Below are positions 1 through 64,000 of a stretch of 64,000 nt of DNA, piece after piece; the first letter of the stretch is position 1, and every line of letters begins with the position of its first letter. A model generated the notes under the pieces. The model searched no databases, was not told the origin of the DNA, and was given only the letters and a program-made list of their open reading frames with translations. Location: the NCBI GenBank assembly GCA_900155405.1, contig LT700188.1, positions 682,001 to 746,000 on the forward strand, read 5' to 3'. The position numbers and the translations under genes are program-made. The stretch is from Negativicoccus massiliensis. Lineage in GTDB: Bacteria; Bacillota; Negativicutes; Veillonellales; Negativicoccaceae.

Positions 1-796
1 CGGGACGGAAGTTGATGAAAATGCCGCCGTCTTCCGGTTGCATGGTAACCGCTTCACCGATCCGTGTCGGCAACACGAATTCATCCGTTTCGCCGCGATC
101 ATACGCGCGCTGCAAACCTTCCGCCGCCGTCGGCGCGATCGTTCCCGCGCCCGCGGTCACCAAATCATATGCGAGGCGCGTGCGTTCATACCTTTTGTCG
201 CGATCCATCGCGTAGTAACGGCCGCACAATGTGACGATGCGTCCGCAACCGATTTTTTGCATTTCTTCTTCCACATGCGCAAGCGACGGTCCCGCGGATT
301 TCGGCGGCACATCGCGTCCGTCTAAAAACGCATGCACGTACACCTCTTTAATACCATGCTCGTGCGCCGCTTTGACGCACGCCAACAAATGTTCCTCGTG
401 ACTGTGTACGCCGCCCGGCGAAACGAGACCGAGAAGGTGGAGCGCTCCGCCTCTTGCTGCGACTTTTTCCAGCAGTTCGACAAGCACCGGTTGCCGGAAA
501 AATTCTCCCGACGCAATCTCACGATGAATCCGCGTCAAATCCTGAAACATGATCCGCCCGGCGCCGATATTCAAATGACCGACCTCGGAGTTACCGATTT
601 GCCCCGCAGGCAATCCCACTTTTTCACCCGAAGTGGTCAACGTCGCGTGCGGATATTCTTTCCACCATTGCGGAAAATGAGTAATGCCCGACGTTTGGAT
701 CGCATCATACGGATCGCCCGATTTACCGATGCCCCAACCGTCCATGATCACCAGCATCACCGGTCCGCGACCGGAAGATACTCCTTCATTTTTCAT
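1..796 (-). CDS. gpmI: 2,3-bisphosphoglycerate-independent phosphoglycerate mutase, 3' part missing
   Basis: Interconverts 3- and 2-phosphoglycerate in the cytosol using two metal ions and a phosphoserine. About 265 N-terminal residues are visible of roughly 510 usual for the family; the rest lies outside the window. The start ATG gives MKNEGVSSG, then the metal-binding MDGWG (Asp19) and NSEVGH with the nucleophile Ser70, followed by HAFLDGRD and RYYAMDRD motifs. The start lies 11 bp inside the end of tpiA, so the two are translationally coupled. It is the last visible gene of the cggR-gap-pgk-tpiA-gpmI operon; eno would be expected next. Identification is firm. Confidence 0.95.
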   Translation of the reverse strand, partial: MKNEGVSSGRGPVMLVIMDGWGIGKSGDPYDAIQTSGITHFPQWWKEYPHATLTTSGEKVGLPAGQIGNSEVGHLNIGAGRIMFQDLTRIHREIASGEFFRQPVLVELLEKVAARGGALHLLGLVSPGGVHSHEEHLLACVKAAHEHGIKEVYVHAFLDGRDVPPKSAGPSLAHVEEEMQKIGCGRIVTLCGRYYAMDRDKRYERTRLAYDLVTAGAGTIAPTAAEGLQRAYDRGETDEFVLPTRIGEAVTMQPEDGGIFINFRP

Positions 797-1538
797 AATT
801 AACCACCGCTGCGAAATCATCGGCCTTGAGAGATGCGCCGCCGACCAAAGCGCCGTCAATGTGCGGCGCCGCCATCAGCGCGCTGATGTTGCCCGGTTTG
901 ACGCTGCCGCCGTAAAGGATGCGTACCGCTTCCGCCGCATCGTGGCCGGCGATGGTCTCAATCGTCACGCGAATGAGACGGCAGACGTCATTCGCCTGCT
1001 CTACGGTCGCCGTTTTGCCCGTGCCGATCGCCCAGATCGGTTCGTACGCCATGACAAGCGTCGCCACTTCCTCCGCGGACAGGTTAATCAACGCCGCTTT
1101 GACCTGGCTTTCAATATGGCCGCGCCATTCGTCCTCTTCCCGCTGACGGAGCGTTTCACCGACGCAAATGATCGGCGTTAAGCCGTGATCGAGCGCCGCT
1201 TTCGCTTTTTTATTGACGCGGGGATCCGTTTCGCTGAACAGTTGCCGACGTTCCGAATGTCCCAAAATGACATATTCACAGCCGACCGATGTCAGCATGG
1301 TCGGGGATATTTCACCGGTAAACGCTCCGGATTCTTCCCAGTACATGTTTTGCGCGCCGAGTTTAAGCGGGGTATCCGCAATTCTTTCGCCGACCGCGGC
1401 CAGCGAAATAAACGGCGGGCATAAAATGACTTCCGCCCGTGTGGCAAGTTCTTTGCCGACGAGTTCTTCCGTAAGTTCACAAGCCCGGGACAGATCCGTA
1501 TTCATTTTCCAGTTTCCGGCAATAGTAGGTTTACGCAT
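786..1538 (-). CDS. tpiA: triosephosphate isomerase
   Basis: Interconverts dihydroxyacetone phosphate and glyceraldehyde 3-phosphate. The 250-residue product has the usual length, the N-terminal AGNWKMN substrate-binding Lys, the ILGHSERR loop with the electrophilic His, and AYEPIWAIGTG with the catalytic Glu and the mobile loop. I chose the ATG at 1538 (MRKPTIAGNW), because the longer frame only adds 25 residues that overlap pgk and do not belong to the fold. The start overlaps the pgk stop by 8 bp and the end overlaps gpmI by 11 bp, so the three genes are tightly coupled. Confidence 0.96.
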   Translation of the reverse strand: MRKPTIAGNWKMNTDLSRACELTEELVGKELATRAEVILCPPFISLAAVGERIADTPLKLGAQNMYWEESGAFTGEISPTMLTSVGCEYVILGHSERRQLFSETDPRVNKKAKAALDHGLTPIICVGETLRQREEDEWRGHIESQVKAALINLSAEEVATLVMAYEPIWAIGTGKTATVEQANDVCRLIRVTIETIAGHDAAEAVRILYGGSVKPGNISALMAAPHIDGALVGGASLKADDFAAVVNYEK

Positions 1539-2733
1539 CGATGCCCTCCTTTTTCTGCGCCAGGCAGGCAATACCCGGCAGGGGTTTACCTTCCAAGTAT
1601 TCCAAGGAAGCACCGCCGCCGGTCGAAATATGAGAAATTTGATCCGCCACGCCGCTTTGGTTGACAGCTGCTACACTATCGCCGCCGCCGACGATCGAAT
1701 ACGCGTCGCTTTGCGCGACTGCGCGGGCAAGCGCCTGCGTTCCTTTGGCAAAGGCCGGGAACTCAAACACGCCCAGCGGACCGTTCCAAACGATAGTCGC
1801 CGCATCACGAATCGCCGCTTCATACGCCGCCACCGTGTCCGGCCCCGCATCCAAAATCATCTGATCACCGGGTACATCCGCAACCGGCACGATCGTCGGC
1901 GTCGCATCGGCGGAAAATTCCGGAGCGACTACCACGTCTGTCGGCAACAACAGTTCAGTTTGATGTTGCGCCGCCGCTTTGATCACCGCCTGCGCCACAT
2001 CGAGTTTATCTTTTTCAACGAGCGACGTGCCGATTTCATATCCCTGAGCCAACAAGAAGGTATTGGCCATGCCGCCGCCGATGATGACGGTATCCGCCAA
2101 TTCCACAAAACGTTGAATGACGCCGATTTTATCCGACACTTTCGCGCCGCCGATAATCGCCACGAACGGGCGTTTCGGATCATTGGCCGCTTTGTCGAGG
2201 TGTTCGATTTCTTCGTGGAGCAGTAAGCCCGCCGCCATCGGCAAATATTCGCTCACGCCGACCACGGACGCATGCGCCCGATGCGATACGCCGAAAGCGT
2301 CATTAACCGCGAGATCAGCCAGCTCCGCCAATTGTTTGGCAAAGGTCGGATCATTTTTCGTTTCTTCCGCATGGAAGCGCACATTTTCGAGCAGCAGCAC
2401 TTCGCCCGCGGCAAGTCGCGCTGCTTTTTGCTTAGCTTCTTCGCCCACGCAGTCCGCGGCGAATTGCACCGGGGTTCCCAAAAGTTCGGACAAGTGCGCC
2501 ACAACCGCTTGCAGCGAAAGAGCCGCTACCGCTTTGCCTTTCGGGCGTCCCAAATGCGCCGCCAAAATCACAGCCGCGCCATGCTCGCGCAACCATTGAA
2601 CGGTTGGCACCGCGGCGCGCAAGCGCGTATCATCCGTAATCGTGCCGTCGTCAGCGAGCGGTACGTTAAAGTCTACGCGCACGTAAACTTTTTTGCCCGC
2701 CACATCAAGATCCGTCACTTGTAATACCGGCAT
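1531..2733 (-). CDS. pgk: phosphoglycerate kinase
   Basis: Transfers phosphate from 1,3-bisphosphoglycerate to ADP. The 400-residue product shows RVDFNVP near the N-terminus, the AAHLGRPKG substrate loop, and the C-terminal GGGDSVAAVNQ nucleotide loop. An AGGAGG Shine-Dalgarno sequence precedes the ATG. The 45-bp gap to gap holds a hairpin with a T-run in the direction of transcription, so some transcripts probably end before pgk. Third gene of the glycolytic operon. Confidence 0.97.
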   Translation of the reverse strand: MPVLQVTDLDVAGKKVYVRVDFNVPLADDGTITDDTRLRAAVPTVQWLREHGAAVILAAHLGRPKGKAVAALSLQAVVAHLSELLGTPVQFAADCVGEEAKQKAARLAAGEVLLLENVRFHAEETKNDPTFAKQLAELADLAVNDAFGVSHRAHASVVGVSEYLPMAAGLLLHEEIEHLDKAANDPKRPFVAIIGGAKVSDKIGVIQRFVELADTVIIGGGMANTFLLAQGYEIGTSLVEKDKLDVAQAVIKAAAQHQTELLLPTDVVVAPEFSADATPTIVPVADVPGDQMILDAGPDTVAAYEAAIRDAATIVWNGPLGVFEFPAFAKGTQALARAVAQSDAYSIVGGGDSVAAVNQSGVADQISHISTGGGASLEYLEGKPLPGIACLAQKKEGIDA

Positions 2734-2751
2734 ATTGCCTCCTTAGTAAAA

Positions 2752-2774
2752 AAAGGCCGCAAAATGCGGCCTTT
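2752..2774 (-). terminator. intrinsic terminator between gap and pgk
   Basis: An AAAGGCCGCA/TGCGGCCTTT hairpin with a 3-nt loop is followed, in the operon direction, by seven T residues. It lies inside the glycolytic operon. It could cut pgk-tpiA-gpmI expression relative to gap, or protect the 3' end of a gap transcript. Confidence 0.8.
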
Positions 2775-2778
2775 ACCA

Positions 2779-4828
<2,050 letters not shown>

Positions 4829-4840
4829 CTCGCTTGCCCG

Positions 4841-4857
4841 CGGGACAATTTTTGTCC
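4841..4857 (-). promoter_or_regulatory. candidate CggR operator
   Basis: On the plus strand the site reads CGGGAC-N6-TGTCC, with the palindromic core GGACAA-TTT-TTGTCC. Bacillus CggR binds tandem CGGGAC-N6-TGTC units between the cggR promoter and gene; here a single unit is seen, about 30 bp downstream of the predicted -10 box and just upstream of the preferred cggR start. Matching the site to CggR is inference from that similarity. Confidence 0.65.
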
Positions 4858-4886
4858 AGCTGTGGTAAAAAAATCTTTCCGCATTC

Positions 4887-4915
4887 ATTGTAGCAAAAGA
4901 AATCTCAAGACGCAA
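4887..4915 (-). promoter_or_regulatory. predicted promoter of the cggR-gap operon
   Basis: TTGCGT (4910-4915) and TACAAT (4887-4892) are separated by exactly 17 bp on the minus strand. Transcription would begin near 4880, upstream of the CggR-like operator. Confidence 0.65.
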
Positions 4916-4934
4916 CGACCAACCGAAGCACCCT

Positions 4935-5024
4935 CCTTTTTCACGACATTTCCGGAATGCTAAAACCGATTACGAAAATACCGATTCGTTTGTTATACTT
5001 ACATCGGAAAATGTCGTGAAAAGG
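4935..5024. repeat. inverted repeat in the divergent cggR/GNAT intergenic region
   Basis: A 21-bp arm at 4935-4955 (CCTTTTTCACGACATTTCCGG) is nearly the reverse complement of 5005-5024. The arms differ only in the A/T run lengths. Each arm carries an AAGGAG ribosome binding site pointing outward. The right one is used by the GNAT gene, whereas no clear start follows the left one. Confidence 0.7.
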
Positions 5025-5033
5025 AGCGATACA

Positions 5034-5450
5034 ATGATTACTGTCAGTACCACATTGCCCGCCGAAGCGCGTAAGCTGCGGGAGAATGTTTTTATTCATG
5101 AGCAGGGTTTTCAGAACGAATTTGATGAAATCGACGAATCCGCCCATCATGTGATCTATTGGGAAAATGATCGCGCAATAGGCACCTGTCGCTTTTTCCC
5201 GGCGGAAGAGGCCGACACCTACTACATCGGTCGGATGGCCGTCGCCAAAGACCACCGCCATCAGCAATTGGGCACCGTGATTTTGGAAGCGGCGGAGAAC
5301 GCTATCAAAAAACTGGGCGGCCAAAAAATCATGCTTTCCGCGCAAGTGCGCGCCCAAAGCTTTTATTTGCGCAACGGTTATGCCGGTGATCCCGAAGAAG
5401 TTCATATGGACGAAGGGGAACCGCATCGTTGGCTGTACAAAGAGCTATGA
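5034..5450 (+). CDS. GNAT family N-acetyltransferase
   Basis: A 138-residue single-domain acetyltransferase that would transfer an acetyl group from acetyl-CoA; the acceptor is unknown. The GNAT core is visible: YYIGRMAVAKDHRHQQLG, with the acetyl-CoA-binding R/Q-x-x-x-G loop degenerate in its first Gly, then ILEAAENAIKKLG and QVRAQSFYLRNGY. The sequence resembles YjcF/ElaA-like members. The ATG at 5034 follows AAGGAG at 7 bp. It is transcribed divergently from cggR; TTACGA-N18-TATACT upstream is a plausible promoter. Confidence 0.85.
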   Translation: MITVSTTLPAEARKLRENVFIHEQGFQNEFDEIDESAHHVIYWENDRAIGTCRFFPAEEADTYYIGRMAVAKDHRHQQLGTVILEAAENAIKKLGGQKIMLSAQVRAQSFYLRNGYAGDPEEVHMDEGEPHRWLYKEL

Positions 5451-5469
5451 CGTGTGGAAATCCTTATTC

Positions 5470-5536
5470 ATTATGCATAATTTGCAAGACTATTGTCATG
5501 ATTTCATTGAATGCATAATGATTTTAGTTTATAATT
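5470..5536 (+). promoter_or_regulatory. promoter and palindromes upstream of the FabK-type gene
   Basis: A perfect palindrome ATTATGCATAAT lies at 5470-5481 and its half ATGCATAAT recurs at 5511-5519, about four helical turns away. The second copy overlaps the spacer of a promoter TTGAAT-N17-TATAAT (-10 at 5531-5536). This layout suggests an operator for an unidentified regulator. Confidence 0.5.
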
Positions 5537-5577
5537 AAGTTATAAATAGAAAATATTCATTATAAGGGGGAAATGGT

Positions 5578-6519
5578 ATGAAAACGAAACTGACCGAACT
5601 GCTCGGTATTCGATACCCGATTATTCAGGGTGCCATGGCCTGGATCTCCGAATCGACGCTGGTAAGCGCCGTCGCCAACGCCGGCGCCACCGGCGTGATT
5701 GCGACCGGCGGCCAGTCGTCGGAATGGATTCATGAACAGATCCGCAAAACGAAGGAATTAACCGATCATCCGTTCGGCGTGAATTTGATGTTGCAGGCGC
5801 CTAACAAAGATGAAGTGCTCGAAATTATTTGCGAAGAAAAAGTCGCTTTCGCCACCATCGGCGCGGGCAATCCGGTGCCTTACTTCGAGCCGCTGCATCG
5901 CGCCGGCATTAAAGCGATCCCTGTCGTGCCGAACGTCAAACTCGCTAAACGCGTGCAGGAAAAAGGCGCCGACGCGCTGGTCATCGAAGGCTTTGAAGCG
6001 GGCGGTCACGACGGCATGCAAACGACGATGGCGCTGATGACAAACGTCATTCCGGAAATCGATATTCCTGTCATCGTCGCCGGTTCGATTGTCGACGGTC
6101 ACGGTATGGCGGCGGCTCTCCTGATGGGCGCCGACGGCGTACAGATGGGCTCGCGCTTCCTCTTAGCCGAAGAGTGCCAAGTCCATCAAAATTCGAAAGA
6201 CGCCATCATCGCCGCTACCGATACGGATTCCGTCATCACCGGTTTTACGCGCAACAACAATGTCCGCGGTTTGCGCAGCGCATTCACGGACGAATACTTG
6301 CGTCTCGAACGCGAAGGCGCCGCCGATGAGGTCCTCACCGCTCTTTCACGCGGCACGAATCGCCTCGCCGCGGTCGACGGCGACACGGTAAACGGTGTGG
6401 TGCAAGTCGGTCAGGGCTTGAACCGTTTGACCAAGATCCAACCGGCGAAAGAAATCGTAGATGAAATTATTCATGAAATGACGGAACGTTTGCAAAACGC
6501 CCCGCAATTACTGAAATAA
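5578..6519 (+). CDS. fabK: FMN-dependent enoyl-ACP reductase II / nitronate monooxygenase family protein
   Basis: TIM-barrel flavoprotein of 313 residues. Family members either reduce enoyl-ACP in fatty acid synthesis (FabK) or oxidise nitronates. Visible motifs are YPIIQGAMAWIS at the N-terminus, VIEGFEAGGHDG with the conserved His, PVIVAGSIVDG and GADGVQMGSRFL phosphate-binding segments. Length and the EAGGH motif fit FabK. It follows a strong GGGGG ribosome binding site and precedes a gamma-carbonic anhydrase by 29 bp; no other fatty acid gene is adjacent, so the FabK assignment is likely but not certain. Confidence 0.8.
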   Translation: MKTKLTELLGIRYPIIQGAMAWISESTLVSAVANAGATGVIATGGQSSEWIHEQIRKTKELTDHPFGVNLMLQAPNKDEVLEIICEEKVAFATIGAGNPVPYFEPLHRAGIKAIPVVPNVKLAKRVQEKGADALVIEGFEAGGHDGMQTTMALMTNVIPEIDIPVIVAGSIVDGHGMAAALLMGADGVQMGSRFLLAEECQVHQNSKDAIIAATDTDSVITGFTRNNNVRGLRSAFTDEYLRLEREGAADEVLTALSRGTNRLAAVDGDTVNGVVQVGQGLNRLTKIQPAKEIVDEIIHEMTERLQNAPQLLK

Positions 6520-6548
6520 TTTTTGAAAGCAAAGGAAGGGAAGTTCCT

Positions 6549-7106
6549 ATGTATACTTATGATGGAGATTCATTCCAGGGCGTCTCGCCCACATTGCATG
6601 AAAATATCTATGTCGCGGAAGGCGCTAAAATCATCGGCGACGTTCGCGCCGATGAATGGAGCAGCTTCTGGTACAACGCGGTAGCCCGCGGTGATGTCGA
6701 TTACATTTCCGTCGGCAAATACTCTAATGTGCAGGATCTCGTCTGCCTGCACGTGGCAAAAGGTTATCCCTGCATCATCGGTGACTATGTCACCATCGGT
6801 CACAGCGCGGTCGTTCACGGCGCCACGGTCGAAGACCATGTGTTGATCGGCATGGGCGCTAAAATTTTAACCGGCGCGCATGTCGGACGCGGTTCGATTA
6901 TCGCCGCCGGCGCGCTGGTTCTCGAAAATCAACAGATCCCGCCGAATTCACTCGTCGTCGGTGTGCCGGGACGCGTGGTGCGCACGCATGACCAATGGGA
7001 TAATATTCACAGCCAGGCGATTAAGTACAAAGATGAGTGGACGGTCCAATACAATCTGTATCCGGACGCGCCGGGTGAAAAATATCACGGCGAAACAATC
7101 ATCTGA
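6549..7106 (+). CDS. gamma-carbonic anhydrase family protein (left-handed beta-helix)
   Basis: 185-residue hexapeptide-repeat protein of the YrdA/Cam-like class, a trimer with metal sites between subunits. The three metal-ligand histidines are in place: LH (His68), GH (His85) and VH (His90). The repeated I/V-G-x-G-A pattern spans about residues 20-140. Homologues hydrate CO2 or have unknown function. It probably shares a transcript with the upstream flavoprotein gene and is followed by a strong terminator. Confidence 0.88.
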   Translation: MYTYDGDSFQGVSPTLHENIYVAEGAKIIGDVRADEWSSFWYNAVARGDVDYISVGKYSNVQDLVCLHVAKGYPCIIGDYVTIGHSAVVHGATVEDHVLIGMGAKILTGAHVGRGSIIAAGALVLENQQIPPNSLVVGVPGRVVRTHDQWDNIHSQAIKYKDEWTVQYNLYPDAPGEKYHGETII

Positions 7107-7110
7107 GCAT

Positions 7111-7141
7111 AAAAAAGAATCTCCGCGGAGATTCTTTTTTA
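7111..7141 (+). terminator. intrinsic terminator after the gamma-carbonic anhydrase gene
   Basis: AGAATCTC/GAGATTCT hairpin centred on CCGCGG, followed by six T residues. Confidence 0.85.
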
Positions 7142-7214
7142 TAGCTCTCGACACGATTCTTCCGTACGGTATTCGTTCCAACGAAAAACCTTTATATAAT
7201 CTGTTTATGTAAAT

Positions 7215-7241
7215 AAAAAACCCTGCCAAGGCAGGGTTTTT
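7215..7241 (-). terminator. terminator of rplM-rpsI
   Basis: CCCTGCC/GGCAGGG hairpin flanked by A- and T-runs, so it could work in both directions; it lies 13 bp after the rpsI stop. Confidence 0.85.
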
Positions 7242-7253
7242 GTTTGGTACGAA

Positions 7254-7646
7254 TTAACGTTTCGAGAACTGACTTGCTTTACGCGCTTTTTTAAGACCGT
7301 ATTTTTTACGTTCTTTCATACGCGGGTCACGAGTCAGGAAACCTTCTTTTTTGAGCGCTTTGCGGAAATCGGCGTCGACTTCCAGGAGCGCACGGCTGAT
7401 GCCATGACGAATCGCGCCGGCTTGACCGGTCGTGCCGCCGCCGTGAACATTGACCAAAACATCATACTGATTGGTGGTGTTGGTCAGTTCGAGCGGTTGT
7501 TTAACGATCAGTTCGAGTGTCTTCAAACCGAAGTATTCCGACATCTCACGATTGTTGATCATGATCTTACCTTGGCCCGGAACAAGACGAACGCGGGCAA
7601 CGGATTTCTTTCTACGGCCTGTGCCGCAGTATTGTGCTACTGCCAT
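7254..7646 (-). CDS. rpsI: 30S ribosomal protein S9
   Basis: Small-subunit protein whose basic C-terminal tail reaches the P-site tRNA. The 130 residues include [13 protein letters not shown] near the start, the [18 protein letters not shown] core, and the typical [12 protein letters not shown] end. It is second in the rplM-rpsI operon, 19 bp after rplM, with a GGAGGA ribosome binding site. Confidence 0.98.
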
Positions 7647-7665
7647 TTATGGTTCCTCCTTCCGG

Positions 7666-8106
7666 TTAACGAATGTTCAACTCAAGTACTTCCGGTTGCT
7701 GTGCAGCATGCGGATGTTCCGCGCCGGCGTATACTTTTAATTTACGATACATATTTTCGCCCAGCGAGTTCTTCGGCAGCATGCCGCGAACCGCCATTTC
7801 AATAACCTGTTCCGGCCGACGTTCCAAGAGCCAGTTCAGATGAATGAAACGGCCGCCGCCCGGATAACCGGAATGACGGAAATATTTTTTCTGTTCTAAT
7901 TTTTTACCCGTAACAACGACTTTCGCCGCGTTAATGACGATCACGAAATCGCCCGTATCTTGATGCGGTGTGTAAGTCGGCTTATGTTTGCCCCGCAGGA
8001 CTTTCGCGACTTCGGCAGCTAAACGGCCGAGCGTTTTGCCTTCCGCGTCAACGATGTACCATTTCCGCTCAATGTTGCTCGGATTGGCCATAAACGTAGT
8101 TTTCAT
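7666..8106 (-). CDS. rplM: 50S ribosomal protein L13
   Basis: Early-assembly large-subunit protein, 146 residues. It begins [17 protein letters not shown], typical of Firmicute L13, and carries the [22 protein letters not shown] and [10 protein letters not shown] motifs. First gene of the rplM-rpsI operon; its transcript would have a leader of about 80 nt from the promoter at 8192-8220. No obvious autoregulatory structure was recognised in the leader. Confidence 0.98.
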
Positions 8107-8191
8107 GCGTAAAACTCCTCCTTATCAAAATCGAAACGTAAACGGTTATCCTTTCCGGGGCTAATGGGTAGGACAAAAGTTCACTCGTATT

Positions 8192-8220
8192 ATTTTAGAC
8201 GTTCAGGTCCTGTTTGTCAA
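8192..8220 (-). promoter_or_regulatory. promoter of rplM-rpsI
   Basis: Consensus TTGACA (8215-8220), 17-bp spacer, TAAAAT (8192-8197) on the minus strand. Confidence 0.8.
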
Positions 8221-8341
8221 GAATTTTTCATCACAAACTCGGATTCCTGCTGTTTTTAGAATGATGTAAATATAATAACGAGTTTTTATGGTCGAGTAAA
8301 GACTTTGCCACGCGGATTTTATTTATCGCATGAGCGCGGTT

Positions 8342-8371
8342 TTGCGCCGGCTGTAAATTTTCCAGTATAAT
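8342..8371 (+). promoter_or_regulatory. promoter of the ornithine decarboxylase gene
   Basis: TTGCGC (8342-8347), an 18-bp spacer and a consensus TATAAT (8366-8371), 39 bp before the start codon. The rest of 8221-8341 shows no gene or clear structure. Confidence 0.55.
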
Positions 8372-8410
8372 GAAAGCAAATTTTTCTACTATTACAGAAA
8401 AGAGGCTCGT

Positions 8411-10558
8411 ATGATTATTTCCCAACTTGCTGTCAGTCCCGCCCTGCGAGAGTTATTCGCCTCCGCCGCCGTTACTTTTGTCAGTCCGGCGCAGGCGGAT
8501 CCCGACGCTTGCGCGGCCGTTGTCTTAAGCGCGGAGGATCAGTCGATCGCCCGCCGCTTTCAAGATGTTGATGACCTTCCTCGTTTTATCGTGGACAGTG
8601 ACGCGCCGCATTTTATACGCCTGCGCAAAGACCAAGTGAGCGAAGTGGTGCTCGCGGCCGCGAAACGATTTGAACAAGGTTTATTGCCGCCTTTTGTCGC
8701 CGCGATGATTGATTATACCGACGGCGATCAGACATCTTTCGCGACCCCCGGCCATCACGGCGGCGAATTTTTCCGCCGCACGCGCGCCGGTCGCCTCTTC
8801 TATGATTTTTACGGCGCCAATACCTTCCGCAGTGACCTTTCGTCTTCGGACGGTTACCTGGGCGACATGTTGACCCACGACGGTTTCGCCGCGGCGGCGG
8901 AGCAACACGCAGCCGAAGTGTTTCACAGCGACCGCACTTATTTCGTCTTGAACGGCACCTCAACGGCCAATAAAGTCTGCGCGACAGCGCTGTTGACACC
9001 CGGCGATCTGGTGCTTTTCGATCGCAACAATCATAAGTCGGCGCACCATGGCGCGCTGGTGCTCGCCGGCGCAACACCGGTGTATTTGGAAGGCACGCGC
9101 AATCCCTACGGTTTTATCGGCGGCATGCCGGCGGCCGCGCTGGATGAAAACGCATTACGGGAGCGTATCCGCAAAGTCGATACCGCCAAAGCGGATATGC
9201 CGCGACCGTTCCGTCTCGGTATTTTTCAACTCGGCACGTACGACGGGATTTTGTACAACGCCCGTCAAATCGTAGAAAGCGTCGGTCAATTATGCGATTA
9301 CATTTTATTTGATTGCGCCTGGGTCGGCTATGAACAGTTTTTGCCCATGCTCGCGCCGATGAGTCCTCTCACCTTGGAGCTCGGTCCGAACGATCCGGGG
9401 ATTTTGGTGACGCAATCCGTGCACAAGCAGCTGGCGGGATTCGCGCAAACTTCGCAGATTCATAAAAAGGACAATCACATTAAAGATCAGGCGCGGTATG
9501 TCAATCACGACCGTTTCAATGACGCTTTTCTGCTGCACGCGTCAACTTCACCGAACTATCCGCTTTTCGCTTCACTCGATATGAACGCGAAAATCCATGA
9601 AGCCCCATACGGCGAGCAACTTTGGCGCGACGCCGCGACAGTTGCGACCGACGCGAAAAAAGAAATCCTGAAACGCTGCCGGTATTTCCGCCCCTTTGTA
9701 CTGCCGACTGTTGACGGTACTCCTTGGCAAGATATCCCGACCGACGTGATCATCTCCGACCGACGCTATTTTGCCATCGATCCCGACGCGTCCTGGCACG
9801 GCTTCACCGGTTTTGTCAAAGAGCAATACGCGCTCGATCCCTGCAAAATTTTACTGTACACGCCGGGCATTTCCCTTCGTGACGGCACGTATGAAGATTT
9901 CGGCGTGCCGGGCAGTATCGTTTCGCATTACCTGCAAGAGCACGGCATGACGCCGGAAAAAAGCGATTTGAATTCGCTGCTCTTTTTAATCACCCCGGCG
10001 GAGTCTCCCGCCAAGTTGAACCGTCTGGTTGATCTGCTCGTGCAACTGGAAAAAGCCATCGAGGACGACGTCCCCGTCGCCGATGTGCTGCCCCGCGTGG
10101 CGGCGGCCTATCCGGACGTCTACCGCACGCGATCGATCCGCTGGCTGTGCCAAAAACTGCACGATTTTTACAAAGAAGCGAACGTCAGCCAGTTACAACG
10201 TAAGCTGTTCGCGGCTGAATATTTACCGCCGGTCGCCCTGTCCGCCGCCGAAGGCACGCTTGCGCTTCGGCGCAACCAGGCGCGCGCGCTGCCGCTTCGC
10301 GAACTCTCGGGCGAAATCGCATTGGAAGGAGCGCTTCCGTATCCGCCGGGTATTTTCACTATCGTCGCCGGGGAACGTTGGACGGAAACCGCCGTCGAAT
10401 ACTTTACGGTTCTCGAACGAGCGATGCAAGCCTTGCCGGGATTCGCCCCCGAAATTCAGGGCGTGCATCAACGACGCCGCAGCGACGGCTCACCGGAATT
10501 GTACGCGTATGTATATGAAGCGCCGCGTAAACTTTCCCGACGCACCATTTATGATTGA
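8411..10558 (+). CDS. speC: ornithine decarboxylase (PLP, fold type I, wing-domain form)
   Basis: Converts ornithine to putrescine and CO2. At 715 residues it matches enterobacterial SpeC/SpeF (about 711-732) along its whole length: an N-terminal response-regulator-like wing, TPGHHGGEFF, FVLNGTSTANK, LFDRNNHKS, and TQSVHKQLAGF with the PLP-binding Lys339, ending with ALPYPPG and LPGFAPEIQG. These motifs fit ornithine rather than lysine or arginine decarboxylases. The PotE-type ornithine/putrescine antiporter lies 34 kb away at 44568 rather than adjacent, so acid resistance or polyamine export would depend on two separate units. Confidence 0.9.
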   Translation: MIISQLAVSPALRELFASAAVTFVSPAQADPDACAAVVLSAEDQSIARRFQDVDDLPRFIVDSDAPHFIRLRKDQVSEVVLAAAKRFEQGLLPPFVAAMIDYTDGDQTSFATPGHHGGEFFRRTRAGRLFYDFYGANTFRSDLSSSDGYLGDMLTHDGFAAAAEQHAAEVFHSDRTYFVLNGTSTANKVCATALLTPGDLVLFDRNNHKSAHHGALVLAGATPVYLEGTRNPYGFIGGMPAAALDENALRERIRKVDTAKADMPRPFRLGIFQLGTYDGILYNARQIVESVGQLCDYILFDCAWVGYEQFLPMLAPMSPLTLELGPNDPGILVTQSVHKQLAGFAQTSQIHKKDNHIKDQARYVNHDRFNDAFLLHASTSPNYPLFASLDMNAKIHEAPYGEQLWRDAATVATDAKKEILKRCRYFRPFVLPTVDGTPWQDIPTDVIISDRRYFAIDPDASWHGFTGFVKEQYALDPCKILLYTPGISLRDGTYEDFGVPGSIVSHYLQEHGMTPEKSDLNSLLFLITPAESPAKLNRLVDLLVQLEKAIEDDVPVADVLPRVAAAYPDVYRTRSIRWLCQKLHDFYKEANVSQLQRKLFAAEYLPPVALSAAEGTLALRRNQARALPLRELSGEIALEGALPYPPGIFTIVAGERWTETAVEYFTVLERAMQALPGFAPEIQGVHQRRRSDGSPELYAYVYEAPRKLSRRTIYD

Positions 10559-10583
10559 CATGAAACAATATTCATGGTACACT
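10555..10583 (+). promoter_or_regulatory. promoter of rpsD
   Basis: TTGACA (10555-10560), 17-bp spacer, TACACT (10578-10583). The -35 box overlaps the stop codon of the decarboxylase gene. Confidence 0.75.
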
Positions 10584-10632
10584 TGTAAAGCTTGTAAACA
10601 AGCTATTGCCAAATTTGTAAAGGAGTGATTGC

Positions 10633-11226
10633 ATGGCAACAAATCGGAACGCACGTTTTAAGGCGAGCCGACGGTTTGACCTCAACATCTACGGTCATCC
10701 GAAAGCGTTAAAACGGCAGTCCAAAGAGCGCCGCCCGCGTAAAATCTCGGAATACGGCACCCAGCTCTTGGAAAAACAGAAAGTGAAAGCTATCTACAAT
10801 TTATTGGAACGTCAGTTCTACCGTTACTACGTCAAAGCGCGTAAAATGGAAGGCATCGTCGGTGAAAACCTTCTCTTCCTCCTCGAAAGCCGCCTGGACA
10901 ACCTCGTCTATCGCATCGGCTTCGCGCGTTCGATCCGTCAGGCTCGCCAGATGGTGAACCACGGTTTGATCCTCGTTGACGGCAAACGCGTTGACATCCC
11001 GTCGTATAACGTAACCCCGGGTCAGGTCATTTCGTTGAAAGAAGATCAACGTGCCAATGAAATGTTCAAAGGCAGCTTCCAGGAAGTTCGTTCCTTCGAG
11101 CTGCCTTATATAGAAAAGAACTTCGACAAATGGGAAGGCACTTACACCCGTCTCCCGCTGCGTGAAGAATTGCCGTTCGCGAACGACATCAACGAAACGC
11201 TCATCGTCGAATTGTACAACAAGTAA
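10633..11226 (+). CDS. rpsD: 30S ribosomal protein S4
   Basis: 16S-binding assembly protein, 197 residues, with the usual N-terminal basic region and an S4 RNA-binding domain ([15 protein letters not shown]...[21 protein letters not shown]). It is a monocistronic unit with its own promoter and terminator. The N-terminal zinc Cys cluster of some S4 proteins is absent, so this is the zinc-free form. Confidence 0.97.
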
Positions 11227-11235
11227 GAATTTGCA

Positions 11236-11264
11236 AAACCTCCCTTGCAAAGGGAGGTTTTTTA
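11236..11264 (+). terminator. terminator of rpsD
   Basis: AACCTCCCTT/AAGGGAGGTT hairpin followed by a T-run. Confidence 0.85.
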
Positions 11265-11363
11265 TTGTTGACGGCATATTTTCCTCTTCTTGATTTGCAA
11301 TTTATAAAAGATGCCATTAATGGTATAATAAATAGAAATGTGAATAATTAAAAGGAGGCATTT

Positions 11364-13430
11364 ATGCGACATTCGAGCGCGCGCGCAAGGAAACGGAAAA
11401 AGCGCGGTGCAAATAAAAGTACGCTCATTATCGCCGCGATTATCGCGCTGGTCATTTTTCTGGGCGCCGGTTGCGGATTTATCGGCGCTACCATCAGCAA
11501 TTTGCCCGATGTGCAGCAAACGGATACGCCGGCGGCGTCATCGCAGGTTTTTGACATCAAAGGTCGCCTGATTACGACCATTCATGCGGAGGAAAATCGG
11601 TTACCGGTTTCGCTAGATCAGGTCCCCGAGAATTTGCAGCATGCCTTTTTGGCCGCGGAAGATATCCGTTTTTATGATCATCACGGCATCGATCCCCGCG
11701 GCATCATGCGCGCGATCTTTGCCAACATCACGCACAACGGCATCGCGCAAGGCGGCAGTACCATTACGCAACAGCTGGCCCGCAACGCGTTTTTGACGCA
11801 AAATCGCACCTTGGAACGTAAATTCCAGGAGGCGATTTTGGCGTTGCAAATTGAACGCGAATACACCAAACCCGAAATCTTGGAAATGTACATGAACCAA
11901 ATTTATTTCGGTGAAGGCGCCTACGGGATTCAGACCGCGGCTAATATTTATTTCGGTAAAACGGTAAGCGAACTGGATTTGGCGCAATGCGCTCTCCTGG
12001 CCGGTTTACCGCAAAGTCCGAACTACTACTCCCCCTTCAGCAATTTGGAAGCGGCGAAAATACGACAGGCTACGGTCTTGAATCAGATGGCCAAGTACGG
12101 CTTCATCTCGCAAGAAGACGCGGACGCCGCCAAGGCGGCCGATTTGGGCTTGCGCTCACAGGAAAGCCTGAAACAGATTCGCGGCTCCCGCGCGTCCTAT
12201 TTCATCAGCTACATCGAGCAGATAATCAGCGACAAGTACGATGCGGAAGCGCTTTATAAAGAAGGCTTGAAAATTTACACGACGTTGGATCTGGATATGC
12301 AGGAAGCGGCGGAACGTTCGTTAGAAGCGAACCTGCCCGACTTCTACACCGATGCCAACGGCTTGCAGCAACCGCAAGGCGCGATCGTCGCCATCGATCC
12401 TCACAACGGCCATATTTTAGCGATGGTCGGCGGACGCGGCACGGACCATTTCAATCGCGCCACTCAGGCGGTGCGCCAGCCGGGCTCGGCATTTAAGCCC
12501 TTCGTCTACATCAGTGCCGTGGAAAAAGGCATGACCCCGGGCACGATCGTCGACGACTCACCGATCACCATCGCCGGCTGGAGTCCGCAAAACTACAGCC
12601 GTACATTCAGCGGTAAAATGACATTACGTCAGGCCTTGATGAATTCCGTCAATGTGCCGGCCGTCAAGATCGCGCAGGAAGTCGGCATGCATAATATCCT
12701 CGCCAACGCGGAAAACATGGGCATCAGTACGCTCGTCTTCAAGGGCGGCAACAATGATGAGAACCTGGCCGCCGCCTTGGGCGGTTTAACGCAAGGCGTC
12801 ACTCCTCTCGACATGGCCTCGGCGTACGGCGTATTAGCCAACAGCGGGGTGCACATGGAACCGCTGGCGATCATTCGAATTGTGGATCGCAACGGTAATG
12901 TATTGGAGGAAAATACCGCCAAAGGCACGCAGGTCATCAGTCAAAAAACGGCGTACATCGTTACGAATATGCTCGAATCCGCCGTCTTGCACGGCACGGG
13001 CGGCAACGCGTACATCGGTCGTCCCATGGCCGGTAAAACCGGTACGACGGACGACACTAAAGACGCGTGGTTTGTCGGCTATACGCCGGACGTCGCCGCG
13101 GCCGTTTGGATGGGCGATGACTTTGACGGAACCTTACAGGGATTGACGGGCGGTACCGTTCCGGCAGCCATCTGGCGCGACTTCATGCACGCGGCCGTCG
13201 CCGATATGCCGGCCAATCATTTCCCGACGCCGGCGGGTGTCGAGGGAATCGCCGCGGAAGGTTTTTACCAGCCGGCCTCGGAATCTGACAAAAAAGACGA
13301 AGATAAAGACAAGAAGGATAAAGACGGCAAAAAGGAAGATAAAAAATCATCCGCTAAGAGTGATAACGACGACGATGATAAAACACCGGAACGCGTGCCC
13401 GGCAAAGTGAAAGGCGCGGGCAACGAGTAA
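11364..13430 (+). CDS. class A penicillin-binding protein (PBP1A family)
   Basis: Bifunctional peptidoglycan synthase of the inner membrane. A short basic cytoplasmic tail precedes one membrane segment (about residues 21-43). The glycosyltransferase-51 domain follows, with AAEDIRFYDHHGID and GGSTITQQLARN. The transpeptidase domain has GSAFKPF (Ser375 and Lys378 of SxxK), SVN and GKTGTT (Lys558). The last 40 residues are a Lys/Asp-rich low-complexity tail ending in VPGKVKGAGNE. Length 688 is typical. It stands alone between rpsD and the nrd genes; an AAAGGAGG site precedes the ATG. Confidence 0.95.
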   Translation: MRHSSARARKRKKRGANKSTLIIAAIIALVIFLGAGCGFIGATISNLPDVQQTDTPAASSQVFDIKGRLITTIHAEENRLPVSLDQVPENLQHAFLAAEDIRFYDHHGIDPRGIMRAIFANITHNGIAQGGSTITQQLARNAFLTQNRTLERKFQEAILALQIEREYTKPEILEMYMNQIYFGEGAYGIQTAANIYFGKTVSELDLAQCALLAGLPQSPNYYSPFSNLEAAKIRQATVLNQMAKYGFISQEDADAAKAADLGLRSQESLKQIRGSRASYFISYIEQIISDKYDAEALYKEGLKIYTTLDLDMQEAAERSLEANLPDFYTDANGLQQPQGAIVAIDPHNGHILAMVGGRGTDHFNRATQAVRQPGSAFKPFVYISAVEKGMTPGTIVDDSPITIAGWSPQNYSRTFSGKMTLRQALMNSVNVPAVKIAQEVGMHNILANAENMGISTLVFKGGNNDENLAAALGGLTQGVTPLDMASAYGVLANSGVHMEPLAIIRIVDRNGNVLEENTAKGTQVISQKTAYIVTNMLESAVLHGTGGNAYIGRPMAGKTGTTDDTKDAWFVGYTPDVAAAVWMGDDFDGTLQGLTGGTVPAAIWRDFMHAAVADMPANHFPTPAGVEGIAAEGFYQPASESDKKDEDKDKKDKDGKKEDKKSSAKSDNDDDDKTPERVPGKVKGAGNE

Positions 13431-13494
13431 AAAACTTTTCTTGAAGAGTTCATTAAATCGGTCGTTTTATATCAACCGGTCTTTTGCGAGCAAG

Positions 13495-13529
13495 AAAAAA
13501 AGGCGCTATTTTTCAATAGCGCCTTTTTT
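13495..13529 (+). terminator. terminator of the PBP gene
   Basis: AGGCGCTATT/AATAGCGCCT hairpin with TTTC loop and seven T residues. Confidence 0.85.
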
Positions 13530-13760
13530 GATCTAGTATCCTATCGCACGTTTCCAACTAGAATATATGGTTCGTGCCACCATTCTATGCGCGTTTATTA
13601 TAGCACAAAGAAGGTAAGGGACAAACTGTTATTTAATGATCCTCAAAAACTTTTTGATTCGCTGCGTTTTTGCGCTTTATCAATAAAGCGCTTGAAAAGC
13701 GTAAATTCACTCGTATCGCTCAGCGACTTCTTATGATCCGGATATTTTTATTTTTGCAAC
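13530..13760. other. gene-free stretch with hairpins
   Basis: No coding potential was seen between the PBP and nrdG terminators. It holds a TAGAAT...ATTCTA hairpin at about 13559-13588 with an inner GG/CC step, and a near-perfect GCGCTTTAT/ATAAAGCGC inverted repeat at about 13673-13692. Neither has a T-run, and no promoter is convincing. Confidence 0.4.
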
Positions 13761-13786
13761 AAAAAGACGGCTTTCGCCGTCTTTTT
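13761..13786 (-). terminator. terminator of nrdD-nrdG
   Basis: AGACGGC/GCCGTCT hairpin flanked by A- and T-runs directly after the nrdG stop. Confidence 0.85.
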
Positions 13787-13788
13787 GA

Positions 13789-14325
13789 TTAGGTATCCGC
13801 TGTCGTCGTAATCGGACGATGCGTATGTATATCCTGATGCAATACTACTTTTCCTTGCAAAAGAGATTCTCCGATCGCGATGACGCGCTGATTTGACGAG
13901 CCGCGGAAACGCAACGCGGGATCGCGTAACGCGTCCACAAAGCGCCCGTCAACGAGCACGTCACACAGACGCAGGAGCGATAAACGAACGGGATCGCTGA
14001 TAATCTCTTCCCATGTGTAGCCGGAATACACCCAAATGTTTTTTTGCGGCTGGGCCGCCCGCACAGCGCGCACGACCTCGATCAGTCCCTCGACATTTTG
14101 CATGGGCTCGCCGCCCAAAAGCGTCAAGCCCGCTACATTCGGGTCATTGATGTAGTCGACCACCGTCGCGGTTTCCTTATCGGTCCAAAGGTTACCGGCC
14201 TGAAAATTCTGGTATTCGACGTTGAAGCAATTCGGACAATTGTGAGTGCAGCCCGTGACAAAAATACTCGTCCGAATGCCTTCACCGTTGGCGATATCGT
14301 ATTGCCGGATTTGTCCGTAACGCAT
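13789..14325 (-). CDS. nrdG: anaerobic ribonucleotide reductase activating protein (radical SAM)
   Basis: Generates the glycyl radical on NrdD using S-adenosylmethionine and a 4Fe-4S cluster. The 178-residue product has the radical-SAM motif C-THN-C-PN-C (CX3CX2C), LLGGEPM, and NIWVYSGYTWEE. The ATG at 14325 (MRYGQIRQYD) is preferred; the longer frame starting at 14394 would overlap nrdD and lacks conservation. It follows nrdD by 7 bp, so one transcript supplies enzyme and activase. Strictly an anaerobic system. Confidence 0.95.
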   Translation of the reverse strand: MRYGQIRQYDIANGEGIRTSIFVTGCTHNCPNCFNVEYQNFQAGNLWTDKETATVVDYINDPNVAGLTLLGGEPMQNVEGLIEVVRAVRAAQPQKNIWVYSGYTWEEIISDPVRLSLLRLCDVLVDGRFVDALRDPALRFRGSSNQRVIAIGESLLQGKVVLHQDIHTHRPITTTADT

Positions 14326-14332
14326 ACGTGCC

Positions 14333-16483
14333 TCAGATATGGAGGACGCGGTCGCGGATTTCTTTCGTGCGACCTTCGTTCCAGAAGTTTTCACCGAGGT
14401 AACCGCATGTCCGACGGATGACCGTCAACAGATTACGATCGGTGTTGTGGCAACGCGGGCATTCCCACTGGATATCGTCATTGACTTTGATTTCACCGTC
14501 AAATCCGCAAACATGGCAGTAGTCGGATTTGGTATTAAATTCCGCATAGCAGATGTTGTCATAAATGAAGTTCATCATCGTCAGTACCGCATCGACGTTA
14601 CCGCTCATATTCGGAATTTCCGCATACGAGATACAGCCGCCGGTCGAAAGTTTTTGGAATTCCGATTCAAAACGGAATTTGTCAAAGACGCTGATCGGTT
14701 CGCGTACGTCCACATGGTAGCTGTTGGTGTAGTAACCTTTATCCGTAATGTCTTCGATTTCGCCGAAACGCGCGCGGTCAATGGACGAGAAACGGTTGGT
14801 CAGGCTTTCCGCCGGCGTGCCGTACAGAGAGAATCCCAAGCCGGTCTGTTCCTGCCATGTATCGACCGCTTCGCGCAGACGGCGCATCAGACGCGCGGCG
14901 AACGCGTGACCTTTTTCGCCGGTATGCGATTCACCGGTGATGAGTTTAGTCGCTTCATACACGCCGATGTAGCCGAGGGAAAGCGTGGAATACGTATTCT
15001 GCAAGTACGGATAAATCTTTTCGCCCGGTTTGAGGCGGGCAATCGCGCCATACTGCCAATGAATCGGCGACACGTCGCTCACGACATCTTTCAAGAAATC
15101 ATAGCGCAACATCAATGCTTTGTAGCAAAGTTGCAGGCGTTTTTCCAAAATTTCAAAGAACTTTTCTTCCGAATGCTCCGCCAAAATACCGATCTGCGGC
15201 AAGTTCAGCGAAACGACGCCCTGATTGAAGCGGCCGTCCCAAACGTATTCGCCTTTTTCGTTTTTATACGGGCGCAGGAAGGAGCGGCAACCCATCGGCG
15301 AAAATACATTGCCTTCATAATTTTCGCGCATCTTTTTGGCGGAGATATAGTCCGGATACATGCGTTTCGCGGTGCATTTCGCCGCGAGTTCCGTGAGGTA
15401 GTAGTACGGCGCGTCCGGCGTGATATTGTGTTCATCGAGCACGTAAACGAGTTTCGGGAATGCCGGTGTGATGTAGACATTCTGCTCGTTTTTGACGCCT
15501 TCTAAACGCTGCGCCAAAATTTCTTCCGTGATCATCGCCGCTTCTTTGGCGTATTCGTAATCCGGTTGGAAATACATGCACAGCGTAACGAACGGTGCCT
15601 GGCCGTTGGTCGTCATCAAGGTATTGATCTGGTACTGGATCGTCTGAATGCCGTCTTTTACTTCTTTACGGGTACGTTTCCAGGCAATCGCTTCCGCTTT
15701 CTCCTGATCCGGTTCCATTTCATAAATGTCGCGCTGCTCTTCGAGCACGCTCTTGAGAATTTTATTGAACGATTTACGCACGAAAGGCGCCAGAATCCGA
15801 TCGATGCCGTTGATGCTCTGTCCGCCGTACTGGCCGCTGGCGACCTGCGCAATAATCTGCGTCGTTACCGTACAGGCGACTTGGAACGATTTCGGCGAGT
15901 CGATCTTTTTCCCGTTGATGACGGTGCCGTTGGTAAGCATGTCTTCCAAATTGATCAGACAGCAATTGAACATCGGCTGAATGATGTAGTCCATGTCATG
16001 GAAGTGAATCGCGCCGCTGTCATGCGCCTGCACGATATCGGCGGGAATCAGTTTGCGGCGGGCGATATCTTTCGATACTTCGCCGGCGATCAAATCGCGC
16101 TGCGTCGAGACGACATGCGCGTCTTTGTTGGAGTTTTCATCCAAGACGGCGATATTGCTTTTATTTAATAAACCGAAAATACTTTCATCGGTCGTATTTT
16201 CATGACGTTTGAACGCCTGTACCGCTTTATAGTTTTCGTACGCACGAGCCGTTGCCGGATTGTGGTTCTCAATGAGCTTATAATAGACTTTATCTTCGAT
16301 TTCATAGATCGTTAAAGGCTTTTCCTGCTGACGCGCTTCCTGTTCGATTTCCCAGGCGATTTTGTCCGCCTGACCGATTTCATACACGCCGCTCGAGCTA
16401 TTCATTGCTTTTTCGATCGCGATCGTAATTTTCGACCTGTCAAAGACGGTTTTGCCGCCGTCGCGTTTGATGACTTCCAACAT
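14333..16483 (-). CDS. nrdD: anaerobic ribonucleoside-triphosphate reductase
   Basis: Reduces ribonucleoside triphosphates to deoxynucleotides without oxygen. The 716-residue protein starts with an ATP-cone allosteric domain (about residues 1-90, VIKRDGGKTVFDRSKI). The catalytic barrel follows (HFHDMDY, MGCRSFL). At the C-terminus are two CxxC pairs for zinc (CHVCGFDG, CPRCHN) and the glycyl-radical motif RRTCGYLG. First gene of the nrdDG operon. Candidate NrdR-like sites lie about 65-120 bp upstream. Confidence 0.97.
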   Translation of the reverse strand: MLEVIKRDGGKTVFDRSKITIAIEKAMNSSSGVYEIGQADKIAWEIEQEARQQEKPLTIYEIEDKVYYKLIENHNPATARAYENYKAVQAFKRHENTTDESIFGLLNKSNIAVLDENSNKDAHVVSTQRDLIAGEVSKDIARRKLIPADIVQAHDSGAIHFHDMDYIIQPMFNCCLINLEDMLTNGTVINGKKIDSPKSFQVACTVTTQIIAQVASGQYGGQSINGIDRILAPFVRKSFNKILKSVLEEQRDIYEMEPDQEKAEAIAWKRTRKEVKDGIQTIQYQINTLMTTNGQAPFVTLCMYFQPDYEYAKEAAMITEEILAQRLEGVKNEQNVYITPAFPKLVYVLDEHNITPDAPYYYLTELAAKCTAKRMYPDYISAKKMRENYEGNVFSPMGCRSFLRPYKNEKGEYVWDGRFNQGVVSLNLPQIGILAEHSEEKFFEILEKRLQLCYKALMLRYDFLKDVVSDVSPIHWQYGAIARLKPGEKIYPYLQNTYSTLSLGYIGVYEATKLITGESHTGEKGHAFAARLMRRLREAVDTWQEQTGLGFSLYGTPAESLTNRFSSIDRARFGEIEDITDKGYYTNSYHVDVREPISVFDKFRFESEFQKLSTGGCISYAEIPNMSGNVDAVLTMMNFIYDNICYAEFNTKSDYCHVCGFDGEIKVNDDIQWECPRCHNTDRNLLTVIRRTCGYLGENFWNEGRTKEIRDRVLHI

Positions 16484-16546
16484 AGTACCACTGCCTCCCT
16501 TACGTTTGATCGGCTTTTCACAAGCCGCCTCTTTAGATCTGAGTAT

Positions 16547-16601
16547 ACTACATATTGTAGTCTGAGCGCAATCCTAAAAACAGATTATTCAATATGTAGA
16601 A
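16547..16601 (-). promoter_or_regulatory. pair of ATATTG/CATATT-containing palindromes upstream of nrdD
   Basis: ACTACA-TAT-TGTAGT (16547-16561) and an imperfect TTCAATATGTAGAA (16588-16601) are about 40 bp centre to centre. Tandem AT-centred palindromes upstream of nrd genes suggest NrdR boxes, but the match to the NrdR consensus is poor. Confidence 0.3.
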
Positions 16602-16760
16602 CTCGACTAAAATCCCCTTCAAGCCCGAAACGGTCGCATTTTGCGCTACTCGAAACAGTCCTATACAAAAAACGCAAGGAGTCGTCTCTAAATTACTGTT
16701 TGACATTCATTCTTTCATAGTGCTATAATCAGCGTTAATCAACAACGAAATACACCACTT

Positions 16761-16860
16761 TTCATCCAGAGTGACCGAGGGACCGGCCCAATGACGTCGC
16801 GGCAACCATCTCCACACGGAGAACGGTGCCAATTCCGCGGGAGTGATCCCGAGAGATGAA
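16761..16860 (+). promoter_or_regulatory. SAM-I (S-box) riboswitch
   Basis: Binds S-adenosylmethionine and switches off metNIQ. The S-box landmarks are present in order: TTCATC closing stem, AGAGTGACCGAGGGA, CTGGCCC-like CCGGCCCAATGA, GCGGCAACC, GGTGCCAATTCC, and the closing GATGAA. A terminator follows directly, as in transcriptional S-boxes: high SAM favours termination. Confidence 0.95.
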
Positions 16861-16869
16861 GTCGACCGG

Positions 16870-16897
16870 CTCTTCATCTTTTGGTGAAGAGTTTTTT
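16870..16897 (+). terminator. riboswitch-controlled terminator
   Basis: CTCTTCA-tcttttgg-TGAAGAG hairpin plus six T residues; the 5' arm can also pair with the S-box closing stem, giving the switch. Confidence 0.85.
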
Positions 16898-16918
16898 AGT
16901 GGTTAAAGGAGTGAGAAA

Positions 16919-17962
16919 ATGATAGATTTGCGGCACATTAGCAAAGTATATCCCGGTCCGCAACCGGTGCACGCGATCAAGGATATCGACCTGCATATCC
17001 CCGAAGGCGAAATTTGCGGTATCATCGGCCTGTCCGGGGCCGGCAAGTCGACGCTGATTCGCTGTATCAACATGTTGGAAACGCCGACCGAAGGAGAAGT
17101 GTGGGTCGACGGTAAAAACCTGACGGCGATGAGCGAACAGGAATTACGTAACGAACGCAAACATATCGGCATGATCTTCCAGCATTTCAACTTGCTGAGT
17201 CATCGCACCGTCTATGAAAATATCGCGTTTCCGTTAGAACTCGCGGGGCTTTCCAAAGCGGAACAAAAAGAACGGATCGAGCCGATTTTGGAGCTCGTCG
17301 GTCTGACGCAACGCCGCGACAACTATCCCGCCCAACTTTCCGGCGGTCAAAAGCAGCGTGTCGGCATCGCCCGCGCGTTAGTTTCCCGACCGAAGGTGCT
17401 GCTTTGCGACGAAGCGACCAGCGCGCTCGACCCGCAGACCACCAAAGCGATCCTTGATCTTTTGAAAGATATCAATCGTCGCCTGCACCTGACCATCGTT
17501 TTGATCACGCATGAGATGCAGGTCATCAAAGAAATTTGCAACCACGTCGCCGTCATTGAAAACGGTCGCATCATCGAACAGGGCAGCGTGGCGGATCTTT
17601 TCACCGCGCCGAAAACGGCGACCACGCGCGAATTTGTCGGCTCCATTTTGAGCAATGACATTCCGGAAAACTTAAACTATCTGCATATTTCCCAAACACC
17701 GATTCCCGATGCCGATTTACTGGTTCGGTTATCTTTTATCGGCGACGTTACCGATGAGCCGTTGTTGGCGACATTGATTCGTCGGTTTGATCTCGAAGTC
17801 AGCATTCTCTACGCTACTATCGATTACATTCAGGACACCTCATTCGGTCGACTGATTGTGACGCTGGGCGGCAGTGAGGATCAAATGCAAGCCGCCTTGG
17901 CGTGGCTGCGCACGTGTCCCATTGAAAGCGAGGTGATCGGTTATGTCCCCGCAAATCGTTAG
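16919..17962 (+). CDS. metN: methionine ABC transporter ATP-binding protein
   Basis: Energises methionine uptake at the inner membrane. The 347 residues contain Walker A GLSGAGKST (about 38-46), the signature LSGGQKQR, Walker B VLLCDEATSALD, and a C-terminal NIL regulatory domain (about 255-347) that binds methionine and inhibits transport. An AAAGGAG site precedes the ATG. First gene of metNIQ under SAM riboswitch control; it overlaps metI by 20 bp. Confidence 0.96.
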   Translation: MIDLRHISKVYPGPQPVHAIKDIDLHIPEGEICGIIGLSGAGKSTLIRCINMLETPTEGEVWVDGKNLTAMSEQELRNERKHIGMIFQHFNLLSHRTVYENIAFPLELAGLSKAEQKERIEPILELVGLTQRRDNYPAQLSGGQKQRVGIARALVSRPKVLLCDEATSALDPQTTKAILDLLKDINRRLHLTIVLITHEMQVIKEICNHVAVIENGRIIEQGSVADLFTAPKTATTREFVGSILSNDIPENLNYLHISQTPIPDADLLVRLSFIGDVTDEPLLATLIRRFDLEVSILYATIDYIQDTSFGRLIVTLGGSEDQMQAALAWLRTCPIESEVIGYVPANR

Positions 17963-18596
17963 CCTCTTATGGCAGAGTTTAGGGGAAACGATGTACATGG
18001 TGGCCGTTTCCTCCTTTCTCTCGGCCTTCTTCGGGATTCCTCTCGGGGTCTTGTTGCTCGTTACCGATAAAGGTCATATTTTGGAAAACGCCGCGATTAA
18101 TAAACCGCTCGGCGCCGTCGTCAATATGCTGCGTTCGATCCCGTTTATTATTTTAATGGTCGCGATTATTCCTTTGACCCGCATTATCGCCGGTTCCTCG
18201 ATCGGCACGACCGCCGCGTGCGTACCCTTGACGCTCGCCGCAATTCCCTTTGCCGGGCGCCTGGTGGAAACGGCGCTGAAAGAAGTTCCGTTCGGCTTGG
18301 TGGAAGCCGCGCAATCGATGGGCGCTTCCCCTTTGCAAATCATCTATAAAGTGTTAATTCCCGAAGCGCTTCCGACCATCATCGACAGCATGACGAACGT
18401 CGTCGTCAATTTGATCAGCTACTCCGCGATGGCGGGCGCGATCGGCGGCGGCGGCTTGGGCGATCTCGCGATCCGCTACGGCTACCAGCGTTTCCGTCTT
18501 GATGTGATGCTCGCAACGATTGCGATTTTGGTCATCGTTGTCCAATTGATTCAAAGTCTGGGCAATTATTTAGCACGACGCGTGAATAAAAAATAA
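17943..18596 (+). CDS. metI: methionine ABC transporter permease
   Basis: Inner-membrane permease of MetNIQ, 217 residues and five predicted membrane segments. The EAA loop contacting MetN is visible as LVEAAQSMGASPLQIIYKVLIPEALP. The start lies inside metN, a usual sign of coupled translation. Confidence 0.96.
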   Translation: MSPQIVSLLWQSLGETMYMVAVSSFLSAFFGIPLGVLLLVTDKGHILENAAINKPLGAVVNMLRSIPFIILMVAIIPLTRIIAGSSIGTTAACVPLTLAAIPFAGRLVETALKEVPFGLVEAAQSMGASPLQIIYKVLIPEALPTIIDSMTNVVVNLISYSAMAGAIGGGGLGDLAIRYGYQRFRLDVMLATIAILVIVVQLIQSLGNYLARRVNKK

Positions 18597-18632
18597 ATCT
18601 GAAAATGAAATAGTGAAATGGGGTAATGTATT

Positions 18633-19430
18633 ATGAAACGACAATGGACCGTCTTATTTTTCCTGCTTTGCAGCCTGACCGTACTGGCCGGCTGCGGTAC
18701 CCCAAAAGAGCCGGCAAACGCTATGCTCGGCACCCAAGAACGACCGCTCATTGTCGGTGTAACGGCAGGACCGCAGGCGCAAATTTTAGAACAGGTCAAA
18801 ACAGTAGCCGCGCGTGACGGCTTCGTCATCAAAGTGGCGGAATTCACCGACTTTGTCACGCCGAATCAGGCGCTCGCCAATGGTGAAATTGATGCCAACG
18901 CGTACCAACACCAGCCGTACTTGAACCATTTCAATAAAAACAACGGCGACAAATTAGTCTCGATCGGCAAAACCGTACTCTTGCCGATGGCGCTCGACGC
19001 CCTTCCCGACGGTACGAAAGTAGCCATTCCGAACGACCCGACGAACGGCGGCCGCGCGCTCTTGCTGCTGCAGTCGGCCGGCCTGATTCAACTCGGCACG
19101 AATGATATCACCGTCACGGTCGCCGATGTTAAGGAAAATCCGCGTCATTTTGAATTTCTCGAAGTGGAAGCCGCGCAGGTGCCGCGCTCGTTAAATGACG
19201 TGGACGCCGCCGTAATTAATACGAACTACGCGCTCGAAGCGGGACTTTCCCCGGTTGCGGATGCGCGCTTTGTGGAAACGAAAGAATCGCCGTACGCTTG
19301 TGTGCTGGCCGTGCAAAAAGATGCGAAAACCGACACTGCGTATGCGAAATTGCTTTCCTACTACCAATCGGAACCCGTACGCGACTTTATTCACAAAGAA
19401 TTCAAAGGCGCGCTGGTACCGGCGTTCTGA
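18633..19430 (+). CDS. metQ: methionine-binding lipoprotein
   Basis: Substrate-binding component of MetNIQ, 265 residues. A signal peptide ends in a lipobox LAGC with the lipidated Cys21. The mature part has the NlpA/MetQ pattern: IVGVTAGPQAQILEQVK, EIDANAYQHQPYLNHFN, and DVDAAVINTNYALEAGL. In an outer-membraned cell it would sit in the periplasm. Confidence 0.96.
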   Translation: MKRQWTVLFFLLCSLTVLAGCGTPKEPANAMLGTQERPLIVGVTAGPQAQILEQVKTVAARDGFVIKVAEFTDFVTPNQALANGEIDANAYQHQPYLNHFNKNNGDKLVSIGKTVLLPMALDALPDGTKVAIPNDPTNGGRALLLLQSAGLIQLGTNDITVTVADVKENPRHFEFLEVEAAQVPRSLNDVDAAVINTNYALEAGLSPVADARFVETKESPYACVLAVQKDAKTDTAYAKLLSYYQSEPVRDFIHKEFKGALVPAF

Positions 19431-19514
19431 TTCGATATTTTCCTTTACAACTGAATGCAGCTGTGATAAAATACTACTGTTGCTAATAACGGAACTTGCA
19501 AGGAGGTGTAGATA

Positions 19515-19703
19515 ATGGCAAATTATTGCGAAGTTTGTGGTAAAGGTACGCAAACCGGTATGAACGTCAGCCACTCACATTTGAAAACGAAACGAACCTG
19601 GAAACCGAATATTCAACGTGTACGTGTTGTTCTCAACGGTCAAACCAAGCGACAGAACGTCTGCACTCGGTGCCTTCGTTCCGGCAAAGTGGAACGTCCT
19701 TAA
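19515..19703 (+). CDS. rpmB: 50S ribosomal protein L28
   Basis: Large-subunit protein of 62 residues. It has two Cys pairs (CEVC near residues 5-8, CTRC near the end), the zinc-binding form. Conserved NVSHSHLKTKRTWKPN core. Single gene with an AAGGAGGT ribosome binding site and its own terminator. Confidence 0.96.
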   Translation: MANYCEVCGKGTQTGMNVSHSHLKTKRTWKPNIQRVRVVLNGQTKRQNVCTRCLRSGKVERP

Positions 19704-19712
19704 GACAAACTG

Positions 19713-19737
19713 AAAACCGCCCTCGGGCGGTTTTTTT
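19713..19737 (+). terminator. terminator of rpmB
   Basis: ACCGCCC/GGGCGGT hairpin with TC loop and a T-run. Confidence 0.85.
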
Positions 19738-19756
19738 ATACATATTTCCAGACAAT

Positions 19757-19780
19757 AAAAGCCGCCCGAGGGCGGCTTTA
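19757..19780 (-). terminator. terminator of the dgt operon
   Basis: AAGCCGCCC/GGGCGGCTT hairpin with A- and T-runs; it overlaps the last codon region of dgt and faces the rpmB terminator. Confidence 0.75.
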
Positions 19781-20767
19781 TTTAACATCCCAATAGCGAG
19801 GCAAAAACACGTCTTGATATAAACGAATCGCATACTCGTCCGTCAAACCGGCCACATAGTCGATCACCGCCGTTGCGACCGGAGTTTCACTCGGTCGGTG
19901 TTCCCCCGGCAAGCGCTCGGGATCTTCCATATAGTAACGGCAAAGTTCCTGTACCAAGCGGTAACCGCGCTCGCGATCCGGCACCAGCGCCGGCGCCTGA
20001 TACACATTGGCGAACATGAATTCGCGAAATATGCGCATGACCGCCTGCGTGGCGTCCGGCATGATAATACTGTCCCGATCCAACGATGAATACACCAGGT
20101 CGCTTACCATCGCCGTGATCATGGATGAATGCGTCGTTCCGAAACGGCGCTTCACTTCCGGCGGCAAATCGTCCGCCGTGAGCATCCCCGCCCGCTCCGC
20201 ATCATCAAAATCGTGGCATAAGTAGGCAATGCGGTCGCTGTAACGAACCAGTTGCCCTTCCAATGTCTGCGGCAGATTTAGCCCCGTATGATTCAAAATA
20301 CCGTCACGTACGGCCTGCGTCAAATTCAAACCGGCGCCGTGCTTTTCCAGCACATCCAACACGCGCAGACTTTGCTCATTATGGTGAAAATGTCCGAACA
20401 GATCGCGAATCGCAAATTCACCGACATGACCGAACGGCGTGTGCCCCACGTCATGCCCCAAGGCGATCGCTTCCGTTAAATCTTCATTCAAGCGCAATGC
20501 GCGCGCCATCGTCCGCGCGATTTGACTCACTTCCAACGTATGCGTCATGCGCGTGCGATAATGATCGGTCGGCGCGATATATACCTGCGTCTTATGTTTC
20601 AAGCGTCGAAACGCTTTGCTATGCAAAATCCGGTCCCGATCCCGCTGGTATTCGGTGCGCAAAGGATCCTTATCCTGCGGACGTTCGCGCACGGCGTCAC
20701 GGCTATGGGCCGCGTGCGTCGCTAAATATTTGACTTCGCGTTCTTCGGTCACTTCACGGATTTGCAT
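19778..20767 (-). CDS. dgt: deoxyguanosinetriphosphate triphosphohydrolase-like protein (HD domain)
   Basis: HD-superfamily hydrolase predicted to cleave dNTPs to nucleoside and triphosphate. In its 329 residues the metal ligands are seen as RMTHTLEVSQIAR and the following LGHDVGHTPFGHVGE, with DRIAYLCHD further on. GGTGAGGTG precedes the ATG. Lies 8 bp downstream of ppsR in the same direction, so it is probably in one transcript with ccpN-ppsR; dnaG/rpoD, frequent neighbours in Firmicutes, are not seen. Confidence 0.9.
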   Translation of the reverse strand: MQIREVTEEREVKYLATHAAHSRDAVRERPQDKDPLRTEYQRDRDRILHSKAFRRLKHKTQVYIAPTDHYRTRMTHTLEVSQIARTMARALRLNEDLTEAIALGHDVGHTPFGHVGEFAIRDLFGHFHHNEQSLRVLDVLEKHGAGLNLTQAVRDGILNHTGLNLPQTLEGQLVRYSDRIAYLCHDFDDAERAGMLTADDLPPEVKRRFGTTHSSMITAMVSDLVYSSLDRDSIIMPDATQAVMRIFREFMFANVYQAPALVPDRERGYRLVQELCRYYMEDPERLPGEHRPSETPVATAVIDYVAGLTDEYAIRLYQDVFLPRYWDVK

Positions 20768-20775
20768 AGTTCACC

Positions 20776-21594
20776 TCACCTGTGTAAACGGCGGTTGCGT
20801 TCGATGATCTCCATGACCCGATTGGCCGTTTCTTCGATCGCTTTGGTGGATACGTCGATCACCGGACAGTGCAATTTGCGCATAATCTCACGCGCATACG
20901 TCAACTCTTCCCGAATGCGATCGAGCGCCGCATAGCTTGCCCCGTCGGCAAGTCCCATGGATTTTAACCGTTCGCTGCGAATCGTATTGAGTTTACCCGG
21001 ATCGATAATCAAACCGACAATTTTATGGGAAGGCAGCTGGAATAATTCTTCCGGCAACGGCACTTCCGGAACCAGCGGCAAGTTCGCCGCTTTGATTTTT
21101 TTATGCGCCAAATACATGGAAAGCGGCGTTTTCGAAGTACGCGACACACCGATAATGACGATGTCCGCTTTTAAAAATCCGGCCGGATTTTTACCGTCGT
21201 CATATTTAACCGCGAATTCGATGGCTTCCACTTTTTTGAAATATTCCTGGTCGAGCTTGTGAACCATGCCCGGTTGCATGCGCGGTTTGGTTCCGGCAAT
21301 CACTTCAACCGCACGCAACATCGGACCCATAATATCGACCGATGTCACCTTGTATTGCCGAGCGATCTCTTCAAAACTGGAACGCAGTTCTTCGGAGACG
21401 ATCGTATGACAAATGATGCCTTCATTCGCCTGCGCTTCGCGCACCGCATCTTCGACCTGCTCTATCGTGCGGATATACGGCACCCGAATGATGTCAATAT
21501 CTTCCTTGTCAAACTGGCTGATCGTAGCCCGTGCGACGTTTTCCGCCGTTTCGCCCAATGAATCCGAAAGCACATAGATTGTCGGTACTTTCAT
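20776..21594 (-). CDS. ppsR: PEP synthase / PPDK regulatory protein (bifunctional kinase-phosphorylase, DUF299)
   Basis: Family members inactivate their dikinase by ADP-dependent phosphorylation of a Thr near the catalytic His and reactivate it by Pi-dependent removal. The 272 residues start YVLSDSLGETAENVARA and contain a P-loop GVSRTSKTPLS (about 150-160) and GLIIDPGKLNTIR. It overlaps ccpN by 4 bp (ATGA). The nearby ppsA product has Thr412 and His414 in GGMTCHAS, the expected target. Confidence 0.92.
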   Translation of the reverse strand: MKVPTIYVLSDSLGETAENVARATISQFDKEDIDIIRVPYIRTIEQVEDAVREAQANEGIICHTIVSEELRSSFEEIARQYKVTSVDIMGPMLRAVEVIAGTKPRMQPGMVHKLDQEYFKKVEAIEFAVKYDDGKNPAGFLKADIVIIGVSRTSKTPLSMYLAHKKIKAANLPLVPEVPLPEELFQLPSHKIVGLIIDPGKLNTIRSERLKSMGLADGASYAALDRIREELTYAREIMRKLHCPVIDVSTKAIEETANRVMEIIERNRRLHR

Positions 21595-22238
21595 TTTTTC
21601 ACTCCTCTTCCCTTGCCTCGACCGATATCCACCAACAAACGGGTCATCCCCGTCTTGGAAATACGGCCGCGCACCCGATAGATTTTTTCGCCCGCCTTTT
21701 CCGTAACATCAACTACCGGCAGACAATCCACCTCGTAATCAATCATTTTTTGTGCCGCCGATAACACATCGTCATTCATTTCCACATAAATCAGACGACT
21801 GCTGGACGTCATGACCAACCGCACCGGCAGGGTAGTGAGTTCTCGTTTGCCCATAGCTGCTTTAAGGAGGTCTTTGCGCGAAATAACCCCCGCCAATTCC
21901 TGTTGCGTGCCGACAAATAAAGTTCCCACGTCTTCCGTAAACATCGTCACGATCGCATCATATGCGGATGCGTCTTGCGGCACCATAACCGGTTGTGATA
22001 AACATTGCGAAACCGTCATCGAGCGAATTTGATCGGCCAAAAGATTATCCGATTCGTTTCCGACATAGAAATATCCCATCTTCGGCCGCGCGTCTAAAAT
22101 CCCCAGCATCGTTAAAATCGCAAGATCACTGCGCAACGCTGCTCGCGTTACCGACAGACGTTTCGCGATCGCATGCCCCGAGATCGGTCCGTCCTCGCGC
22201 ACCATTTCGGCAATTTTTTCCTGTCTCTCCGAAAGCAC
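21591..22238 (-). CDS. ccpN: CcpN-like transcriptional repressor (HTH plus two CBS domains)
   Basis: 215 residues: an N-terminal winged helix (ISGHAIAKRLSVTRAALRSDLAIL), then two CBS modules (about 75-135 and 140-205) that bind adenine nucleotides. In Bacillus CcpN represses gluconeogenic genes and sits beside the DUF299 gene yqfL, the same pairing as here. The start is GTG at 22238. The likely target is ppsA, transcribed from a promoter covered by a 9-bp inverted repeat. Function by homology and context. Confidence 0.87.
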   Translation of the reverse strand: MLSERQEKIAEMVREDGPISGHAIAKRLSVTRAALRSDLAILTMLGILDARPKMGYFYVGNESDNLLADQIRSMTVSQCLSQPVMVPQDASAYDAIVTMFTEDVGTLFVGTQQELAGVISRKDLLKAAMGKRELTTLPVRLVMTSSSRLIYVEMNDDVLSAAQKMIDYEVDCLPVVDVTEKAGEKIYRVRGRISKTGMTRLLVDIGRGKGRGVKK

Positions 22239-22267
22239 TTCGTTCTCACCACCTAGCTCTATTATAC

Positions 22268-22297
22268 AAAAAATGCCCCGTAACGGGGCATTTTTTT
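22268..22297 (-). terminator. terminator of ppsA
   Basis: AATGCCCCGT/ACGGGGCATT hairpin with A- and T-runs, immediately after the ppsA stop and upstream of ccpN. Confidence 0.85.
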
Positions 22298-22298
22298 A

Positions 22299-24686
22299 TT
22301 ACCATTTAAGTTCTTCCTGATTGGCCACGCGACCTTTGCCGGTCACCGCATCCAACATAATACGCTGTTCCAGTTGCGCGACCATTTTCTTGGTTGCTTT
22401 GACCATATCCGGGTTAACCGATACGGAATCGATGCCTTGACTGATCAGGAATGCCGTGAAGTCAGGATATACCGACGGCGCTTGCCCGCAAATCGAAACG
22501 GTTTTACCGTCACGATGCGCCGTTTCGATCAAGTGGCGAATGGCACGACGTACTGCCAGGTTGCGTTCATCGTAAATGTGCGAAACGGTATCGTTGTCGC
22601 GATCGCAACCGAGGATCAGCATCGTGAGATCGTTCGATCCGATCGAGTAGCCATCCACAAATTCATTGAACTGATCCGCCAAGATAATATTGGAAGGAAT
22701 TTCCGCCATCAGCCAAACTTTGAAGTCCGGGCCGCGACGCAAGCCTTCGGCCGCCATCAAGTCGGTGATAATGCGAGCTTCTTCCACAGTACGACAGAAC
22801 GGAATCATCACGTTCAAATTCTTGAAGCCGTATTCTTCACGTACTTTGCGAACCGCCGCCAATTCCAACTTGAATGCTTCGATATAGGTGGGGTCGTAGT
22901 AACGGGAAGCGCCGCGCCAACCTAAGAGCGCACTCGGTTCATACGGTTCATATTTGTCGCCGCCTTTGAGATCGCGGTATTCACTCGATTTGAAATCGCT
23001 GAAACGCAAGGTTACCGGACGCGGCGCCATGGCCTGGCACACTTTGCGGATGCCGTCCGCCAAACCGTCCACCACGCGTTCCGGATGACCGATTTCGATC
23101 AGGTACAACGGATGTTCATGGATGAAGGTGGTCCAGATAAATTCTTCGCGCATCAGGCCGATGCCGTCACACGGCAACTGCCCGTATTTTTCCGCCAAGT
23201 CCGGATCACCGAGGTTCATGTACACTTTCGTACCGGTCGCCGGGAAGTATTCCGCCGCCACCGCGGTCTGCTCCGCTGCTTGCGGTTGTTTAACGAGGTC
23301 TTCGACCAGGCCGTCATAGACGATGCCGTTCGTCGCGTCAACCGTAATCATCGCGCCGTCCTGAATCGTTTGCGTCGCCGCATCGCCGCGGCTTTGCGTG
23401 CCGACGATACAAGGAATGCCCAGTTCGCGGCTGACGATCGACGCGTGGCAGGTCATGCCGCCCGCATCGGTAACAATCGCTTTCGCTTTCTTCATGGCCG
23501 GAACCCAGTCGGGAGCGGTCATTTTCGTGATCAGAATTTCGCCTTCGTTAAACGTATCGATCAACGCCGGATCCAGGATGACGTGCGCTTTACCGCCTAC
23601 GCGTCCCGGGCTGGCCGGTAAGCCTTTCAAGAGCGGTTTGCGATCTGTCGCATACTCGGCTTCCGCCGGTTCATTCTGTTTCTTTTCTTTATTTTTCTTC
23701 GACCAGACGGTTTCCGGGCGCGCCTGGAGAATTTTGATCGAGCCGTCGCGTTCATCGACGCCCCATTCGATATCCATGTAGCAGCCGTAATGCTTTTCAA
23801 TCGCCAACGCATAGCGCGCGAGTTCTACGACCTGTTCGTCGGAAATGACCTGCTGTTTCGCTTTTTCCGGATCGACGTTTTGTTCGATGACGCCGCTGCC
23901 CGGTTTGCGGGTGAGCATAATCGGTTTTTCGTTGACATGTTTTTCCGTGATCGTGAGATCCTGTTTGTTGACAAGGAAGCTGTCCGGAGTTACCGTGCCC
24001 TGAACAACGTATTCACCCAAGCCCCAAGCGCCTTCGATCATGATATTCTGATCATTGCCGGTAGCCAGATCCACCGTAAACATAACGCCCGACGCTTCGG
24101 AGAACACCATCATTTGAACGACGGCCGAAAGCGCCACTTCGAGATGATCAAAGCCCTGTTTTACACGATAGTACACGGCGCGATCGGTAAAGGTGGAGGC
24201 GTAGCATTCTTTAACGCGGTCAATCACTTCTTCTTTGCCTTTGACGTTCAGATACGTATCCTGCTGACCGGCAAAGCTGGCATCCGGTAAATCTTCCGCC
24301 GTCGCGCTGGAACGAACCGCTACAAACGGCGCCTCTTCGCCGACTTTTTTAGCCAATTCATCGTAGGCATTGCCGATGGCATCTTGCAATTCCTGCGGCA
24401 TTTTTGCGGCCATGATCGCTTCGCGAATTTGCGCGCAAACATCACGCAACTGCGCCGAGTCTTCCACATCCGTCAAATTTTCAAGCAATTCTTTTACTTT
24501 GGCATCCGCGCCGGATTCTTCCATAAAGTAACGATAGCCGTGCGCCGTCGTGGCAAAACCGTACGGTACCGGCACCTTCGTCTGCGAGGTAAGTTCACCC
24601 AGGGAAGATGACTTGCCACCGACTAAATCGACGTCCGAACGACGCAAGTCGTCAAACCAAAGTACATACGCTTTCTCTTTATCCAT
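22299..24686 (-). CDS. ppsA: phosphoenolpyruvate synthase (pyruvate, water dikinase)
   Basis: Makes PEP from pyruvate and ATP for gluconeogenesis. In its 795 residues the ATP-grasp domain has DLVGGKSSSLGEL and AVRSSATAEDLPDASFAGQQDTY-like motifs (the latter read in two parts). The swivelling phosphohistidine domain has GGMTCHAS with His414, and the PEP/pyruvate barrel has GLMREEFIW and SIGSNDLTML. The GGMTCH version and length are those of PEP synthase rather than PPDK. Regulated in sequence terms by ppsR (phosphorylation) and probably ccpN (transcription). Confidence 0.95.
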   Translation of the reverse strand: MDKEKAYVLWFDDLRRSDVDLVGGKSSSLGELTSQTKVPVPYGFATTAHGYRYFMEESGADAKVKELLENLTDVEDSAQLRDVCAQIREAIMAAKMPQELQDAIGNAYDELAKKVGEEAPFVAVRSSATAEDLPDASFAGQQDTYLNVKGKEEVIDRVKECYASTFTDRAVYYRVKQGFDHLEVALSAVVQMMVFSEASGVMFTVDLATGNDQNIMIEGAWGLGEYVVQGTVTPDSFLVNKQDLTITEKHVNEKPIMLTRKPGSGVIEQNVDPEKAKQQVISDEQVVELARYALAIEKHYGCYMDIEWGVDERDGSIKILQARPETVWSKKNKEKKQNEPAEAEYATDRKPLLKGLPASPGRVGGKAHVILDPALIDTFNEGEILITKMTAPDWVPAMKKAKAIVTDAGGMTCHASIVSRELGIPCIVGTQSRGDAATQTIQDGAMITVDATNGIVYDGLVEDLVKQPQAAEQTAVAAEYFPATGTKVYMNLGDPDLAEKYGQLPCDGIGLMREEFIWTTFIHEHPLYLIEIGHPERVVDGLADGIRKVCQAMAPRPVTLRFSDFKSSEYRDLKGGDKYEPYEPSALLGWRGASRYYDPTYIEAFKLELAAVRKVREEYGFKNLNVMIPFCRTVEEARIITDLMAAEGLRRGPDFKVWLMAEIPSNIILADQFNEFVDGYSIGSNDLTMLILGCDRDNDTVSHIYDERNLAVRRAIRHLIETAHRDGKTVSICGQAPSVYPDFTAFLISQGIDSVSVNPDMVKATKKMVAQLEQRIMLDAVTGKGRVANQEELKW

Positions 24687-24721
24687 TTTGCTCTCCTTTC
24701 AAAACCCGAACAGTAAAAGAG

Positions 24722-24775
24722 TATACTATATATTAAAGTCAAGTTTATAGTATATTCTATTTAAATTTCTGTCAA
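24722..24775 (-). promoter_or_regulatory. ppsA promoter overlapped by an inverted repeat
   Basis: Minus-strand promoter: TTGACA (24770-24775), 17-bp spacer, TACTAT (24747-24752). A perfect 9-bp inverted repeat, TATACTATA (24722-24730) and TATAGTATA (24746-24754), covers the -10 box and early transcribed region. It is a candidate operator for the CcpN-like repressor. Confidence 0.65.
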
Positions 24776-24837
24776 GCACTATTGATCGACTTTCAAGATT
24801 TGCATAAAGTTCGTTCAGCTATCCTGTTTTCGCATAC

Positions 24838-24866
24838 AAAAAAAGAGCTCATGCGAGCTCTTTTTA
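24838..24866 (-). terminator. terminator of tyrS
   Basis: AAAGAGCTC/GAGCTCTTT hairpin with ATGC loop, followed in the minus direction by a T-run. Confidence 0.8.
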
Positions 24867-24875
24867 ATGACGGTT

Positions 24876-26078
24876 TTAACCCAAACGAATACGACGATAT
24901 TTACGCTTACCGACCTGTAAAACATCATCGTTTTGTAATGTGTAATTTTCTTCGGTGACCTTTTCGCCGTTGACGCGAACGGATCCCTGTTGAATCATGC
25001 GTTTGCCTTCACTGTTGCTCGAGACCATGCCGGCCGCATTCAGCAATTGCGGCAACCAGACTTCACCCGCATCAATCGAAAGTTCTTCGATCTCACTCGG
25101 CAAATCGCGTTCCTGGAAAACGCGGACAAATTCCTGTTCCGCCGCTTCGGCCGCCGCGGCATCATGGTACAGTTCGACAATCGTTTTGGCGAGCAGCATT
25201 TTGGCGTCGCGCGGATGAACGCTGCCGTCTTTGAGACCCTGCGCCAGTTGTTCCTGCTCTTCGCGCGGCATATCCGTCACCAACATGAAGTAGCGCGCCA
25301 TCAATTCGTCCGGAATCGACATCGCTTTTCCGTACATTTCCGTCGGTTCTTCATCGATACCGATGTAGTTGCCGAGGCTCTTGCTCATCTTCTGTACGCC
25401 GTCCAAACCTTCCAAGAGCGGCATCGTGATAACGACCTGCGGCTCCATACCGGTTTCGCTTTGCAAATGGCGGCCGACAATCAGGTTAAACTTCTGATCG
25501 GTACCGCCGAATTCGATATCCGCTTTGATCGCGATCGAGTCGTAACCCTGCATCAGCGGGTACATAAATTCATGCAGCGAAATCGGCCGTCCTTCGGTAT
25601 AACGTTTTTGGAAGTCATCGCGTTCCAACATGCGGGCAACCGTATATTTCGCCGCGAGCGTCAAAACGTCGGCAAAGTTCATTTTACTGAGCCATTCGCT
25701 GTTGAAATGAACTTCCGTTTTATCGCGATCTAAAATTTTGAAAATTTGATCTTCGTACGTCTTCGCATTGGCCAAGACCTGTTCTTCCGTTAGCGGTTTG
25801 CGCGCCGCGCTTTTACCGCTCGGATCGCCGATACGGCCGGTAAAGTCGCCGATAATCAAAACGATCTGATGTCCCAAGTCTTGAAATTGTTTGAGTTTGC
25901 GCAAGACTACCGTGTGTCCGAGGTGAATATCCGGCGCGGAAGGATCCAAACCCAACTTAACCCGCAGCGGCGTATTCGTCGCGACCGCACGTTCCAATTT
26001 TTTACGTAATTCCTCCAGCGGCAAAATTTCCGCCGCACCGAAACTCATTTGCGCTAACTGTTCTTCTACCGATTTCAT
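24876..26078 (-). CDS. tyrS: tyrosyl-tRNA synthetase
   Basis: Charges tRNA-Tyr. The 400-residue class I synthetase has HLGH (His52-His55) for HIGH, the KMSKS loop as [10 protein letters not shown], and a C-terminal S4 RNA-binding domain ([17 protein letters not shown]). No T-box leader is seen; only 51 bp separate it from nhaA upstream, so it is probably cotranscribed with nhaA. Confidence 0.96.
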
Positions 26079-26129
26079 CTGCTACCTCCACTACCATTAT
26101 TAAACTACTGCTGAGTACTATCATAACCG

Positions 26130-27311
26130 TTACATCTGCCCGCCCAATGTCGGCCGTTGCTCACTCGGATCGGTCTTACGCGCGGCATGCGCCAACACAC
26201 CGTAGCCGGCCAGAGCCGAGAGAAGCGATCCGGCAAATATACCGATTTTAGCCTGATTCTGAAACGTCGGATTGACAAACGCCAACATCGTGACGAAAAG
26301 TCCCATGGTAAAGCCAATCCCGCACAAAATGGAGCAACCATACACATGCCCCCAACGAGCGCCGCTAAGCATGCCCGTATAGCCCGTTTTTACCAAACCG
26401 TAAACCGCGGCGAAGACCCCGATCTGTTTACCGATGAACAAACCTAATGTAATACCGATCACCACCGGGTCCAAAAGATCGCCCCAGTGGAAACCGTTGA
26501 ACGATACACCGGCATTCGCGAATCCGAAAATCGGCAAGATGATGAAAAACACAGGTAAATGTAATGCTCCCATCCAGGCGTCGAGAATATGCATCACGCC
26601 GCCGGATTTCGTTTTCGCGGTCAGCGGAATCGTCAGGGCCAGAACAACGCCGGCAATCGTGGCATGCACGCCGGAACGCAGGAAGCAATACCATAAAATA
26701 GAACCCAATATGGCATACGGCACGGCGTTACCCACCTGGCGACGATTTAAAAAGAGCAACATCGCCACTATAACCGCGCCCACCAAAAGATAGGTGAATG
26801 CCACTTCATTCGTATAAAAAAATGCAATAATTAAAATCGCCAGTAAATCATCAATAATCGCCAACGCCGTCAAGAAGATTTTAAGCGAACGCGGCACGCG
26901 TTTCCCCAACAGTGCCAAAACGCCTAATGCAAATGCGATATCGGTCGCTGCCGGAATCGCCCAACCGTGCGCCGTATCACTTCCCAACGGGTTAAAGATG
27001 AGGTAAATCGCTGACGGAACGACTAAACCGCAAAAAGCGGCAATTCCCGGCAACATGCGTGCGGAGCGTTCCCGCAAATCGCCCTCATAGATTTCACGTT
27101 TAATTTCCAGGCCGACATACAAAAAGAAAAGTGCCATCAACAGATCATTGATCCAAAGCAAAGGTGTAAGTCCGCCGAAAGGCTGATTCAAAAAGCTGAA
27201 ATAGGAAACAGCCAGCCCGCTATTCGCGACGATCAGTCCCAATGCGGACGCTATCATCAGCAGAATCCCGCTCGACGTATCCGCCTGAATAATCTTCTTT
27301 AATCTCGTCAT
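26130..27311 (-). CDS. nhaA: Na+/H+ antiporter NhaA
   Basis: Inner-membrane antiporter exporting Na+ in exchange for protons. It has 393 residues and about 12 hydrophobic segments. The paired aspartates that bind the ion are in [11 protein letters not shown], and the N-terminal half has [16 protein letters not shown]. Start at the ATG 27311 (MTRLKKIIQ), 8 bp after AAAGGCGG; the longer frame adds 14 residues of no evident use. Confidence 0.94.
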
Positions 27312-27466
27312 CCTTTCAACCGCCTTTACGCGCCGGCAGAGTATCAGCATCATTCATAATACGTACCGACACAGTACCAGTATAACTCATGTATAATTAT
27401 AATATAAATATACTTTTATTTTTTGTATAAATATTTTTTGTATAAGATCTCTATATGGAGGCAATT

Positions 27467-28060
27467 ATGTCATACCTGCTTGTCATCTTGCTTTGTCTTT
27501 GTCTGAGCGGCTGCGGACAGGATGCCCCGCCGCCCGCACCGACCGCGGCGACGAACGCCGAACAAACGATCCCGCAACCTCCAACCGCTTGGCGGGAAGG
27601 CGTCACCAGCATGCAGGCGGGAGATTACGCCGCTGCCGAAACGCATTTCACGGAAGCGATCAATACCGCCCCGCAGGATTACCGCGCGTACGCCGATCGC
27701 GGTTTGGTACGCGCCTTGGCTGAGCGTTACGAAGAAGCGCGAAACGATCTGACCCGCGCCTCCGATTTAGCGCCCGGAATGCCCGCCGTCGAATATAATT
27801 GGGCCATGTATTATAAGTTACAAGGACATCTTGACAATGCCCTCACCCATTTTCAAAACGTGCTGAAAAAGGAGCCGAAAAACGCTTGGACATTGTACGG
27901 TATCGCGACGATTTACGCCGATCGAGGTGAAACAGAGCCGGCGCTTAACTATTTAGAGCGCGCGATTGCGGCGGATCCGACCGTTGCCGATGCGGCGCGC
28001 TCGCAGGATCACTTCCGCTCATTTCATGAAAACGCGCGGTTTCAAAAACTTATTTCATAA
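27467..28060 (+). CDS. TPR-repeat lipoprotein, function unknown
   Basis: Predicted lipoprotein of 197 residues. The signal peptide ends in LCLSGC (lipidated Cys about 18), followed by a Pro/Ala-rich linker. Three to four tetratricopeptide repeats (about residues 45-185) have A...Y..A/G patterns such as AGDYAAAETHFTEAI, EYNWAMYYKLQGHLDNAL and TLYGIATIYADRGETEPALNYLERAI. TPR proteins hold partners together; no enzyme motif is present. Single gene, start chosen at the ATG 5 bp after GGAGG, sharing a bidirectional terminator with rpmF. Confidence 0.8.
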   Translation: MSYLLVILLCLCLSGCGQDAPPPAPTAATNAEQTIPQPPTAWREGVTSMQAGDYAAAETHFTEAINTAPQDYRAYADRGLVRALAERYEEARNDLTRASDLAPGMPAVEYNWAMYYKLQGHLDNALTHFQNVLKKEPKNAWTLYGIATIYADRGETEPALNYLERAIAADPTVADAARSQDHFRSFHENARFQKLIS

Positions 28061-28082
28061 TCCGTCTTACGAGACAGTATAA

Positions 28083-28113
28083 AAAAAGGAATGGAAGTCT
28101 CCATTCCTTTTTT
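28083..28113. terminator. bidirectional terminator between the TPR lipoprotein gene and rpmF
   Basis: AAAGGAATGGA/TCCATTCCTTT hairpin flanked by A- and T-runs. Confidence 0.85.
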
Positions 28114-28120
28114 GTCGTCC

Positions 28121-28297
28121 TTACTGCACATCCATTACGGCTTTGCCTTTGTAATGACCACAATATTTGCACACACGGTGCGGCATGATCATTTCGTGGC
28201 ACTGCGGGCATTCAATCAAACCCGGGGCCGTCAATTTCCAGTTCGCGCGACGACGATCGCGACGACTTTTCGACATTTTACGCTTCGGTACTGCCAT
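28121..28297 (-). CDS. rpmF: 50S ribosomal protein L32
   Basis: 58-residue large-subunit protein. It begins [17 protein letters not shown] and carries two Cys pairs (CPQC, CKYC), the zinc-binding form. It lies 15 bp downstream of the DUF177 gene, a pairing conserved across bacteria. An AGGAGG site precedes the ATG. Confidence 0.95.
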
Positions 28298-28312
28298 GGT
28301 TGCACCTCCTCT

Positions 28313-28819
28313 TTACTCGTTCCTGCTACTTTGCTTCCAGGCAGCCAGAGCCGCCCAGCGAGGGTCGATTTCCGTATCGTTGCAATCGCAAGATCCTTCA
28401 TTCAAATTCGTTCCGCAGTGCGGACAAAGGCCTTGACAATCTTCCCGACACAGCACTTGAACCGGCTCCTCAATGAGCAACGTATCCCGAACAAGAGATC
28501 GTACATCCACGGTCAGGCCGTCGTATCCAAGTGCATCCGCATCTTTTTCCGGTTCGCGGACGAATCGTTCATAAACGGGCACGCGGATCTCCCGTTCAAA
28601 TTCATCCAAGCAACGTGTACAAACGCCTTGCATGCGGGTAGTTAATTCCCCATCCCAATGCAAGCGTTCCCCATCATACCAATATTCACCGCGGATTTCC
28701 ACGGGCGCCAATAAGCCTCTCAATTCCGGATCATCCGCAAACTCTTCCTGCGGCAAAGTAAACGCATACGCAATACGTTCTCCGGGATGAGCGATGGCGG
28801 CATCAATGGATACTTTCAT
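28313..28819 (-). CDS. DUF177 (YceD) family protein
   Basis: Protein of 168 residues of the YceD/DUF177 family, linked to large-subunit rRNA accumulation and almost always upstream of rpmF. The central CTRCLDEFER motif and a C-terminal Cys cluster (CREDCQGLC..CGTN...CDC) typical of Firmicute members are seen. I place the start at ATG 28819 (MKVSIDAAI); the longer frame has 16 more residues without a ribosome binding site. Confidence 0.88.
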   Translation of the reverse strand: MKVSIDAAIAHPGERIAYAFTLPQEEFADDPELRGLLAPVEIRGEYWYDGERLHWDGELTTRMQGVCTRCLDEFEREIRVPVYERFVREPEKDADALGYDGLTVDVRSLVRDTLLIEEPVQVLCREDCQGLCPHCGTNLNEGSCDCNDTEIDPRWAALAAWKQSSRNE

Positions 28820-28981
28820 GCTGAACCTCGACTTTCTTATTATAGCGATTCCACCCTTTATTGTCAATCGAGAGGATACTTTTCCACGTGAATATAATTA
28901 CATCTATTCTAACAAAGTAAACCTGTGATGTAAACGTAAGCGGCCCGGTCACTGCGCAAAATCATTTTTCCAACTGCAATC

Positions 28982-29005
28982 AAAAAGGCGGAGTGATCTC
29001 CGCCT
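28982..29005 (-). terminator. terminator after the lemA-TPM operon
   Basis: AGGCGGAG/CTCCGCCT hairpin with TGAT loop followed by a T-run on the minus strand, just past the expected TAA at 29010-29012. Confidence 0.75.
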
Positions 29006-29009
29006 CAAC

Positions 29010-29108
29010 TTACCATGATCGGCCGGCACCGCCGCCGCCGGAGCTGCCGCCTCCGCCGCCGCGGAAACCGCCTCCGATTAAAGATACCGTCCAGCATCAG
29101 AAAAACGA
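29010..29108 (-). pseudogene. displaced C-terminal end of the TPM protein
   Basis: One minus-strand frame gives a Gly/Ser-rich tail (GGGFRGG...SSGGGGAGRSW) ending at TAA 29010-29012. That is the standard C-terminus of YgcG/TPM proteins. It is out of frame with the body of the gene, which stops at 29109. The shift is caused by the 218-bp segment bounded by 46-bp repeats. Confidence 0.65.
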
Positions 29109-29338
29109 TCAGTATCGCCATTGGTACGGCGGGTTTTGTTCCTTGAAATCCAAAGGCAAAAAAAATTTTTCCGGAAGAAACCGCCAGCGCCCCATGCCAT
29201 CCCTGTCTCTTATCCACATAAAGAGGGAAAAAAGAGACAGCCCGCCGCCGCGCGAGAAGAACATCAGCAGCAGGATACGCGTCAGACGACCGCGATTAAA
29301 GATACCGTCCAGCATCAGAAAAACGATCAGTATCGCCA
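29075..29338. repeat. 46-bp direct repeat within the TPM gene
   Basis: 29075-29120 and 29293-29338 are identical over 46 bp and encode the same AILIVFLMLDGIFN membrane segment. The 218-bp offset is not a multiple of three and shifts the frame. Confidence 0.9.
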
Positions 29339-30119
29339 GCGGCCATACGGAGCCGCTCTTCCGTTCCGGTTTTTCGACCCGCCCCGGCGTACCTAAATCT
29401 TTCTCTGTGATGCCGTATTCCTGCATCGTCACGCCGACCAAAGCGCCGTAGGTTTGCAAGACGCCCTGCTCGAATTGATTTTGCTTAGCGTAGGGAACAA
29501 AGTAGCGATCTAAAATCTCGCCCGCTTTCGCATCATTAAGCGCGCCTTCCATGCCGTAACCGACCTCAATGCGCACCTGTTTGGCGGACGGCACGACCAA
29601 AAGCAAAATTCCGTTGTTCTTCGCTTTATTGCCGATCCCCCAGCGCCGAAACAACTCGGTCGCATACATTTGCATATCCCCGTCGGGAATACTCGGCATG
29701 GTCGCTACTACGACCTGGGCGCCGGTTTTATCTTCCAAAGCGCGCCCCACGGAGCGGATTTTCCCGACCGTTGTGCGCGACAAAATGCCCGCGAAATCCT
29801 GCACATAAATATCGCCGCGCAACGCCGGATACGGCGTTGTCACAGGTGCTGTCGGAACATTGTCGGTGGCAGCGCCTGTCTGCGCGGGACCGATCTGCCG
29901 CGGCGACGGCTGATGATTAGGCTGACTCGGCGCCAACCCCTGCTCCGCCGGCAGAGAATCCGTCGCTTTCGGCCATAACGGCGAACGCTCCGCTGTCGCT
30001 ACATCGGCAGCCGATACCGCGGGAACAATCGTCGCCATGACCAGCCAGCAAACGGTAACGAACCATATCCCCCACCTGCGCAGCACTTCCGTCGTGTGCA
30101 CGCGCGTGTTTTCCATCAC
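29109..30119 (-). CDS. TPM-domain (YgcG-like) protein, 3' end disrupted
   Basis: Secreted or membrane-anchored protein. A signal peptide (ending about VSAADVA) is followed by a Pro/Gln-rich linker and a TPM domain (about residues 102-235: VQDFAGILS, GAQVVVATMPSI, LFRRWGIGNKAKNNGILLLV, EVGYGMEGALNDAKAG). A membrane segment (AILIVFLML) follows. Family members end in a Gly-rich tail, found here out of frame at 29010. After about residue 290 the frame runs through sequence I regard as inserted or misassembled. It pairs with lemA 13 bp upstream, a common association; exact function unknown. Confidence 0.75.
   Translation of the reverse strand: MMENTRVHTTEVLRRWGIWFVTVCWLVMATIVPAVSAADVATAERSPLWPKATDSLPAEQGLAPSQPNHQPSPRQIGPAQTGAATDNVPTAPVTTPYPALRGDIYVQDFAGILSRTTVGKIRSVGRALEDKTGAQVVVATMPSIPDGDMQMYATELFRRWGIGNKAKNNGILLLVVPSAKQVRIEVGYGMEGALNDAKAGEILDRYFVPYAKQNQFEQGVLQTYGALVGVTMQEYGITEKDLGTPGRVEKPERKSGSVWPLAILIVFLMLDGIFNRGRLTRILLLMFFSRGGGLSLFSLFMWIRDRDGMGRWRFLPEKFFLPLDFKEQNPPYQWRY
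29203..29240. other. Tn5/Nextera mosaic-end-like sequence
   Basis: CTGTCTCTTATCCACAT (29203-29219) matches 16 of the first 17 bases of the Tn5 mosaic end used in Nextera libraries. AAGAGACAG at 29232-29240 is the inverted copy of its first nine bases. It lies in the Gly-rich coding part between the two 46-bp repeats. Confidence 0.5.
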
Positions 30120-30132
30120 CGCACGTCCTTAC

Positions 30133-30687
30133 TTAAAACTGAACTTGCGGCGGAGTTTGCGCGCTTTCCGAAGCGCGGAAATAGTCACGGCTGCTGAAGC
30201 CCAACAATCCCGCCACGATATTCGTCGGGAATTGGCGAATCCGGGCATTGAACGCCTGTACGGTGCCGTTGTAATCACGGCGCGATGTGGCAATGCGGTT
30301 TTCCGTGCCGGCCAATTCGTCCTGCAACGCGCGGAAATTCGCATCCGCTTTCAAGTTCGGATAATTTTCAACGACCATAAACAAACGTCCCAACGCGCTC
30401 TGCAGTTGCGCATCGGCTTCCGCTTTTTCGGCGACCGACTGCGCGCCCGCCATCTTGGCGCGAGCATTTGATACATTATCAAAGACCGCCTGCTCGTGTT
30501 GCGCATAGCCTTTGACCGTATTGACTAAGTTCGGAATCAAATCGTTGCGCCGTTGTAACTGCGTATCGACTTGCGCCCAGGCGCCGTTAACCTGTTCATT
30601 CGCAGTAACCAGTCCGTTGTACTGGCCGATCATCCAAAATCCCGCCAATGCGATGACTGCAATGACTATCCACCAAATTCTTTTCAT
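30133..30687 (-). CDS. lemA: LemA family protein
   Basis: 184-residue protein with one N-terminal membrane anchor (IWWIVIAVIALAGFWMIG) and a long helical bundle containing the family's YNGLVTANEQVNGAWAQVDTQLQRR and VARYNGTVQAFN-like pattern (here RRDYNGTVQAFNARIRQFP). ATG 30687 follows GGAGG at 5 bp. First gene of a lemA-TPM operon. LemA proteins pair with TPM proteins in many bacteria and are thought to act at the envelope. Confidence 0.92.
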   Translation of the reverse strand: MKRIWWIVIAVIALAGFWMIGQYNGLVTANEQVNGAWAQVDTQLQRRNDLIPNLVNTVKGYAQHEQAVFDNVSNARAKMAGAQSVAEKAEADAQLQSALGRLFMVVENYPNLKADANFRALQDELAGTENRIATSRRDYNGTVQAFNARIRQFPTNIVAGLLGFSSRDYFRASESAQTPPQVQF

Positions 30688-30911
30688 AATAGCCTCCTCC
30701 AGCTCTATAAACAAGAAATCATTTGACTATATTATACCATAATCGACTCTTCTACTTGCTCCATGTACCCTTTATATCTTCTTTGTTTGTGCCTTGTATC
30801 TGTTCACGTCGCGCTCTTTCCTGACATGAACTCATTGCATTATCGGGCCGTCACCGGTAGTAAAAGGCGTTCTGTATAAATACGTACGAAGTGTAAAAGT
30901 ATTTTATCGGT

Positions 30912-30953
30912 AAAAAACGGTAACTGCCATTCGCTACGCAGTTACCGTTTTTT
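30912..30953 (-). terminator. terminator of the amino acid permease gene
   Basis: ACGGTAACTGC/GCAGTTACCGT arms with a 12-nt loop and flanking A/T-runs. The remaining gap to lemA (30688-30911) shows no gene. Confidence 0.8.
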
Positions 30954-30955
30954 AT

Positions 30956-32311
30956 TTATTCTTTTAAGACCGGCGGTTTATGTTGAAGTCCGCGCGTGGA
31001 AACGAGCAGGTAGATCAAGCCGACGAAGAGCCACACCGCGCCGACGATCAAACAGGTCGTGGAAAGGTTCGCCCACAAATACGCGCACACGGCAAAACCG
31101 ATGAGCGGCGCGAGGAAGTAACGGAATATTTGCCGTTCTTTTTTACGCCAGAAGTAGTACACAATGACCGCGAGATTGACGCACATAAAACCGAACAAAC
31201 CGCCGAAATTCAGAAGTTCGGTCACAATCGGAATGTCGAGGAAAATCGCGCCGAATACGCCGATCGCCGCCATAATCAAAATATTGTACGTCGGCGTTTT
31301 GTACTTCGAATGCAAATGCGCGAAAAAAGTTTTCGGCAGCAAACCGTCGCGTCCCATGCCGTACAAAAGACGGGCCGCGCTGGACTGACCGGCAAGTCCC
31401 GCCGTCATCGTGGAGATAATGACCGCAATCGTATAGGTAATGGCGAGCCATTCGCCGCCGGCGAGCTGCGCCACTTCAAAAAGCGCCGTGTCCTGCGAGG
31501 CGAAGGTCGTGTAATCCGGCCAGACGAGCTGCGCCAGGTAGGCCTGCAAGATAAAGATCAGGCCTCCGAGAAGGCAAGCCGCCATTGCCGCGACACCGAT
31601 ATCTTTCTCCGGACGAACCGCTTCTTCCGCCATCGTCGTAATCGAATCAAATCCCAGAAACGAGAAGCAGGCAATCGCCGCGCCCGCTACCAGTGCGGAA
31701 ATCGAGTGCGCGCTTTCCGGATGAAACGGTGCGGCTGAAATCAATGTGCCCGCGCCGATACCATTTGTCAGCGCCCATGCGCACATGGCGCAAAACAGAA
31801 AAACAATGACACCCATGACCCCGACTAAGAGCATGTTCGTTTTCGCCGCTATATCCACGCCGAAATAGTTGACGACGGTAGTCACCAGCGCGATGCCGAG
31901 TACATACACATAGTACGGAATCGCAGGAAACGTCGAGTGCGCATACGCCGCCCCGACCATAAAAACAATCAACGGCACCAGGACATAGTCCAAAAACATC
32001 GCCCAGCCCGCAAAAAATCCGAGATAGGGATTAATCCCTTTTTCCGTATACGAGTACGTCGATCCGGCCACCGGAAACGCATTGGCCATTTTACCGTAAC
32101 TCATCGCGGTAAAAAGCATCGCTACCATCGCAATGACGTACGCGAGCGCCAAAGTCCCCCCCGTCGTCGCTGTCGCATAGCCGTAAATATAGGCCGGCGC
32201 GATCGGCGTCATAAACGCGATACCGTAAATAATTAAATCTTTACGCGTCAACACCCTTTTCAATGCCTGATCATACCCCGTACCAACAACGTTACCGTTC
32301 GGTTCCGCCAT
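30956..32311 (-). CDS. APC family amino acid permease
   Basis: Inner-membrane secondary transporter of 451 residues with about 12 hydrophobic segments. The APC signature TTGGTLALAYVIAMVAMLF, FPVAGSTYSYTEKGINPYLGFFAGW and FLGFDSITTMAEEAVRPEKDIG are clear. Substrate cannot be set from sequence. I start at the ATG 7 bp after GGAGG; another ATG lies two codons upstream. A gap of about 140 bp separates it from a downstream-oriented racemase gene, so they may be separate units. Confidence 0.88.
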   Translation of the reverse strand: MAEPNGNVVGTGYDQALKRVLTRKDLIIYGIAFMTPIAPAYIYGYATATTGGTLALAYVIAMVAMLFTAMSYGKMANAFPVAGSTYSYTEKGINPYLGFFAGWAMFLDYVLVPLIVFMVGAAYAHSTFPAIPYYVYVLGIALVTTVVNYFGVDIAAKTNMLLVGVMGVIVFLFCAMCAWALTNGIGAGTLISAAPFHPESAHSISALVAGAAIACFSFLGFDSITTMAEEAVRPEKDIGVAAMAACLLGGLIFILQAYLAQLVWPDYTTFASQDTALFEVAQLAGGEWLAITYTIAVIISTMTAGLAGQSSAARLLYGMGRDGLLPKTFFAHLHSKYKTPTYNILIMAAIGVFGAIFLDIPIVTELLNFGGLFGFMCVNLAVIVYYFWRKKERQIFRYFLAPLIGFAVCAYLWANLSTTCLIVGAVWLFVGLIYLLVSTRGLQHKPPVLKE

Positions 32312-32433
32312 GCCCATCCCTCCTTAGCTGTAATAATCAGAGTATACCATAATAAACAGATTAGAACGACCAAAATAATTTTATTTATTACAAATTATAT
32401 CACTTCTGTCTCACCGTACATCATTCAAGAAAT

Positions 32434-32457
32434 AAAAAAGAGCCCGCAGGCTCTTTA
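32434..32457 (-). terminator. terminator of the racemase gene
   Basis: AAGAGCCCGCAGGCTCTT hairpin flanked by A- and T-runs, overlapping the last codon region. Confidence 0.75.
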
Positions 32458-33159
32458 TTCACACGTGTACAACTCCCGCAGGCAGGCCCGCGCCAACGCC
32501 GCCAACGACGACACCGCGCGCTGATCCGGAAGTTGCGCCGCGCCGTACGCCAACGGCAACTCCGTGCAGGCCAGCACGAGCGGCACATCGTTTTCACGCC
32601 ACAAAAGTTCCGCCGCCTGACGCAAGCGTTCGCCCGCCAGCGTGAAATTGCCGGATTTGATATAGCGCAACGACTCCTCCGCCCACTCACCGGCAAGCGG
32701 CAACGGATCGTATAACGCAAAGCCTCGTTCCGCCGCTTTTTTCTGGTACAAACCGGAGCGCAATGTTCCCTGTGTTCCCAAAAGCCAAGCCCCTTTAGGC
32801 GAAAGCTTCGCCGCCTCCGCCAACGTCACGTCCATGATATTGATCAGAGGCGCTGTAAGTTCAGCGGCAAATTGTTCAATGAAATAGTGCGCCGAATTAC
32901 ATGGTGCGCAAAGCACGTCCGCACCCCATGTGATCAACTTTTCAAAGTCGTCTCGCATTTGCGGGCCGGGATCGGCTTCTTTGCCGAGCATGGCCGCGCT
33001 GCGATCGGGCAGATCCGTGTCGCCGAGCATAATTACCGTCGGATGCTCTTGATCCGTTTCCGCCGGCGCGTATACCGCAAGCAGACGTAAAAATTCCGCC
33101 GCTGCCGCCGGTCCCATCCCACCAAGCACGCCTAATACTTTACCGTTCTTTTTAACCAT
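32455..33159 (-). CDS. aspartate/glutamate racemase family protein
   Basis: Cofactor-independent amino acid racemase, 234 residues. The two catalytic cysteines are visible: CAPCNSAHYF in the N-terminal half and LACTELPLAYG in the C-terminal half. The N-terminus GVLGGMGPAAAAEFLR is typical of RacD/YgeA-type aspartate racemases. It follows the permease gene's direction and precedes it, so a role in amino acid use is possible. Start taken at the second ATG, 6 bp after CGGAAG. Confidence 0.88.
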   Translation of the reverse strand: MVKKNGKVLGVLGGMGPAAAAEFLRLLAVYAPAETDQEHPTVIMLGDTDLPDRSAAMLGKEADPGPQMRDDFEKLITWGADVLCAPCNSAHYFIEQFAAELTAPLINIMDVTLAEAAKLSPKGAWLLGTQGTLRSGLYQKKAAERGFALYDPLPLAGEWAEESLRYIKSGNFTLAGERLRQAAELLWRENDVPLVLACTELPLAYGAAQLPDQRAVSSLAALARACLRELYTCE

Positions 33160-33244
33160 AGCCATCTTCCGTTTCTTTTATTTTACATTTATCTTACCTT
33201 TTTACTTTAACGAATGCAATGATAACCGAAAGGTATACAAAAAT

Positions 33245-33278
33245 AAAAAAGAGACCGCCGTCATGACGGTCTCTTTTT
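33245..33278 (-). terminator. terminator of the acetamidase/formamidase gene
   Basis: GAGACCGTCATGACGGTCTC-type stem (AGAGACCG.../...CGGTCTCT) with A- and T-runs. Confidence 0.8.
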
Positions 33279-33305
33279 GCATTTCCCAACATAAATTTTT
33301 CCTTT

Positions 33306-34205
33306 TTATCCGATCAACGGCTTTTTGTTCAACACTTTCGGCGTGCCTACACGGAAGCTGTCACCGCCGGCTTCTTCCACAAGGCAAGCCTGGTTGGCGC
33401 AGAGATATCCCTGAATGGACATATACATCGCGGTATCCGTGTAGTCCAACCCGTACGCATTGCTGATCAGGCGATGCAATTCCAGGTAACCTTCGCGAAT
33501 GGCGTCATCGCACGTCGGTCCGCAGGTATTGACAAAGTACGCATCTTTGGTTTCCGTAACCGCCCAATTTAGCTTGAAATTTTTCAAAAGACGCACACGC
33601 ACGATCACTTCACCGGCGATTTCAATGCCGTTGCCGCAGACTTCACCGTCCGCCATCGTGGCATGCAGATCGCCCATCGCCAGCAGGCCGCCTTTAACAC
33701 GTACCGGGAACCAAACCGTTACGCCCTTTTGGATGATGCGGCTATCCATATTGCCGCCGTGATTTCCCACAAAACCGGTAGAGATTTCTTTTTCATCGGT
33801 CGCGACACCGATCACGCCGACCATCGTGTCCAACGGCCATACCATATCATTGGCGTCCCAATGCACCAAGCCGTTTTCAATGCGCATGATATGCGTGCGC
33901 AACTCGCTTTTTTCACAAAACGGACCGCATTCGGGAATCGAACATACCGCGCCCTGGTCGGCCACCGTGACATCCAAAATATCAACCGCCAGCGCGTCGC
34001 CCGGTTCCGCGCCTTCGATGTAAAGCGGGCCGGTCGCCGGATTCGTATGTTGCCAATCCACCGTTTCCGCAATATCCGTCGGCTTTTGCACCTGACCGTC
34101 GTAGCAGTCTTTGGTGATAAATTTGACCACTTCACCCGGTTTAGCTGTCGCAACCGGCTGCATATCGGGAGTAAACTTATAAATACATTCTCTGATCTCT
34201 TGCAT
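33306..34205 (-). CDS. acetamidase/formamidase family protein
   Basis: Predicted metal-dependent amide hydrolase (FmdA/AmdA fold), 299 residues. Family landmarks: TGPLYIEGAEPGDALAVDI, GNHGGNMDSRIIQKG, LAMGDLHATMADGEVCGNGIE with the conserved Asp/His, and a Cys-containing C-terminus. Substrates in the family are formamide, acetamide or related amides. An NhaC-type antiporter gene lies 78 bp upstream in the same direction, so they may share a transcript. Confidence 0.88.
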   Translation of the reverse strand: MQEIRECIYKFTPDMQPVATAKPGEVVKFITKDCYDGQVQKPTDIAETVDWQHTNPATGPLYIEGAEPGDALAVDILDVTVADQGAVCSIPECGPFCEKSELRTHIMRIENGLVHWDANDMVWPLDTMVGVIGVATDEKEISTGFVGNHGGNMDSRIIQKGVTVWFPVRVKGGLLAMGDLHATMADGEVCGNGIEIAGEVIVRVRLLKNFKLNWAVTETKDAYFVNTCGPTCDDAIREGYLELHRLISNAYGLDYTDTAMYMSIQGYLCANQACLVEEAGGDSFRVGTPKVLNKKPLIG

Positions 34206-34282
34206 AGAACTTCCTCCTTTACCATATCACTGTAAATTTGCTACACACTACTATCTTGCCCAACATCACCTTTGCCGGAAAA

Positions 34283-35728
34283 CTAGAACACAAAACCCGC
34301 GATTAAATACATCACGGCGGAAATTGCCGCAAAGATAACGGAGTAAGCAACGCAAGTCGATGCGTGGTAACCCGGCTTTAAGCCGAAGACCGATGAAGTC
34401 AGCATCGTGTAATCGCAAATGTAACACATATTACAGCCGAAAGCGCCGGCCGAAATAATCGCCGCCCCTACCAGGTACGGATTGGCCCCGACGGTCAATG
34501 ACACCGGAATCAAAATCGGGAACGTAATTAAAATCAGGCCCCAATTAAGCGACATGATACATTCCGAGATACAAAAGACGACAAACACGAGGAACGGTAA
34601 CAAATTCGGATTGACGAAGGTCTGTACCACATTTGCCAAGTAATCGATATATCCCAGATCTACCAACACATCATTGAGCATATACGACACGCAGAACAAA
34701 ATAATCAAACTCATAAAATCGGCGAAGCCGGCAATCAGACACTCTTCAATATCTTCCGATTGAATAATATTGCGCAGTAAATAGTAGCCGATCGTCACCG
34801 GTAAAACCACTAACATTGCCGGCACCGTGTCGAATTCAAAATAACAAACCACGCCCATCAAGAAAACAATCGGCAGGAAAAAGTCCAGCAGCCCGCCGTC
34901 TTTTTTACCCGGGACCTGCTCTTCCATATTTTCAATCGGCACGTAGTATTCTTTTCGTTGCGTTTTCAAGCCGCCCAAACGCGGTAAATAGCCGGCGGCA
35001 AAAAGAAATGTGCCGATCATGGAAACGATCGCATAGAAACTGAACGGTATGGAGCGGAAAAACGCCATCATGCCGTTACCGTTTTCGGCAAGCCCCGCCG
35101 AAGCAAACACACCGCCTAAAAACGCCGCCCATGAAGTAATCGGAAACAGTACACGCAACGGTTCCGCCAAAGTATGGATCAAGTACGCGCCGTCTTCCCG
35201 CGGAGCGTCCAATTCATCATACATCGGCGCCATAATACTGCCGCCGATCGTAACCGTCATGTAATCATCAAAAAACAGCGGAAATTGCATAAGCCAAGTC
35301 GCCATATTTAATTGCCGCGCCGATTTCACTTTACGTTTAACCAATCTTGCAAACGCATGCAATGCGCCGGTTTTACCAAGAAGTTTTGTAAATACGTTCA
35401 AAAAGCAGCACATCAGAACAATCCACAAAAAATCTTCATCCGCCATGGTCTTATACAACTGCTCTTTAAATCCGTCTACTACACCGATCCCTGTATTTAA
35501 CGCTACTCCCAACATGGTGGCAAAAATCAGCGTCTCCAAAATACGTTTCGTCAGCAACGTATAGTAGAGGATATATATGATTAATAAAGTTCCTATTCCT
35601 TCCGGCAAATGATCTTTTCCCGGCGTCAGAAATACGGCTCCCAATAAAAGCAAAAAGGTAAGTCCGTAGCTCATGCATTTGTGCAAAGCAGAGTCGGGAT
35701 CCAATAAAGTTTTGTATAAAGACCGCAT
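34283..35728 (-). CDS. NhaC-type Na+/H+ antiporter family protein
   Basis: Inner-membrane transporter of 481 residues and about 12-13 hydrophobic segments. FPLFFDDYMTVTIGGSIMAP carries the paired acidic residues typical of NhaC/ArsB-related carriers, and ITSWAAFLGGVFAS is also conserved. ATG 35728 follows GGAGG at 7 bp; the longer frame lacks a site. Ion specificity is by family only; its position before an amidase gene could mean it carries a carboxylate or amide instead. Confidence 0.8.
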   Translation of the reverse strand: MRSLYKTLLDPDSALHKCMSYGLTFLLLLGAVFLTPGKDHLPEGIGTLLIIYILYYTLLTKRILETLIFATMLGVALNTGIGVVDGFKEQLYKTMADEDFLWIVLMCCFLNVFTKLLGKTGALHAFARLVKRKVKSARQLNMATWLMQFPLFFDDYMTVTIGGSIMAPMYDELDAPREDGAYLIHTLAEPLRVLFPITSWAAFLGGVFASAGLAENGNGMMAFFRSIPFSFYAIVSMIGTFLFAAGYLPRLGGLKTQRKEYYVPIENMEEQVPGKKDGGLLDFFLPIVFLMGVVCYFEFDTVPAMLVVLPVTIGYYLLRNIIQSEDIEECLIAGFADFMSLIILFCVSYMLNDVLVDLGYIDYLANVVQTFVNPNLLPFLVFVVFCISECIMSLNWGLILITFPILIPVSLTVGANPYLVGAAIISAGAFGCNMCYICDYTMLTSSVFGLKPGYHASTCVAYSVIFAAISAVMYLIAGFVF

Positions 35729-35805
35729 GGTAAAACCTCCATCCTTTTCTTCTGTAGTATACCAAATCATTGAAGGAAAGAAAATTCCAAAAACAACTAT
35801 TAAAT

Positions 35806-35835
35806 AAAAAAGAGACCGTCATTTGACGGTCTCTT
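35806..35835 (-). terminator. terminator of the rRNA operon
   Basis: GAGACCGTC/GACGGTCTC hairpin followed by T-run on the minus strand, just past the 5S gene. Its stem resembles the terminator at 33245-33278. Confidence 0.8.
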
Positions 35836-35841
35836 CGCGTA

Positions 35842-35957
<116 letters not shown>

Positions 35958-36038
35958 TTACTTGCTGAGTTCGCTGTTTGCTCCCTCAAAACTATACAGA
36001 AGAAGTAGATCACCTTCGTAGTTCATTCGTACTTTCTA

Positions 36039-38959
<2,921 letters not shown>

Positions 38960-39144
38960 TTTCGTATCGAATGTTTCTCTACGTTTGGTGTTCTCTTGTG
39001 TATCAAGAGTTTCTTTCTTCTTCTGTGTAGTTTTCAAAGAACAATTGAGGAATCTTACGATTCTCTCAAAACTAAACAATGCAAATTGCCAATGTGTCGA
39101 CCTAAGTGACCGGATCTTAACTTTCGTTATGATCGGTTCGGTCT

Positions 39145-40714
<1,570 letters not shown>

Positions 40715-40853
40715 GTTTGATCGCTCATTTGTTTGCCTTGTTGCCAAGGACTTTTGTAATTGACTCGGGTCTGTATATCAGACCCGCACATTGGCGTTAA
40801 TTCTTTGCATTGTTCAGTTTTCAAAGAACCGCGTCGCTTCATGCGACTTTTAT

Positions 40854-40883
40854 AGTATACCAAACACTCGGCTTTGTTGTCAA
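40854..40883 (-). promoter_or_regulatory. rRNA operon promoter, proximal
   Basis: TTGACA (40878-40883), 18-bp spacer, TATACT (40854-40859) on the minus strand. A TTCTTTGAAAACTGAACAA leader element, common before Firmicute rRNA genes, follows. Confidence 0.75.
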
Positions 40884-40928
40884 GCACTTAATATACTTTG
40901 TTGCGCCGCCGTTTCTTGCGGCTTGATT

Positions 40929-40957
40929 ATCATAGCATTGCAACTATATCTTGTCAA
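40929..40957 (-). promoter_or_regulatory. rRNA operon promoter, distal
   Basis: TTGACA (40952-40957), 17-bp spacer, TATGAT (40929-40934) on the minus strand, about 75 bp upstream of the proximal promoter. Confidence 0.7.
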
Positions 40958-41130
40958 GAACATTTTACAGATGTCGGGTTGAATTTTTGCAAACCTTTAT
41001 AGATGTACTAATTTATAAACATATGATGCAATTTAAGTAAATGATTTTTTATCTCTAAACCAAATTGCCGTATTACTATAGTGTAAATTTTCAGCGGGAA
41101 TGTCGACGAGTACGCCGGATATTCATTCGA

Positions 41131-41211
41131 CAAAAAGCGCCGCCTCATCTTGGCAGCGCTTTTATATTTTTCATATTTATGACATTGATGTGAAAAGGCA
41201 AGACAGGTAAC
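41131..41211. repeat. left copy of an about 81-bp direct repeat flanking the accessory cassette
   Basis: About 94 percent identical to 44476-44557 with five small differences. It contains the AAAAGCGC/GCGCTTTT terminator hairpin that in the right copy ends potE. No gene ends at this left copy. Confidence 0.9.
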
Positions 41212-41299
41212 GCTGACTTATTTATTATTAAAGCAATTAATTTAATATTTTTTAATAATTATTGTTTTAAAAATGGTTTTATTTTTCATTTTCAAAACT

Positions 41300-41339
41300 G
41301 ATAGCTATTATGTTTACAATATAGTATAATATAACTATC
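41300..41339 (+). promoter_or_regulatory. imperfect inverted repeat around the -10 region of the cassette
   Basis: GATAGCTAT (41300-41308) and ATAACTATC (41331-41339) are an 8-of-9 inverted pair enclosing a consensus TATAAT (41325-41330). No good -35 box is seen at the matching distance. This could be an operator for a metal-responsive or other repressor. The stretch 41212-41299 is very AT-rich and otherwise featureless. Confidence 0.4.
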
Positions 41340-41380
41340 ATCTATTTCATAATATATTTCAAACTTTATGGAGGCCTTTT

Positions 41381-43342
41381 ATGGAGCAGAAATATCGTAA
41401 ACTATTACCTGTTGTAATTCTTGCCGCCACAACATTTTCCAATAGTATTACCACTAATGCGCAAGACGTAAATAAACGGTCAATCTACTCCCTACCTCCA
41501 GTTATTGTTACAGCCACCCGATCTGAAAAGAAAGATATAGATATCGCTGCATCAACCAAAGTATATAGCAAAGAAGATTTAGTAAAAACCGGAACTTCAA
41601 ACATTATCTCTGCCCTGAATTACACTAACGGCCTTACTTTCATGGGCTATGGACCTGAAGGCTCTTCTTTAGGCTCCAAAAATAGCCAGCTTATCATTCG
41701 TGGGGTAGATAAAGGGACGCTCGTAATGATTAATGGCACACCTCTTAATTTAAACGGCCGATATAACTTGGAAGATCTTCCATTCGACAGTGTGGACAAA
41801 GTAGAAATCGTTAAAGGTGGAGGTTCCGTACTTTATGGGAGCGAAGCTATCGGTGGTGTAATAAACATCATAACTGCAAATGAATTACCTAACAAAATAT
41901 CTCTTGCTGCAGGCACTAAAAATCGTCAGAAATATAATTTTAGTACCCAGGCAGGCAAACTTTCTTTCGCATATAGCCATAACCACTGGGGTGCATCACT
42001 AAAAACCTCGGACTTAATAACAAGCAAAAAGAAAATGAATAATTATGTCCGAGATATCCAAAAAAATAGTTACTTTATAAATTACCGGTTTAATGACCAC
42101 TCCAGCCTCATGTACCAGCACACCCAGTCAAAAAAAGATTATGATTACGTTTTTGGTGAGGGCTATGATTTATTAACAGATAAAATCAGATACAACAGAT
42201 TATATAATTACAAAAAAGATTTTTTGCAATACCATTTTAATAATAACTCAACAAAAGGAATCATTTATTATAACCGCTCTCTTTCCGATAGTTCAAATAC
42301 AGACTTTATGTCTTCTCGCGGAAGCAAACACGGTTACCCCAAATATGTATTTGAACAAGAAGAAAACTACTCCTATGGTGGTGATTTGATGAAAACGTGG
42401 AATAACAAATCCGCCAAATATACTTTAGGGGTGAATTTCCAGCATGAATATTATAAACCTGATACCTTCGCCAATAAACATTACAGCAAAAACAATTATT
42501 CAATCTATGCACAATATGAAAAAAGCTTAAATGAGCAAAATCATTTTCTTTTAAGCGCCCGCGAGACCTGGGCCAAAATGCCTGAAAAAACATTTAATAA
42601 TTTCAGTGGACAAATACAGTATATTTATAAACTTACAGAAAATGAAAGTCTTTATGCTTCTATCGGACAATCCTTCAGAATGCCTTATCTTAGGGAGATG
42701 TATTCTTCAGGAGTCAATCGCTTAGAAGGAAATACTGCATTAAAGCCGGAAAAGGGCATGCATTATGAGCTGGGCTGGAAGAACCAGCATAATAATCATC
42801 TTTGGAAAGCCAGCTTATTCAAATACTATATAAAAGATAATATCGCCTATACACTAGGAAGGGGTGGTGGCAAAAGCTATTCTACCAATCAGGACTTAAA
42901 GAATTTTGGTGTCGAAGCTTCTGTTAATTATCAAAATGCATTAGGCTTAAATTATCATTTAGGATTAACTGTTCATAATCCTAAAGTAAAAACAAGATCC
43001 GATAATGCACCATCTACTGTACAAGTTAAGAATTATTGGGATCGTATTTACGGACAAATGCAAATAAGCGGAGGAATCGGCTATACAAAAAATAAATGGT
43101 CAACTAATTTAGAAGGTACTTACATGTTTAAAAGAGTTGCTTCTCCCAGCAGTTCTCCCTCTTTTGATATAAAACCTTATTTTCTTACTTCTTTAATGAT
43201 ACGTTATGCTCCCAACAAAAACAGTAATGTTACATTCACAATGCAAAACTTATTGAATAGAGCTGATAATTTTGGCGGATCAACTACCGCTTATTACTCT
43301 ACTCCCCGTTCTTACATGATTGAATATGAGCATAAGTTCTAG
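41381..43342 (+). CDS. TonB-dependent outer-membrane receptor
   Basis: Predicted energised importer across the outer membrane. Its 653 residues comprise a signal peptide (cleavage about TNA-QD), a TonB-box-like PPVIVTATR, a plug domain (about 45-165, with QLIIRGVDKGTLVMINGTPL and VEIVKGGGSVLYGSEAIGGVINI), then an Asn/Tyr-rich 22-strand-type barrel ending in Phe (EYEHKF), the outer-membrane insertion signal. Gene and flanks are visibly AT-rich compared with neighbours. No TonB, ExbB or ExbD gene is in the window. The partner gene downstream (DUF4198) suggests a metal or metal complex as cargo; a vitamin or siderophore remains possible. Confidence 0.92.
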   Translation: MEQKYRKLLPVVILAATTFSNSITTNAQDVNKRSIYSLPPVIVTATRSEKKDIDIAASTKVYSKEDLVKTGTSNIISALNYTNGLTFMGYGPEGSSLGSKNSQLIIRGVDKGTLVMINGTPLNLNGRYNLEDLPFDSVDKVEIVKGGGSVLYGSEAIGGVINIITANELPNKISLAAGTKNRQKYNFSTQAGKLSFAYSHNHWGASLKTSDLITSKKKMNNYVRDIQKNSYFINYRFNDHSSLMYQHTQSKKDYDYVFGEGYDLLTDKIRYNRLYNYKKDFLQYHFNNNSTKGIIYYNRSLSDSSNTDFMSSRGSKHGYPKYVFEQEENYSYGGDLMKTWNNKSAKYTLGVNFQHEYYKPDTFANKHYSKNNYSIYAQYEKSLNEQNHFLLSARETWAKMPEKTFNNFSGQIQYIYKLTENESLYASIGQSFRMPYLREMYSSGVNRLEGNTALKPEKGMHYELGWKNQHNNHLWKASLFKYYIKDNIAYTLGRGGGKSYSTNQDLKNFGVEASVNYQNALGLNYHLGLTVHNPKVKTRSDNAPSTVQVKNYWDRIYGQMQISGGIGYTKNKWSTNLEGTYMFKRVASPSSSPSFDIKPYFLTSLMIRYAPNKNSNVTFTMQNLLNRADNFGGSTTAYYSTPRSYMIEYEHKF

Positions 43343-43401
43343 CTAAGAAACAAAAGAAAATATAATGTGAATAATATATATTTATTAGAAAGGGGATTAC
43401 C

Positions 43402-44217
43402 ATGAATTTACTTTTTTTTGCTAAGATTGCTTTATCAACAGCTTTTTTATCCGTTCTCTTTACCACAGGAGTCAGTGCCCATACTTTATGGATTAATATG
43501 AGTGATTATAATCCCATCTACCGCCCCGGCCGCGGTGCAGCAACACACATATATATGGGATGGGGTCATCATTATCCTGTCGACGGATTTGTTAACAGCG
43601 ATGATTTCACCGACATTTCCTTAGTTTCGCCATCAGGGAAAAAAGAGGCCCTTGCTTTGAGAAAAGACGGTTATGGCGAGACAAAACTGACGCTTCGTGA
43701 AGAAGGCCTTTATCTCATTGCCATTACAAGACGAACTGCCATGAATACAACGTACAGAGAAAATGGCGAGGAAGTAGCCATCAAGGGTCCAAAAACCGGA
43801 CATGACGATATTGTGAGCAGCGTTTATTCCCAACAGTTTGCCAAATCTGTTTTCCTTTCTGGCAACAGTTTCACAGGGGATATCAGTCGTCCTATCGGCC
43901 ATACCTTGGAAATTATTCCCCTGACTAACCCCTTTGCTTTGGAAAACAACCGGGGCGGCCGCATGAAAGTAAAAGTTCTTTATAAGGGAAAACCTCTTGC
44001 ATTTCAAAAGATTCAGGCCACGTATGAGGGCTATTCCAAAGGCGATGAATCATCTGCTTATGTATCCACAAACAGAGAAGGTGTGGCTGAAATCCGCATC
44101 GACCACTGGGGTGCATGGGTCATAAAAACAAGATTTGACACCACTCCTTGTGATGAATTAAAAGATAAGGTAAATACAGAAAGATATTTTGCATCTCTGA
44201 CTTTCCTCGTTCCTTAA
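43402..44217 (+). CDS. secreted DUF4198 family protein, possible metal-binding partner
   Basis: 271-residue exported protein. The signal peptide ends VSA, so the mature chain begins at His27 (HTLWIN). DUF4198 proteins, including NikK of nickel ECF systems, are periplasmic and linked to nickel or cobalt uptake. Visible features are an N-terminal His, WGHHYPVDGF near residue 52-61, and two Ig-like halves, the second starting near VKVLYKGKPL. It lies 59 bp after the receptor gene, with AAAGGGG before the ATG, so one operon is likely. Function is inferred from family and neighbour. Confidence 0.82.
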   Translation: MNLLFFAKIALSTAFLSVLFTTGVSAHTLWINMSDYNPIYRPGRGAATHIYMGWGHHYPVDGFVNSDDFTDISLVSPSGKKEALALRKDGYGETKLTLREEGLYLIAITRRTAMNTTYRENGEEVAIKGPKTGHDDIVSSVYSQQFAKSVFLSGNSFTGDISRPIGHTLEIIPLTNPFALENNRGGRMKVKVLYKGKPLAFQKIQATYEGYSKGDESSAYVSTNREGVAEIRIDHWGAWVIKTRFDTTPCDELKDKVNTERYFASLTFLVP

Positions 44218-44279
44218 TTTCACCGGTGTTCCGTTACTAAACAATAAGCTGTTTATCATTTAACAGTTTATAATACAAG

Positions 44280-44313
44280 AAAAAAGCACTTACATTTCTG
44301 TAAGTGCTTTTTA
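44280..44313 (+). terminator. terminator of the TonB receptor-DUF4198 operon
   Basis: AAGCACTTACA/TGTAAGTGCTT hairpin with flanking A- and T-runs. Confidence 0.85.
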
Positions 44314-44319
44314 TATTTA

Positions 44320-44369
44320 TCAGCAGTTTCCTATCCTCCCGAGCAGCCTCCGACCAAACACTTTCGACG
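44320..44369 (-). pseudogene. 5S rRNA remnant
   Basis: 50 nt aligning without gaps to the 3' end of the local 5S gene (35843-35892), 38 of 50 bases identical. It is joined directly to a 16S remnant, so it cannot make a 5S RNA. Confidence 0.7.
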
Positions 44370-44370
44370 C

Positions 44371-44472
44371 TGCGGAAGCCTCCCCACTGCTGTCCCCCGT
44401 AGGGGTCTGGACCGTGTCTCAGTTTCAGTGTGGCCGTTCATCCTCTCAGACCGGCTATTGATCGTCGTCTTG
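44371..44472 (-). pseudogene. 16S rRNA remnant
   Basis: 102 nt aligning without gaps to local 16S positions 40324-40425 (around the universal ACTCCTACGGGAGGCAGCAG site), 94 of 102 identical. Changes hit even the universal site, here ACCCCTACGGGGGACAGCAG. The same strand and order as a 16S-23S-5S operon, with the 23S and most of 16S and 5S missing. Confidence 0.85.
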
Positions 44473-44475
44473 CAA

Positions 44476-44557
44476 CAAAAAAGCGCCGCCTCATCTTGGC
44501 AGCGCTTTTTATGTTTTTCATATTTATGATATTGATGTGAAAAGCAAGACAGGTAAC
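44476..44557. repeat. right copy of the direct repeat flanking the accessory cassette
   Basis: Second copy of the 41131-41211 repeat. It lies 10 bp past the potE stop and contains its terminator, so this copy is probably the ancestral location. Confidence 0.9.
44477..44511 (-). terminator. terminator of potE
   Basis: AAAGCGC...GCGCTTT hairpin with an inner GCC/GGC step, followed by a T-run on the minus strand. Confidence 0.75.
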
Positions 44558-44567
44558 ACCGAATCAT

Positions 44568-45899
44568 TCATTTCCACGCAGGCAAGCTGTATTGAACTCG
44601 TTCCGGACGACGAGCCACGGTGCCGCGATAGAGCAGGTAACCGATGAAAAGTACAATGACCGCGCCGCGAATCGCTTCCAGACCCGCCGCATACATGGCG
44701 TACGTGGAATACGCAAGCGCCAGAGCGGAGATCCCGCGCATCCACAAAATCTGTTTTGCCGGCAGACCCGCGACCCGCAAAAGCGTCGGCGCGGCGAGAC
44801 AGCAGTACAGATAGGGTACGACATTGGTAACCACAGCGAGATTAACCAATCTTTCAAATTGCGCAAACAGATATTCATCCATGGTCATCAATGCCAGCAG
44901 CGATTGAAGGACCAGCAAAATCAGCGTGCCGTTAACAGGCACTCCCTGTTTGGAAAGGCGGCTGAATACTTTCGGAAACACGCCGTTTTGCGCGCTGCTT
45001 TTGAACACCTGCGCAAGTGTGAATTGCCAGCAAAGGAGCGCCCCCATGCAGGAAACAACCATCATCGCCATAACGATTTTGCCGATAGTGCCGCCAAACA
45101 ATACGGCGAAAGTCAAACCGAACGGCGCATTGGAATGCAGCAAATCAAGATTCGGTACAATGCCCGCCATCACATTGGTTGAAGCAATGTAGACAACGGC
45201 GACGGCAAGCGTGCCGAAAAAAGTGGCGCGTGGTACATCCCGCTGCGGATTTTCAATCGCGTCCATATTCACGGCCGCGGATTCAAAACCGAGGAACGCC
45301 CAAAGGGTCAACGTGACGGATTCACTGACCGCGGAAAAGAACGGCGTCTCGGACGGACTCCACGACTCGATATAGAGCGTGGAGTCAAACCAAAACCAAC
45401 CGGCGACGGTTAAGAAAAGAACGGGCAAAAGCGATCCCCAAACCGTCACGGAACTGATGCTCCCCGTCCAACGGCTGCCGCCGAAATTGAGCACACCCGC
45501 CACCCACAAAAGCAACATGGTCGCGGCGGCAATTTGGCCGGGATGCGGTTGCCAGCCGAAAAGAGTAGCGCCATACCCGACAGCCGATACGGCAATCGCC
45601 ACATTGGCAATAATAAGGGAAACCGAATACGCGAAATTCGTCATGAAATAACCGGGCAAGCCGAAGCGATACGCGGCATAACCGCCCATGCCGCCACTGT
45701 GCCGCGTGAACATGCCGCACTGGGCAAAAACGTGTGCCAAAAGCAATGAGCCGACCGCGGTCACCAACCAGGACAGAACGGAAATAGTCCCCACCTGCGC
45801 CAGCTTGGTAGGAAGCATAATGATCCCCGCCCCCAACATATTCGCGGCGGTCAACATCGTCAGTTGCCACACATTCATTTTTTTCGTTACTTTTGCCAA
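44568..45899 (-). CDS. potE: putrescine:ornithine antiporter PotE
   Basis: Inner-membrane APC carrier exchanging ornithine for putrescine. The 443 residues align along the whole of enterobacterial PotE: MNVWQLTMLTAANMLGAGIIMLPTK, SGGMGGYAAYRFG, SVSLIIANVAIAVSAVGYG, WAFLGFESAAVN and STNVMAGIVPN. I prefer the TTG at 45899, which follows GAGGTG at 6 bp; the frame stays open to a TTG at 45953. It complements the ornithine decarboxylase at 8411. Its 5' region carries a 10-bp tandem repeat. Confidence 0.9.
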   Translation of the reverse strand: MAKVTKKMNVWQLTMLTAANMLGAGIIMLPTKLAQVGTISVLSWLVTAVGSLLLAHVFAQCGMFTRHSGGMGGYAAYRFGLPGYFMTNFAYSVSLIIANVAIAVSAVGYGATLFGWQPHPGQIAAATMLLLWVAGVLNFGGSRWTGSISSVTVWGSLLPVLFLTVAGWFWFDSTLYIESWSPSETPFFSAVSESVTLTLWAFLGFESAAVNMDAIENPQRDVPRATFFGTLAVAVVYIASTNVMAGIVPNLDLLHSNAPFGLTFAVLFGGTIGKIVMAMMVVSCMGALLCWQFTLAQVFKSSAQNGVFPKVFSRLSKQGVPVNGTLILLVLQSLLALMTMDEYLFAQFERLVNLAVVTNVVPYLYCCLAAPTLLRVAGLPAKQILWMRGISALALAYSTYAMYAAGLEAIRGAVIVLFIGYLLYRGTVARRPERVQYSLPAWK

Positions 45900-46016
45900 T
45901 GTGCTCACCTCGCTTTGAATGTACCGTGGAGAGTTACGAGTCAAGCTCTTCAAAGCAATCGCAGACTCGTTGCGACTTACCGACTATCGTATCAATAATA
46001 GAGTTAATTCATGCGC

Positions 46017-46066
46017 GATAGATCACGATAGATAATGATAGATAACGATAGGTAATGATAGATATG
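46017..46066. repeat. five 10-bp tandem repeats upstream of potE
   Basis: Units GATAGATCAC, GATAGATAAT, GATAGATAAC, GATAGGTAAT and GATAGATATG follow one another without gaps. The period is one helical turn. They lie 118-167 bp upstream of the potE start. Confidence 0.9.
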
Positions 46067-46176
46067 AATAAATCACATTTTTTCTCTATTTTTCTCTTTG
46101 GTGCATTTATTTTAACACCGATTCTCCTGTTTGCATAGCACTTTATAAAATTTATTTTTCGTTTTTAAAACGAATA

Positions 46177-46203
46177 GAAAAAGCCCTTTTTTAGGGCTTT
46201 TTC
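46177..46203. terminator. orphan terminator-like hairpin
   Basis: AAAAAGCCC/GGGCTTTTT hairpin between divergent potE and terC. No annotated gene ends here; it could end an unrecognised short transcript. Confidence 0.5.
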
Positions 46204-46212
46204 GGTCTTACC

Positions 46213-46242
46213 TTGATAACCTCTTTTTATATTTGGTATAAT
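46213..46242 (+). promoter_or_regulatory. promoter of the riboswitch-terC operon
   Basis: TTGATA (46213-46218), 18-bp spacer, TATAAT (46237-46242). Confidence 0.7.
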
Positions 46243-46249
46243 AACTTTC

Positions 46250-46340
46250 GTAAAAGGGAGTAACTAATTTGTCGTCGTCAACAACCCTGCTGATAAAAAA
46301 GCTGGCGCGACCATCCGCAGGATGCAGTGAGACTTTTACT
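46250..46340 (+). promoter_or_regulatory. yybP-ykoY manganese riboswitch
   Basis: Begins AAAAGGGAGTAA and ends with TGAGACTTTTACT, the conserved flanks of the yybP-ykoY aptamer, with GTCGTC and CGCGACC internal elements. It precedes TerC/YjbE genes, the standard targets. Mn2+ binding is expected to stop formation of the overlapping terminator and switch the exporters on. Confidence 0.75.
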
Positions 46341-46362
46341 TGCAGCGTGCAAGGTAAAGGTC
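46331..46362 (+). terminator. riboswitch-controlled terminator upstream of terC
   Basis: GACTTTTACTTGCA pairs with TGCAAGGTAAAGGTC, followed by TCTTTCTTT. Its 5' arm is the 3' end of the aptamer, which fits a switch. Confidence 0.65.
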
Positions 46363-46411
46363 TCTTTCTTTATGTCGGAACATTTTATTTTTTACTGAGA
46401 AAGGCAGTGTT

Positions 46412-47134
46412 ATGGATTTTTTATCCCCTTCATTTTTGCTTTCTCTCGGATCCATTATTCTTTTGGATTTGGTACTCGCAGGTGATAACGCGGTCGTGAT
46501 TGCGATGGCGGCTCGCCAATTACCGCCGCATTTACAAAAGCGGGCGATTTTTATCGGTACGGCCGGCGCGATCATCGTTCGCGCGCTGATGACCGTAATC
46601 GCCACATGGTTATTAGGCGTGCCTCTGATCCAAGCGATCGGCGGTCTGATTTTAATTCCAATCGCGATCAAGCTGTTGCACCAGACCGGCAAAGATACCA
46701 ACAAAGTTCTCTCCGCGACGTCGCTCAGCGGAGCGATTCGTACGATTATCGTGGCCGATGTCGCGATGGGAATCGATAATGTGCTTGCTATCGCAGGCGT
46801 TGCCCAAGGTAATATTGTCCTCGTAATAATCGGCCTTTTGGTCAGTATCCCCTTGGTGGTTTGGGGCAGCCAACTGATCGCCCGACTGATGGATCAATAT
46901 CCGATCCTGGTGCCCGCGGGGGCGGCCTTGCTCGGTTACGCGGCCGGTACGATGATCGTGCACGATCCGATCGTCGGTCGCTACCTGCTCAACATTTCGC
47001 CGCTCATGGAATACTTCGTTCCTGCCGCGATCATTCTTTTCATTCTCGGTTTACCGCGCCTGCTGAGCAAAAAATCATCTGCATCAACAGATACGACAGG
47101 TACCGAAGACAAGACGAATAACGAACAAAAATAA
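46412..47134 (+). CDS. TerC family membrane protein (YjbE type), probable manganese exporter
   Basis: 240 residues and about seven membrane segments. Signature acidic motifs are LDLVLAGDNAVVIAMAAR in the first repeat and DVAMGIDNVLAIAGVA in the second. This is the riboswitch-linked YjbE subgroup of TerC; relatives export Mn2+, in some cases loading secreted metalloenzymes. A polar tail of about 25 residues follows the last segment. It is first of two paralogous genes in tandem. Confidence 0.88.
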   Translation: MDFLSPSFLLSLGSIILLDLVLAGDNAVVIAMAARQLPPHLQKRAIFIGTAGAIIVRALMTVIATWLLGVPLIQAIGGLILIPIAIKLLHQTGKDTNKVLSATSLSGAIRTIIVADVAMGIDNVLAIAGVAQGNIVLVIIGLLVSIPLVVWGSQLIARLMDQYPILVPAGAALLGYAAGTMIVHDPIVGRYLLNISPLMEYFVPAAIILFILGLPRLLSKKSSASTDTTGTEDKTNNEQK

Positions 47135-47155
47135 TTTTTAAGTGAGGTCCTTGTA

Positions 47156-47836
47156 TTGGAAATTTTAACATTACAATTTTGGCTCTCTGTCGCGTCCATT
47201 ATTGTTTTAGATTTAGTATTGGCCGGCGATAACGCGGTCGTCATCGCGATGGCGGCGCGGCAGTTGCCGGCGCGCTTGCAAAACAAAGCCATTTTTATCG
47301 GCGCGGCCGGCGCTATCTTGGTGCGGGCGTCGCTGACTCTGGTCGCGGTCAAGCTGCTGACGGTGCCTCTTTTGCAGGCCATCGGCGCGTTGATTTTAAT
47401 TCCGATCGCGATCAAACTTTTGCTGCCGCAGGAAAATTCGTCGACCGGCGTAAAAAAGGTCGCCTCGCTTGGCTCGGCCGTGCGTACGATTATCATTGCC
47501 GACGTGGTCATGAGTTTGGACAATGTGCTGGCCGTCGCGGGCGCGGCGCAAGGTGATCCGCTGCTCGTCATCATCGGTTTGCTCATCAGTATTCCGCTGA
47601 TCATCGGCGGCAGTAAACTGATCGCCCATTTCATGGAACGCTTCCCTCTGCTGATTCCGCTCGGGGCCGCGATCCTCGGTCATACCTCGGGCGTTATGCT
47701 GCTGCATGACGGCATCGTCGGACCGTATCTTACGGCCTATATTCCGTACGCCGCCTATGTGGTTCCCGCACTGACGATTGCCATTGTGTTGCTTGTGCCC
47801 TATGCGCTCGTACATTGGAACAAGCGACAACGCTAA
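47156..47836 (+). CDS. TerC family membrane protein (YjbE type), second copy
   Basis: 226-residue paralogue of the preceding gene, with the same LDLVLAGDNAVVIAMAARQLP and DVVMSLDNVLAVAGAAQG motifs. It starts at TTG, 8 bp after AGTGAGGT. The pair shares the manganese riboswitch; they may form a heteromer or differ in affinity. Confidence 0.87.
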   Translation: MEILTLQFWLSVASIIVLDLVLAGDNAVVIAMAARQLPARLQNKAIFIGAAGAILVRASLTLVAVKLLTVPLLQAIGALILIPIAIKLLLPQENSSTGVKKVASLGSAVRTIIIADVVMSLDNVLAVAGAAQGDPLLVIIGLLISIPLIIGGSKLIAHFMERFPLLIPLGAAILGHTSGVMLLHDGIVGPYLTAYIPYAAYVVPALTIAIVLLVPYALVHWNKRQR

Positions 47837-47840
47837 CAAT

Positions 47841-47870
47841 AAAAAACACCGCCTTGAGCGGTGTTTTTTT
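47841..47870. terminator. terminator between the terC operon and the SDR gene
   Basis: ACACCGC/GCGGTGT hairpin with long A- and T-runs; serves both convergent units. Confidence 0.85.
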
Positions 47871-47873
47871 GCT

Positions 47874-48638
47874 TTATTTACTTTTGTGAATCATCGAGCC
47901 GGTCGCCTGTTGGTTCGCCAAGATCGTCACATCACTGATCTGCACGCGCCGCGGACGGGAAATAACGAATGCGATGATTTCGGCGATATCCTCCGGCGTC
48001 AATGCTTCCACACCGGCATAGACCGCCGCCGCGCGGTCGCTGTCCCCTTTGAACCGAACTTCCGAAAACGGTGTCTCGACAATGCCCGGCATGATCGTCG
48101 TCACTTTGATGTCGGTTTCAATCGTTTCAATCCGAATCGCATCGCCGAGCATTTTGACGGCGGCTTTCGTGGCGCAGTATACGGCGCCGCCGGCGTACGC
48201 GCCTTGCCCCGCGGTCGAGCCGAGGTTCACGATATGGCCGTGGCCGCGTTCAATCATCGCGGGCAGCATCGCTCGCGTCACATACAATAAACCTTTCACA
48301 TTCGTATTGACCATCTCATCGACGTCATCGAGATCATTTTCCGCATAGGGTTTCAATTCTCGCGCGAGCCCGGCGTTGTTGATCAAAATATCGGGCACCA
48401 GTCCTTCTTCCACAAGCTGCTGACCGACACGTTCCACCATCGCGCGCTTGGTCACGTCCAGCGGGAAAACATGCACTTTCGCGCCGTATTTTTCTTCCCA
48501 TACGGCGGCCGCCTGCGACATCGGTTCGGTGCGTCGAGCGAGCAGAATTAATTCATATTTTTTTTGCGCTAAAAGTTCGGCGGTAGCCAGGCCGATGCCC
48601 GAACTCGCGCCGGTAATCATTACGATAGGTTGCGTCAT
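47874..48638 (-). CDS. short-chain dehydrogenase/reductase (SDR) family oxidoreductase
   Basis: 254-residue classical SDR. Motifs: TGASSGIG (cofactor binding), NNAG, catalytic Ser in NLGST, and YCATK (Tyr and Lys). Similar to YdfG-type 3-hydroxy acid dehydrogenases, which use NADP with serine or 3-hydroxy acids; the substrate here is unproven. ATG 48638 follows GGGAGGG at 6 bp. Confidence 0.9.
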   Translation of the reverse strand: MTQPIVMITGASSGIGLATAELLAQKKYELILLARRTEPMSQAAAVWEEKYGAKVHVFPLDVTKRAMVERVGQQLVEEGLVPDILINNAGLARELKPYAENDLDDVDEMVNTNVKGLLYVTRAMLPAMIERGHGHIVNLGSTAGQGAYAGGAVYCATKAAVKMLGDAIRIETIETDIKVTTIMPGIVETPFSEVRFKGDSDRAAAVYAGVEALTPEDIAEIIAFVISRPRRVQISDVTILANQQATGSMIHKSK

Positions 48639-48787
48639 GTTTTTCCCTCCCTGATCATTTCTATTTGCAGTATACCATAGCATTTTTAGCAAAATACAGA
48701 TACTTTATTGAGAAAAAATAAAAAGTATATTGCAAATGGATTTTTGTTTGTGTACAATGGACTAAATAAAGTAAAGGGAGGCTTTGT

Positions 48788-49579
48788 ATGGCGCAAACAA
48801 ATGAAGAAGTTCGCGATACCGAACTTCACCAAGAAGAGATTCGTCCTGACGCCACTGCGACGGATCCTGTAGTGACAAACCCCGACCCCCAGCCGGCGAC
48901 GCCTCAAGAGGAAGGTCCCGCGATTACCTGGGGAAGCTATGTGGCATTTTTCGGAGCCTTGCTGTTTTTCTCCGGTCTTTTCGCCGAGGCGACCGGCTGG
49001 TGGAAAGTGTTTGACTTTTCCGTCCTGAACGGCAGTTTCGGTACATGGGAAACGGCGGCCGGTAAGATGGCCTCGTTCCGCGGTTCCGGCGGTACCGGCG
49101 CGCGCGACGGTTTTGTGTTTGCGCTGACGTTGCTTCCGGCTTTGATTTTCGCGATCGCTCTCATCCATGTGGTCGAGGGCTACGGCGGCTTGAAGGTCGC
49201 TCAAAAAATGCTTTCGCCGTTACTGCGTCCGCTCCTGGGCATCCCGGGCGTGTGCGGTCTGGCCATGATCGCCAACTTGCAGACGACCGATGCGGCGGCC
49301 GGCATGACCAAAGTGCTCTATGAAGACGGCTTGATCACCAGCCGCGAACGTTCCATTTTCTGCGGCTATCAGATTTCCGGCTCTGCGCCGCTTTCGAATT
49401 ATTTCTCTTCGGGCGTAGCCGTGTTTTCCATCCTCTTGGTACCGATCGGCTTGCCGATACTGGTCATTATGATTTTCAAATTTATCGGTGGCAATATCGT
49501 CCGCTTTTATCTGCGCGCCACGGAAGGCCGTGACCAGCAAGCACAGGCCACTGAAGGAAAGGCGGGTGACGTCGCATGA
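48788..49579 (+). CDS. yjiH: nucleoside-recognition (Gate) domain membrane protein, YjiH-like
   Basis: 263 residues. A Pro/Thr-rich acidic N-terminal tail (about 45 residues) precedes about six membrane segments with the Gate-domain pattern (ANLQTTDAAAGMTKVLYEDG, FCGYQISGSAPLSNYFSSG). Its start-stop overlaps the next gene by 4 bp. YjiH and YjiG are neighbours of iadA in enterobacteria and probably form a two-subunit carrier; substrate may be an isoaspartyl peptide by context. Confidence 0.82.
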   Translation: MAQTNEEVRDTELHQEEIRPDATATDPVVTNPDPQPATPQEEGPAITWGSYVAFFGALLFFSGLFAEATGWWKVFDFSVLNGSFGTWETAAGKMASFRGSGGTGARDGFVFALTLLPALIFAIALIHVVEGYGGLKVAQKMLSPLLRPLLGIPGVCGLAMIANLQTTDAAAGMTKVLYEDGLITSRERSIFCGYQISGSAPLSNYFSSGVAVFSILLVPIGLPILVIMIFKFIGGNIVRFYLRATEGRDQQAQATEGKAGDVA

Positions 49580-50061
49580 GTGAAGTACGTACCGCGCAAG
49601 TAAAACGCAAAGGCTTTATCGAGCTCTTCACCGAAGGCGCGTACAACGGTCTGATGATCGGCGTTCGCAACATGCTGCCGAACGTCATGCTCGCCTTCAT
49701 CCTGATTCACGCTTTGAAAATCACAGGGCTTTTGGACTGGATCGGTTCGATCGCCGGTCCGATTATGTCGCTCTGGCTCCTGCCGGGTGTCGCGATCACC
49801 GTAATCATGGCGTCATTGCTTTCAATGGGCGGCGCTATCGGCATCATGGCGGCCCTCTTAGCCGCCGGCGCCATCAGCCCGTACGAAGCGACCGTAATGG
49901 TACCGGCTTGCTACCTGATGGGCAACCCGGTGCAAAACGTCGGCCGCGTATTGGGTACGGCGGAAGTTCCGGGAAAACATTACCCCATCATCATTTTCAT
50001 CTGCGTATTCAACGCAATGGCTTCCATCTGGGCCATGGAATTGATCTTGGCATTATTCTAA
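49576..50061 (+). CDS. yjiG: nucleoside-recognition (Gate) domain membrane protein, YjiG-like
   Basis: 161 residues, about four membrane segments, with GAYNGLMIGVRNMLPNVMLAF and MVPACYLMGNPVQNVGRVLG. It overlaps yjiH by 4 bp (ATGA) and is followed by iadA 42 bp on. Together YjiH and YjiG resemble the two halves of spore-maturation-type Gate proteins. Confidence 0.82.
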   Translation: MSEVRTAQVKRKGFIELFTEGAYNGLMIGVRNMLPNVMLAFILIHALKITGLLDWIGSIAGPIMSLWLLPGVAITVIMASLLSMGGAIGIMAALLAAGAISPYEATVMVPACYLMGNPVQNVGRVLGTAEVPGKHYPIIIFICVFNAMASIWAMELILALF

Positions 50062-50086
50062 AACGCCGCCCTTCGGGGCGGTTTTT
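50061..50086 (+). terminator. intercistronic terminator-like hairpin between yjiG and iadA
   Basis: AACGCCGCCC/GGGGCGGTT stem with five T residues; it may reduce iadA relative to the transporter genes. Confidence 0.65.
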
Positions 50087-50103
50087 GCTGAAAGGATACC
50101 TTT

Positions 50104-51273
50104 ATGCTGACTTTATTAAAGAATGCGCATGTATTTGCGCCGGAAGACCTCGGAACGAAAGATATTTTAATCGCCAACGGCGTCATCGAAGCCATCGATG
50201 ATCAACTTGATGTACAAGGCGTGGATGTGGAAACGATCGACTGCAAAGGCATGCGATTGATCCCCGGCTTTATCGACGGCCACGTTCATATCACGGGCGG
50301 CGGCGGCGAAGGCGGCTTTCATACCCGCACGCCGGAAATGCCTTTATCCAGCGCGACCCGCTGCGGCGTGACCACCATCTGCGGCCTATGTGGCACCGAC
50401 GGCGTGACCCGCTCGCAGGAAAACCTCCTCGCCAAAACATATGCGTTGGAAAATGAAGGTCTCACCGTCTACATGTATGTCGGTTCGTACGAAGTACCGA
50501 CGCCGACCATCACCGGCAGCATTCGTTCCGACATCATGCTGATTGACAAATGCATCGGCGCCGGCGAAATCGCCGTTTCCGATCACCGTTCGTCACAGCC
50601 GAATTACGATCTCTACCGCGATATCGTCGCGCAGGTCCGCATCGGCGGCATGCTTGCGGGCAAAGCGGGCATCGTCAATTTCCACATGGGCGACGGCGAA
50701 CGCGGACTCGAACCGCTGCGTCAGATCGCAAATGAAACGGAAATCCCTTATACCAATATGTTGCCGACTCACACCAACCGCAACCAGCATCTGTTTAACG
50801 AAGCGGTGCAGTATGTCAAAGACGGCGGCTATATCGACCTCACGTCCTGCGTCAGCCCGGAATTGGGGAGCAAACACGCCGTCAAACCGTCCAAAGCAAT
50901 CCGTCGCTTAATCGATGAGGGCTGCGACATGTCGCACGTCCTGATGAGCTCGGACGGCTACGGTTCGGTGCCGCTCTTTGATGACCACGGCAACAACATC
51001 GGCGTCGGTGTCGGCGATCAGTCCTCACTGATGACCGAATTCCGCGATGCGGTCGAAACGGAAGGCTGCGACTTTACGACCGTCCTTTCCATTCTCACCA
51101 AAAACGTCGCCGATCTCTTCCGCTTCAAGAAAAAAGGCGAAATCGCCATCGGCAAAGATGCCGACTTCATGACGATCAACGACCGGTTTGAATTGCAAAA
51201 ACTGTGGGCCAAAGGCCGTCTCATGGTCGATAACGGCGAACCGATCGTCTTCGGCACGTTTGAAAAGCACTGA
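50104..51273 (+). CDS. iadA: beta-aspartyl-peptidase (isoaspartyl dipeptidase)
   Basis: Hydrolyses isoaspartyl dipeptides arising from damaged proteins. The 389-residue amidohydrolase has its zinc ligands in GHVHITGGGGEGGF, the KAGIVNFHMGDGERG segment, PTHTNRNQHLF and MSSDGYGS with the catalytic Asp. Length matches the family. Third gene of yjiH-yjiG-iadA, the same set as the E. coli iadA locus. Confidence 0.94.
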   Translation: MLTLLKNAHVFAPEDLGTKDILIANGVIEAIDDQLDVQGVDVETIDCKGMRLIPGFIDGHVHITGGGGEGGFHTRTPEMPLSSATRCGVTTICGLCGTDGVTRSQENLLAKTYALENEGLTVYMYVGSYEVPTPTITGSIRSDIMLIDKCIGAGEIAVSDHRSSQPNYDLYRDIVAQVRIGGMLAGKAGIVNFHMGDGERGLEPLRQIANETEIPYTNMLPTHTNRNQHLFNEAVQYVKDGGYIDLTSCVSPELGSKHAVKPSKAIRRLIDEGCDMSHVLMSSDGYGSVPLFDDHGNNIGVGVGDQSSLMTEFRDAVETEGCDFTTVLSILTKNVADLFRFKKKGEIAIGKDADFMTINDRFELQKLWAKGRLMVDNGEPIVFGTFEKH

Positions 51274-51296
51274 ATTGTCCGCACGAATACGGCAAT

Positions 51297-51329
51297 AAAA
51301 AAGAACCGCTTTTGCGGTTCTTTTTTTAT
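51297..51329. terminator. bidirectional terminator between iadA and the YbjN-like gene
   Basis: AAGAACCGC/GCGGTTCTT hairpin with A- and T-runs. Confidence 0.85.
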
Positions 51330-51764
51330 TTACGCCCAGATTTTTTTCATCAAGCCGGCATAATTTTCCGTCAGGTGACCGACCATAACATCCAAAATTA
51401 CACGGATCAATTCCGGATTGAAGTCGTCATCCGTTGTCGGTACGCAGGCGTCCAGGAAAATATTTCCTTCTTCATCGAGGAAATATTTGAAAACTTTATA
51501 CGAACGGTTTTGTTCGTTCAAGTAGGTCAATACCTGTTCTTCATTTTTCTCTTTGAGCGCGCCCGTCGCTACCTGGACACGAATCATCACGTAGATGGTG
51601 TCGTCGACAAAAAGCGCCGTCGGCAAGCTTTGCCCTTCCGTTTGAATATGGGAACGGAACACATGCGTGTGGATTTCATCGCCGATCTCTTCCACCTGGA
51701 AGATGCCCGGGTGATTTGCTTCAAAATACTCTTTCAGTGCTTTTGCTTTTGTTTCCTCAGCCAT
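51330..51764 (-). CDS. YbjN-domain-like protein, function unknown
   Basis: 144-residue soluble acidic protein without signal peptide. The pattern of a short N-terminal helix, a beta-sheet with IHTHVFRSHIQ, TIYVMIRVQVATGAL, LTYLNEQNRSYKVFKYFLDEEGNIFLDACVP and a C-terminal helix resembles YbjN / type III chaperone-like folds. No enzyme motif is seen. Single gene with AGGAGG ribosome binding site and a TATAAT about 35 bp upstream. Confidence 0.6.
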   Translation of the reverse strand: MAEETKAKALKEYFEANHPGIFQVEEIGDEIHTHVFRSHIQTEGQSLPTALFVDDTIYVMIRVQVATGALKEKNEEQVLTYLNEQNRSYKVFKYFLDEEGNIFLDACVPTTDDDFNPELIRVILDVMVGHLTENYAGLMKKIWA

Positions 51765-52062
51765 ATTAGTCCTCCTCTGTCGTACTTATATAGTAATTTC
51801 ATTATAAACTAAAAAACGAGCGCGGTACAGTCACAAAAGTAAAACGACACGGGCACCCTCGCAAAACGGTTGACGCATCTGCCTCAGTTATTTCTGTTTC
51901 TCCTGTATGTTCGGCCGTCAGAAATTTTAGGAAATCTGTATTTTATTCTTGATGCAAATCATTTTCTGACTTCTAGGCACTTCCAAAATTGTCGCTATGT
52001 CATCTGTCGTCTTTATTACATCGCTATCATTTGCTGGGCAATGCACGACCGCTTTTTTACAC
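51765..52062. other. gene-free stretch
   Basis: Apart from the -10-like TATAAT of the YbjN-like gene near 51800, I see no gene, RNA structure or repeat here. Confidence 0.5.
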
Positions 52063-52093
52063 AAAAAAGGACAAGCGGATGCTTGTCCTTTTT
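52063..52093 (-). terminator. terminator of the rbs operon
   Basis: AAAAGGACAAGC/GCTTGTCCTTTT hairpin with short loop, 33 bp past rbsB. Confidence 0.85.
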
Positions 52094-52125
52094 ATCTACC
52101 TCATCAAGTTGTCATGGAAATGCGC

Positions 52126-53043
52126 TTATTTCGTGACGAGTTTCAACGGTACGGCGATATGATCGGCAACCGCTTCTTTTTTAACCGCTTTAACGGCGGC
52201 TTCAAGGCCCTGTTCGCCCATCAGTTTCGGCTGCTGCGCGATCGTAGCCGCCATCGAACCGTCTTTAACGGCTTTAATGCCGTCTTCCGTGCCATCAAAA
52301 CCGACGATAAATACTTGTTTGCCAGCGCTCTTCGCGGCTTCAATAGCACCGAGTGCCATTTCATCATTGTGCGCGAAAATAGCCTGGATTTCGGGGTTGG
52401 CTTGCAAAATGTTTTCCGCCACCGTCAGACCTTTGGTCCGATCGAATTCCGCCGTCTGTTTGGCGACAATATTCAATTTGCTGTCGGCGAGTTTGTGGAA
52501 ACCTTCACCACGTTCACGAGTCGCAGACGCGCCCGGGATACCTTCCATTTCGGCAACTGCTACATTGCTGCCGAGTTTATCGATGATGTATTGTGCCGCC
52601 ATTTCGCCGCCTTTAACGTTATCGGAAGCGATCAGGGATACGACTTGGCCGCCATCGGAAGCGCGGTCTACCATCAGAACCGGAATACCGGCTTTGTTGG
52701 CCGCTTCGACCGAGTTGGCGATCGCCGCGGAGTCGACCGGGTTGATCAGCAAAACGTTTACTTTGTGCTGGATCAGGTCCGCTACATCATTAGCCTGTTT
52801 GGCCGGATCGTTCCCCGCGTCAAGCGTCTGCACGTCCACGCCCAAAGCTTTCGCTTTTTCGGTGACACCGTCGCTCAACGTGACGAAGAACGGATTGTTC
52901 AAAGTCGATACGGAGAAACCTACCGTAATTTTTTCACCGGTTTTAGCCGCCGGTGCTTCTTTTTTGTCGCTGCCGCCGCAACCGGCCATCAAAACGACCA
53001 GGCAAAGCGACATCACGACGAGTAATAACTTGCGTAACTTCAT
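52126..53043 (-). CDS. rbsB: ribose ABC transporter substrate-binding lipoprotein
   Basis: Binds ribose outside the inner membrane. Its 305 residues have a lipobox LMAGC with Cys22 in place of the plain signal peptide of enterobacterial RbsB. The RbsB pattern NNPFFVTLSDGVTEKAKALG, LLINPVDSAAIANSVEAAN and FAHNDEMALGAIEA is clear. Last gene of rbsKDACB, 14 bp after rbsC. Confidence 0.95.
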   Translation of the reverse strand: MKLRKLLLVVMSLCLVVLMAGCGGSDKKEAPAAKTGEKITVGFSVSTLNNPFFVTLSDGVTEKAKALGVDVQTLDAGNDPAKQANDVADLIQHKVNVLLINPVDSAAIANSVEAANKAGIPVLMVDRASDGGQVVSLIASDNVKGGEMAAQYIIDKLGSNVAVAEMEGIPGASATRERGEGFHKLADSKLNIVAKQTAEFDRTKGLTVAENILQANPEIQAIFAHNDEMALGAIEAAKSAGKQVFIVGFDGTEDGIKAVKDGSMAATIAQQPKLMGEQGLEAAVKAVKKEAVADHIAVPLKLVTK

Positions 53044-53057
53044 TCCATAACCCCCTC

Positions 53058-53990
53058 TTATTTTTTGCGATCCATCAGAACCGCCAACAAAATAACGCCG
53101 CCTTTGACAACTTGTTGGTAAAAACTGGAAACATTCAAAATATTAAGTCCGTTTGTGAGCGTGGCGATGATCAACGCACCAATCAAAGAACCCGTGATGC
53201 GGCCTTTACCGCCGGCCAGACTGGTCCCGCCCAAAACGACCGCAGCGATCGCGTCAAGTTCATAACCGGCCCCCGCCGTAGGTTGGGCGGAGTTGAGGCG
53301 GCTCGTAATGATGATGCCCGCCAACGCGGTTAAAAGACCCGTGATCGCGTATGCGAAAATTTTGACGCGCGAGATATGAATACCCGCGATGTACGATACT
53401 TTTTCACTGCCGCCGACCGCATACGTTTTTCGGCCGAGCGTCGTTTTATTTAAAATAAACCAGCAAAGCGCGAACATGAGCAACGTCGTGATCGCCGGCA
53501 CCGGTACGCCGAAGACGTCGCCTATGCCAAACGCCGTGAAAAACGGATGCGAAGTCAAGCCGCTAATCGGACGACCGTTGCTGTACACCAGCGTCGCCCC
53601 GCGGAAGATCGTCATCGTCGCCAAGGTCGCGATAAACGGCGCGACTTTACCGTACGTGATAATGAGTCCGTTGGCGGCGCCGAGCGCGATACCGATCAGG
53701 CAACAGAGCGCCATGCTCACGACAGGGTCCGTGCCGCTCTTAATCATGCCCGCCATCAACGCGGTCGAAAGCGCCAGCAGCGAACCGACGGAAAGATCAA
53801 TGCCTCCGGTCAGAATGACAAACGTCATGCCGAAGGAAATCAGCGCGTTGACCGAGACTTGCCGCAACAGGTTCGACAGGTTGGACGGATTAAGAAATGT
53901 CGGATTGAGTGCCGTCAAAATGATGAACAGCAGTACCAGACCCAGAAGCGGTCCGAGATTACGCAATAGATTTTTAACATTTGTCGACAT
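53058..53990 (-). CDS. rbsC: ribose ABC transporter permease
   Basis: 310-residue inner-membrane permease with about nine hydrophobic segments. Typical RbsC motifs: GMTFVILTGGIDLSVGS, GLIITYGKVAPFIATLATM, and GAGYELDAIAAVVLGGTSLAGGKG. Follows rbsA by 3 bp. Confidence 0.96.
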   Translation of the reverse strand: MSTNVKNLLRNLGPLLGLVLLFIILTALNPTFLNPSNLSNLLRQVSVNALISFGMTFVILTGGIDLSVGSLLALSTALMAGMIKSGTDPVVSMALCCLIGIALGAANGLIITYGKVAPFIATLATMTIFRGATLVYSNGRPISGLTSHPFFTAFGIGDVFGVPVPAITTLLMFALCWFILNKTTLGRKTYAVGGSEKVSYIAGIHISRVKIFAYAITGLLTALAGIIITSRLNSAQPTAGAGYELDAIAAVVLGGTSLAGGKGRITGSLIGALIIATLTNGLNILNVSSFYQQVVKGGVILLAVLMDRKK

Positions 53991-53993
53991 GAA

Positions 53994-55475
53994 TTACTGT
54001 CCCCCTGTAGCTAATGTAATAATTTTTTCCTGCGTGGCTTCACTGCGATCCAGCACGCCCGCAATCGAACCCTCGCGAATCACCATAATGCGATCACTCA
54101 TACCGATGACTTCCGGCAACTCCGAGGAAACCATGATGATGGCAACGCCGGCCGCCGTCAACTCATTCATTAAATCGTAAATATCCCGCTTGGCGCCGAC
54201 GTCGATACCGCGCGTCGGTTCGTCCATAATCAGAATGGCCGGTTTCATCCCGATCCATTTCGCAATGACGACTTTTTGCTGGTTACCGCCCGAAAGTGTT
54301 CCGACCGGCTCCGTCAGCGACTGCGCTTTGACGCCGAGACGCTTGGCGAGCATTTCTGTAAATTTATTTTCCGCGCCGCGCCGTACGTATTTATGCGAAG
54401 CAAATTTTTCGATGCTCGGCAACGAAATATTATCACCGATAGAAAAATCTAAAATCAGACCTTCCGTCTTGCGGTTTTCGGTAATGAAACCGATCCCCGC
54501 CTTGATGGCGTCCGACGGGTTATCAATCTTCATCGCCTGACCGTGAATTTTAATTTCACAGCTGTCTTTTTTATCGACGCCGAAAAGCGCGCGCATAATC
54601 TCGGTACGGCCGGCCCCCATCAGGCCCGCAATCCCCAAGATCTCACCTTCGCGAATCGTAAACGAAACGTCGTGGAACACACCCGCGCTGTTCAAATTAT
54701 TAATTTCAAAAATGACTTCCCCCGGCGTTACCGTGCGATCCGGATAGTATTCCGTCAGCGAACGGCCGACCATATCGGCCACAACGCGATCCATCGTCGT
54801 CTCCGCGACAGGCTGCGTGGAAATCGCCATGCCGTCGCGCATCACGGTCACCGTGTCGCAAAGTTCGAAGACTTCTTCCATACGGTGCGAGATGTAAATA
54901 ATGCCGACGCCTTTGGCCCGCATCTGATCCAACACCCGGAACAGCACTTCGGTTTCCCGCTCACTCAAGGCGGCGGTCGGTTCATCCATGATCACGATTT
55001 GCGCGTCAAGCATCAGCATGCGCACGATTTCCGTCAGCTGCTGCTGCCCGACGGAGCACTCCTGCGCCTCTTTTTCAAGCGGCAGGGAAATATTCAGTTC
55101 GTCACATTTGGCCGCTGCCAATTCGCGCATGCGATCCCAATCCAGCATGCCCCACGAATTTTTAAGCGGACGCATCAGAAAAAGATTTTCCAGGATCGTC
55201 AAATTCGGCCAAATATTTAATTCCTGATGGACAAACGCAATTCCCGCGTCTTCCGCTTCGCGCGGCGAAGTAAATACACGTTCCGCGCCGTCCACCAGAA
55301 TCGTGCCGTTATCGGCCTTATGCAGACCCGTCAAAATATTCATCAGAGTCGACTTGCCGGCCCCGTTTTCACCCATTAAGGCATGAATTTCACCGGGACG
55401 AACCGTCAGATTGACTCCTAAAAGCACTCGGTTCTGTCCGAATGCTTTGGAGATGTCACGCATCTCAATTTGCAT
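53994..55475 (-). CDS. rbsA: ribose ABC transporter ATP-binding protein (two ATPase domains)
   Basis: 493 residues with tandem ATPase cassettes. The first has Walker A GENGAGKST, signature CSVGQQQ and Walker B IVIMDEPTAAL. The second has a degenerate Walker A (GLMGAGRTE), signature LSGGNQQK and ILIMDEPTRGID. This arrangement is that of sugar CUT2 transporters. Confidence 0.96.
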   Translation of the reverse strand: MQIEMRDISKAFGQNRVLLGVNLTVRPGEIHALMGENGAGKSTLMNILTGLHKADNGTILVDGAERVFTSPREAEDAGIAFVHQELNIWPNLTILENLFLMRPLKNSWGMLDWDRMRELAAAKCDELNISLPLEKEAQECSVGQQQLTEIVRMLMLDAQIVIMDEPTAALSERETEVLFRVLDQMRAKGVGIIYISHRMEEVFELCDTVTVMRDGMAISTQPVAETTMDRVVADMVGRSLTEYYPDRTVTPGEVIFEINNLNSAGVFHDVSFTIREGEILGIAGLMGAGRTEIMRALFGVDKKDSCEIKIHGQAMKIDNPSDAIKAGIGFITENRKTEGLILDFSIGDNISLPSIEKFASHKYVRRGAENKFTEMLAKRLGVKAQSLTEPVGTLSGGNQQKVVIAKWIGMKPAILIMDEPTRGIDVGAKRDIYDLMNELTAAGVAIIMVSSELPEVIGMSDRIMVIREGSIAGVLDRSEATQEKIITLATGGQ

Positions 55476-55492
55476 ACCGTCACTCCTTGCAG

Positions 55493-55888
55493 CTAAAAGA
55501 TACAGCCGCTTTGTAAAATCACATTGGCGTAAGGCGTCGCCTCACCCGTACGGATAATGGCTTTGACGTCGTGCGAATATTCTTTCAAACGCTCATGCGT
55601 TACATACGCGCCGGGGATATCTCCCATTAATTGTTGCATCTCCTGAAACAGCGGCCGATTTTGCGAATCCATTTCGCTCGCGATCAGGTACTGTTCCACT
55701 TTCATGTTATCCATGACGACGCGCAACACGTCCAAAAAGGACGGCACGCCGAACTCCAGCGCCAGATCAATGCGTTCCACATCGCGCGGAATCGGTAACC
55801 CGCAGTCGGCAATCATGATCCGGTCGGTATGACCGAGATCGGCGAGCACTTTCGCGATCTTACTGTTCAAAATTCCGTGTTTCTGCAT
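55493..55888 (-). CDS. rbsD: D-ribose pyranase
   Basis: Converts beta-pyranose to furanose ribose, the form used by ribokinase. 131 residues beginning MQKHGILNSKIAKVLADLGHTD (catalytic His in LGHTD) and ending ATPYANVILQSGCIF, standard for RbsD. The start at 55888 follows the rbsK stop by one base; the longer open frame through rbsK is spurious. Confidence 0.95.
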   Translation of the reverse strand: MQKHGILNSKIAKVLADLGHTDRIMIADCGLPIPRDVERIDLALEFGVPSFLDVLRVVMDNMKVEQYLIASEMDSQNRPLFQEMQQLMGDIPGAYVTHERLKEYSHDVKAIIRTGEATPYANVILQSGCIF

Positions 55889-55889
55889 G

Positions 55890-56762
55890 TCATGCCTCCA
55901 TCTCGTCGCGCCACGGCATCGCGCCCTGCGCTCCGTGCGCCGTAATCGAAAGGGCGGCTGCGTGGTTGGCAAATCGGAGCGCCATTTCGAGATCCTGTCC
56001 TTCACTGATCGCGACCGCAAACGCGCCGTTAAACGTATCTCCCGCTCCGGTCGTATCGACGACGGTGACCGATTCACCGGCGACGCGGTGAACGCCCTTG
56101 CCGTCATAGTAATCGACGCCGTCTTTACCGCGCGTCACAATCAGTTTTTTCTGCCATTCCGCCGACAATTCCAGCGGATCCGCCACATCAAACAAGAGCG
56201 CCAGTTCATGGTCGTTCGGCGTAATGTAGCGGCACATCGCCATAATATCCGGCCCCAATTCACGCGCCGGCGCCGGATTCCAAAGTACCGGAATGTTCCG
56301 CTCGGCGCAAAGACGAATCGCGTCTTCGGTCACATCCTGCGGCACTTCGTTTTGCAACAGCACCATATCCAATTCTCCCAGTTGATCCAGCGCCTGTTCA
56401 ATATGCGCCGCAGTCAACCGAAAGTTCGCCGCCGGCACGACCAATATGCTATTATCGCCCTCGGCCAGCGTAATATGCGCCGTACCCGTTGAAACGTCGG
56501 GAAGCGTCATTAAAAAGCGGGCTTCTACGCCGTTTTTTACAAAATTTTCACAGAGCATTTTCCCGTAGGCATCTTCGCCAATGGCGCCGATCATTGCCAC
56601 GTCTGCTCCGAGTCGCGCCGCCGCGACCGCCTGATTGGCGCCTTTGCCGCCGCAACTCATAAAAAAATGTTCTGCAAACAGCGTCTCGCCCGCTTGCGGA
56701 CGCCGGGTCGCTTCCACGACCAAGTCTACAGAACAACTGCCGATAACCGCCAACTTTGCCAT
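55890..56762 (-). CDS. rbsK: ribokinase
   Basis: Phosphorylates ribose to ribose 5-phosphate. 290 residues of the PfkB family: N-terminal GSCSVDLVVEATRRPQAGET, GGKGANQAVAAARLG, and the C-terminal DTTGAGDTFNGAFA with catalytic Asp. First gene of the operon, ATG at 56762 after a GGAGG site. No LacI-type rbsR is adjacent. Confidence 0.95.
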   Translation of the reverse strand: MAKLAVIGSCSVDLVVEATRRPQAGETLFAEHFFMSCGGKGANQAVAAARLGADVAMIGAIGEDAYGKMLCENFVKNGVEARFLMTLPDVSTGTAHITLAEGDNSILVVPAANFRLTAAHIEQALDQLGELDMVLLQNEVPQDVTEDAIRLCAERNIPVLWNPAPARELGPDIMAMCRYITPNDHELALLFDVADPLELSAEWQKKLIVTRGKDGVDYYDGKGVHRVAGESVTVVDTTGAGDTFNGAFAVAISEGQDLEMALRFANHAAALSITAHGAQGAMPWRDEMEA

Positions 56763-56866
56763 GCCGTAACCTCCTGCCGGTATGTAGCTGCATCGATATC
56801 TTGTCAAATATATTCATAAACAGTATACATCAAAAGCTAAGATTTATCAGTAAAATTATTCATTTC

Positions 56867-56895
56867 TTGTTCTCCGCTCCGCTCTATGCTACACT
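56867..56895 (+). promoter_or_regulatory. promoter of queT
   Basis: TTGTTC (56867-56872), 17-bp spacer, TACACT (56890-56895). Confidence 0.6.
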
Positions 56896-56903
56896 ATATC
56901 GAT

Positions 56904-56950
56904 GTGAAGTGTTTTCTTGGTCCCACTTCGTAAAAACAAAAACAAGGAGG
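56904..56950 (+). promoter_or_regulatory. candidate preQ1-I riboswitch
   Basis: GAAGTG (56906-56911) and CACTTC form a short stem with a 13-nt loop, followed by an A-rich tail and AAGGAGG. The loop CTTG can pair with CAAG overlapping the ribosome binding site, the H-type pseudoknot layout of translational preQ1-I switches. The loop consensus is imperfect; the queT context supports it. Confidence 0.5.
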
Positions 56951-56958
56951 AATGGAAC

Positions 56959-57441
56959 ATGAATACTCGTATGCTCGTCATCAATGCGGTGTTGGCCGCG
57001 GTGTACGCGCTCCTTACAGTAGCACTGGCGCCGTTCAGCTACGGACCCGTGCAGGTACGCTTATCGGAGGTACTGACGCTGCTCGCGTTTTACCAGCCGA
57101 AAGTCGTGCCGGGCTTAATTCTCGGCTGCCTGCTTGCCAACCTTGCGAGCCCGTTCGGCATGATCGACATTGTGGTCGGCACGTTCGCCACCGCGATCGC
57201 CGTCTACGGTATGCGCTACATGCCCAACATCTGGACCGCTTCGCTCTTGCCCGTCGTGTCCAACGGCGTGCTCATCGGCGCGGAGCTCGCGTACCTCGGT
57301 GCACTGGAAGGCGAAAGCGTCGGTTTGACCATGCTCTACATTGCCGCCGGCGAATTCGTCGCAGTCAGCGTATTAGGCTGCGTACTGATTCCGCTCTTAT
57401 GGCGCAATACCGCGTTTCGACAACTCTTTCAGGACCTATAA
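56959..57441 (+). CDS. queT: QueT family queuosine-precursor transporter (ECF S component)
   Basis: 160-residue membrane protein, about five segments, of the QueT (COG4708) family, thought to import preQ1 or preQ0 together with the shared ECF energising module. Motifs: ALAPFSYGPVQVRLSE and LLANLASPFGMIDIVVGT. ATG 56959 lies 8 bp after AAGGAGG, inside the likely preQ1 switch. The queG gene at 60642 works in the same pathway. Confidence 0.88.
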   Translation: MNTRMLVINAVLAAVYALLTVALAPFSYGPVQVRLSEVLTLLAFYQPKVVPGLILGCLLANLASPFGMIDIVVGTFATAIAVYGMRYMPNIWTASLLPVVSNGVLIGAELAYLGALEGESVGLTMLYIAAGEFVAVSVLGCVLIPLLWRNTAFRQLFQDL

Positions 57442-57470
57442 AAAATACTCGCCGCGGCGGGTATTTTTTA
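57439..57470 (+). terminator. terminator of queT
   Basis: AATACTCGCC/GGCGGGTATT hairpin (with G-T pairing) and T-run. Confidence 0.8.
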
Positions 57471-57517
57471 TTGTCTGAGGACGTAAATGCTATAATACGA
57501 TAGAACAGAGGTGAATT

Positions 57518-58594
57518 ATGCAACCACGTAAAAAACTTTGGTGGGGACTGGGTACCCTCCTTATTTTACTTATACTCGGTCTAGGCGGTTGGTGGTACAT
57601 GGCGCGCAGCAAAAGCGTCGATGTGATCATCGTCAAACCCGTCACCGAACCGCTCATGATCACGCGCGATGTGACCTTGGCGCCGTTGTACAGCGCGACC
57701 GTTTCACCGGCCGCGTCCGGGCCGATTGTCGGACCGGTGCCGACGGTCGGCACGAATGTCAGTGTAAATGATCACTTATTCACGATCGATGTCAGTCCGT
57801 ACGAGGCGCAGTTGGCGCGAGCGCGCAACGCCGCCAGCGAAGCCGCCGCACCGGCCGCGCCGCCGGTCAACACACCCGCGATCACGGAAGCGCAACAACT
57901 TTTACAACAGGGCATTATTACGCAAGCGGAGTACGCCAAAATTGTCGCGCGCGAACAGGCAAAGCAGCCGTCCGTGGATACTCCGTCCGCTGCCGCGGCG
58001 CCGGACACTTCGACGATTGAACGTCAGATTGCCGCCGCCAACGTTACCGCGCCGGTCGCCGGAAAAGTCACCGCGGTGTACATTACCGCCGACGGCGTGG
58101 CCGTGCAAGACCGCCCCGCGCTGGTGATCGCCTCCCTTTCGCCGTTGGTCGGTGAAATGGCGCTTCCCAATGCCCTTACGGAAGCCGTTCAACAAGCTCG
58201 CACCGCGCCCGAAACGACTCTCACCTTACGCGTTAACGGTCACGATTACTTCGGTGAAATGACCGCGCTTTCCCCAACGGGCGGTGACGTGACCGCGCTG
58301 AAGTTCCGGTTTGACAATCCCGGCGAGGTGTTGCAGCCCGCCACCCCCTATCCGCTCACATTGAAGCTGCCGACCAAGATACCGCTGATTCATTTACCGC
58401 GCCGCAGCAACATCGGTGACGATACGGTGTACATCGTCGATGCGAACGGTCTGATTGACGCCCGTCACGTCACTACCGCTTACGTCAACGGTAACGATTG
58501 GGTCGTCTTGGCAGGCCTTGCGGCCGGCGAACGCGTCGTCGCCGAACCGGCCCCGCATTTGGAAATCGGGATGCATGTCGATGTCCGCGCTTAA
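57518..58594 (+). CDS. HlyD/RND-type efflux periplasmic adaptor protein
   Basis: 358-residue membrane-fusion-type protein. One N-terminal membrane anchor (LWWGLGTLLILLILGLGGWWY) is followed by a biotinyl-lipoyl half (ASGPIVGPVPTVGTNVSVNDHLF), a short Ala/Gln-rich helical hairpin (about 105-165) and the second half (VTAPVAGKVTAVYITADG). Beta-barrel and membrane-proximal domains follow, ending ERVVAEPAPHLEIGMHVDVRA. No inner-membrane pump or outer-membrane channel gene is adjacent, so its partner is unknown. It overlaps the glycosylase gene by 14 bp. Confidence 0.82.
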   Translation: MQPRKKLWWGLGTLLILLILGLGGWWYMARSKSVDVIIVKPVTEPLMITRDVTLAPLYSATVSPAASGPIVGPVPTVGTNVSVNDHLFTIDVSPYEAQLARARNAASEAAAPAAPPVNTPAITEAQQLLQQGIITQAEYAKIVAREQAKQPSVDTPSAAAAPDTSTIERQIAAANVTAPVAGKVTAVYITADGVAVQDRPALVIASLSPLVGEMALPNALTEAVQQARTAPETTLTLRVNGHDYFGEMTALSPTGGDVTALKFRFDNPGEVLQPATPYPLTLKLPTKIPLIHLPRRSNIGDDTVYIVDANGLIDARHVTTAYVNGNDWVVLAGLAAGERVVAEPAPHLEIGMHVDVRA

Positions 58595-59198
58595 TTTATT
58601 TCGCCGCCCGCGATTTACCGCAGAAGAACTTACGACCGACGCCGTGACGGCGGCGCGTCGTTTGTTGGGCGCCACGCTTTGGCACCGCAGTCCCGAGGGG
58701 CTGGTCGGCATCCGACTCACGGAAACGGAAGCTTACGGCGGCACTTATCGCGGCCAACCGGACGATGCGTCGCACGCGTATCGCGGCGAAACGAATCGCA
58801 ATCGCCCCATGTTCGGTCCCGCCGGTCATATGTATGTATATCTTGTTTACGGCTTGCATGACTGCGCCAACATTGTCGTCGATGTGGACGGCACGCCGGC
58901 CGCCGTGCTCTTGCGCGCGGGGGAAATCATTTATGGCGACGAGCTGGTGCGCGCGCGGCGCGCCGGCATCCGACCGGAGCACTGGACCGACGGTCCCGGA
59001 AAACTGGCGCGCGCGTTGGGGATCAGCACTGCGCTTTCCGGCAAAACCGTCTTGTCCGGCAATCTGCAGTTGCGGCACGGCAAAATCGCCCACGATGAAA
59101 TGATCGTGCGCAATGTCCGCCGCGGCATTGATTATGCGACGTATGGAAAATCATTTCCCTGGCAATTCAAGCTGATCAAAAAACGAAAAAATGACTGA
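58581..59198 (+). CDS. DNA-3-methyladenine glycosylase (AAG/MPG type)
   Basis: Removes alkylated and deaminated purines in base excision repair. 205 residues with the AAG fold motifs: ARRLLGATLWHR, RLTETEAYGG (catalytic Glu), DDASHAYRGETNRNRPMFGPAGH-type loop, YLVYGLHDCANIV and GPGKLARALGI. The start overlaps the adaptor gene; an ATG two codons earlier is possible. Confidence 0.93.
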   Translation: MSALNLFRRPRFTAEELTTDAVTAARRLLGATLWHRSPEGLVGIRLTETEAYGGTYRGQPDDASHAYRGETNRNRPMFGPAGHMYVYLVYGLHDCANIVVDVDGTPAAVLLRAGEIIYGDELVRARRAGIRPEHWTDGPGKLARALGISTALSGKTVLSGNLQLRHGKIAHDEMIVRNVRRGIDYATYGKSFPWQFKLIKKRKND

Positions 59199-59252
59199 CA
59201 AAATATCTTCATTTTGTTATAAACGGCGATCATTTATACGCTGGCCGCTCTG

Positions 59253-59441
59253 TATAATATTCCCGCCGCCAATTGTTTGGTCTGTCATGTGAATCGGGAT
59301 GAAAATGTTTTCGTCAGCCAAGAAGACTATCAGTGAATGCACCGCAAAGCGGCCGGTCTTGTCCTGAAGGCGCTCGCAAGCCGCACCCGCGCGTAAATCC
59401 ACGCGGCATTTCACTCCTCTCCATACCGGGAGGAGTTTTTA
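59253..59441 (+). ncRNA. putative structured RNA upstream of the zeta-like gene
   Basis: A TATAAT box (59253-59258) precedes about 180 nt without a reading frame that ends in an intrinsic terminator (59411-59441, ACTCCTC/GAGGAGT plus T-run). Inside, AGTGA-ATGC-CGC pairs with GCG-GCAT-TCACT and encloses a GCGGC/GCCGC stem. The size suits 6S RNA or a riboswitch leader, but no known consensus was matched. Confidence 0.4.
59411..59441 (+). terminator. terminator of the putative RNA
   Basis: ACTCCTC/GAGGAGT hairpin followed by five T residues, 75 bp before the zeta-like gene. Confidence 0.75.
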
Positions 59442-59516
59442 TGTGACTTTTCCGTCATTATTTGCTACTATTACTACAGATATACAGGATTTATATTGAC
59501 TCAATACAGGAGTGTG

Positions 59517-60581
59517 ATGCATCGGATGCCGTATAGTCAAAAGACCTTACAGCAGCTCGAAAAAGCGGCTGATCAAGTCCCTCCCGGGATTCAGCTGGAA
59601 GTTAACGCGGAAATTTTTGTGACAGTTCGCAACATGTTGGTCGCGGACCCGCAAAGCGGTTCGCGCAAGCAGCGCCATATGGACCGGCTGGGAGAGTTGA
59701 TTCACCGCACCGTCGCCGCGATCGCGGAAATTGAAGAGCGTCGCGGTTACGGTATTTCCGTCGAAGAACAGGTAGCCATGCTGGAAGAAGCGCTGGCCAT
59801 CATGGATGTCTACTTACCGGAAATCTTTTTTGAAGAAATCGCCAAACCGGATATTGATTTTGTCCCGCCCGCGCCGGAATCCACCTATGATCGCGCGCAG
59901 GCCGATTTCGTATTCGCCACGCGCGTATGGCCCATCATCGCAGGCAATAAACCGAAAAATGTGGAACGTCCGATCGCTTACCTGATCGGCGGACAACCGG
60001 GTTCGGGCAAGTCCCGCATGGCTTCAACGGTCATTGATAACCGCGAGCATCAGCTCATTCACGGCGATCCCGACACCTTGTTCGGTTTTCATCCGCATTA
60101 CCAGGAGCTGCAGGAAAAGTACGGTCTGTACAGTATTTACATCACGCAGCATTTTGCCGATTACATGGCGGAAAAAGCGTTCCAGCAGGCCGTCGCCGAA
60201 CGTCGCCACTTGCTGATCGAAAGCAATTGCACCGACCCGGAAGAAATTTTGACTAAGCTTAAACTCCTGCAAGATAACGGCTACTATGTTATTGTCAAGT
60301 TTCGCGCGACGCCGCGGCTGGAAAGCTGGCAGTCGCTGCAACAACTGTATCAGCAGCAACTTATCAAAGCGCCGGCGCTGGCTCGTATGATGAGTCCCGA
60401 GTATCACGACTGGGCCTGCGATAAATTCGTGGAAACCGCATTGGCGGTGCACCATGAGCATCGCTATGATCGCCTTGTGGTGAAAAGTGAAAAAGGTCTT
60501 TTATATGACAGCGACGACAGCCCGACGGAAAGCGTCGCCGAACTTTTGCGCGAGCGTCTGCGCCGCGGCGAAGAAGAATAG
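59517..60581 (+). CDS. zeta-toxin-like P-loop kinase
   Basis: 354 residues. The C-terminal half has the zeta/PezT fold: Walker A GGQPGSGKS (about 158-166), then HGDPDTLFGFHPHY, LLIESNCTDPEE and a C-terminal R-rich helix. Zeta toxins phosphorylate UDP-N-acetylglucosamine or related sugars. The N-terminal 140 residues are helical and of unknown function. No epsilon-type antitoxin gene is adjacent, so it may be a housekeeping kinase or act with its own N-terminal domain as inhibitor. ATG 59517 lies 4 bp after AGGAG; other ATG and TTG starts are possible. Confidence 0.75.
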   Translation: MHRMPYSQKTLQQLEKAADQVPPGIQLEVNAEIFVTVRNMLVADPQSGSRKQRHMDRLGELIHRTVAAIAEIEERRGYGISVEEQVAMLEEALAIMDVYLPEIFFEEIAKPDIDFVPPAPESTYDRAQADFVFATRVWPIIAGNKPKNVERPIAYLIGGQPGSGKSRMASTVIDNREHQLIHGDPDTLFGFHPHYQELQEKYGLYSIYITQHFADYMAEKAFQQAVAERRHLLIESNCTDPEEILTKLKLLQDNGYYVIVKFRATPRLESWQSLQQLYQQQLIKAPALARMMSPEYHDWACDKFVETALAVHHEHRYDRLVVKSEKGLLYDSDDSPTESVAELLRERLRRGEEE

Positions 60582-60585
60582 ATAC

Positions 60586-60615
60586 ACCGTGCTGCGTATC
60601 GCGGCACGGTTTTTA
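60586..60615 (+). terminator. terminator of the zeta-like gene
   Basis: ACCGTGC/GCACGGT hairpin with T-run. Confidence 0.8.
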
Positions 60616-60641
60616 TTTACATGAAAACGGAAAGGAGCGAC

Positions 60642-61577
60642 ATGGATAAAAATAAAATCATTACCACGCAAGCGAATCGCCTCGGCCTTACCGAAGTCGG
60701 CTTCGTGCGTCTGCCGCTCCCCGAGACGCTTGCCGCGACACTCCACGCGGCCGGCGAACCGTCACCCTTCACGCCGCCGGATGTGACGACGCGTCTGGAC
60801 CCGTCCGCCTTGTTGCCCGGCGCGCAGAGCGTGATCGTCTGTCTCTTTCCGTATCGTCCTGCGGTAGCCACTGCGGAAAACGCCGCCGATCCTCCCGCGA
60901 ACTTGCCGGAATACGCGCGGGCGCGTGATTACCATATCATTGTGCAACACTATTTAACGCGCTTACAGGCCCGCCTTCAAGCGCATTTTCCCGACGCCGA
61001 TTTCTTCCCTTTTGTCGACACGTCGCCGCTTCCGGATCGGGCCTTGGCGTATCTCGCGGGGTTGGGCTTTTTCGGTTGGAACAAGGCGATCATTAATGAC
61101 CGCTACGGCACCCACACCGTGATCGGGGGACTTGTCACGACGCTTGCTCTTACGCCGAGCGAACCGTTGCGAAAAACATGCCTGCAATGCGGACGTTGTC
61201 GCCGCCTTTGCCCCGGTCAGGCGTTGACGCCGGAGCGATTTATTTGGCTGCGTTGCAAATCGTATATCACACAGAAAAAAGGCGATCTGACCGCCACTGA
61301 AGCCGCTATCATCACGAAAAATCATTATGTTTTCGGCTGCGACGTCTGTCAGGAGGTCTGCCCGCACAACACCGAGGCCAAGCCGACGCCGCTCCCCGAA
61401 TTTCAAAACGATCGCATCACGCGTATCACCGCGGCGGAAATATCCCACTATTCGAACCGCACGTTTCAAGCCGCTTACGGCGATCGCGCCTGGGCGTGGC
61501 GCGGCAAAAAAATCTTGTTGCGCAACGCGGCTCTATTGGAAGAAAGCCCCGCCCATCGCAACGACGACAAGCACTAA
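60642..61577 (+). CDS. queG: epoxyqueuosine reductase (short form)
   Basis: Last step of queuosine synthesis in tRNA, using cobalamin and iron-sulfur clusters. The 311 residues include PYRPAVA, YARARDYHIIVQHYL, DTSPLPDRALAYLAGLGFFGWN, and two 4Fe-4S motifs (CLQCGRCRRLCPG and CDVCQEVCPHN). The C-terminal HEAT-repeat region of E. coli QueG is missing, as in several short-form members. ATG 60642 follows AAGGAG. Confidence 0.93.
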   Translation: MDKNKIITTQANRLGLTEVGFVRLPLPETLAATLHAAGEPSPFTPPDVTTRLDPSALLPGAQSVIVCLFPYRPAVATAENAADPPANLPEYARARDYHIIVQHYLTRLQARLQAHFPDADFFPFVDTSPLPDRALAYLAGLGFFGWNKAIINDRYGTHTVIGGLVTTLALTPSEPLRKTCLQCGRCRRLCPGQALTPERFIWLRCKSYITQKKGDLTATEAAIITKNHYVFGCDVCQEVCPHNTEAKPTPLPEFQNDRITRITAAEISHYSNRTFQAAYGDRAWAWRGKKILLRNAALLEESPAHRNDDKH

Positions 61578-61612
61578 AAAGAACCGCCATTTTTTCATGG
61601 CGGTTCTTTTTT
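61576..61612. terminator. bidirectional terminator between queG and the DUF4130 gene
   Basis: AAGAACCGCCAT/ATGGCGGTTCTT hairpin with A- and T-runs. Confidence 0.85.
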
Positions 61613-61652
61613 ATGCTTTGAAAGCGCATCCGTTTTTTTGGACGAAGATTTT

Positions 61653-62375
61653 TTATAAACGCTCAATCAAATGTTGCCAGTAGCGTTTGGGCATATTGCT
61701 TTGGCGCAGTTTCGGATTGGCGCGCTCGGGAATCGCGACGGTTTTATAAAACAGTCGCCAGGCGTCCTGGTACGCGCTTTCCTCCGCCGTTTCGACGACG
61801 GACAAGGCCGTGGCGGAAAAATATTCCGTGCGCCCGTCCGCATGCAGCGCGGCGCAACCGCGCGAACAATCATGAATGACGAAATGCTCGCCGTTGAGCC
61901 GACGGGCAAAATGCGCGGTCAGCAATTCGATGACATCATGCTTGGGCGCAAACGGCGCGTACCAGTAGCCGTCCTGCACCTCACGAAAACGCAGTAAACC
62001 CTTCCAACTGTGCGCTTCGCTGTAGACCGCGCGCACGATCCGATCAAACGCGACCGCGTCCCGATCGGCGCTCGCCAGAACGCCTTTGCCGTGGCGAATG
62101 CATTTTTTGATCGTTCGCGCGGTCACCGTTTCATGGCGCGCTTCGACCGAAAGCAACGCGGCATAGCAACGGCGCAGGAAATCGGCGCCGAAATGGGCGC
62201 GCAAATACCTCGCGACGCGCGCCGCTTTCGCCGGATCGGTCGCGACCCGATCATGCGCCACCAAAAAATCCATTTGCGGTGTGAGCGGTTCGATTTCAAT
62301 CGTTTCCAACGTTCGATACCGCGCGAAAATCACCGTTAAAAATCCCGGATAGGTTCCGTCATAGTGCGTCAGCAT
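61653..62375 (-). CDS. TIGR03915/DUF4130 family putative DNA repair protein
   Basis: 240 residues. Members are always linked to the radical-SAM partner gene and are presumed to act in DNA repair or base modification; in some species the domain is fused to a uracil-DNA glycosylase. Here it stands without UDG. Visible segments: YDGTYPGFLTVIFARY at the start, VYSEAHSWKGLLRFREVQDGYWYAPFAPKHDVIELL, RRLNGEHFVIHD and MPKRYWQHLIE at the end. It overlaps the radical-SAM gene by 7 bp. Confidence 0.88.
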   Translation of the reverse strand: MLTHYDGTYPGFLTVIFARYRTLETIEIEPLTPQMDFLVAHDRVATDPAKAARVARYLRAHFGADFLRRCYAALLSVEARHETVTARTIKKCIRHGKGVLASADRDAVAFDRIVRAVYSEAHSWKGLLRFREVQDGYWYAPFAPKHDVIELLTAHFARRLNGEHFVIHDCSRGCAALHADGRTEYFSATALSVVETAEESAYQDAWRLFYKTVAIPERANPKLRQSNMPKRYWQHLIERL

Positions 62376-63622
62376 GGCGCAAACAAGTCCATCTGCTCAT
62401 AGCGCGGCGTGCCTTCGAGCAATTTCATGCGCTGCCGCAAGTCGTGGCGCGAACGGATAGCCGCGCCGCGGTATACGCCGGCGACCGTCATGAAGTGGCG
62501 CGCCCGCTTGGTGGAAATTTTCAGAGTCCGCAAGTCGTCATATTTCAACTTGGCGAAACGACGCGCGCGAATAATGCGCTTCGCGCCGGTGATGCCGATC
62601 CCCGGGATACGGATCAGCTCCTCCAAATCGGCGCGGTTGATTTCCACCGGAAACCGATCCAAGTGACGAATCGCCCAGCTCATTTTAGGATCCAACTCCA
62701 AGTCAAAAAAAGGCTCTTTTTCCGTTAAAATTTCATCGGCCGTGAAATCATAATAGCGCATCAAAAAATCCGCCTGATAAATGCGATGTTCGCGCAAAAG
62801 CGGCGGTTTCACGATGCCTTCCGTGAAGCGCGACGACACCACCGGCACGAAACTCGAATAGTATACCCGCTTCAAAGCAAACGAATGGTACAAGGCTTGC
62901 GCCCGCTGAATGATCGTGCGATCGTCCTCGCGGCTCGCGCCGACAATCATTTGCGTGCTTTGCCCCGCCGGCGCGAAGAGCGGCGCGTGCCGTGATGTTT
63001 TGCGCTCGCTGCGGCTCTCCAGAATATGTTGCCGAATGGTCGCCATCGGTTGAAAGATCTTGGCGAAGCTTTTTTGCGGCGCCAAAAGCGCCAGCGCCGA
63101 TTCCGTCGGCAGTTCGATATTCACGCTCAACCGATCCACCAATCGTCCCAATTCTTCCACCAGTGCGGGGGATGCACCGGGAATCGCTTTCATGTGGATA
63201 TAGCCGTTAAAATTCTCACGATAGCGCAAAAGGCGCGCGACACGGATCAATTTTTCCATCGTGTGATCGGCGTTACCGACAATCCCGCTCGAAAGGAACA
63301 AGCCTTCGATATAGTTGCGCTTATAAAAATTAAGCGTGAGTTCGCAGACCTCTTCGGGCGTGAACTCCGCGCGCTCCACATCGTTGCTGCTGCGATTGAT
63401 GCAATATTCGCAGTTGTAAATGCACTTATTGGTAAGGAGAATTTTCAGCAGCGAAATGCAGCGTCCGTCCTCGCTCCAGCTGTGGCAAATTCCCGACTCG
63501 GCGGCATTGCCCACGCCCCCTTTGCGATGCGAGCGGCGGGATCCGCTCGAACTGCAGCTGGCGTCGTATTTCGCGGCATCGGTTAAAATTTTCAGTTTGT
63601 GTTGCAGTGTGTCAAATTCCAT
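62369..63622 (-). CDS. putative DNA modification/repair radical SAM protein (TIGR03916)
   Basis: 417 residues. Radical-SAM motif C-IYN-C-EY-C near residue 65 after LLKILLTNKC, SSGIVGNADHTMEKL, a SPASM-free middle, and a helix-hairpin-helix DNA-binding motif near the C-terminus (INRADLEELIRIPGIGITGAKRIIRAR). An upstream Cys/His stretch (ICHSWSEDGRC) may hold a second site. Partner gene overlaps downstream. The pair is widespread but its reaction is not known. Confidence 0.9.
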   Translation of the reverse strand: MEFDTLQHKLKILTDAAKYDASCSSSGSRRSHRKGGVGNAAESGICHSWSEDGRCISLLKILLTNKCIYNCEYCINRSSNDVERAEFTPEEVCELTLNFYKRNYIEGLFLSSGIVGNADHTMEKLIRVARLLRYRENFNGYIHMKAIPGASPALVEELGRLVDRLSVNIELPTESALALLAPQKSFAKIFQPMATIRQHILESRSERKTSRHAPLFAPAGQSTQMIVGASREDDRTIIQRAQALYHSFALKRVYYSSFVPVVSSRFTEGIVKPPLLREHRIYQADFLMRYYDFTADEILTEKEPFFDLELDPKMSWAIRHLDRFPVEINRADLEELIRIPGIGITGAKRIIRARRFAKLKYDDLRTLKISTKRARHFMTVAGVYRGAAIRSRHDLRQRMKLLEGTPRYEQMDLFAPC

Positions 63623-63732
63623 AACTTTACCCCGAACAAATGTTCTTTTTCTGTATTATAGCACGGAATGACCGCGACTGCTATTTTGTCGTTCCCTTTT
63701 TCCGACGACATGTATTTTTCATTTCGCGCAAC

Positions 63733-63758
63733 AAAAAAGACGCTCGCGCGTCTTTTTT
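63733..63758 (-). terminator. terminator of csaA
   Basis: AAGACGCTCGCGCGTCTT hairpin with A- and T-runs. Confidence 0.8.
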
Positions 63759-63760
63759 GT

Positions 63761-64000
63761 TTAGCCTAATACTATACCGTTATCCGTTTTTTGTTTCGGC
63801 GCGATGAGAACAACGCCCTGCTCCGTATACACGCCGAGTACGAGCACTTCCGAACGCCAACCGGCGATATGCATCGGCGGGAAATTGACCACGCCGAGCA
63901 CCTGCTCGCCGATCAGACCTTCCGGCGTATAAAGATCCGTGATTTGCGCCGATGATTGCTTGATACCGATCACGGGTCCGAAATCCACTTTCAGCCGGTA
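63761..64000 (-). CDS. csaA: CsaA-type tRNA-binding protein, C-terminal part only
   Basis: The window ends inside this gene; about 79 C-terminal residues are visible. The frame reads YRLKVDFGPVIGIKQSSAQIT, then YTPEGLIGEQVLGVVNFPP and AGWRSEVLVLGV, the C-terminal half of the CsaA OB-fold tRNA-binding domain. CsaA of Bacillus was described as an export-related chaperone. Its N-terminus lies outside. Confidence 0.9.
   Translation of the reverse strand, partial: YRLKVDFGPVIGIKQSSAQITDLYTPEGLIGEQVLGVVNFPPMHIAGWRSEVLVLGVYTEQGVVLIAPKQKTDNGIVLG

Follow-up and report, generated by a model that had tools for sequence, protein, structure and literature searches.

A TonB receptor-DUF4198 operon of Dialister-family origin beside an rRNA operon of Negativicoccus massiliensis, probably gained by recombination anchored in rRNA genes

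Transformation experiments have shown that foreign DNA can be integrated by homology on one side and by illegitimate joining on the other (de Vries & Wackernagel 2002; Prudhomme et al. 2002, as cited in PMC3646047). Plasmids pM1-pM3, which contain homology to the 16S and 23S rRNA genes, carry markers into distant species by transformation in vitro (Nordgard et al. 2012, PMC3364145), and no transformants were detected with these rRNA-homology vectors in the rat gut (PMC3364145). In Chlamydia suis, the rrn-nqrF gap beside the rRNA operon is a plasticity zone (PMC10715202). Moreover, DUF4198 proteins have been characterized as secreted nickel binders with an N-terminal histidine, which frequently have TonB receptors as neighbours (PMC12537917).

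This paper describes a two-gene cassette, encoding a TonB-dependent receptor and a DUF4198 protein, that lies between a native rRNA operon and potE in the window, i.e., the 64,000-nucleotide stretch of the N. massiliensis genome that was analysed. The locus is a natural instance of a type of event that is already known, and not a new kind of system. It resembles homology-facilitated illegitimate recombination in that foreign DNA lacking mobile genes would be tied on one side to DNA common to donor and recipient, and would be joined without homology on the other. It differs in that the proposed anchor is an rRNA operon, in that recipient DNA was duplicated instead of deleted, and in that the crossover itself would have been deleted. 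As with pM1-pM3, rRNA homology would let DNA enter a distant species; those plasmids, however, are laboratory-built and designed for two-sided replacement within the 16S-23S region, whereas the present locus is natural, one-sided, and decayed. The locus shares with the C. suis plasticity zone the presence of acquired DNA in a gap beside an rRNA operon, although the integration in C. suis used inv homology and known islands, and the available part of that account (PMC10715202) describes no donor rRNA stub. Finally, the cassette resembles IsDUF4198 (PDB 9GCB; PMC12537917) in its Pfam DUF4198 domain, the N-terminal His following the signal peptide, and the neighbouring TonB receptor; the sequence match of the window protein to 9GCB is weak (E 0.02), and metal ligands other than the N-terminal His are candidates. 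The features of the locus are the following.

35841-40713, minus strand: native rRNA operon (Rfam matches), with 5S at 35841-35957, 23S at 36037-38960, and 16S at 39151-40713
40714-41130, minus strand: native rrn leader, promoters, and spacer, orthologous to the leader in the congeneric genome G001
41131-41212, unstranded: 81-bp terminator repeat, left copy, duplicated from the potE-side terminator; weaker similarity to the right copy ends at about 41226
41213-41380, plus strand: upstream region of the TonB receptor gene, 17% GC, with the left joint inside
41381-43342, plus strand: TonB-dependent outer-membrane receptor of 653 aa (PF07715, PF00593)
43402-44217, plus strand: secreted DUF4198 protein of 271 aa (PF10670)
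44281-44312, unstranded: bidirectional terminator with a 14-bp stem, assigned to the donor rRNA operon
44319-44369, minus strand: 3' end of a donor-type (Dialister-family) 5S rRNA, about nt 66-116, approximately 51 nt, assigned by score comparison
44370-44475, minus strand: internal 16S rRNA fragment, about nt 289-390, approximately 105 nt (Rfam 75.6 bits, E 5e-22)
44477-44556, unstranded: 81-bp terminator repeat, right copy, which is the ancestral terminator of potE; weaker similarity to the left copy ends by 44572, reaching the potE stop codon
44568-45953, minus strand: potE, putrescine-ornithine antiporter, the native flanking gene (TIGR04299, NF007938)

The two cassette genes are separated by 59 bp and constitute a two-gene operon, preceded by a candidate promoter that matches the consensus only (TTTACA-17-TATCAT, at 41313-41341 upstream of the TonB gene). 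The receptor consists of a plug domain (PF07715, residues 53-160, E 1.6e-20) followed by a beta-barrel (PF00593, residues 189-624, E 2.4e-32), and it scored 137 bits against TIGR01779, the profile of the vitamin B12 receptor BtuB, far under the cut-off of 599.7; the DUF4198 protein scored 138.3 bits against PF10670 (cut-off 34). Composition was evaluated in a 464-kb genome sample comprising 345 ORFs, in which the GC content of the TonB gene (0.356) ranked 4th lowest and that of the DUF4198 gene (0.431) 16th lowest, at a sampled genome GC of 0.517. The GC3 and codon use of both genes were atypical as well. These data agree with an earlier note on this DNA, which had described two near-identical 81-82-bp repeats around an AT-rich two-gene operon that stands out from the DNA around it and lacks a transposase or integrase. 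The two repeat copies are identical at 77 of the 80 aligned bases, with 3 indels, and the ORFs between them, which are only the TonB and DUF4198 genes, include no transposase, integrase, excisionase, or other mobile gene.

Among 60 relatives, the closest relative of the DUF4198 gene was a broken gene in Dialister micraerophilus DSM 19965, which belongs to another family and has a GC content of 35.5%. The identity amounted to 83.6% at the nucleotide level over 795 bp and to 83% at the amino acid level in an unbroken stretch of this pseudogene, which has lost its start codon and contains frame breaks and an in-frame stop. The 212 putative orthologues shared by this genome and D. micraerophilus displayed a median amino acid identity of 49% (best, 82.5%), and the window protein was only 43% identical to the DUF4198 protein of a member of the recipient's own family. 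Since the gene has 84% DNA identity to a gene of another family with 35% GC, its horizontal gain, and with it a foreign origin of the DUF4198 gene, is shown. The best relatives of the TonB receptor were also found in Dialister-family genomes (42-45% identical), as compared to 34-35% for its own family; no close copy of the receptor was found among the relatives, and D. micraerophilus is without a TonB gene beside its DUF4198 gene. The cassette as a whole is best explained as a horizontally acquired TonB-receptor/DUF4198 operon from a Dialister-family donor that is not among the genomes compared.

In D. micraerophilus, the DUF4198 gene and the terminator precede the last 17 nt of a 5S gene and approximately 150 bp of other sequence, after which a 3.9-kb assembly gap begins, with a far flank that is rrn-promoter-like. 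This gap is probably an rrn operon, recognised by its flanks only, which places the D. micraerophilus DUF4198 copy beside a probable rRNA operon. This arrangement is most naturally taken to mean that the DUF4198 operon of the donor lineage runs toward the tail end of an rRNA operon, part of which would have been included in the transferred DNA.

The right end of the insert contains an rRNA scar that goes unmentioned in the earlier note, and in which the DUF4198 gene is followed by the donor rrn terminator, the 5S end, the 16S piece, the right repeat, and potE. Positions 44275-44335 of the window are 92% identical to the D. micraerophilus stretch that adjoins the rrn-like gap. The 5S stub scored 50-64 with Dialister-family 5S, 28-42 with 5S of the recipient's own family, and at most 30 in shuffles, by which a chance 5S match was ruled out; moreover, the stub is Dialister-type at all three positions that are fixed differently between the two families. 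The 16S fragment, also delimited as 44371-44472, is joined to the 5S stub at one end and to the right repeat at the other; it is slightly decayed and 93% identical to the genome's own 16S, with recipient-type bases at two firm diagnostic sites and a donor-type base at one. In approximately 450 genomes of the order and phylum, several Dialister assemblies (including that of D. micraerophilus) being without 16S, the closest 16S to the fragment was that of the genome itself. A donor origin of the 16S piece was rejected on the basis of this closest match and of the firm diagnostic sites, and matches to the Rfam trpB motif and L10 leader at the junction were under threshold and were discounted. The order and orientation of 16S, repeat, and potE in the scar are the native ones. 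The decay of the 16S piece is somewhat greater than expected from the repeat pair. The presence of the 16S fragment and the 5S 3' end implies that the right repeat directly abuts rRNA-derived DNA. As the DUF4198 gene and this terminator lie next to a probable rrn operon in D. micraerophilus, the donor fragment appears to have carried rRNA genes that were joined to those of the recipient. The alignments show the insert to end on the right in a donor rrn terminator and a donor-type 5S end, fused to recipient-type 16S.

The surroundings of the cassette are native. The adjacent rRNA operon, one of four in the genome, is recipient-type throughout, with only 4 locally unique substitutions relative to the three other operons and a 16S-23S spacer that is shorter than theirs and without tRNAs; this comparison ruled out that the local operon is a donor/recipient hybrid. 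Its leader contains sigma-70-like sites at 40957-40929 and 40883-40854 and is 92% identical to positions 1-332 of contig C6 of G001 (approximately 330 bp), at 64% identity for the spacer. PotE scored above the NCBIfam cut-offs of TIGR04299 and NF007938, and is 97% identical at the amino acid level to its G001 counterpart. The congener comparison comprised this one genome of the same genus, in which contig C6 starts within 16S and continues with the rrn leader, a spacer of similar length, one repeat, and potE, and in which neither cassette gene was found. G001 carries the empty site: 16S leader, one repeat, potE. The earlier note had proposed to look for exactly such a layout in relatives, and had taken the right repeat for the potE terminator and the left one for its duplicate; both expectations were confirmed by the cassette-free G001, which has its single repeat between rrn and potE and at the same place relative to potE as the right copy.

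A search of the complete 1.36-Mb genome detected the two repeat copies at this locus and no others, which excluded a dispersed element (REP, MITE, or IS end). In the relatives, the repeat had no match in D. micraerophilus or in nearly all others, and weak matches in G001 and a second genome (G035) corresponded to the single native copy and to a similar terminator hairpin, respectively. Three-way comparison with G001 revealed 20 positions at which the left and right copies agree with each other and differ from G001, whereas the left copy alone departs at 5 positions and the right copy alone at 1. The 20 states common to both copies and absent from G001 show, barring gene conversion, that the duplication postdates the split from G001, the sole congener compared. 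The copies are 4-6% apart, which places the event after that split and yet indicates that it is not fresh. Of the recent gain between rrn and potE that had been claimed before, the gain is thus supported by the empty site in G001, whereas its recency has to be toned down in view of the divergence of the copies. The lack of a repeat match in D. micraerophilus and nearly all other relatives, together with the recipient-lineage states in both copies, implies that the repeats derive from the recipient's own DNA and were copied in the event. Judged from these alignments, the 81-bp repeats are the by-product and visible edges of a duplication and not the cause of the insertion.

On the left side, the order is native 16S, native leader, spacer, repeat, and foreign DNA, the joint being where the repeat/potE end passes into AT-rich foreign DNA; no donor left flank was present in the comparison. 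Taken together, 16S-leader-repeat on the left and 16S-repeat on the right imply that the 16S-leader-repeat stretch was duplicated around the insert and that its right copy was mostly deleted; the right-hand equivalent of the leader/spacer stretch (40714-41130) is deleted. The reading that we consider probable combines rrn-anchored recombination on the right with an illegitimate joint on the left near the potE end, duplication of the 16S-leader-terminator stretch, and subsequent deletions. A donor in which the operon lay tail to tail with an rRNA operon would have supplied DNA that entered the recipient, e.g., by natural transformation, and the donor rRNA genes would have paired with the recipient rRNA operon next to potE, anchoring the right side. 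The left end of the donor DNA would then have been attached to a sister copy close to the potE end, with no homology involved, by which the stretch from 16S through leader to terminator would have been duplicated, and deletions would have removed the redundant rRNA genes, leaving the 51-nt 5S stub and the approximately 105-nt 16S stub. The 5S and 16S pieces meet at a non-homologous point, and the crossover inside the rRNA genes is not preserved; homologous pairing is proposed because rRNA DNA is joined to rRNA DNA. Of the repeat- or rRNA-mediated recombination previously put forward as the route, the rRNA variant is strongly suggested by the 5S/16S scar, whereas the repeat variant finds no support, given the lack of a repeat match in the donor lineage (D. 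micraerophilus) and the recipient states shared by both copies. The data suggest that near-universal rRNA genes served as a landing pad for the DNA of another family.

The main rival, to which we assign a minor but appreciable chance, is a wholly illegitimate capture by end-joining or template switching during tandem duplication, in which the 16S piece is filler from the nearby operon and no rRNA homology was used. It accommodates the short length of the 16S piece, as expected of templated filler, and the lack of homology at each of the three visible joints (left; 5S-16S; 16S-repeat), where microhomology amounts to a few bases at most; however, it makes a coincidence of the donor end being a 5S gene and of its fusion to 16S, in the native order and orientation, next to the recipient rRNA operon. 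Typical integrase targets are direct repeats at the 3' end of a gene, arranged such that both the gene and its terminator stay intact, and the direct repeats of this locus lie at the 3' end of potE, include its stop region, and leave potE and its terminator intact. A site-specific island with the 81-bp repeats as attachment sites, and an integrase acting in trans or lost since, is nevertheless very improbable, as no integrase, excisionase, or other mobile gene is present inside the repeats, the repeat was not found in the donor lineage, and neither the recipient-type 16S against the right repeat nor the donor 5S stub is accounted for. Least probable is that the ancestor of the genus already had the cassette and that G001 lost it via recombination between the repeats, which would recreate exactly its single-repeat layout but would require gene conversion to explain why the copies agree against G001 in 20 states and disagree in only 6, and which does not fit a DUF4198 gene nearer to Dialister than to its family-mate.

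Given that DUF4198 proteins bind nickel, nickel uptake is a likely function of the pair, and uptake of nickel (or another divalent metal) is our best guess: a metal complex would enter via the receptor, and nickel would be bound by the DUF4198 protein once in the periplasm. The signal peptide, as read by eye, ends in GVSA and is followed by HTLW, with VSA before the His; A26-H27 is conserved in the two to three homologues compared, and a putative second His ligand is located at mature position 23. An AlphaFold model of the DUF4198 protein built from three sequences was poor (mean pLDDT 52.9). A search of the remaining genome for a CbiM/NikM nickel transporter as inner-membrane partner gave sub-threshold matches only, one of which falls on an ECF riboflavin-type protein. 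This genome also contains a second DUF4198 gene, located near another of its rRNA operons.

rRNA genes are long and conserved enough for cross-species recombination, which laboratory work exploits, and natural cases in which donor rRNA is still attached are rarely noticed, since the traces of homologous recombination are usually lost through the process itself. The joint of the present locus has kept two such stubs, a 5S one of donor type and a 16S one of recipient type. As a tentative and rather doubtful generalization, rRNA operons might be recurrent landing pads for cross-family transfer among human-associated Negativicutes, with 5S/16S stubs as signature and genes for metal uptake as the recurring cargo. 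A searchable pattern is provided by orphan 5S/16S pieces next to AT-shifted genes at rRNA operons, and it may reveal how often such operons mediate gene gain.

A further DUF4198 gene is present in the same genome on the minus strand (locus L157:4660-5469, corresponding to G000:C1:504660-505469), and is very different from the DUF4198 gene of the cassette, with which it shares 19% identity. This second gene is AT-rich; a DUF1638 gene and two tRNAs accompany it, immediately downstream of another rRNA operon. Moreover, DUF4198 is encountered as a decaying pseudogene in both Dialister micraerophilus and the related strain DNF00626 (L012:5340-6151 and L029:6021-6203), where it is preceded by the same HlyD/ABC-2 transporter operon and the loci lack a TonB gene.

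In the local rRNA operon, the spacer between the 16S and 23S genes (window 38961-39150) is shorter than its counterparts in the three remaining rRNA operons, and is devoid of the tRNA genes that the latter spacers contain. Within the 16S rRNA fragment, a universally conserved hairpin (window 44390-44410) is changed from CUCCUACGGGAG to CCCCUACGGGGG, a paired change of U-A to C-G that is unexpected in a decaying 16S fragment, and that may have arisen by chance.

Upstream of potE, a short array of about five 10-bp, GATAGATAAT-like units is found (window 46017-46066). Finally, two neighbouring genes encoding TerC-family membrane proteins (window 46412-47836) share 73-82% DNA identity across aligned stretches, and look like a tandem duplication.
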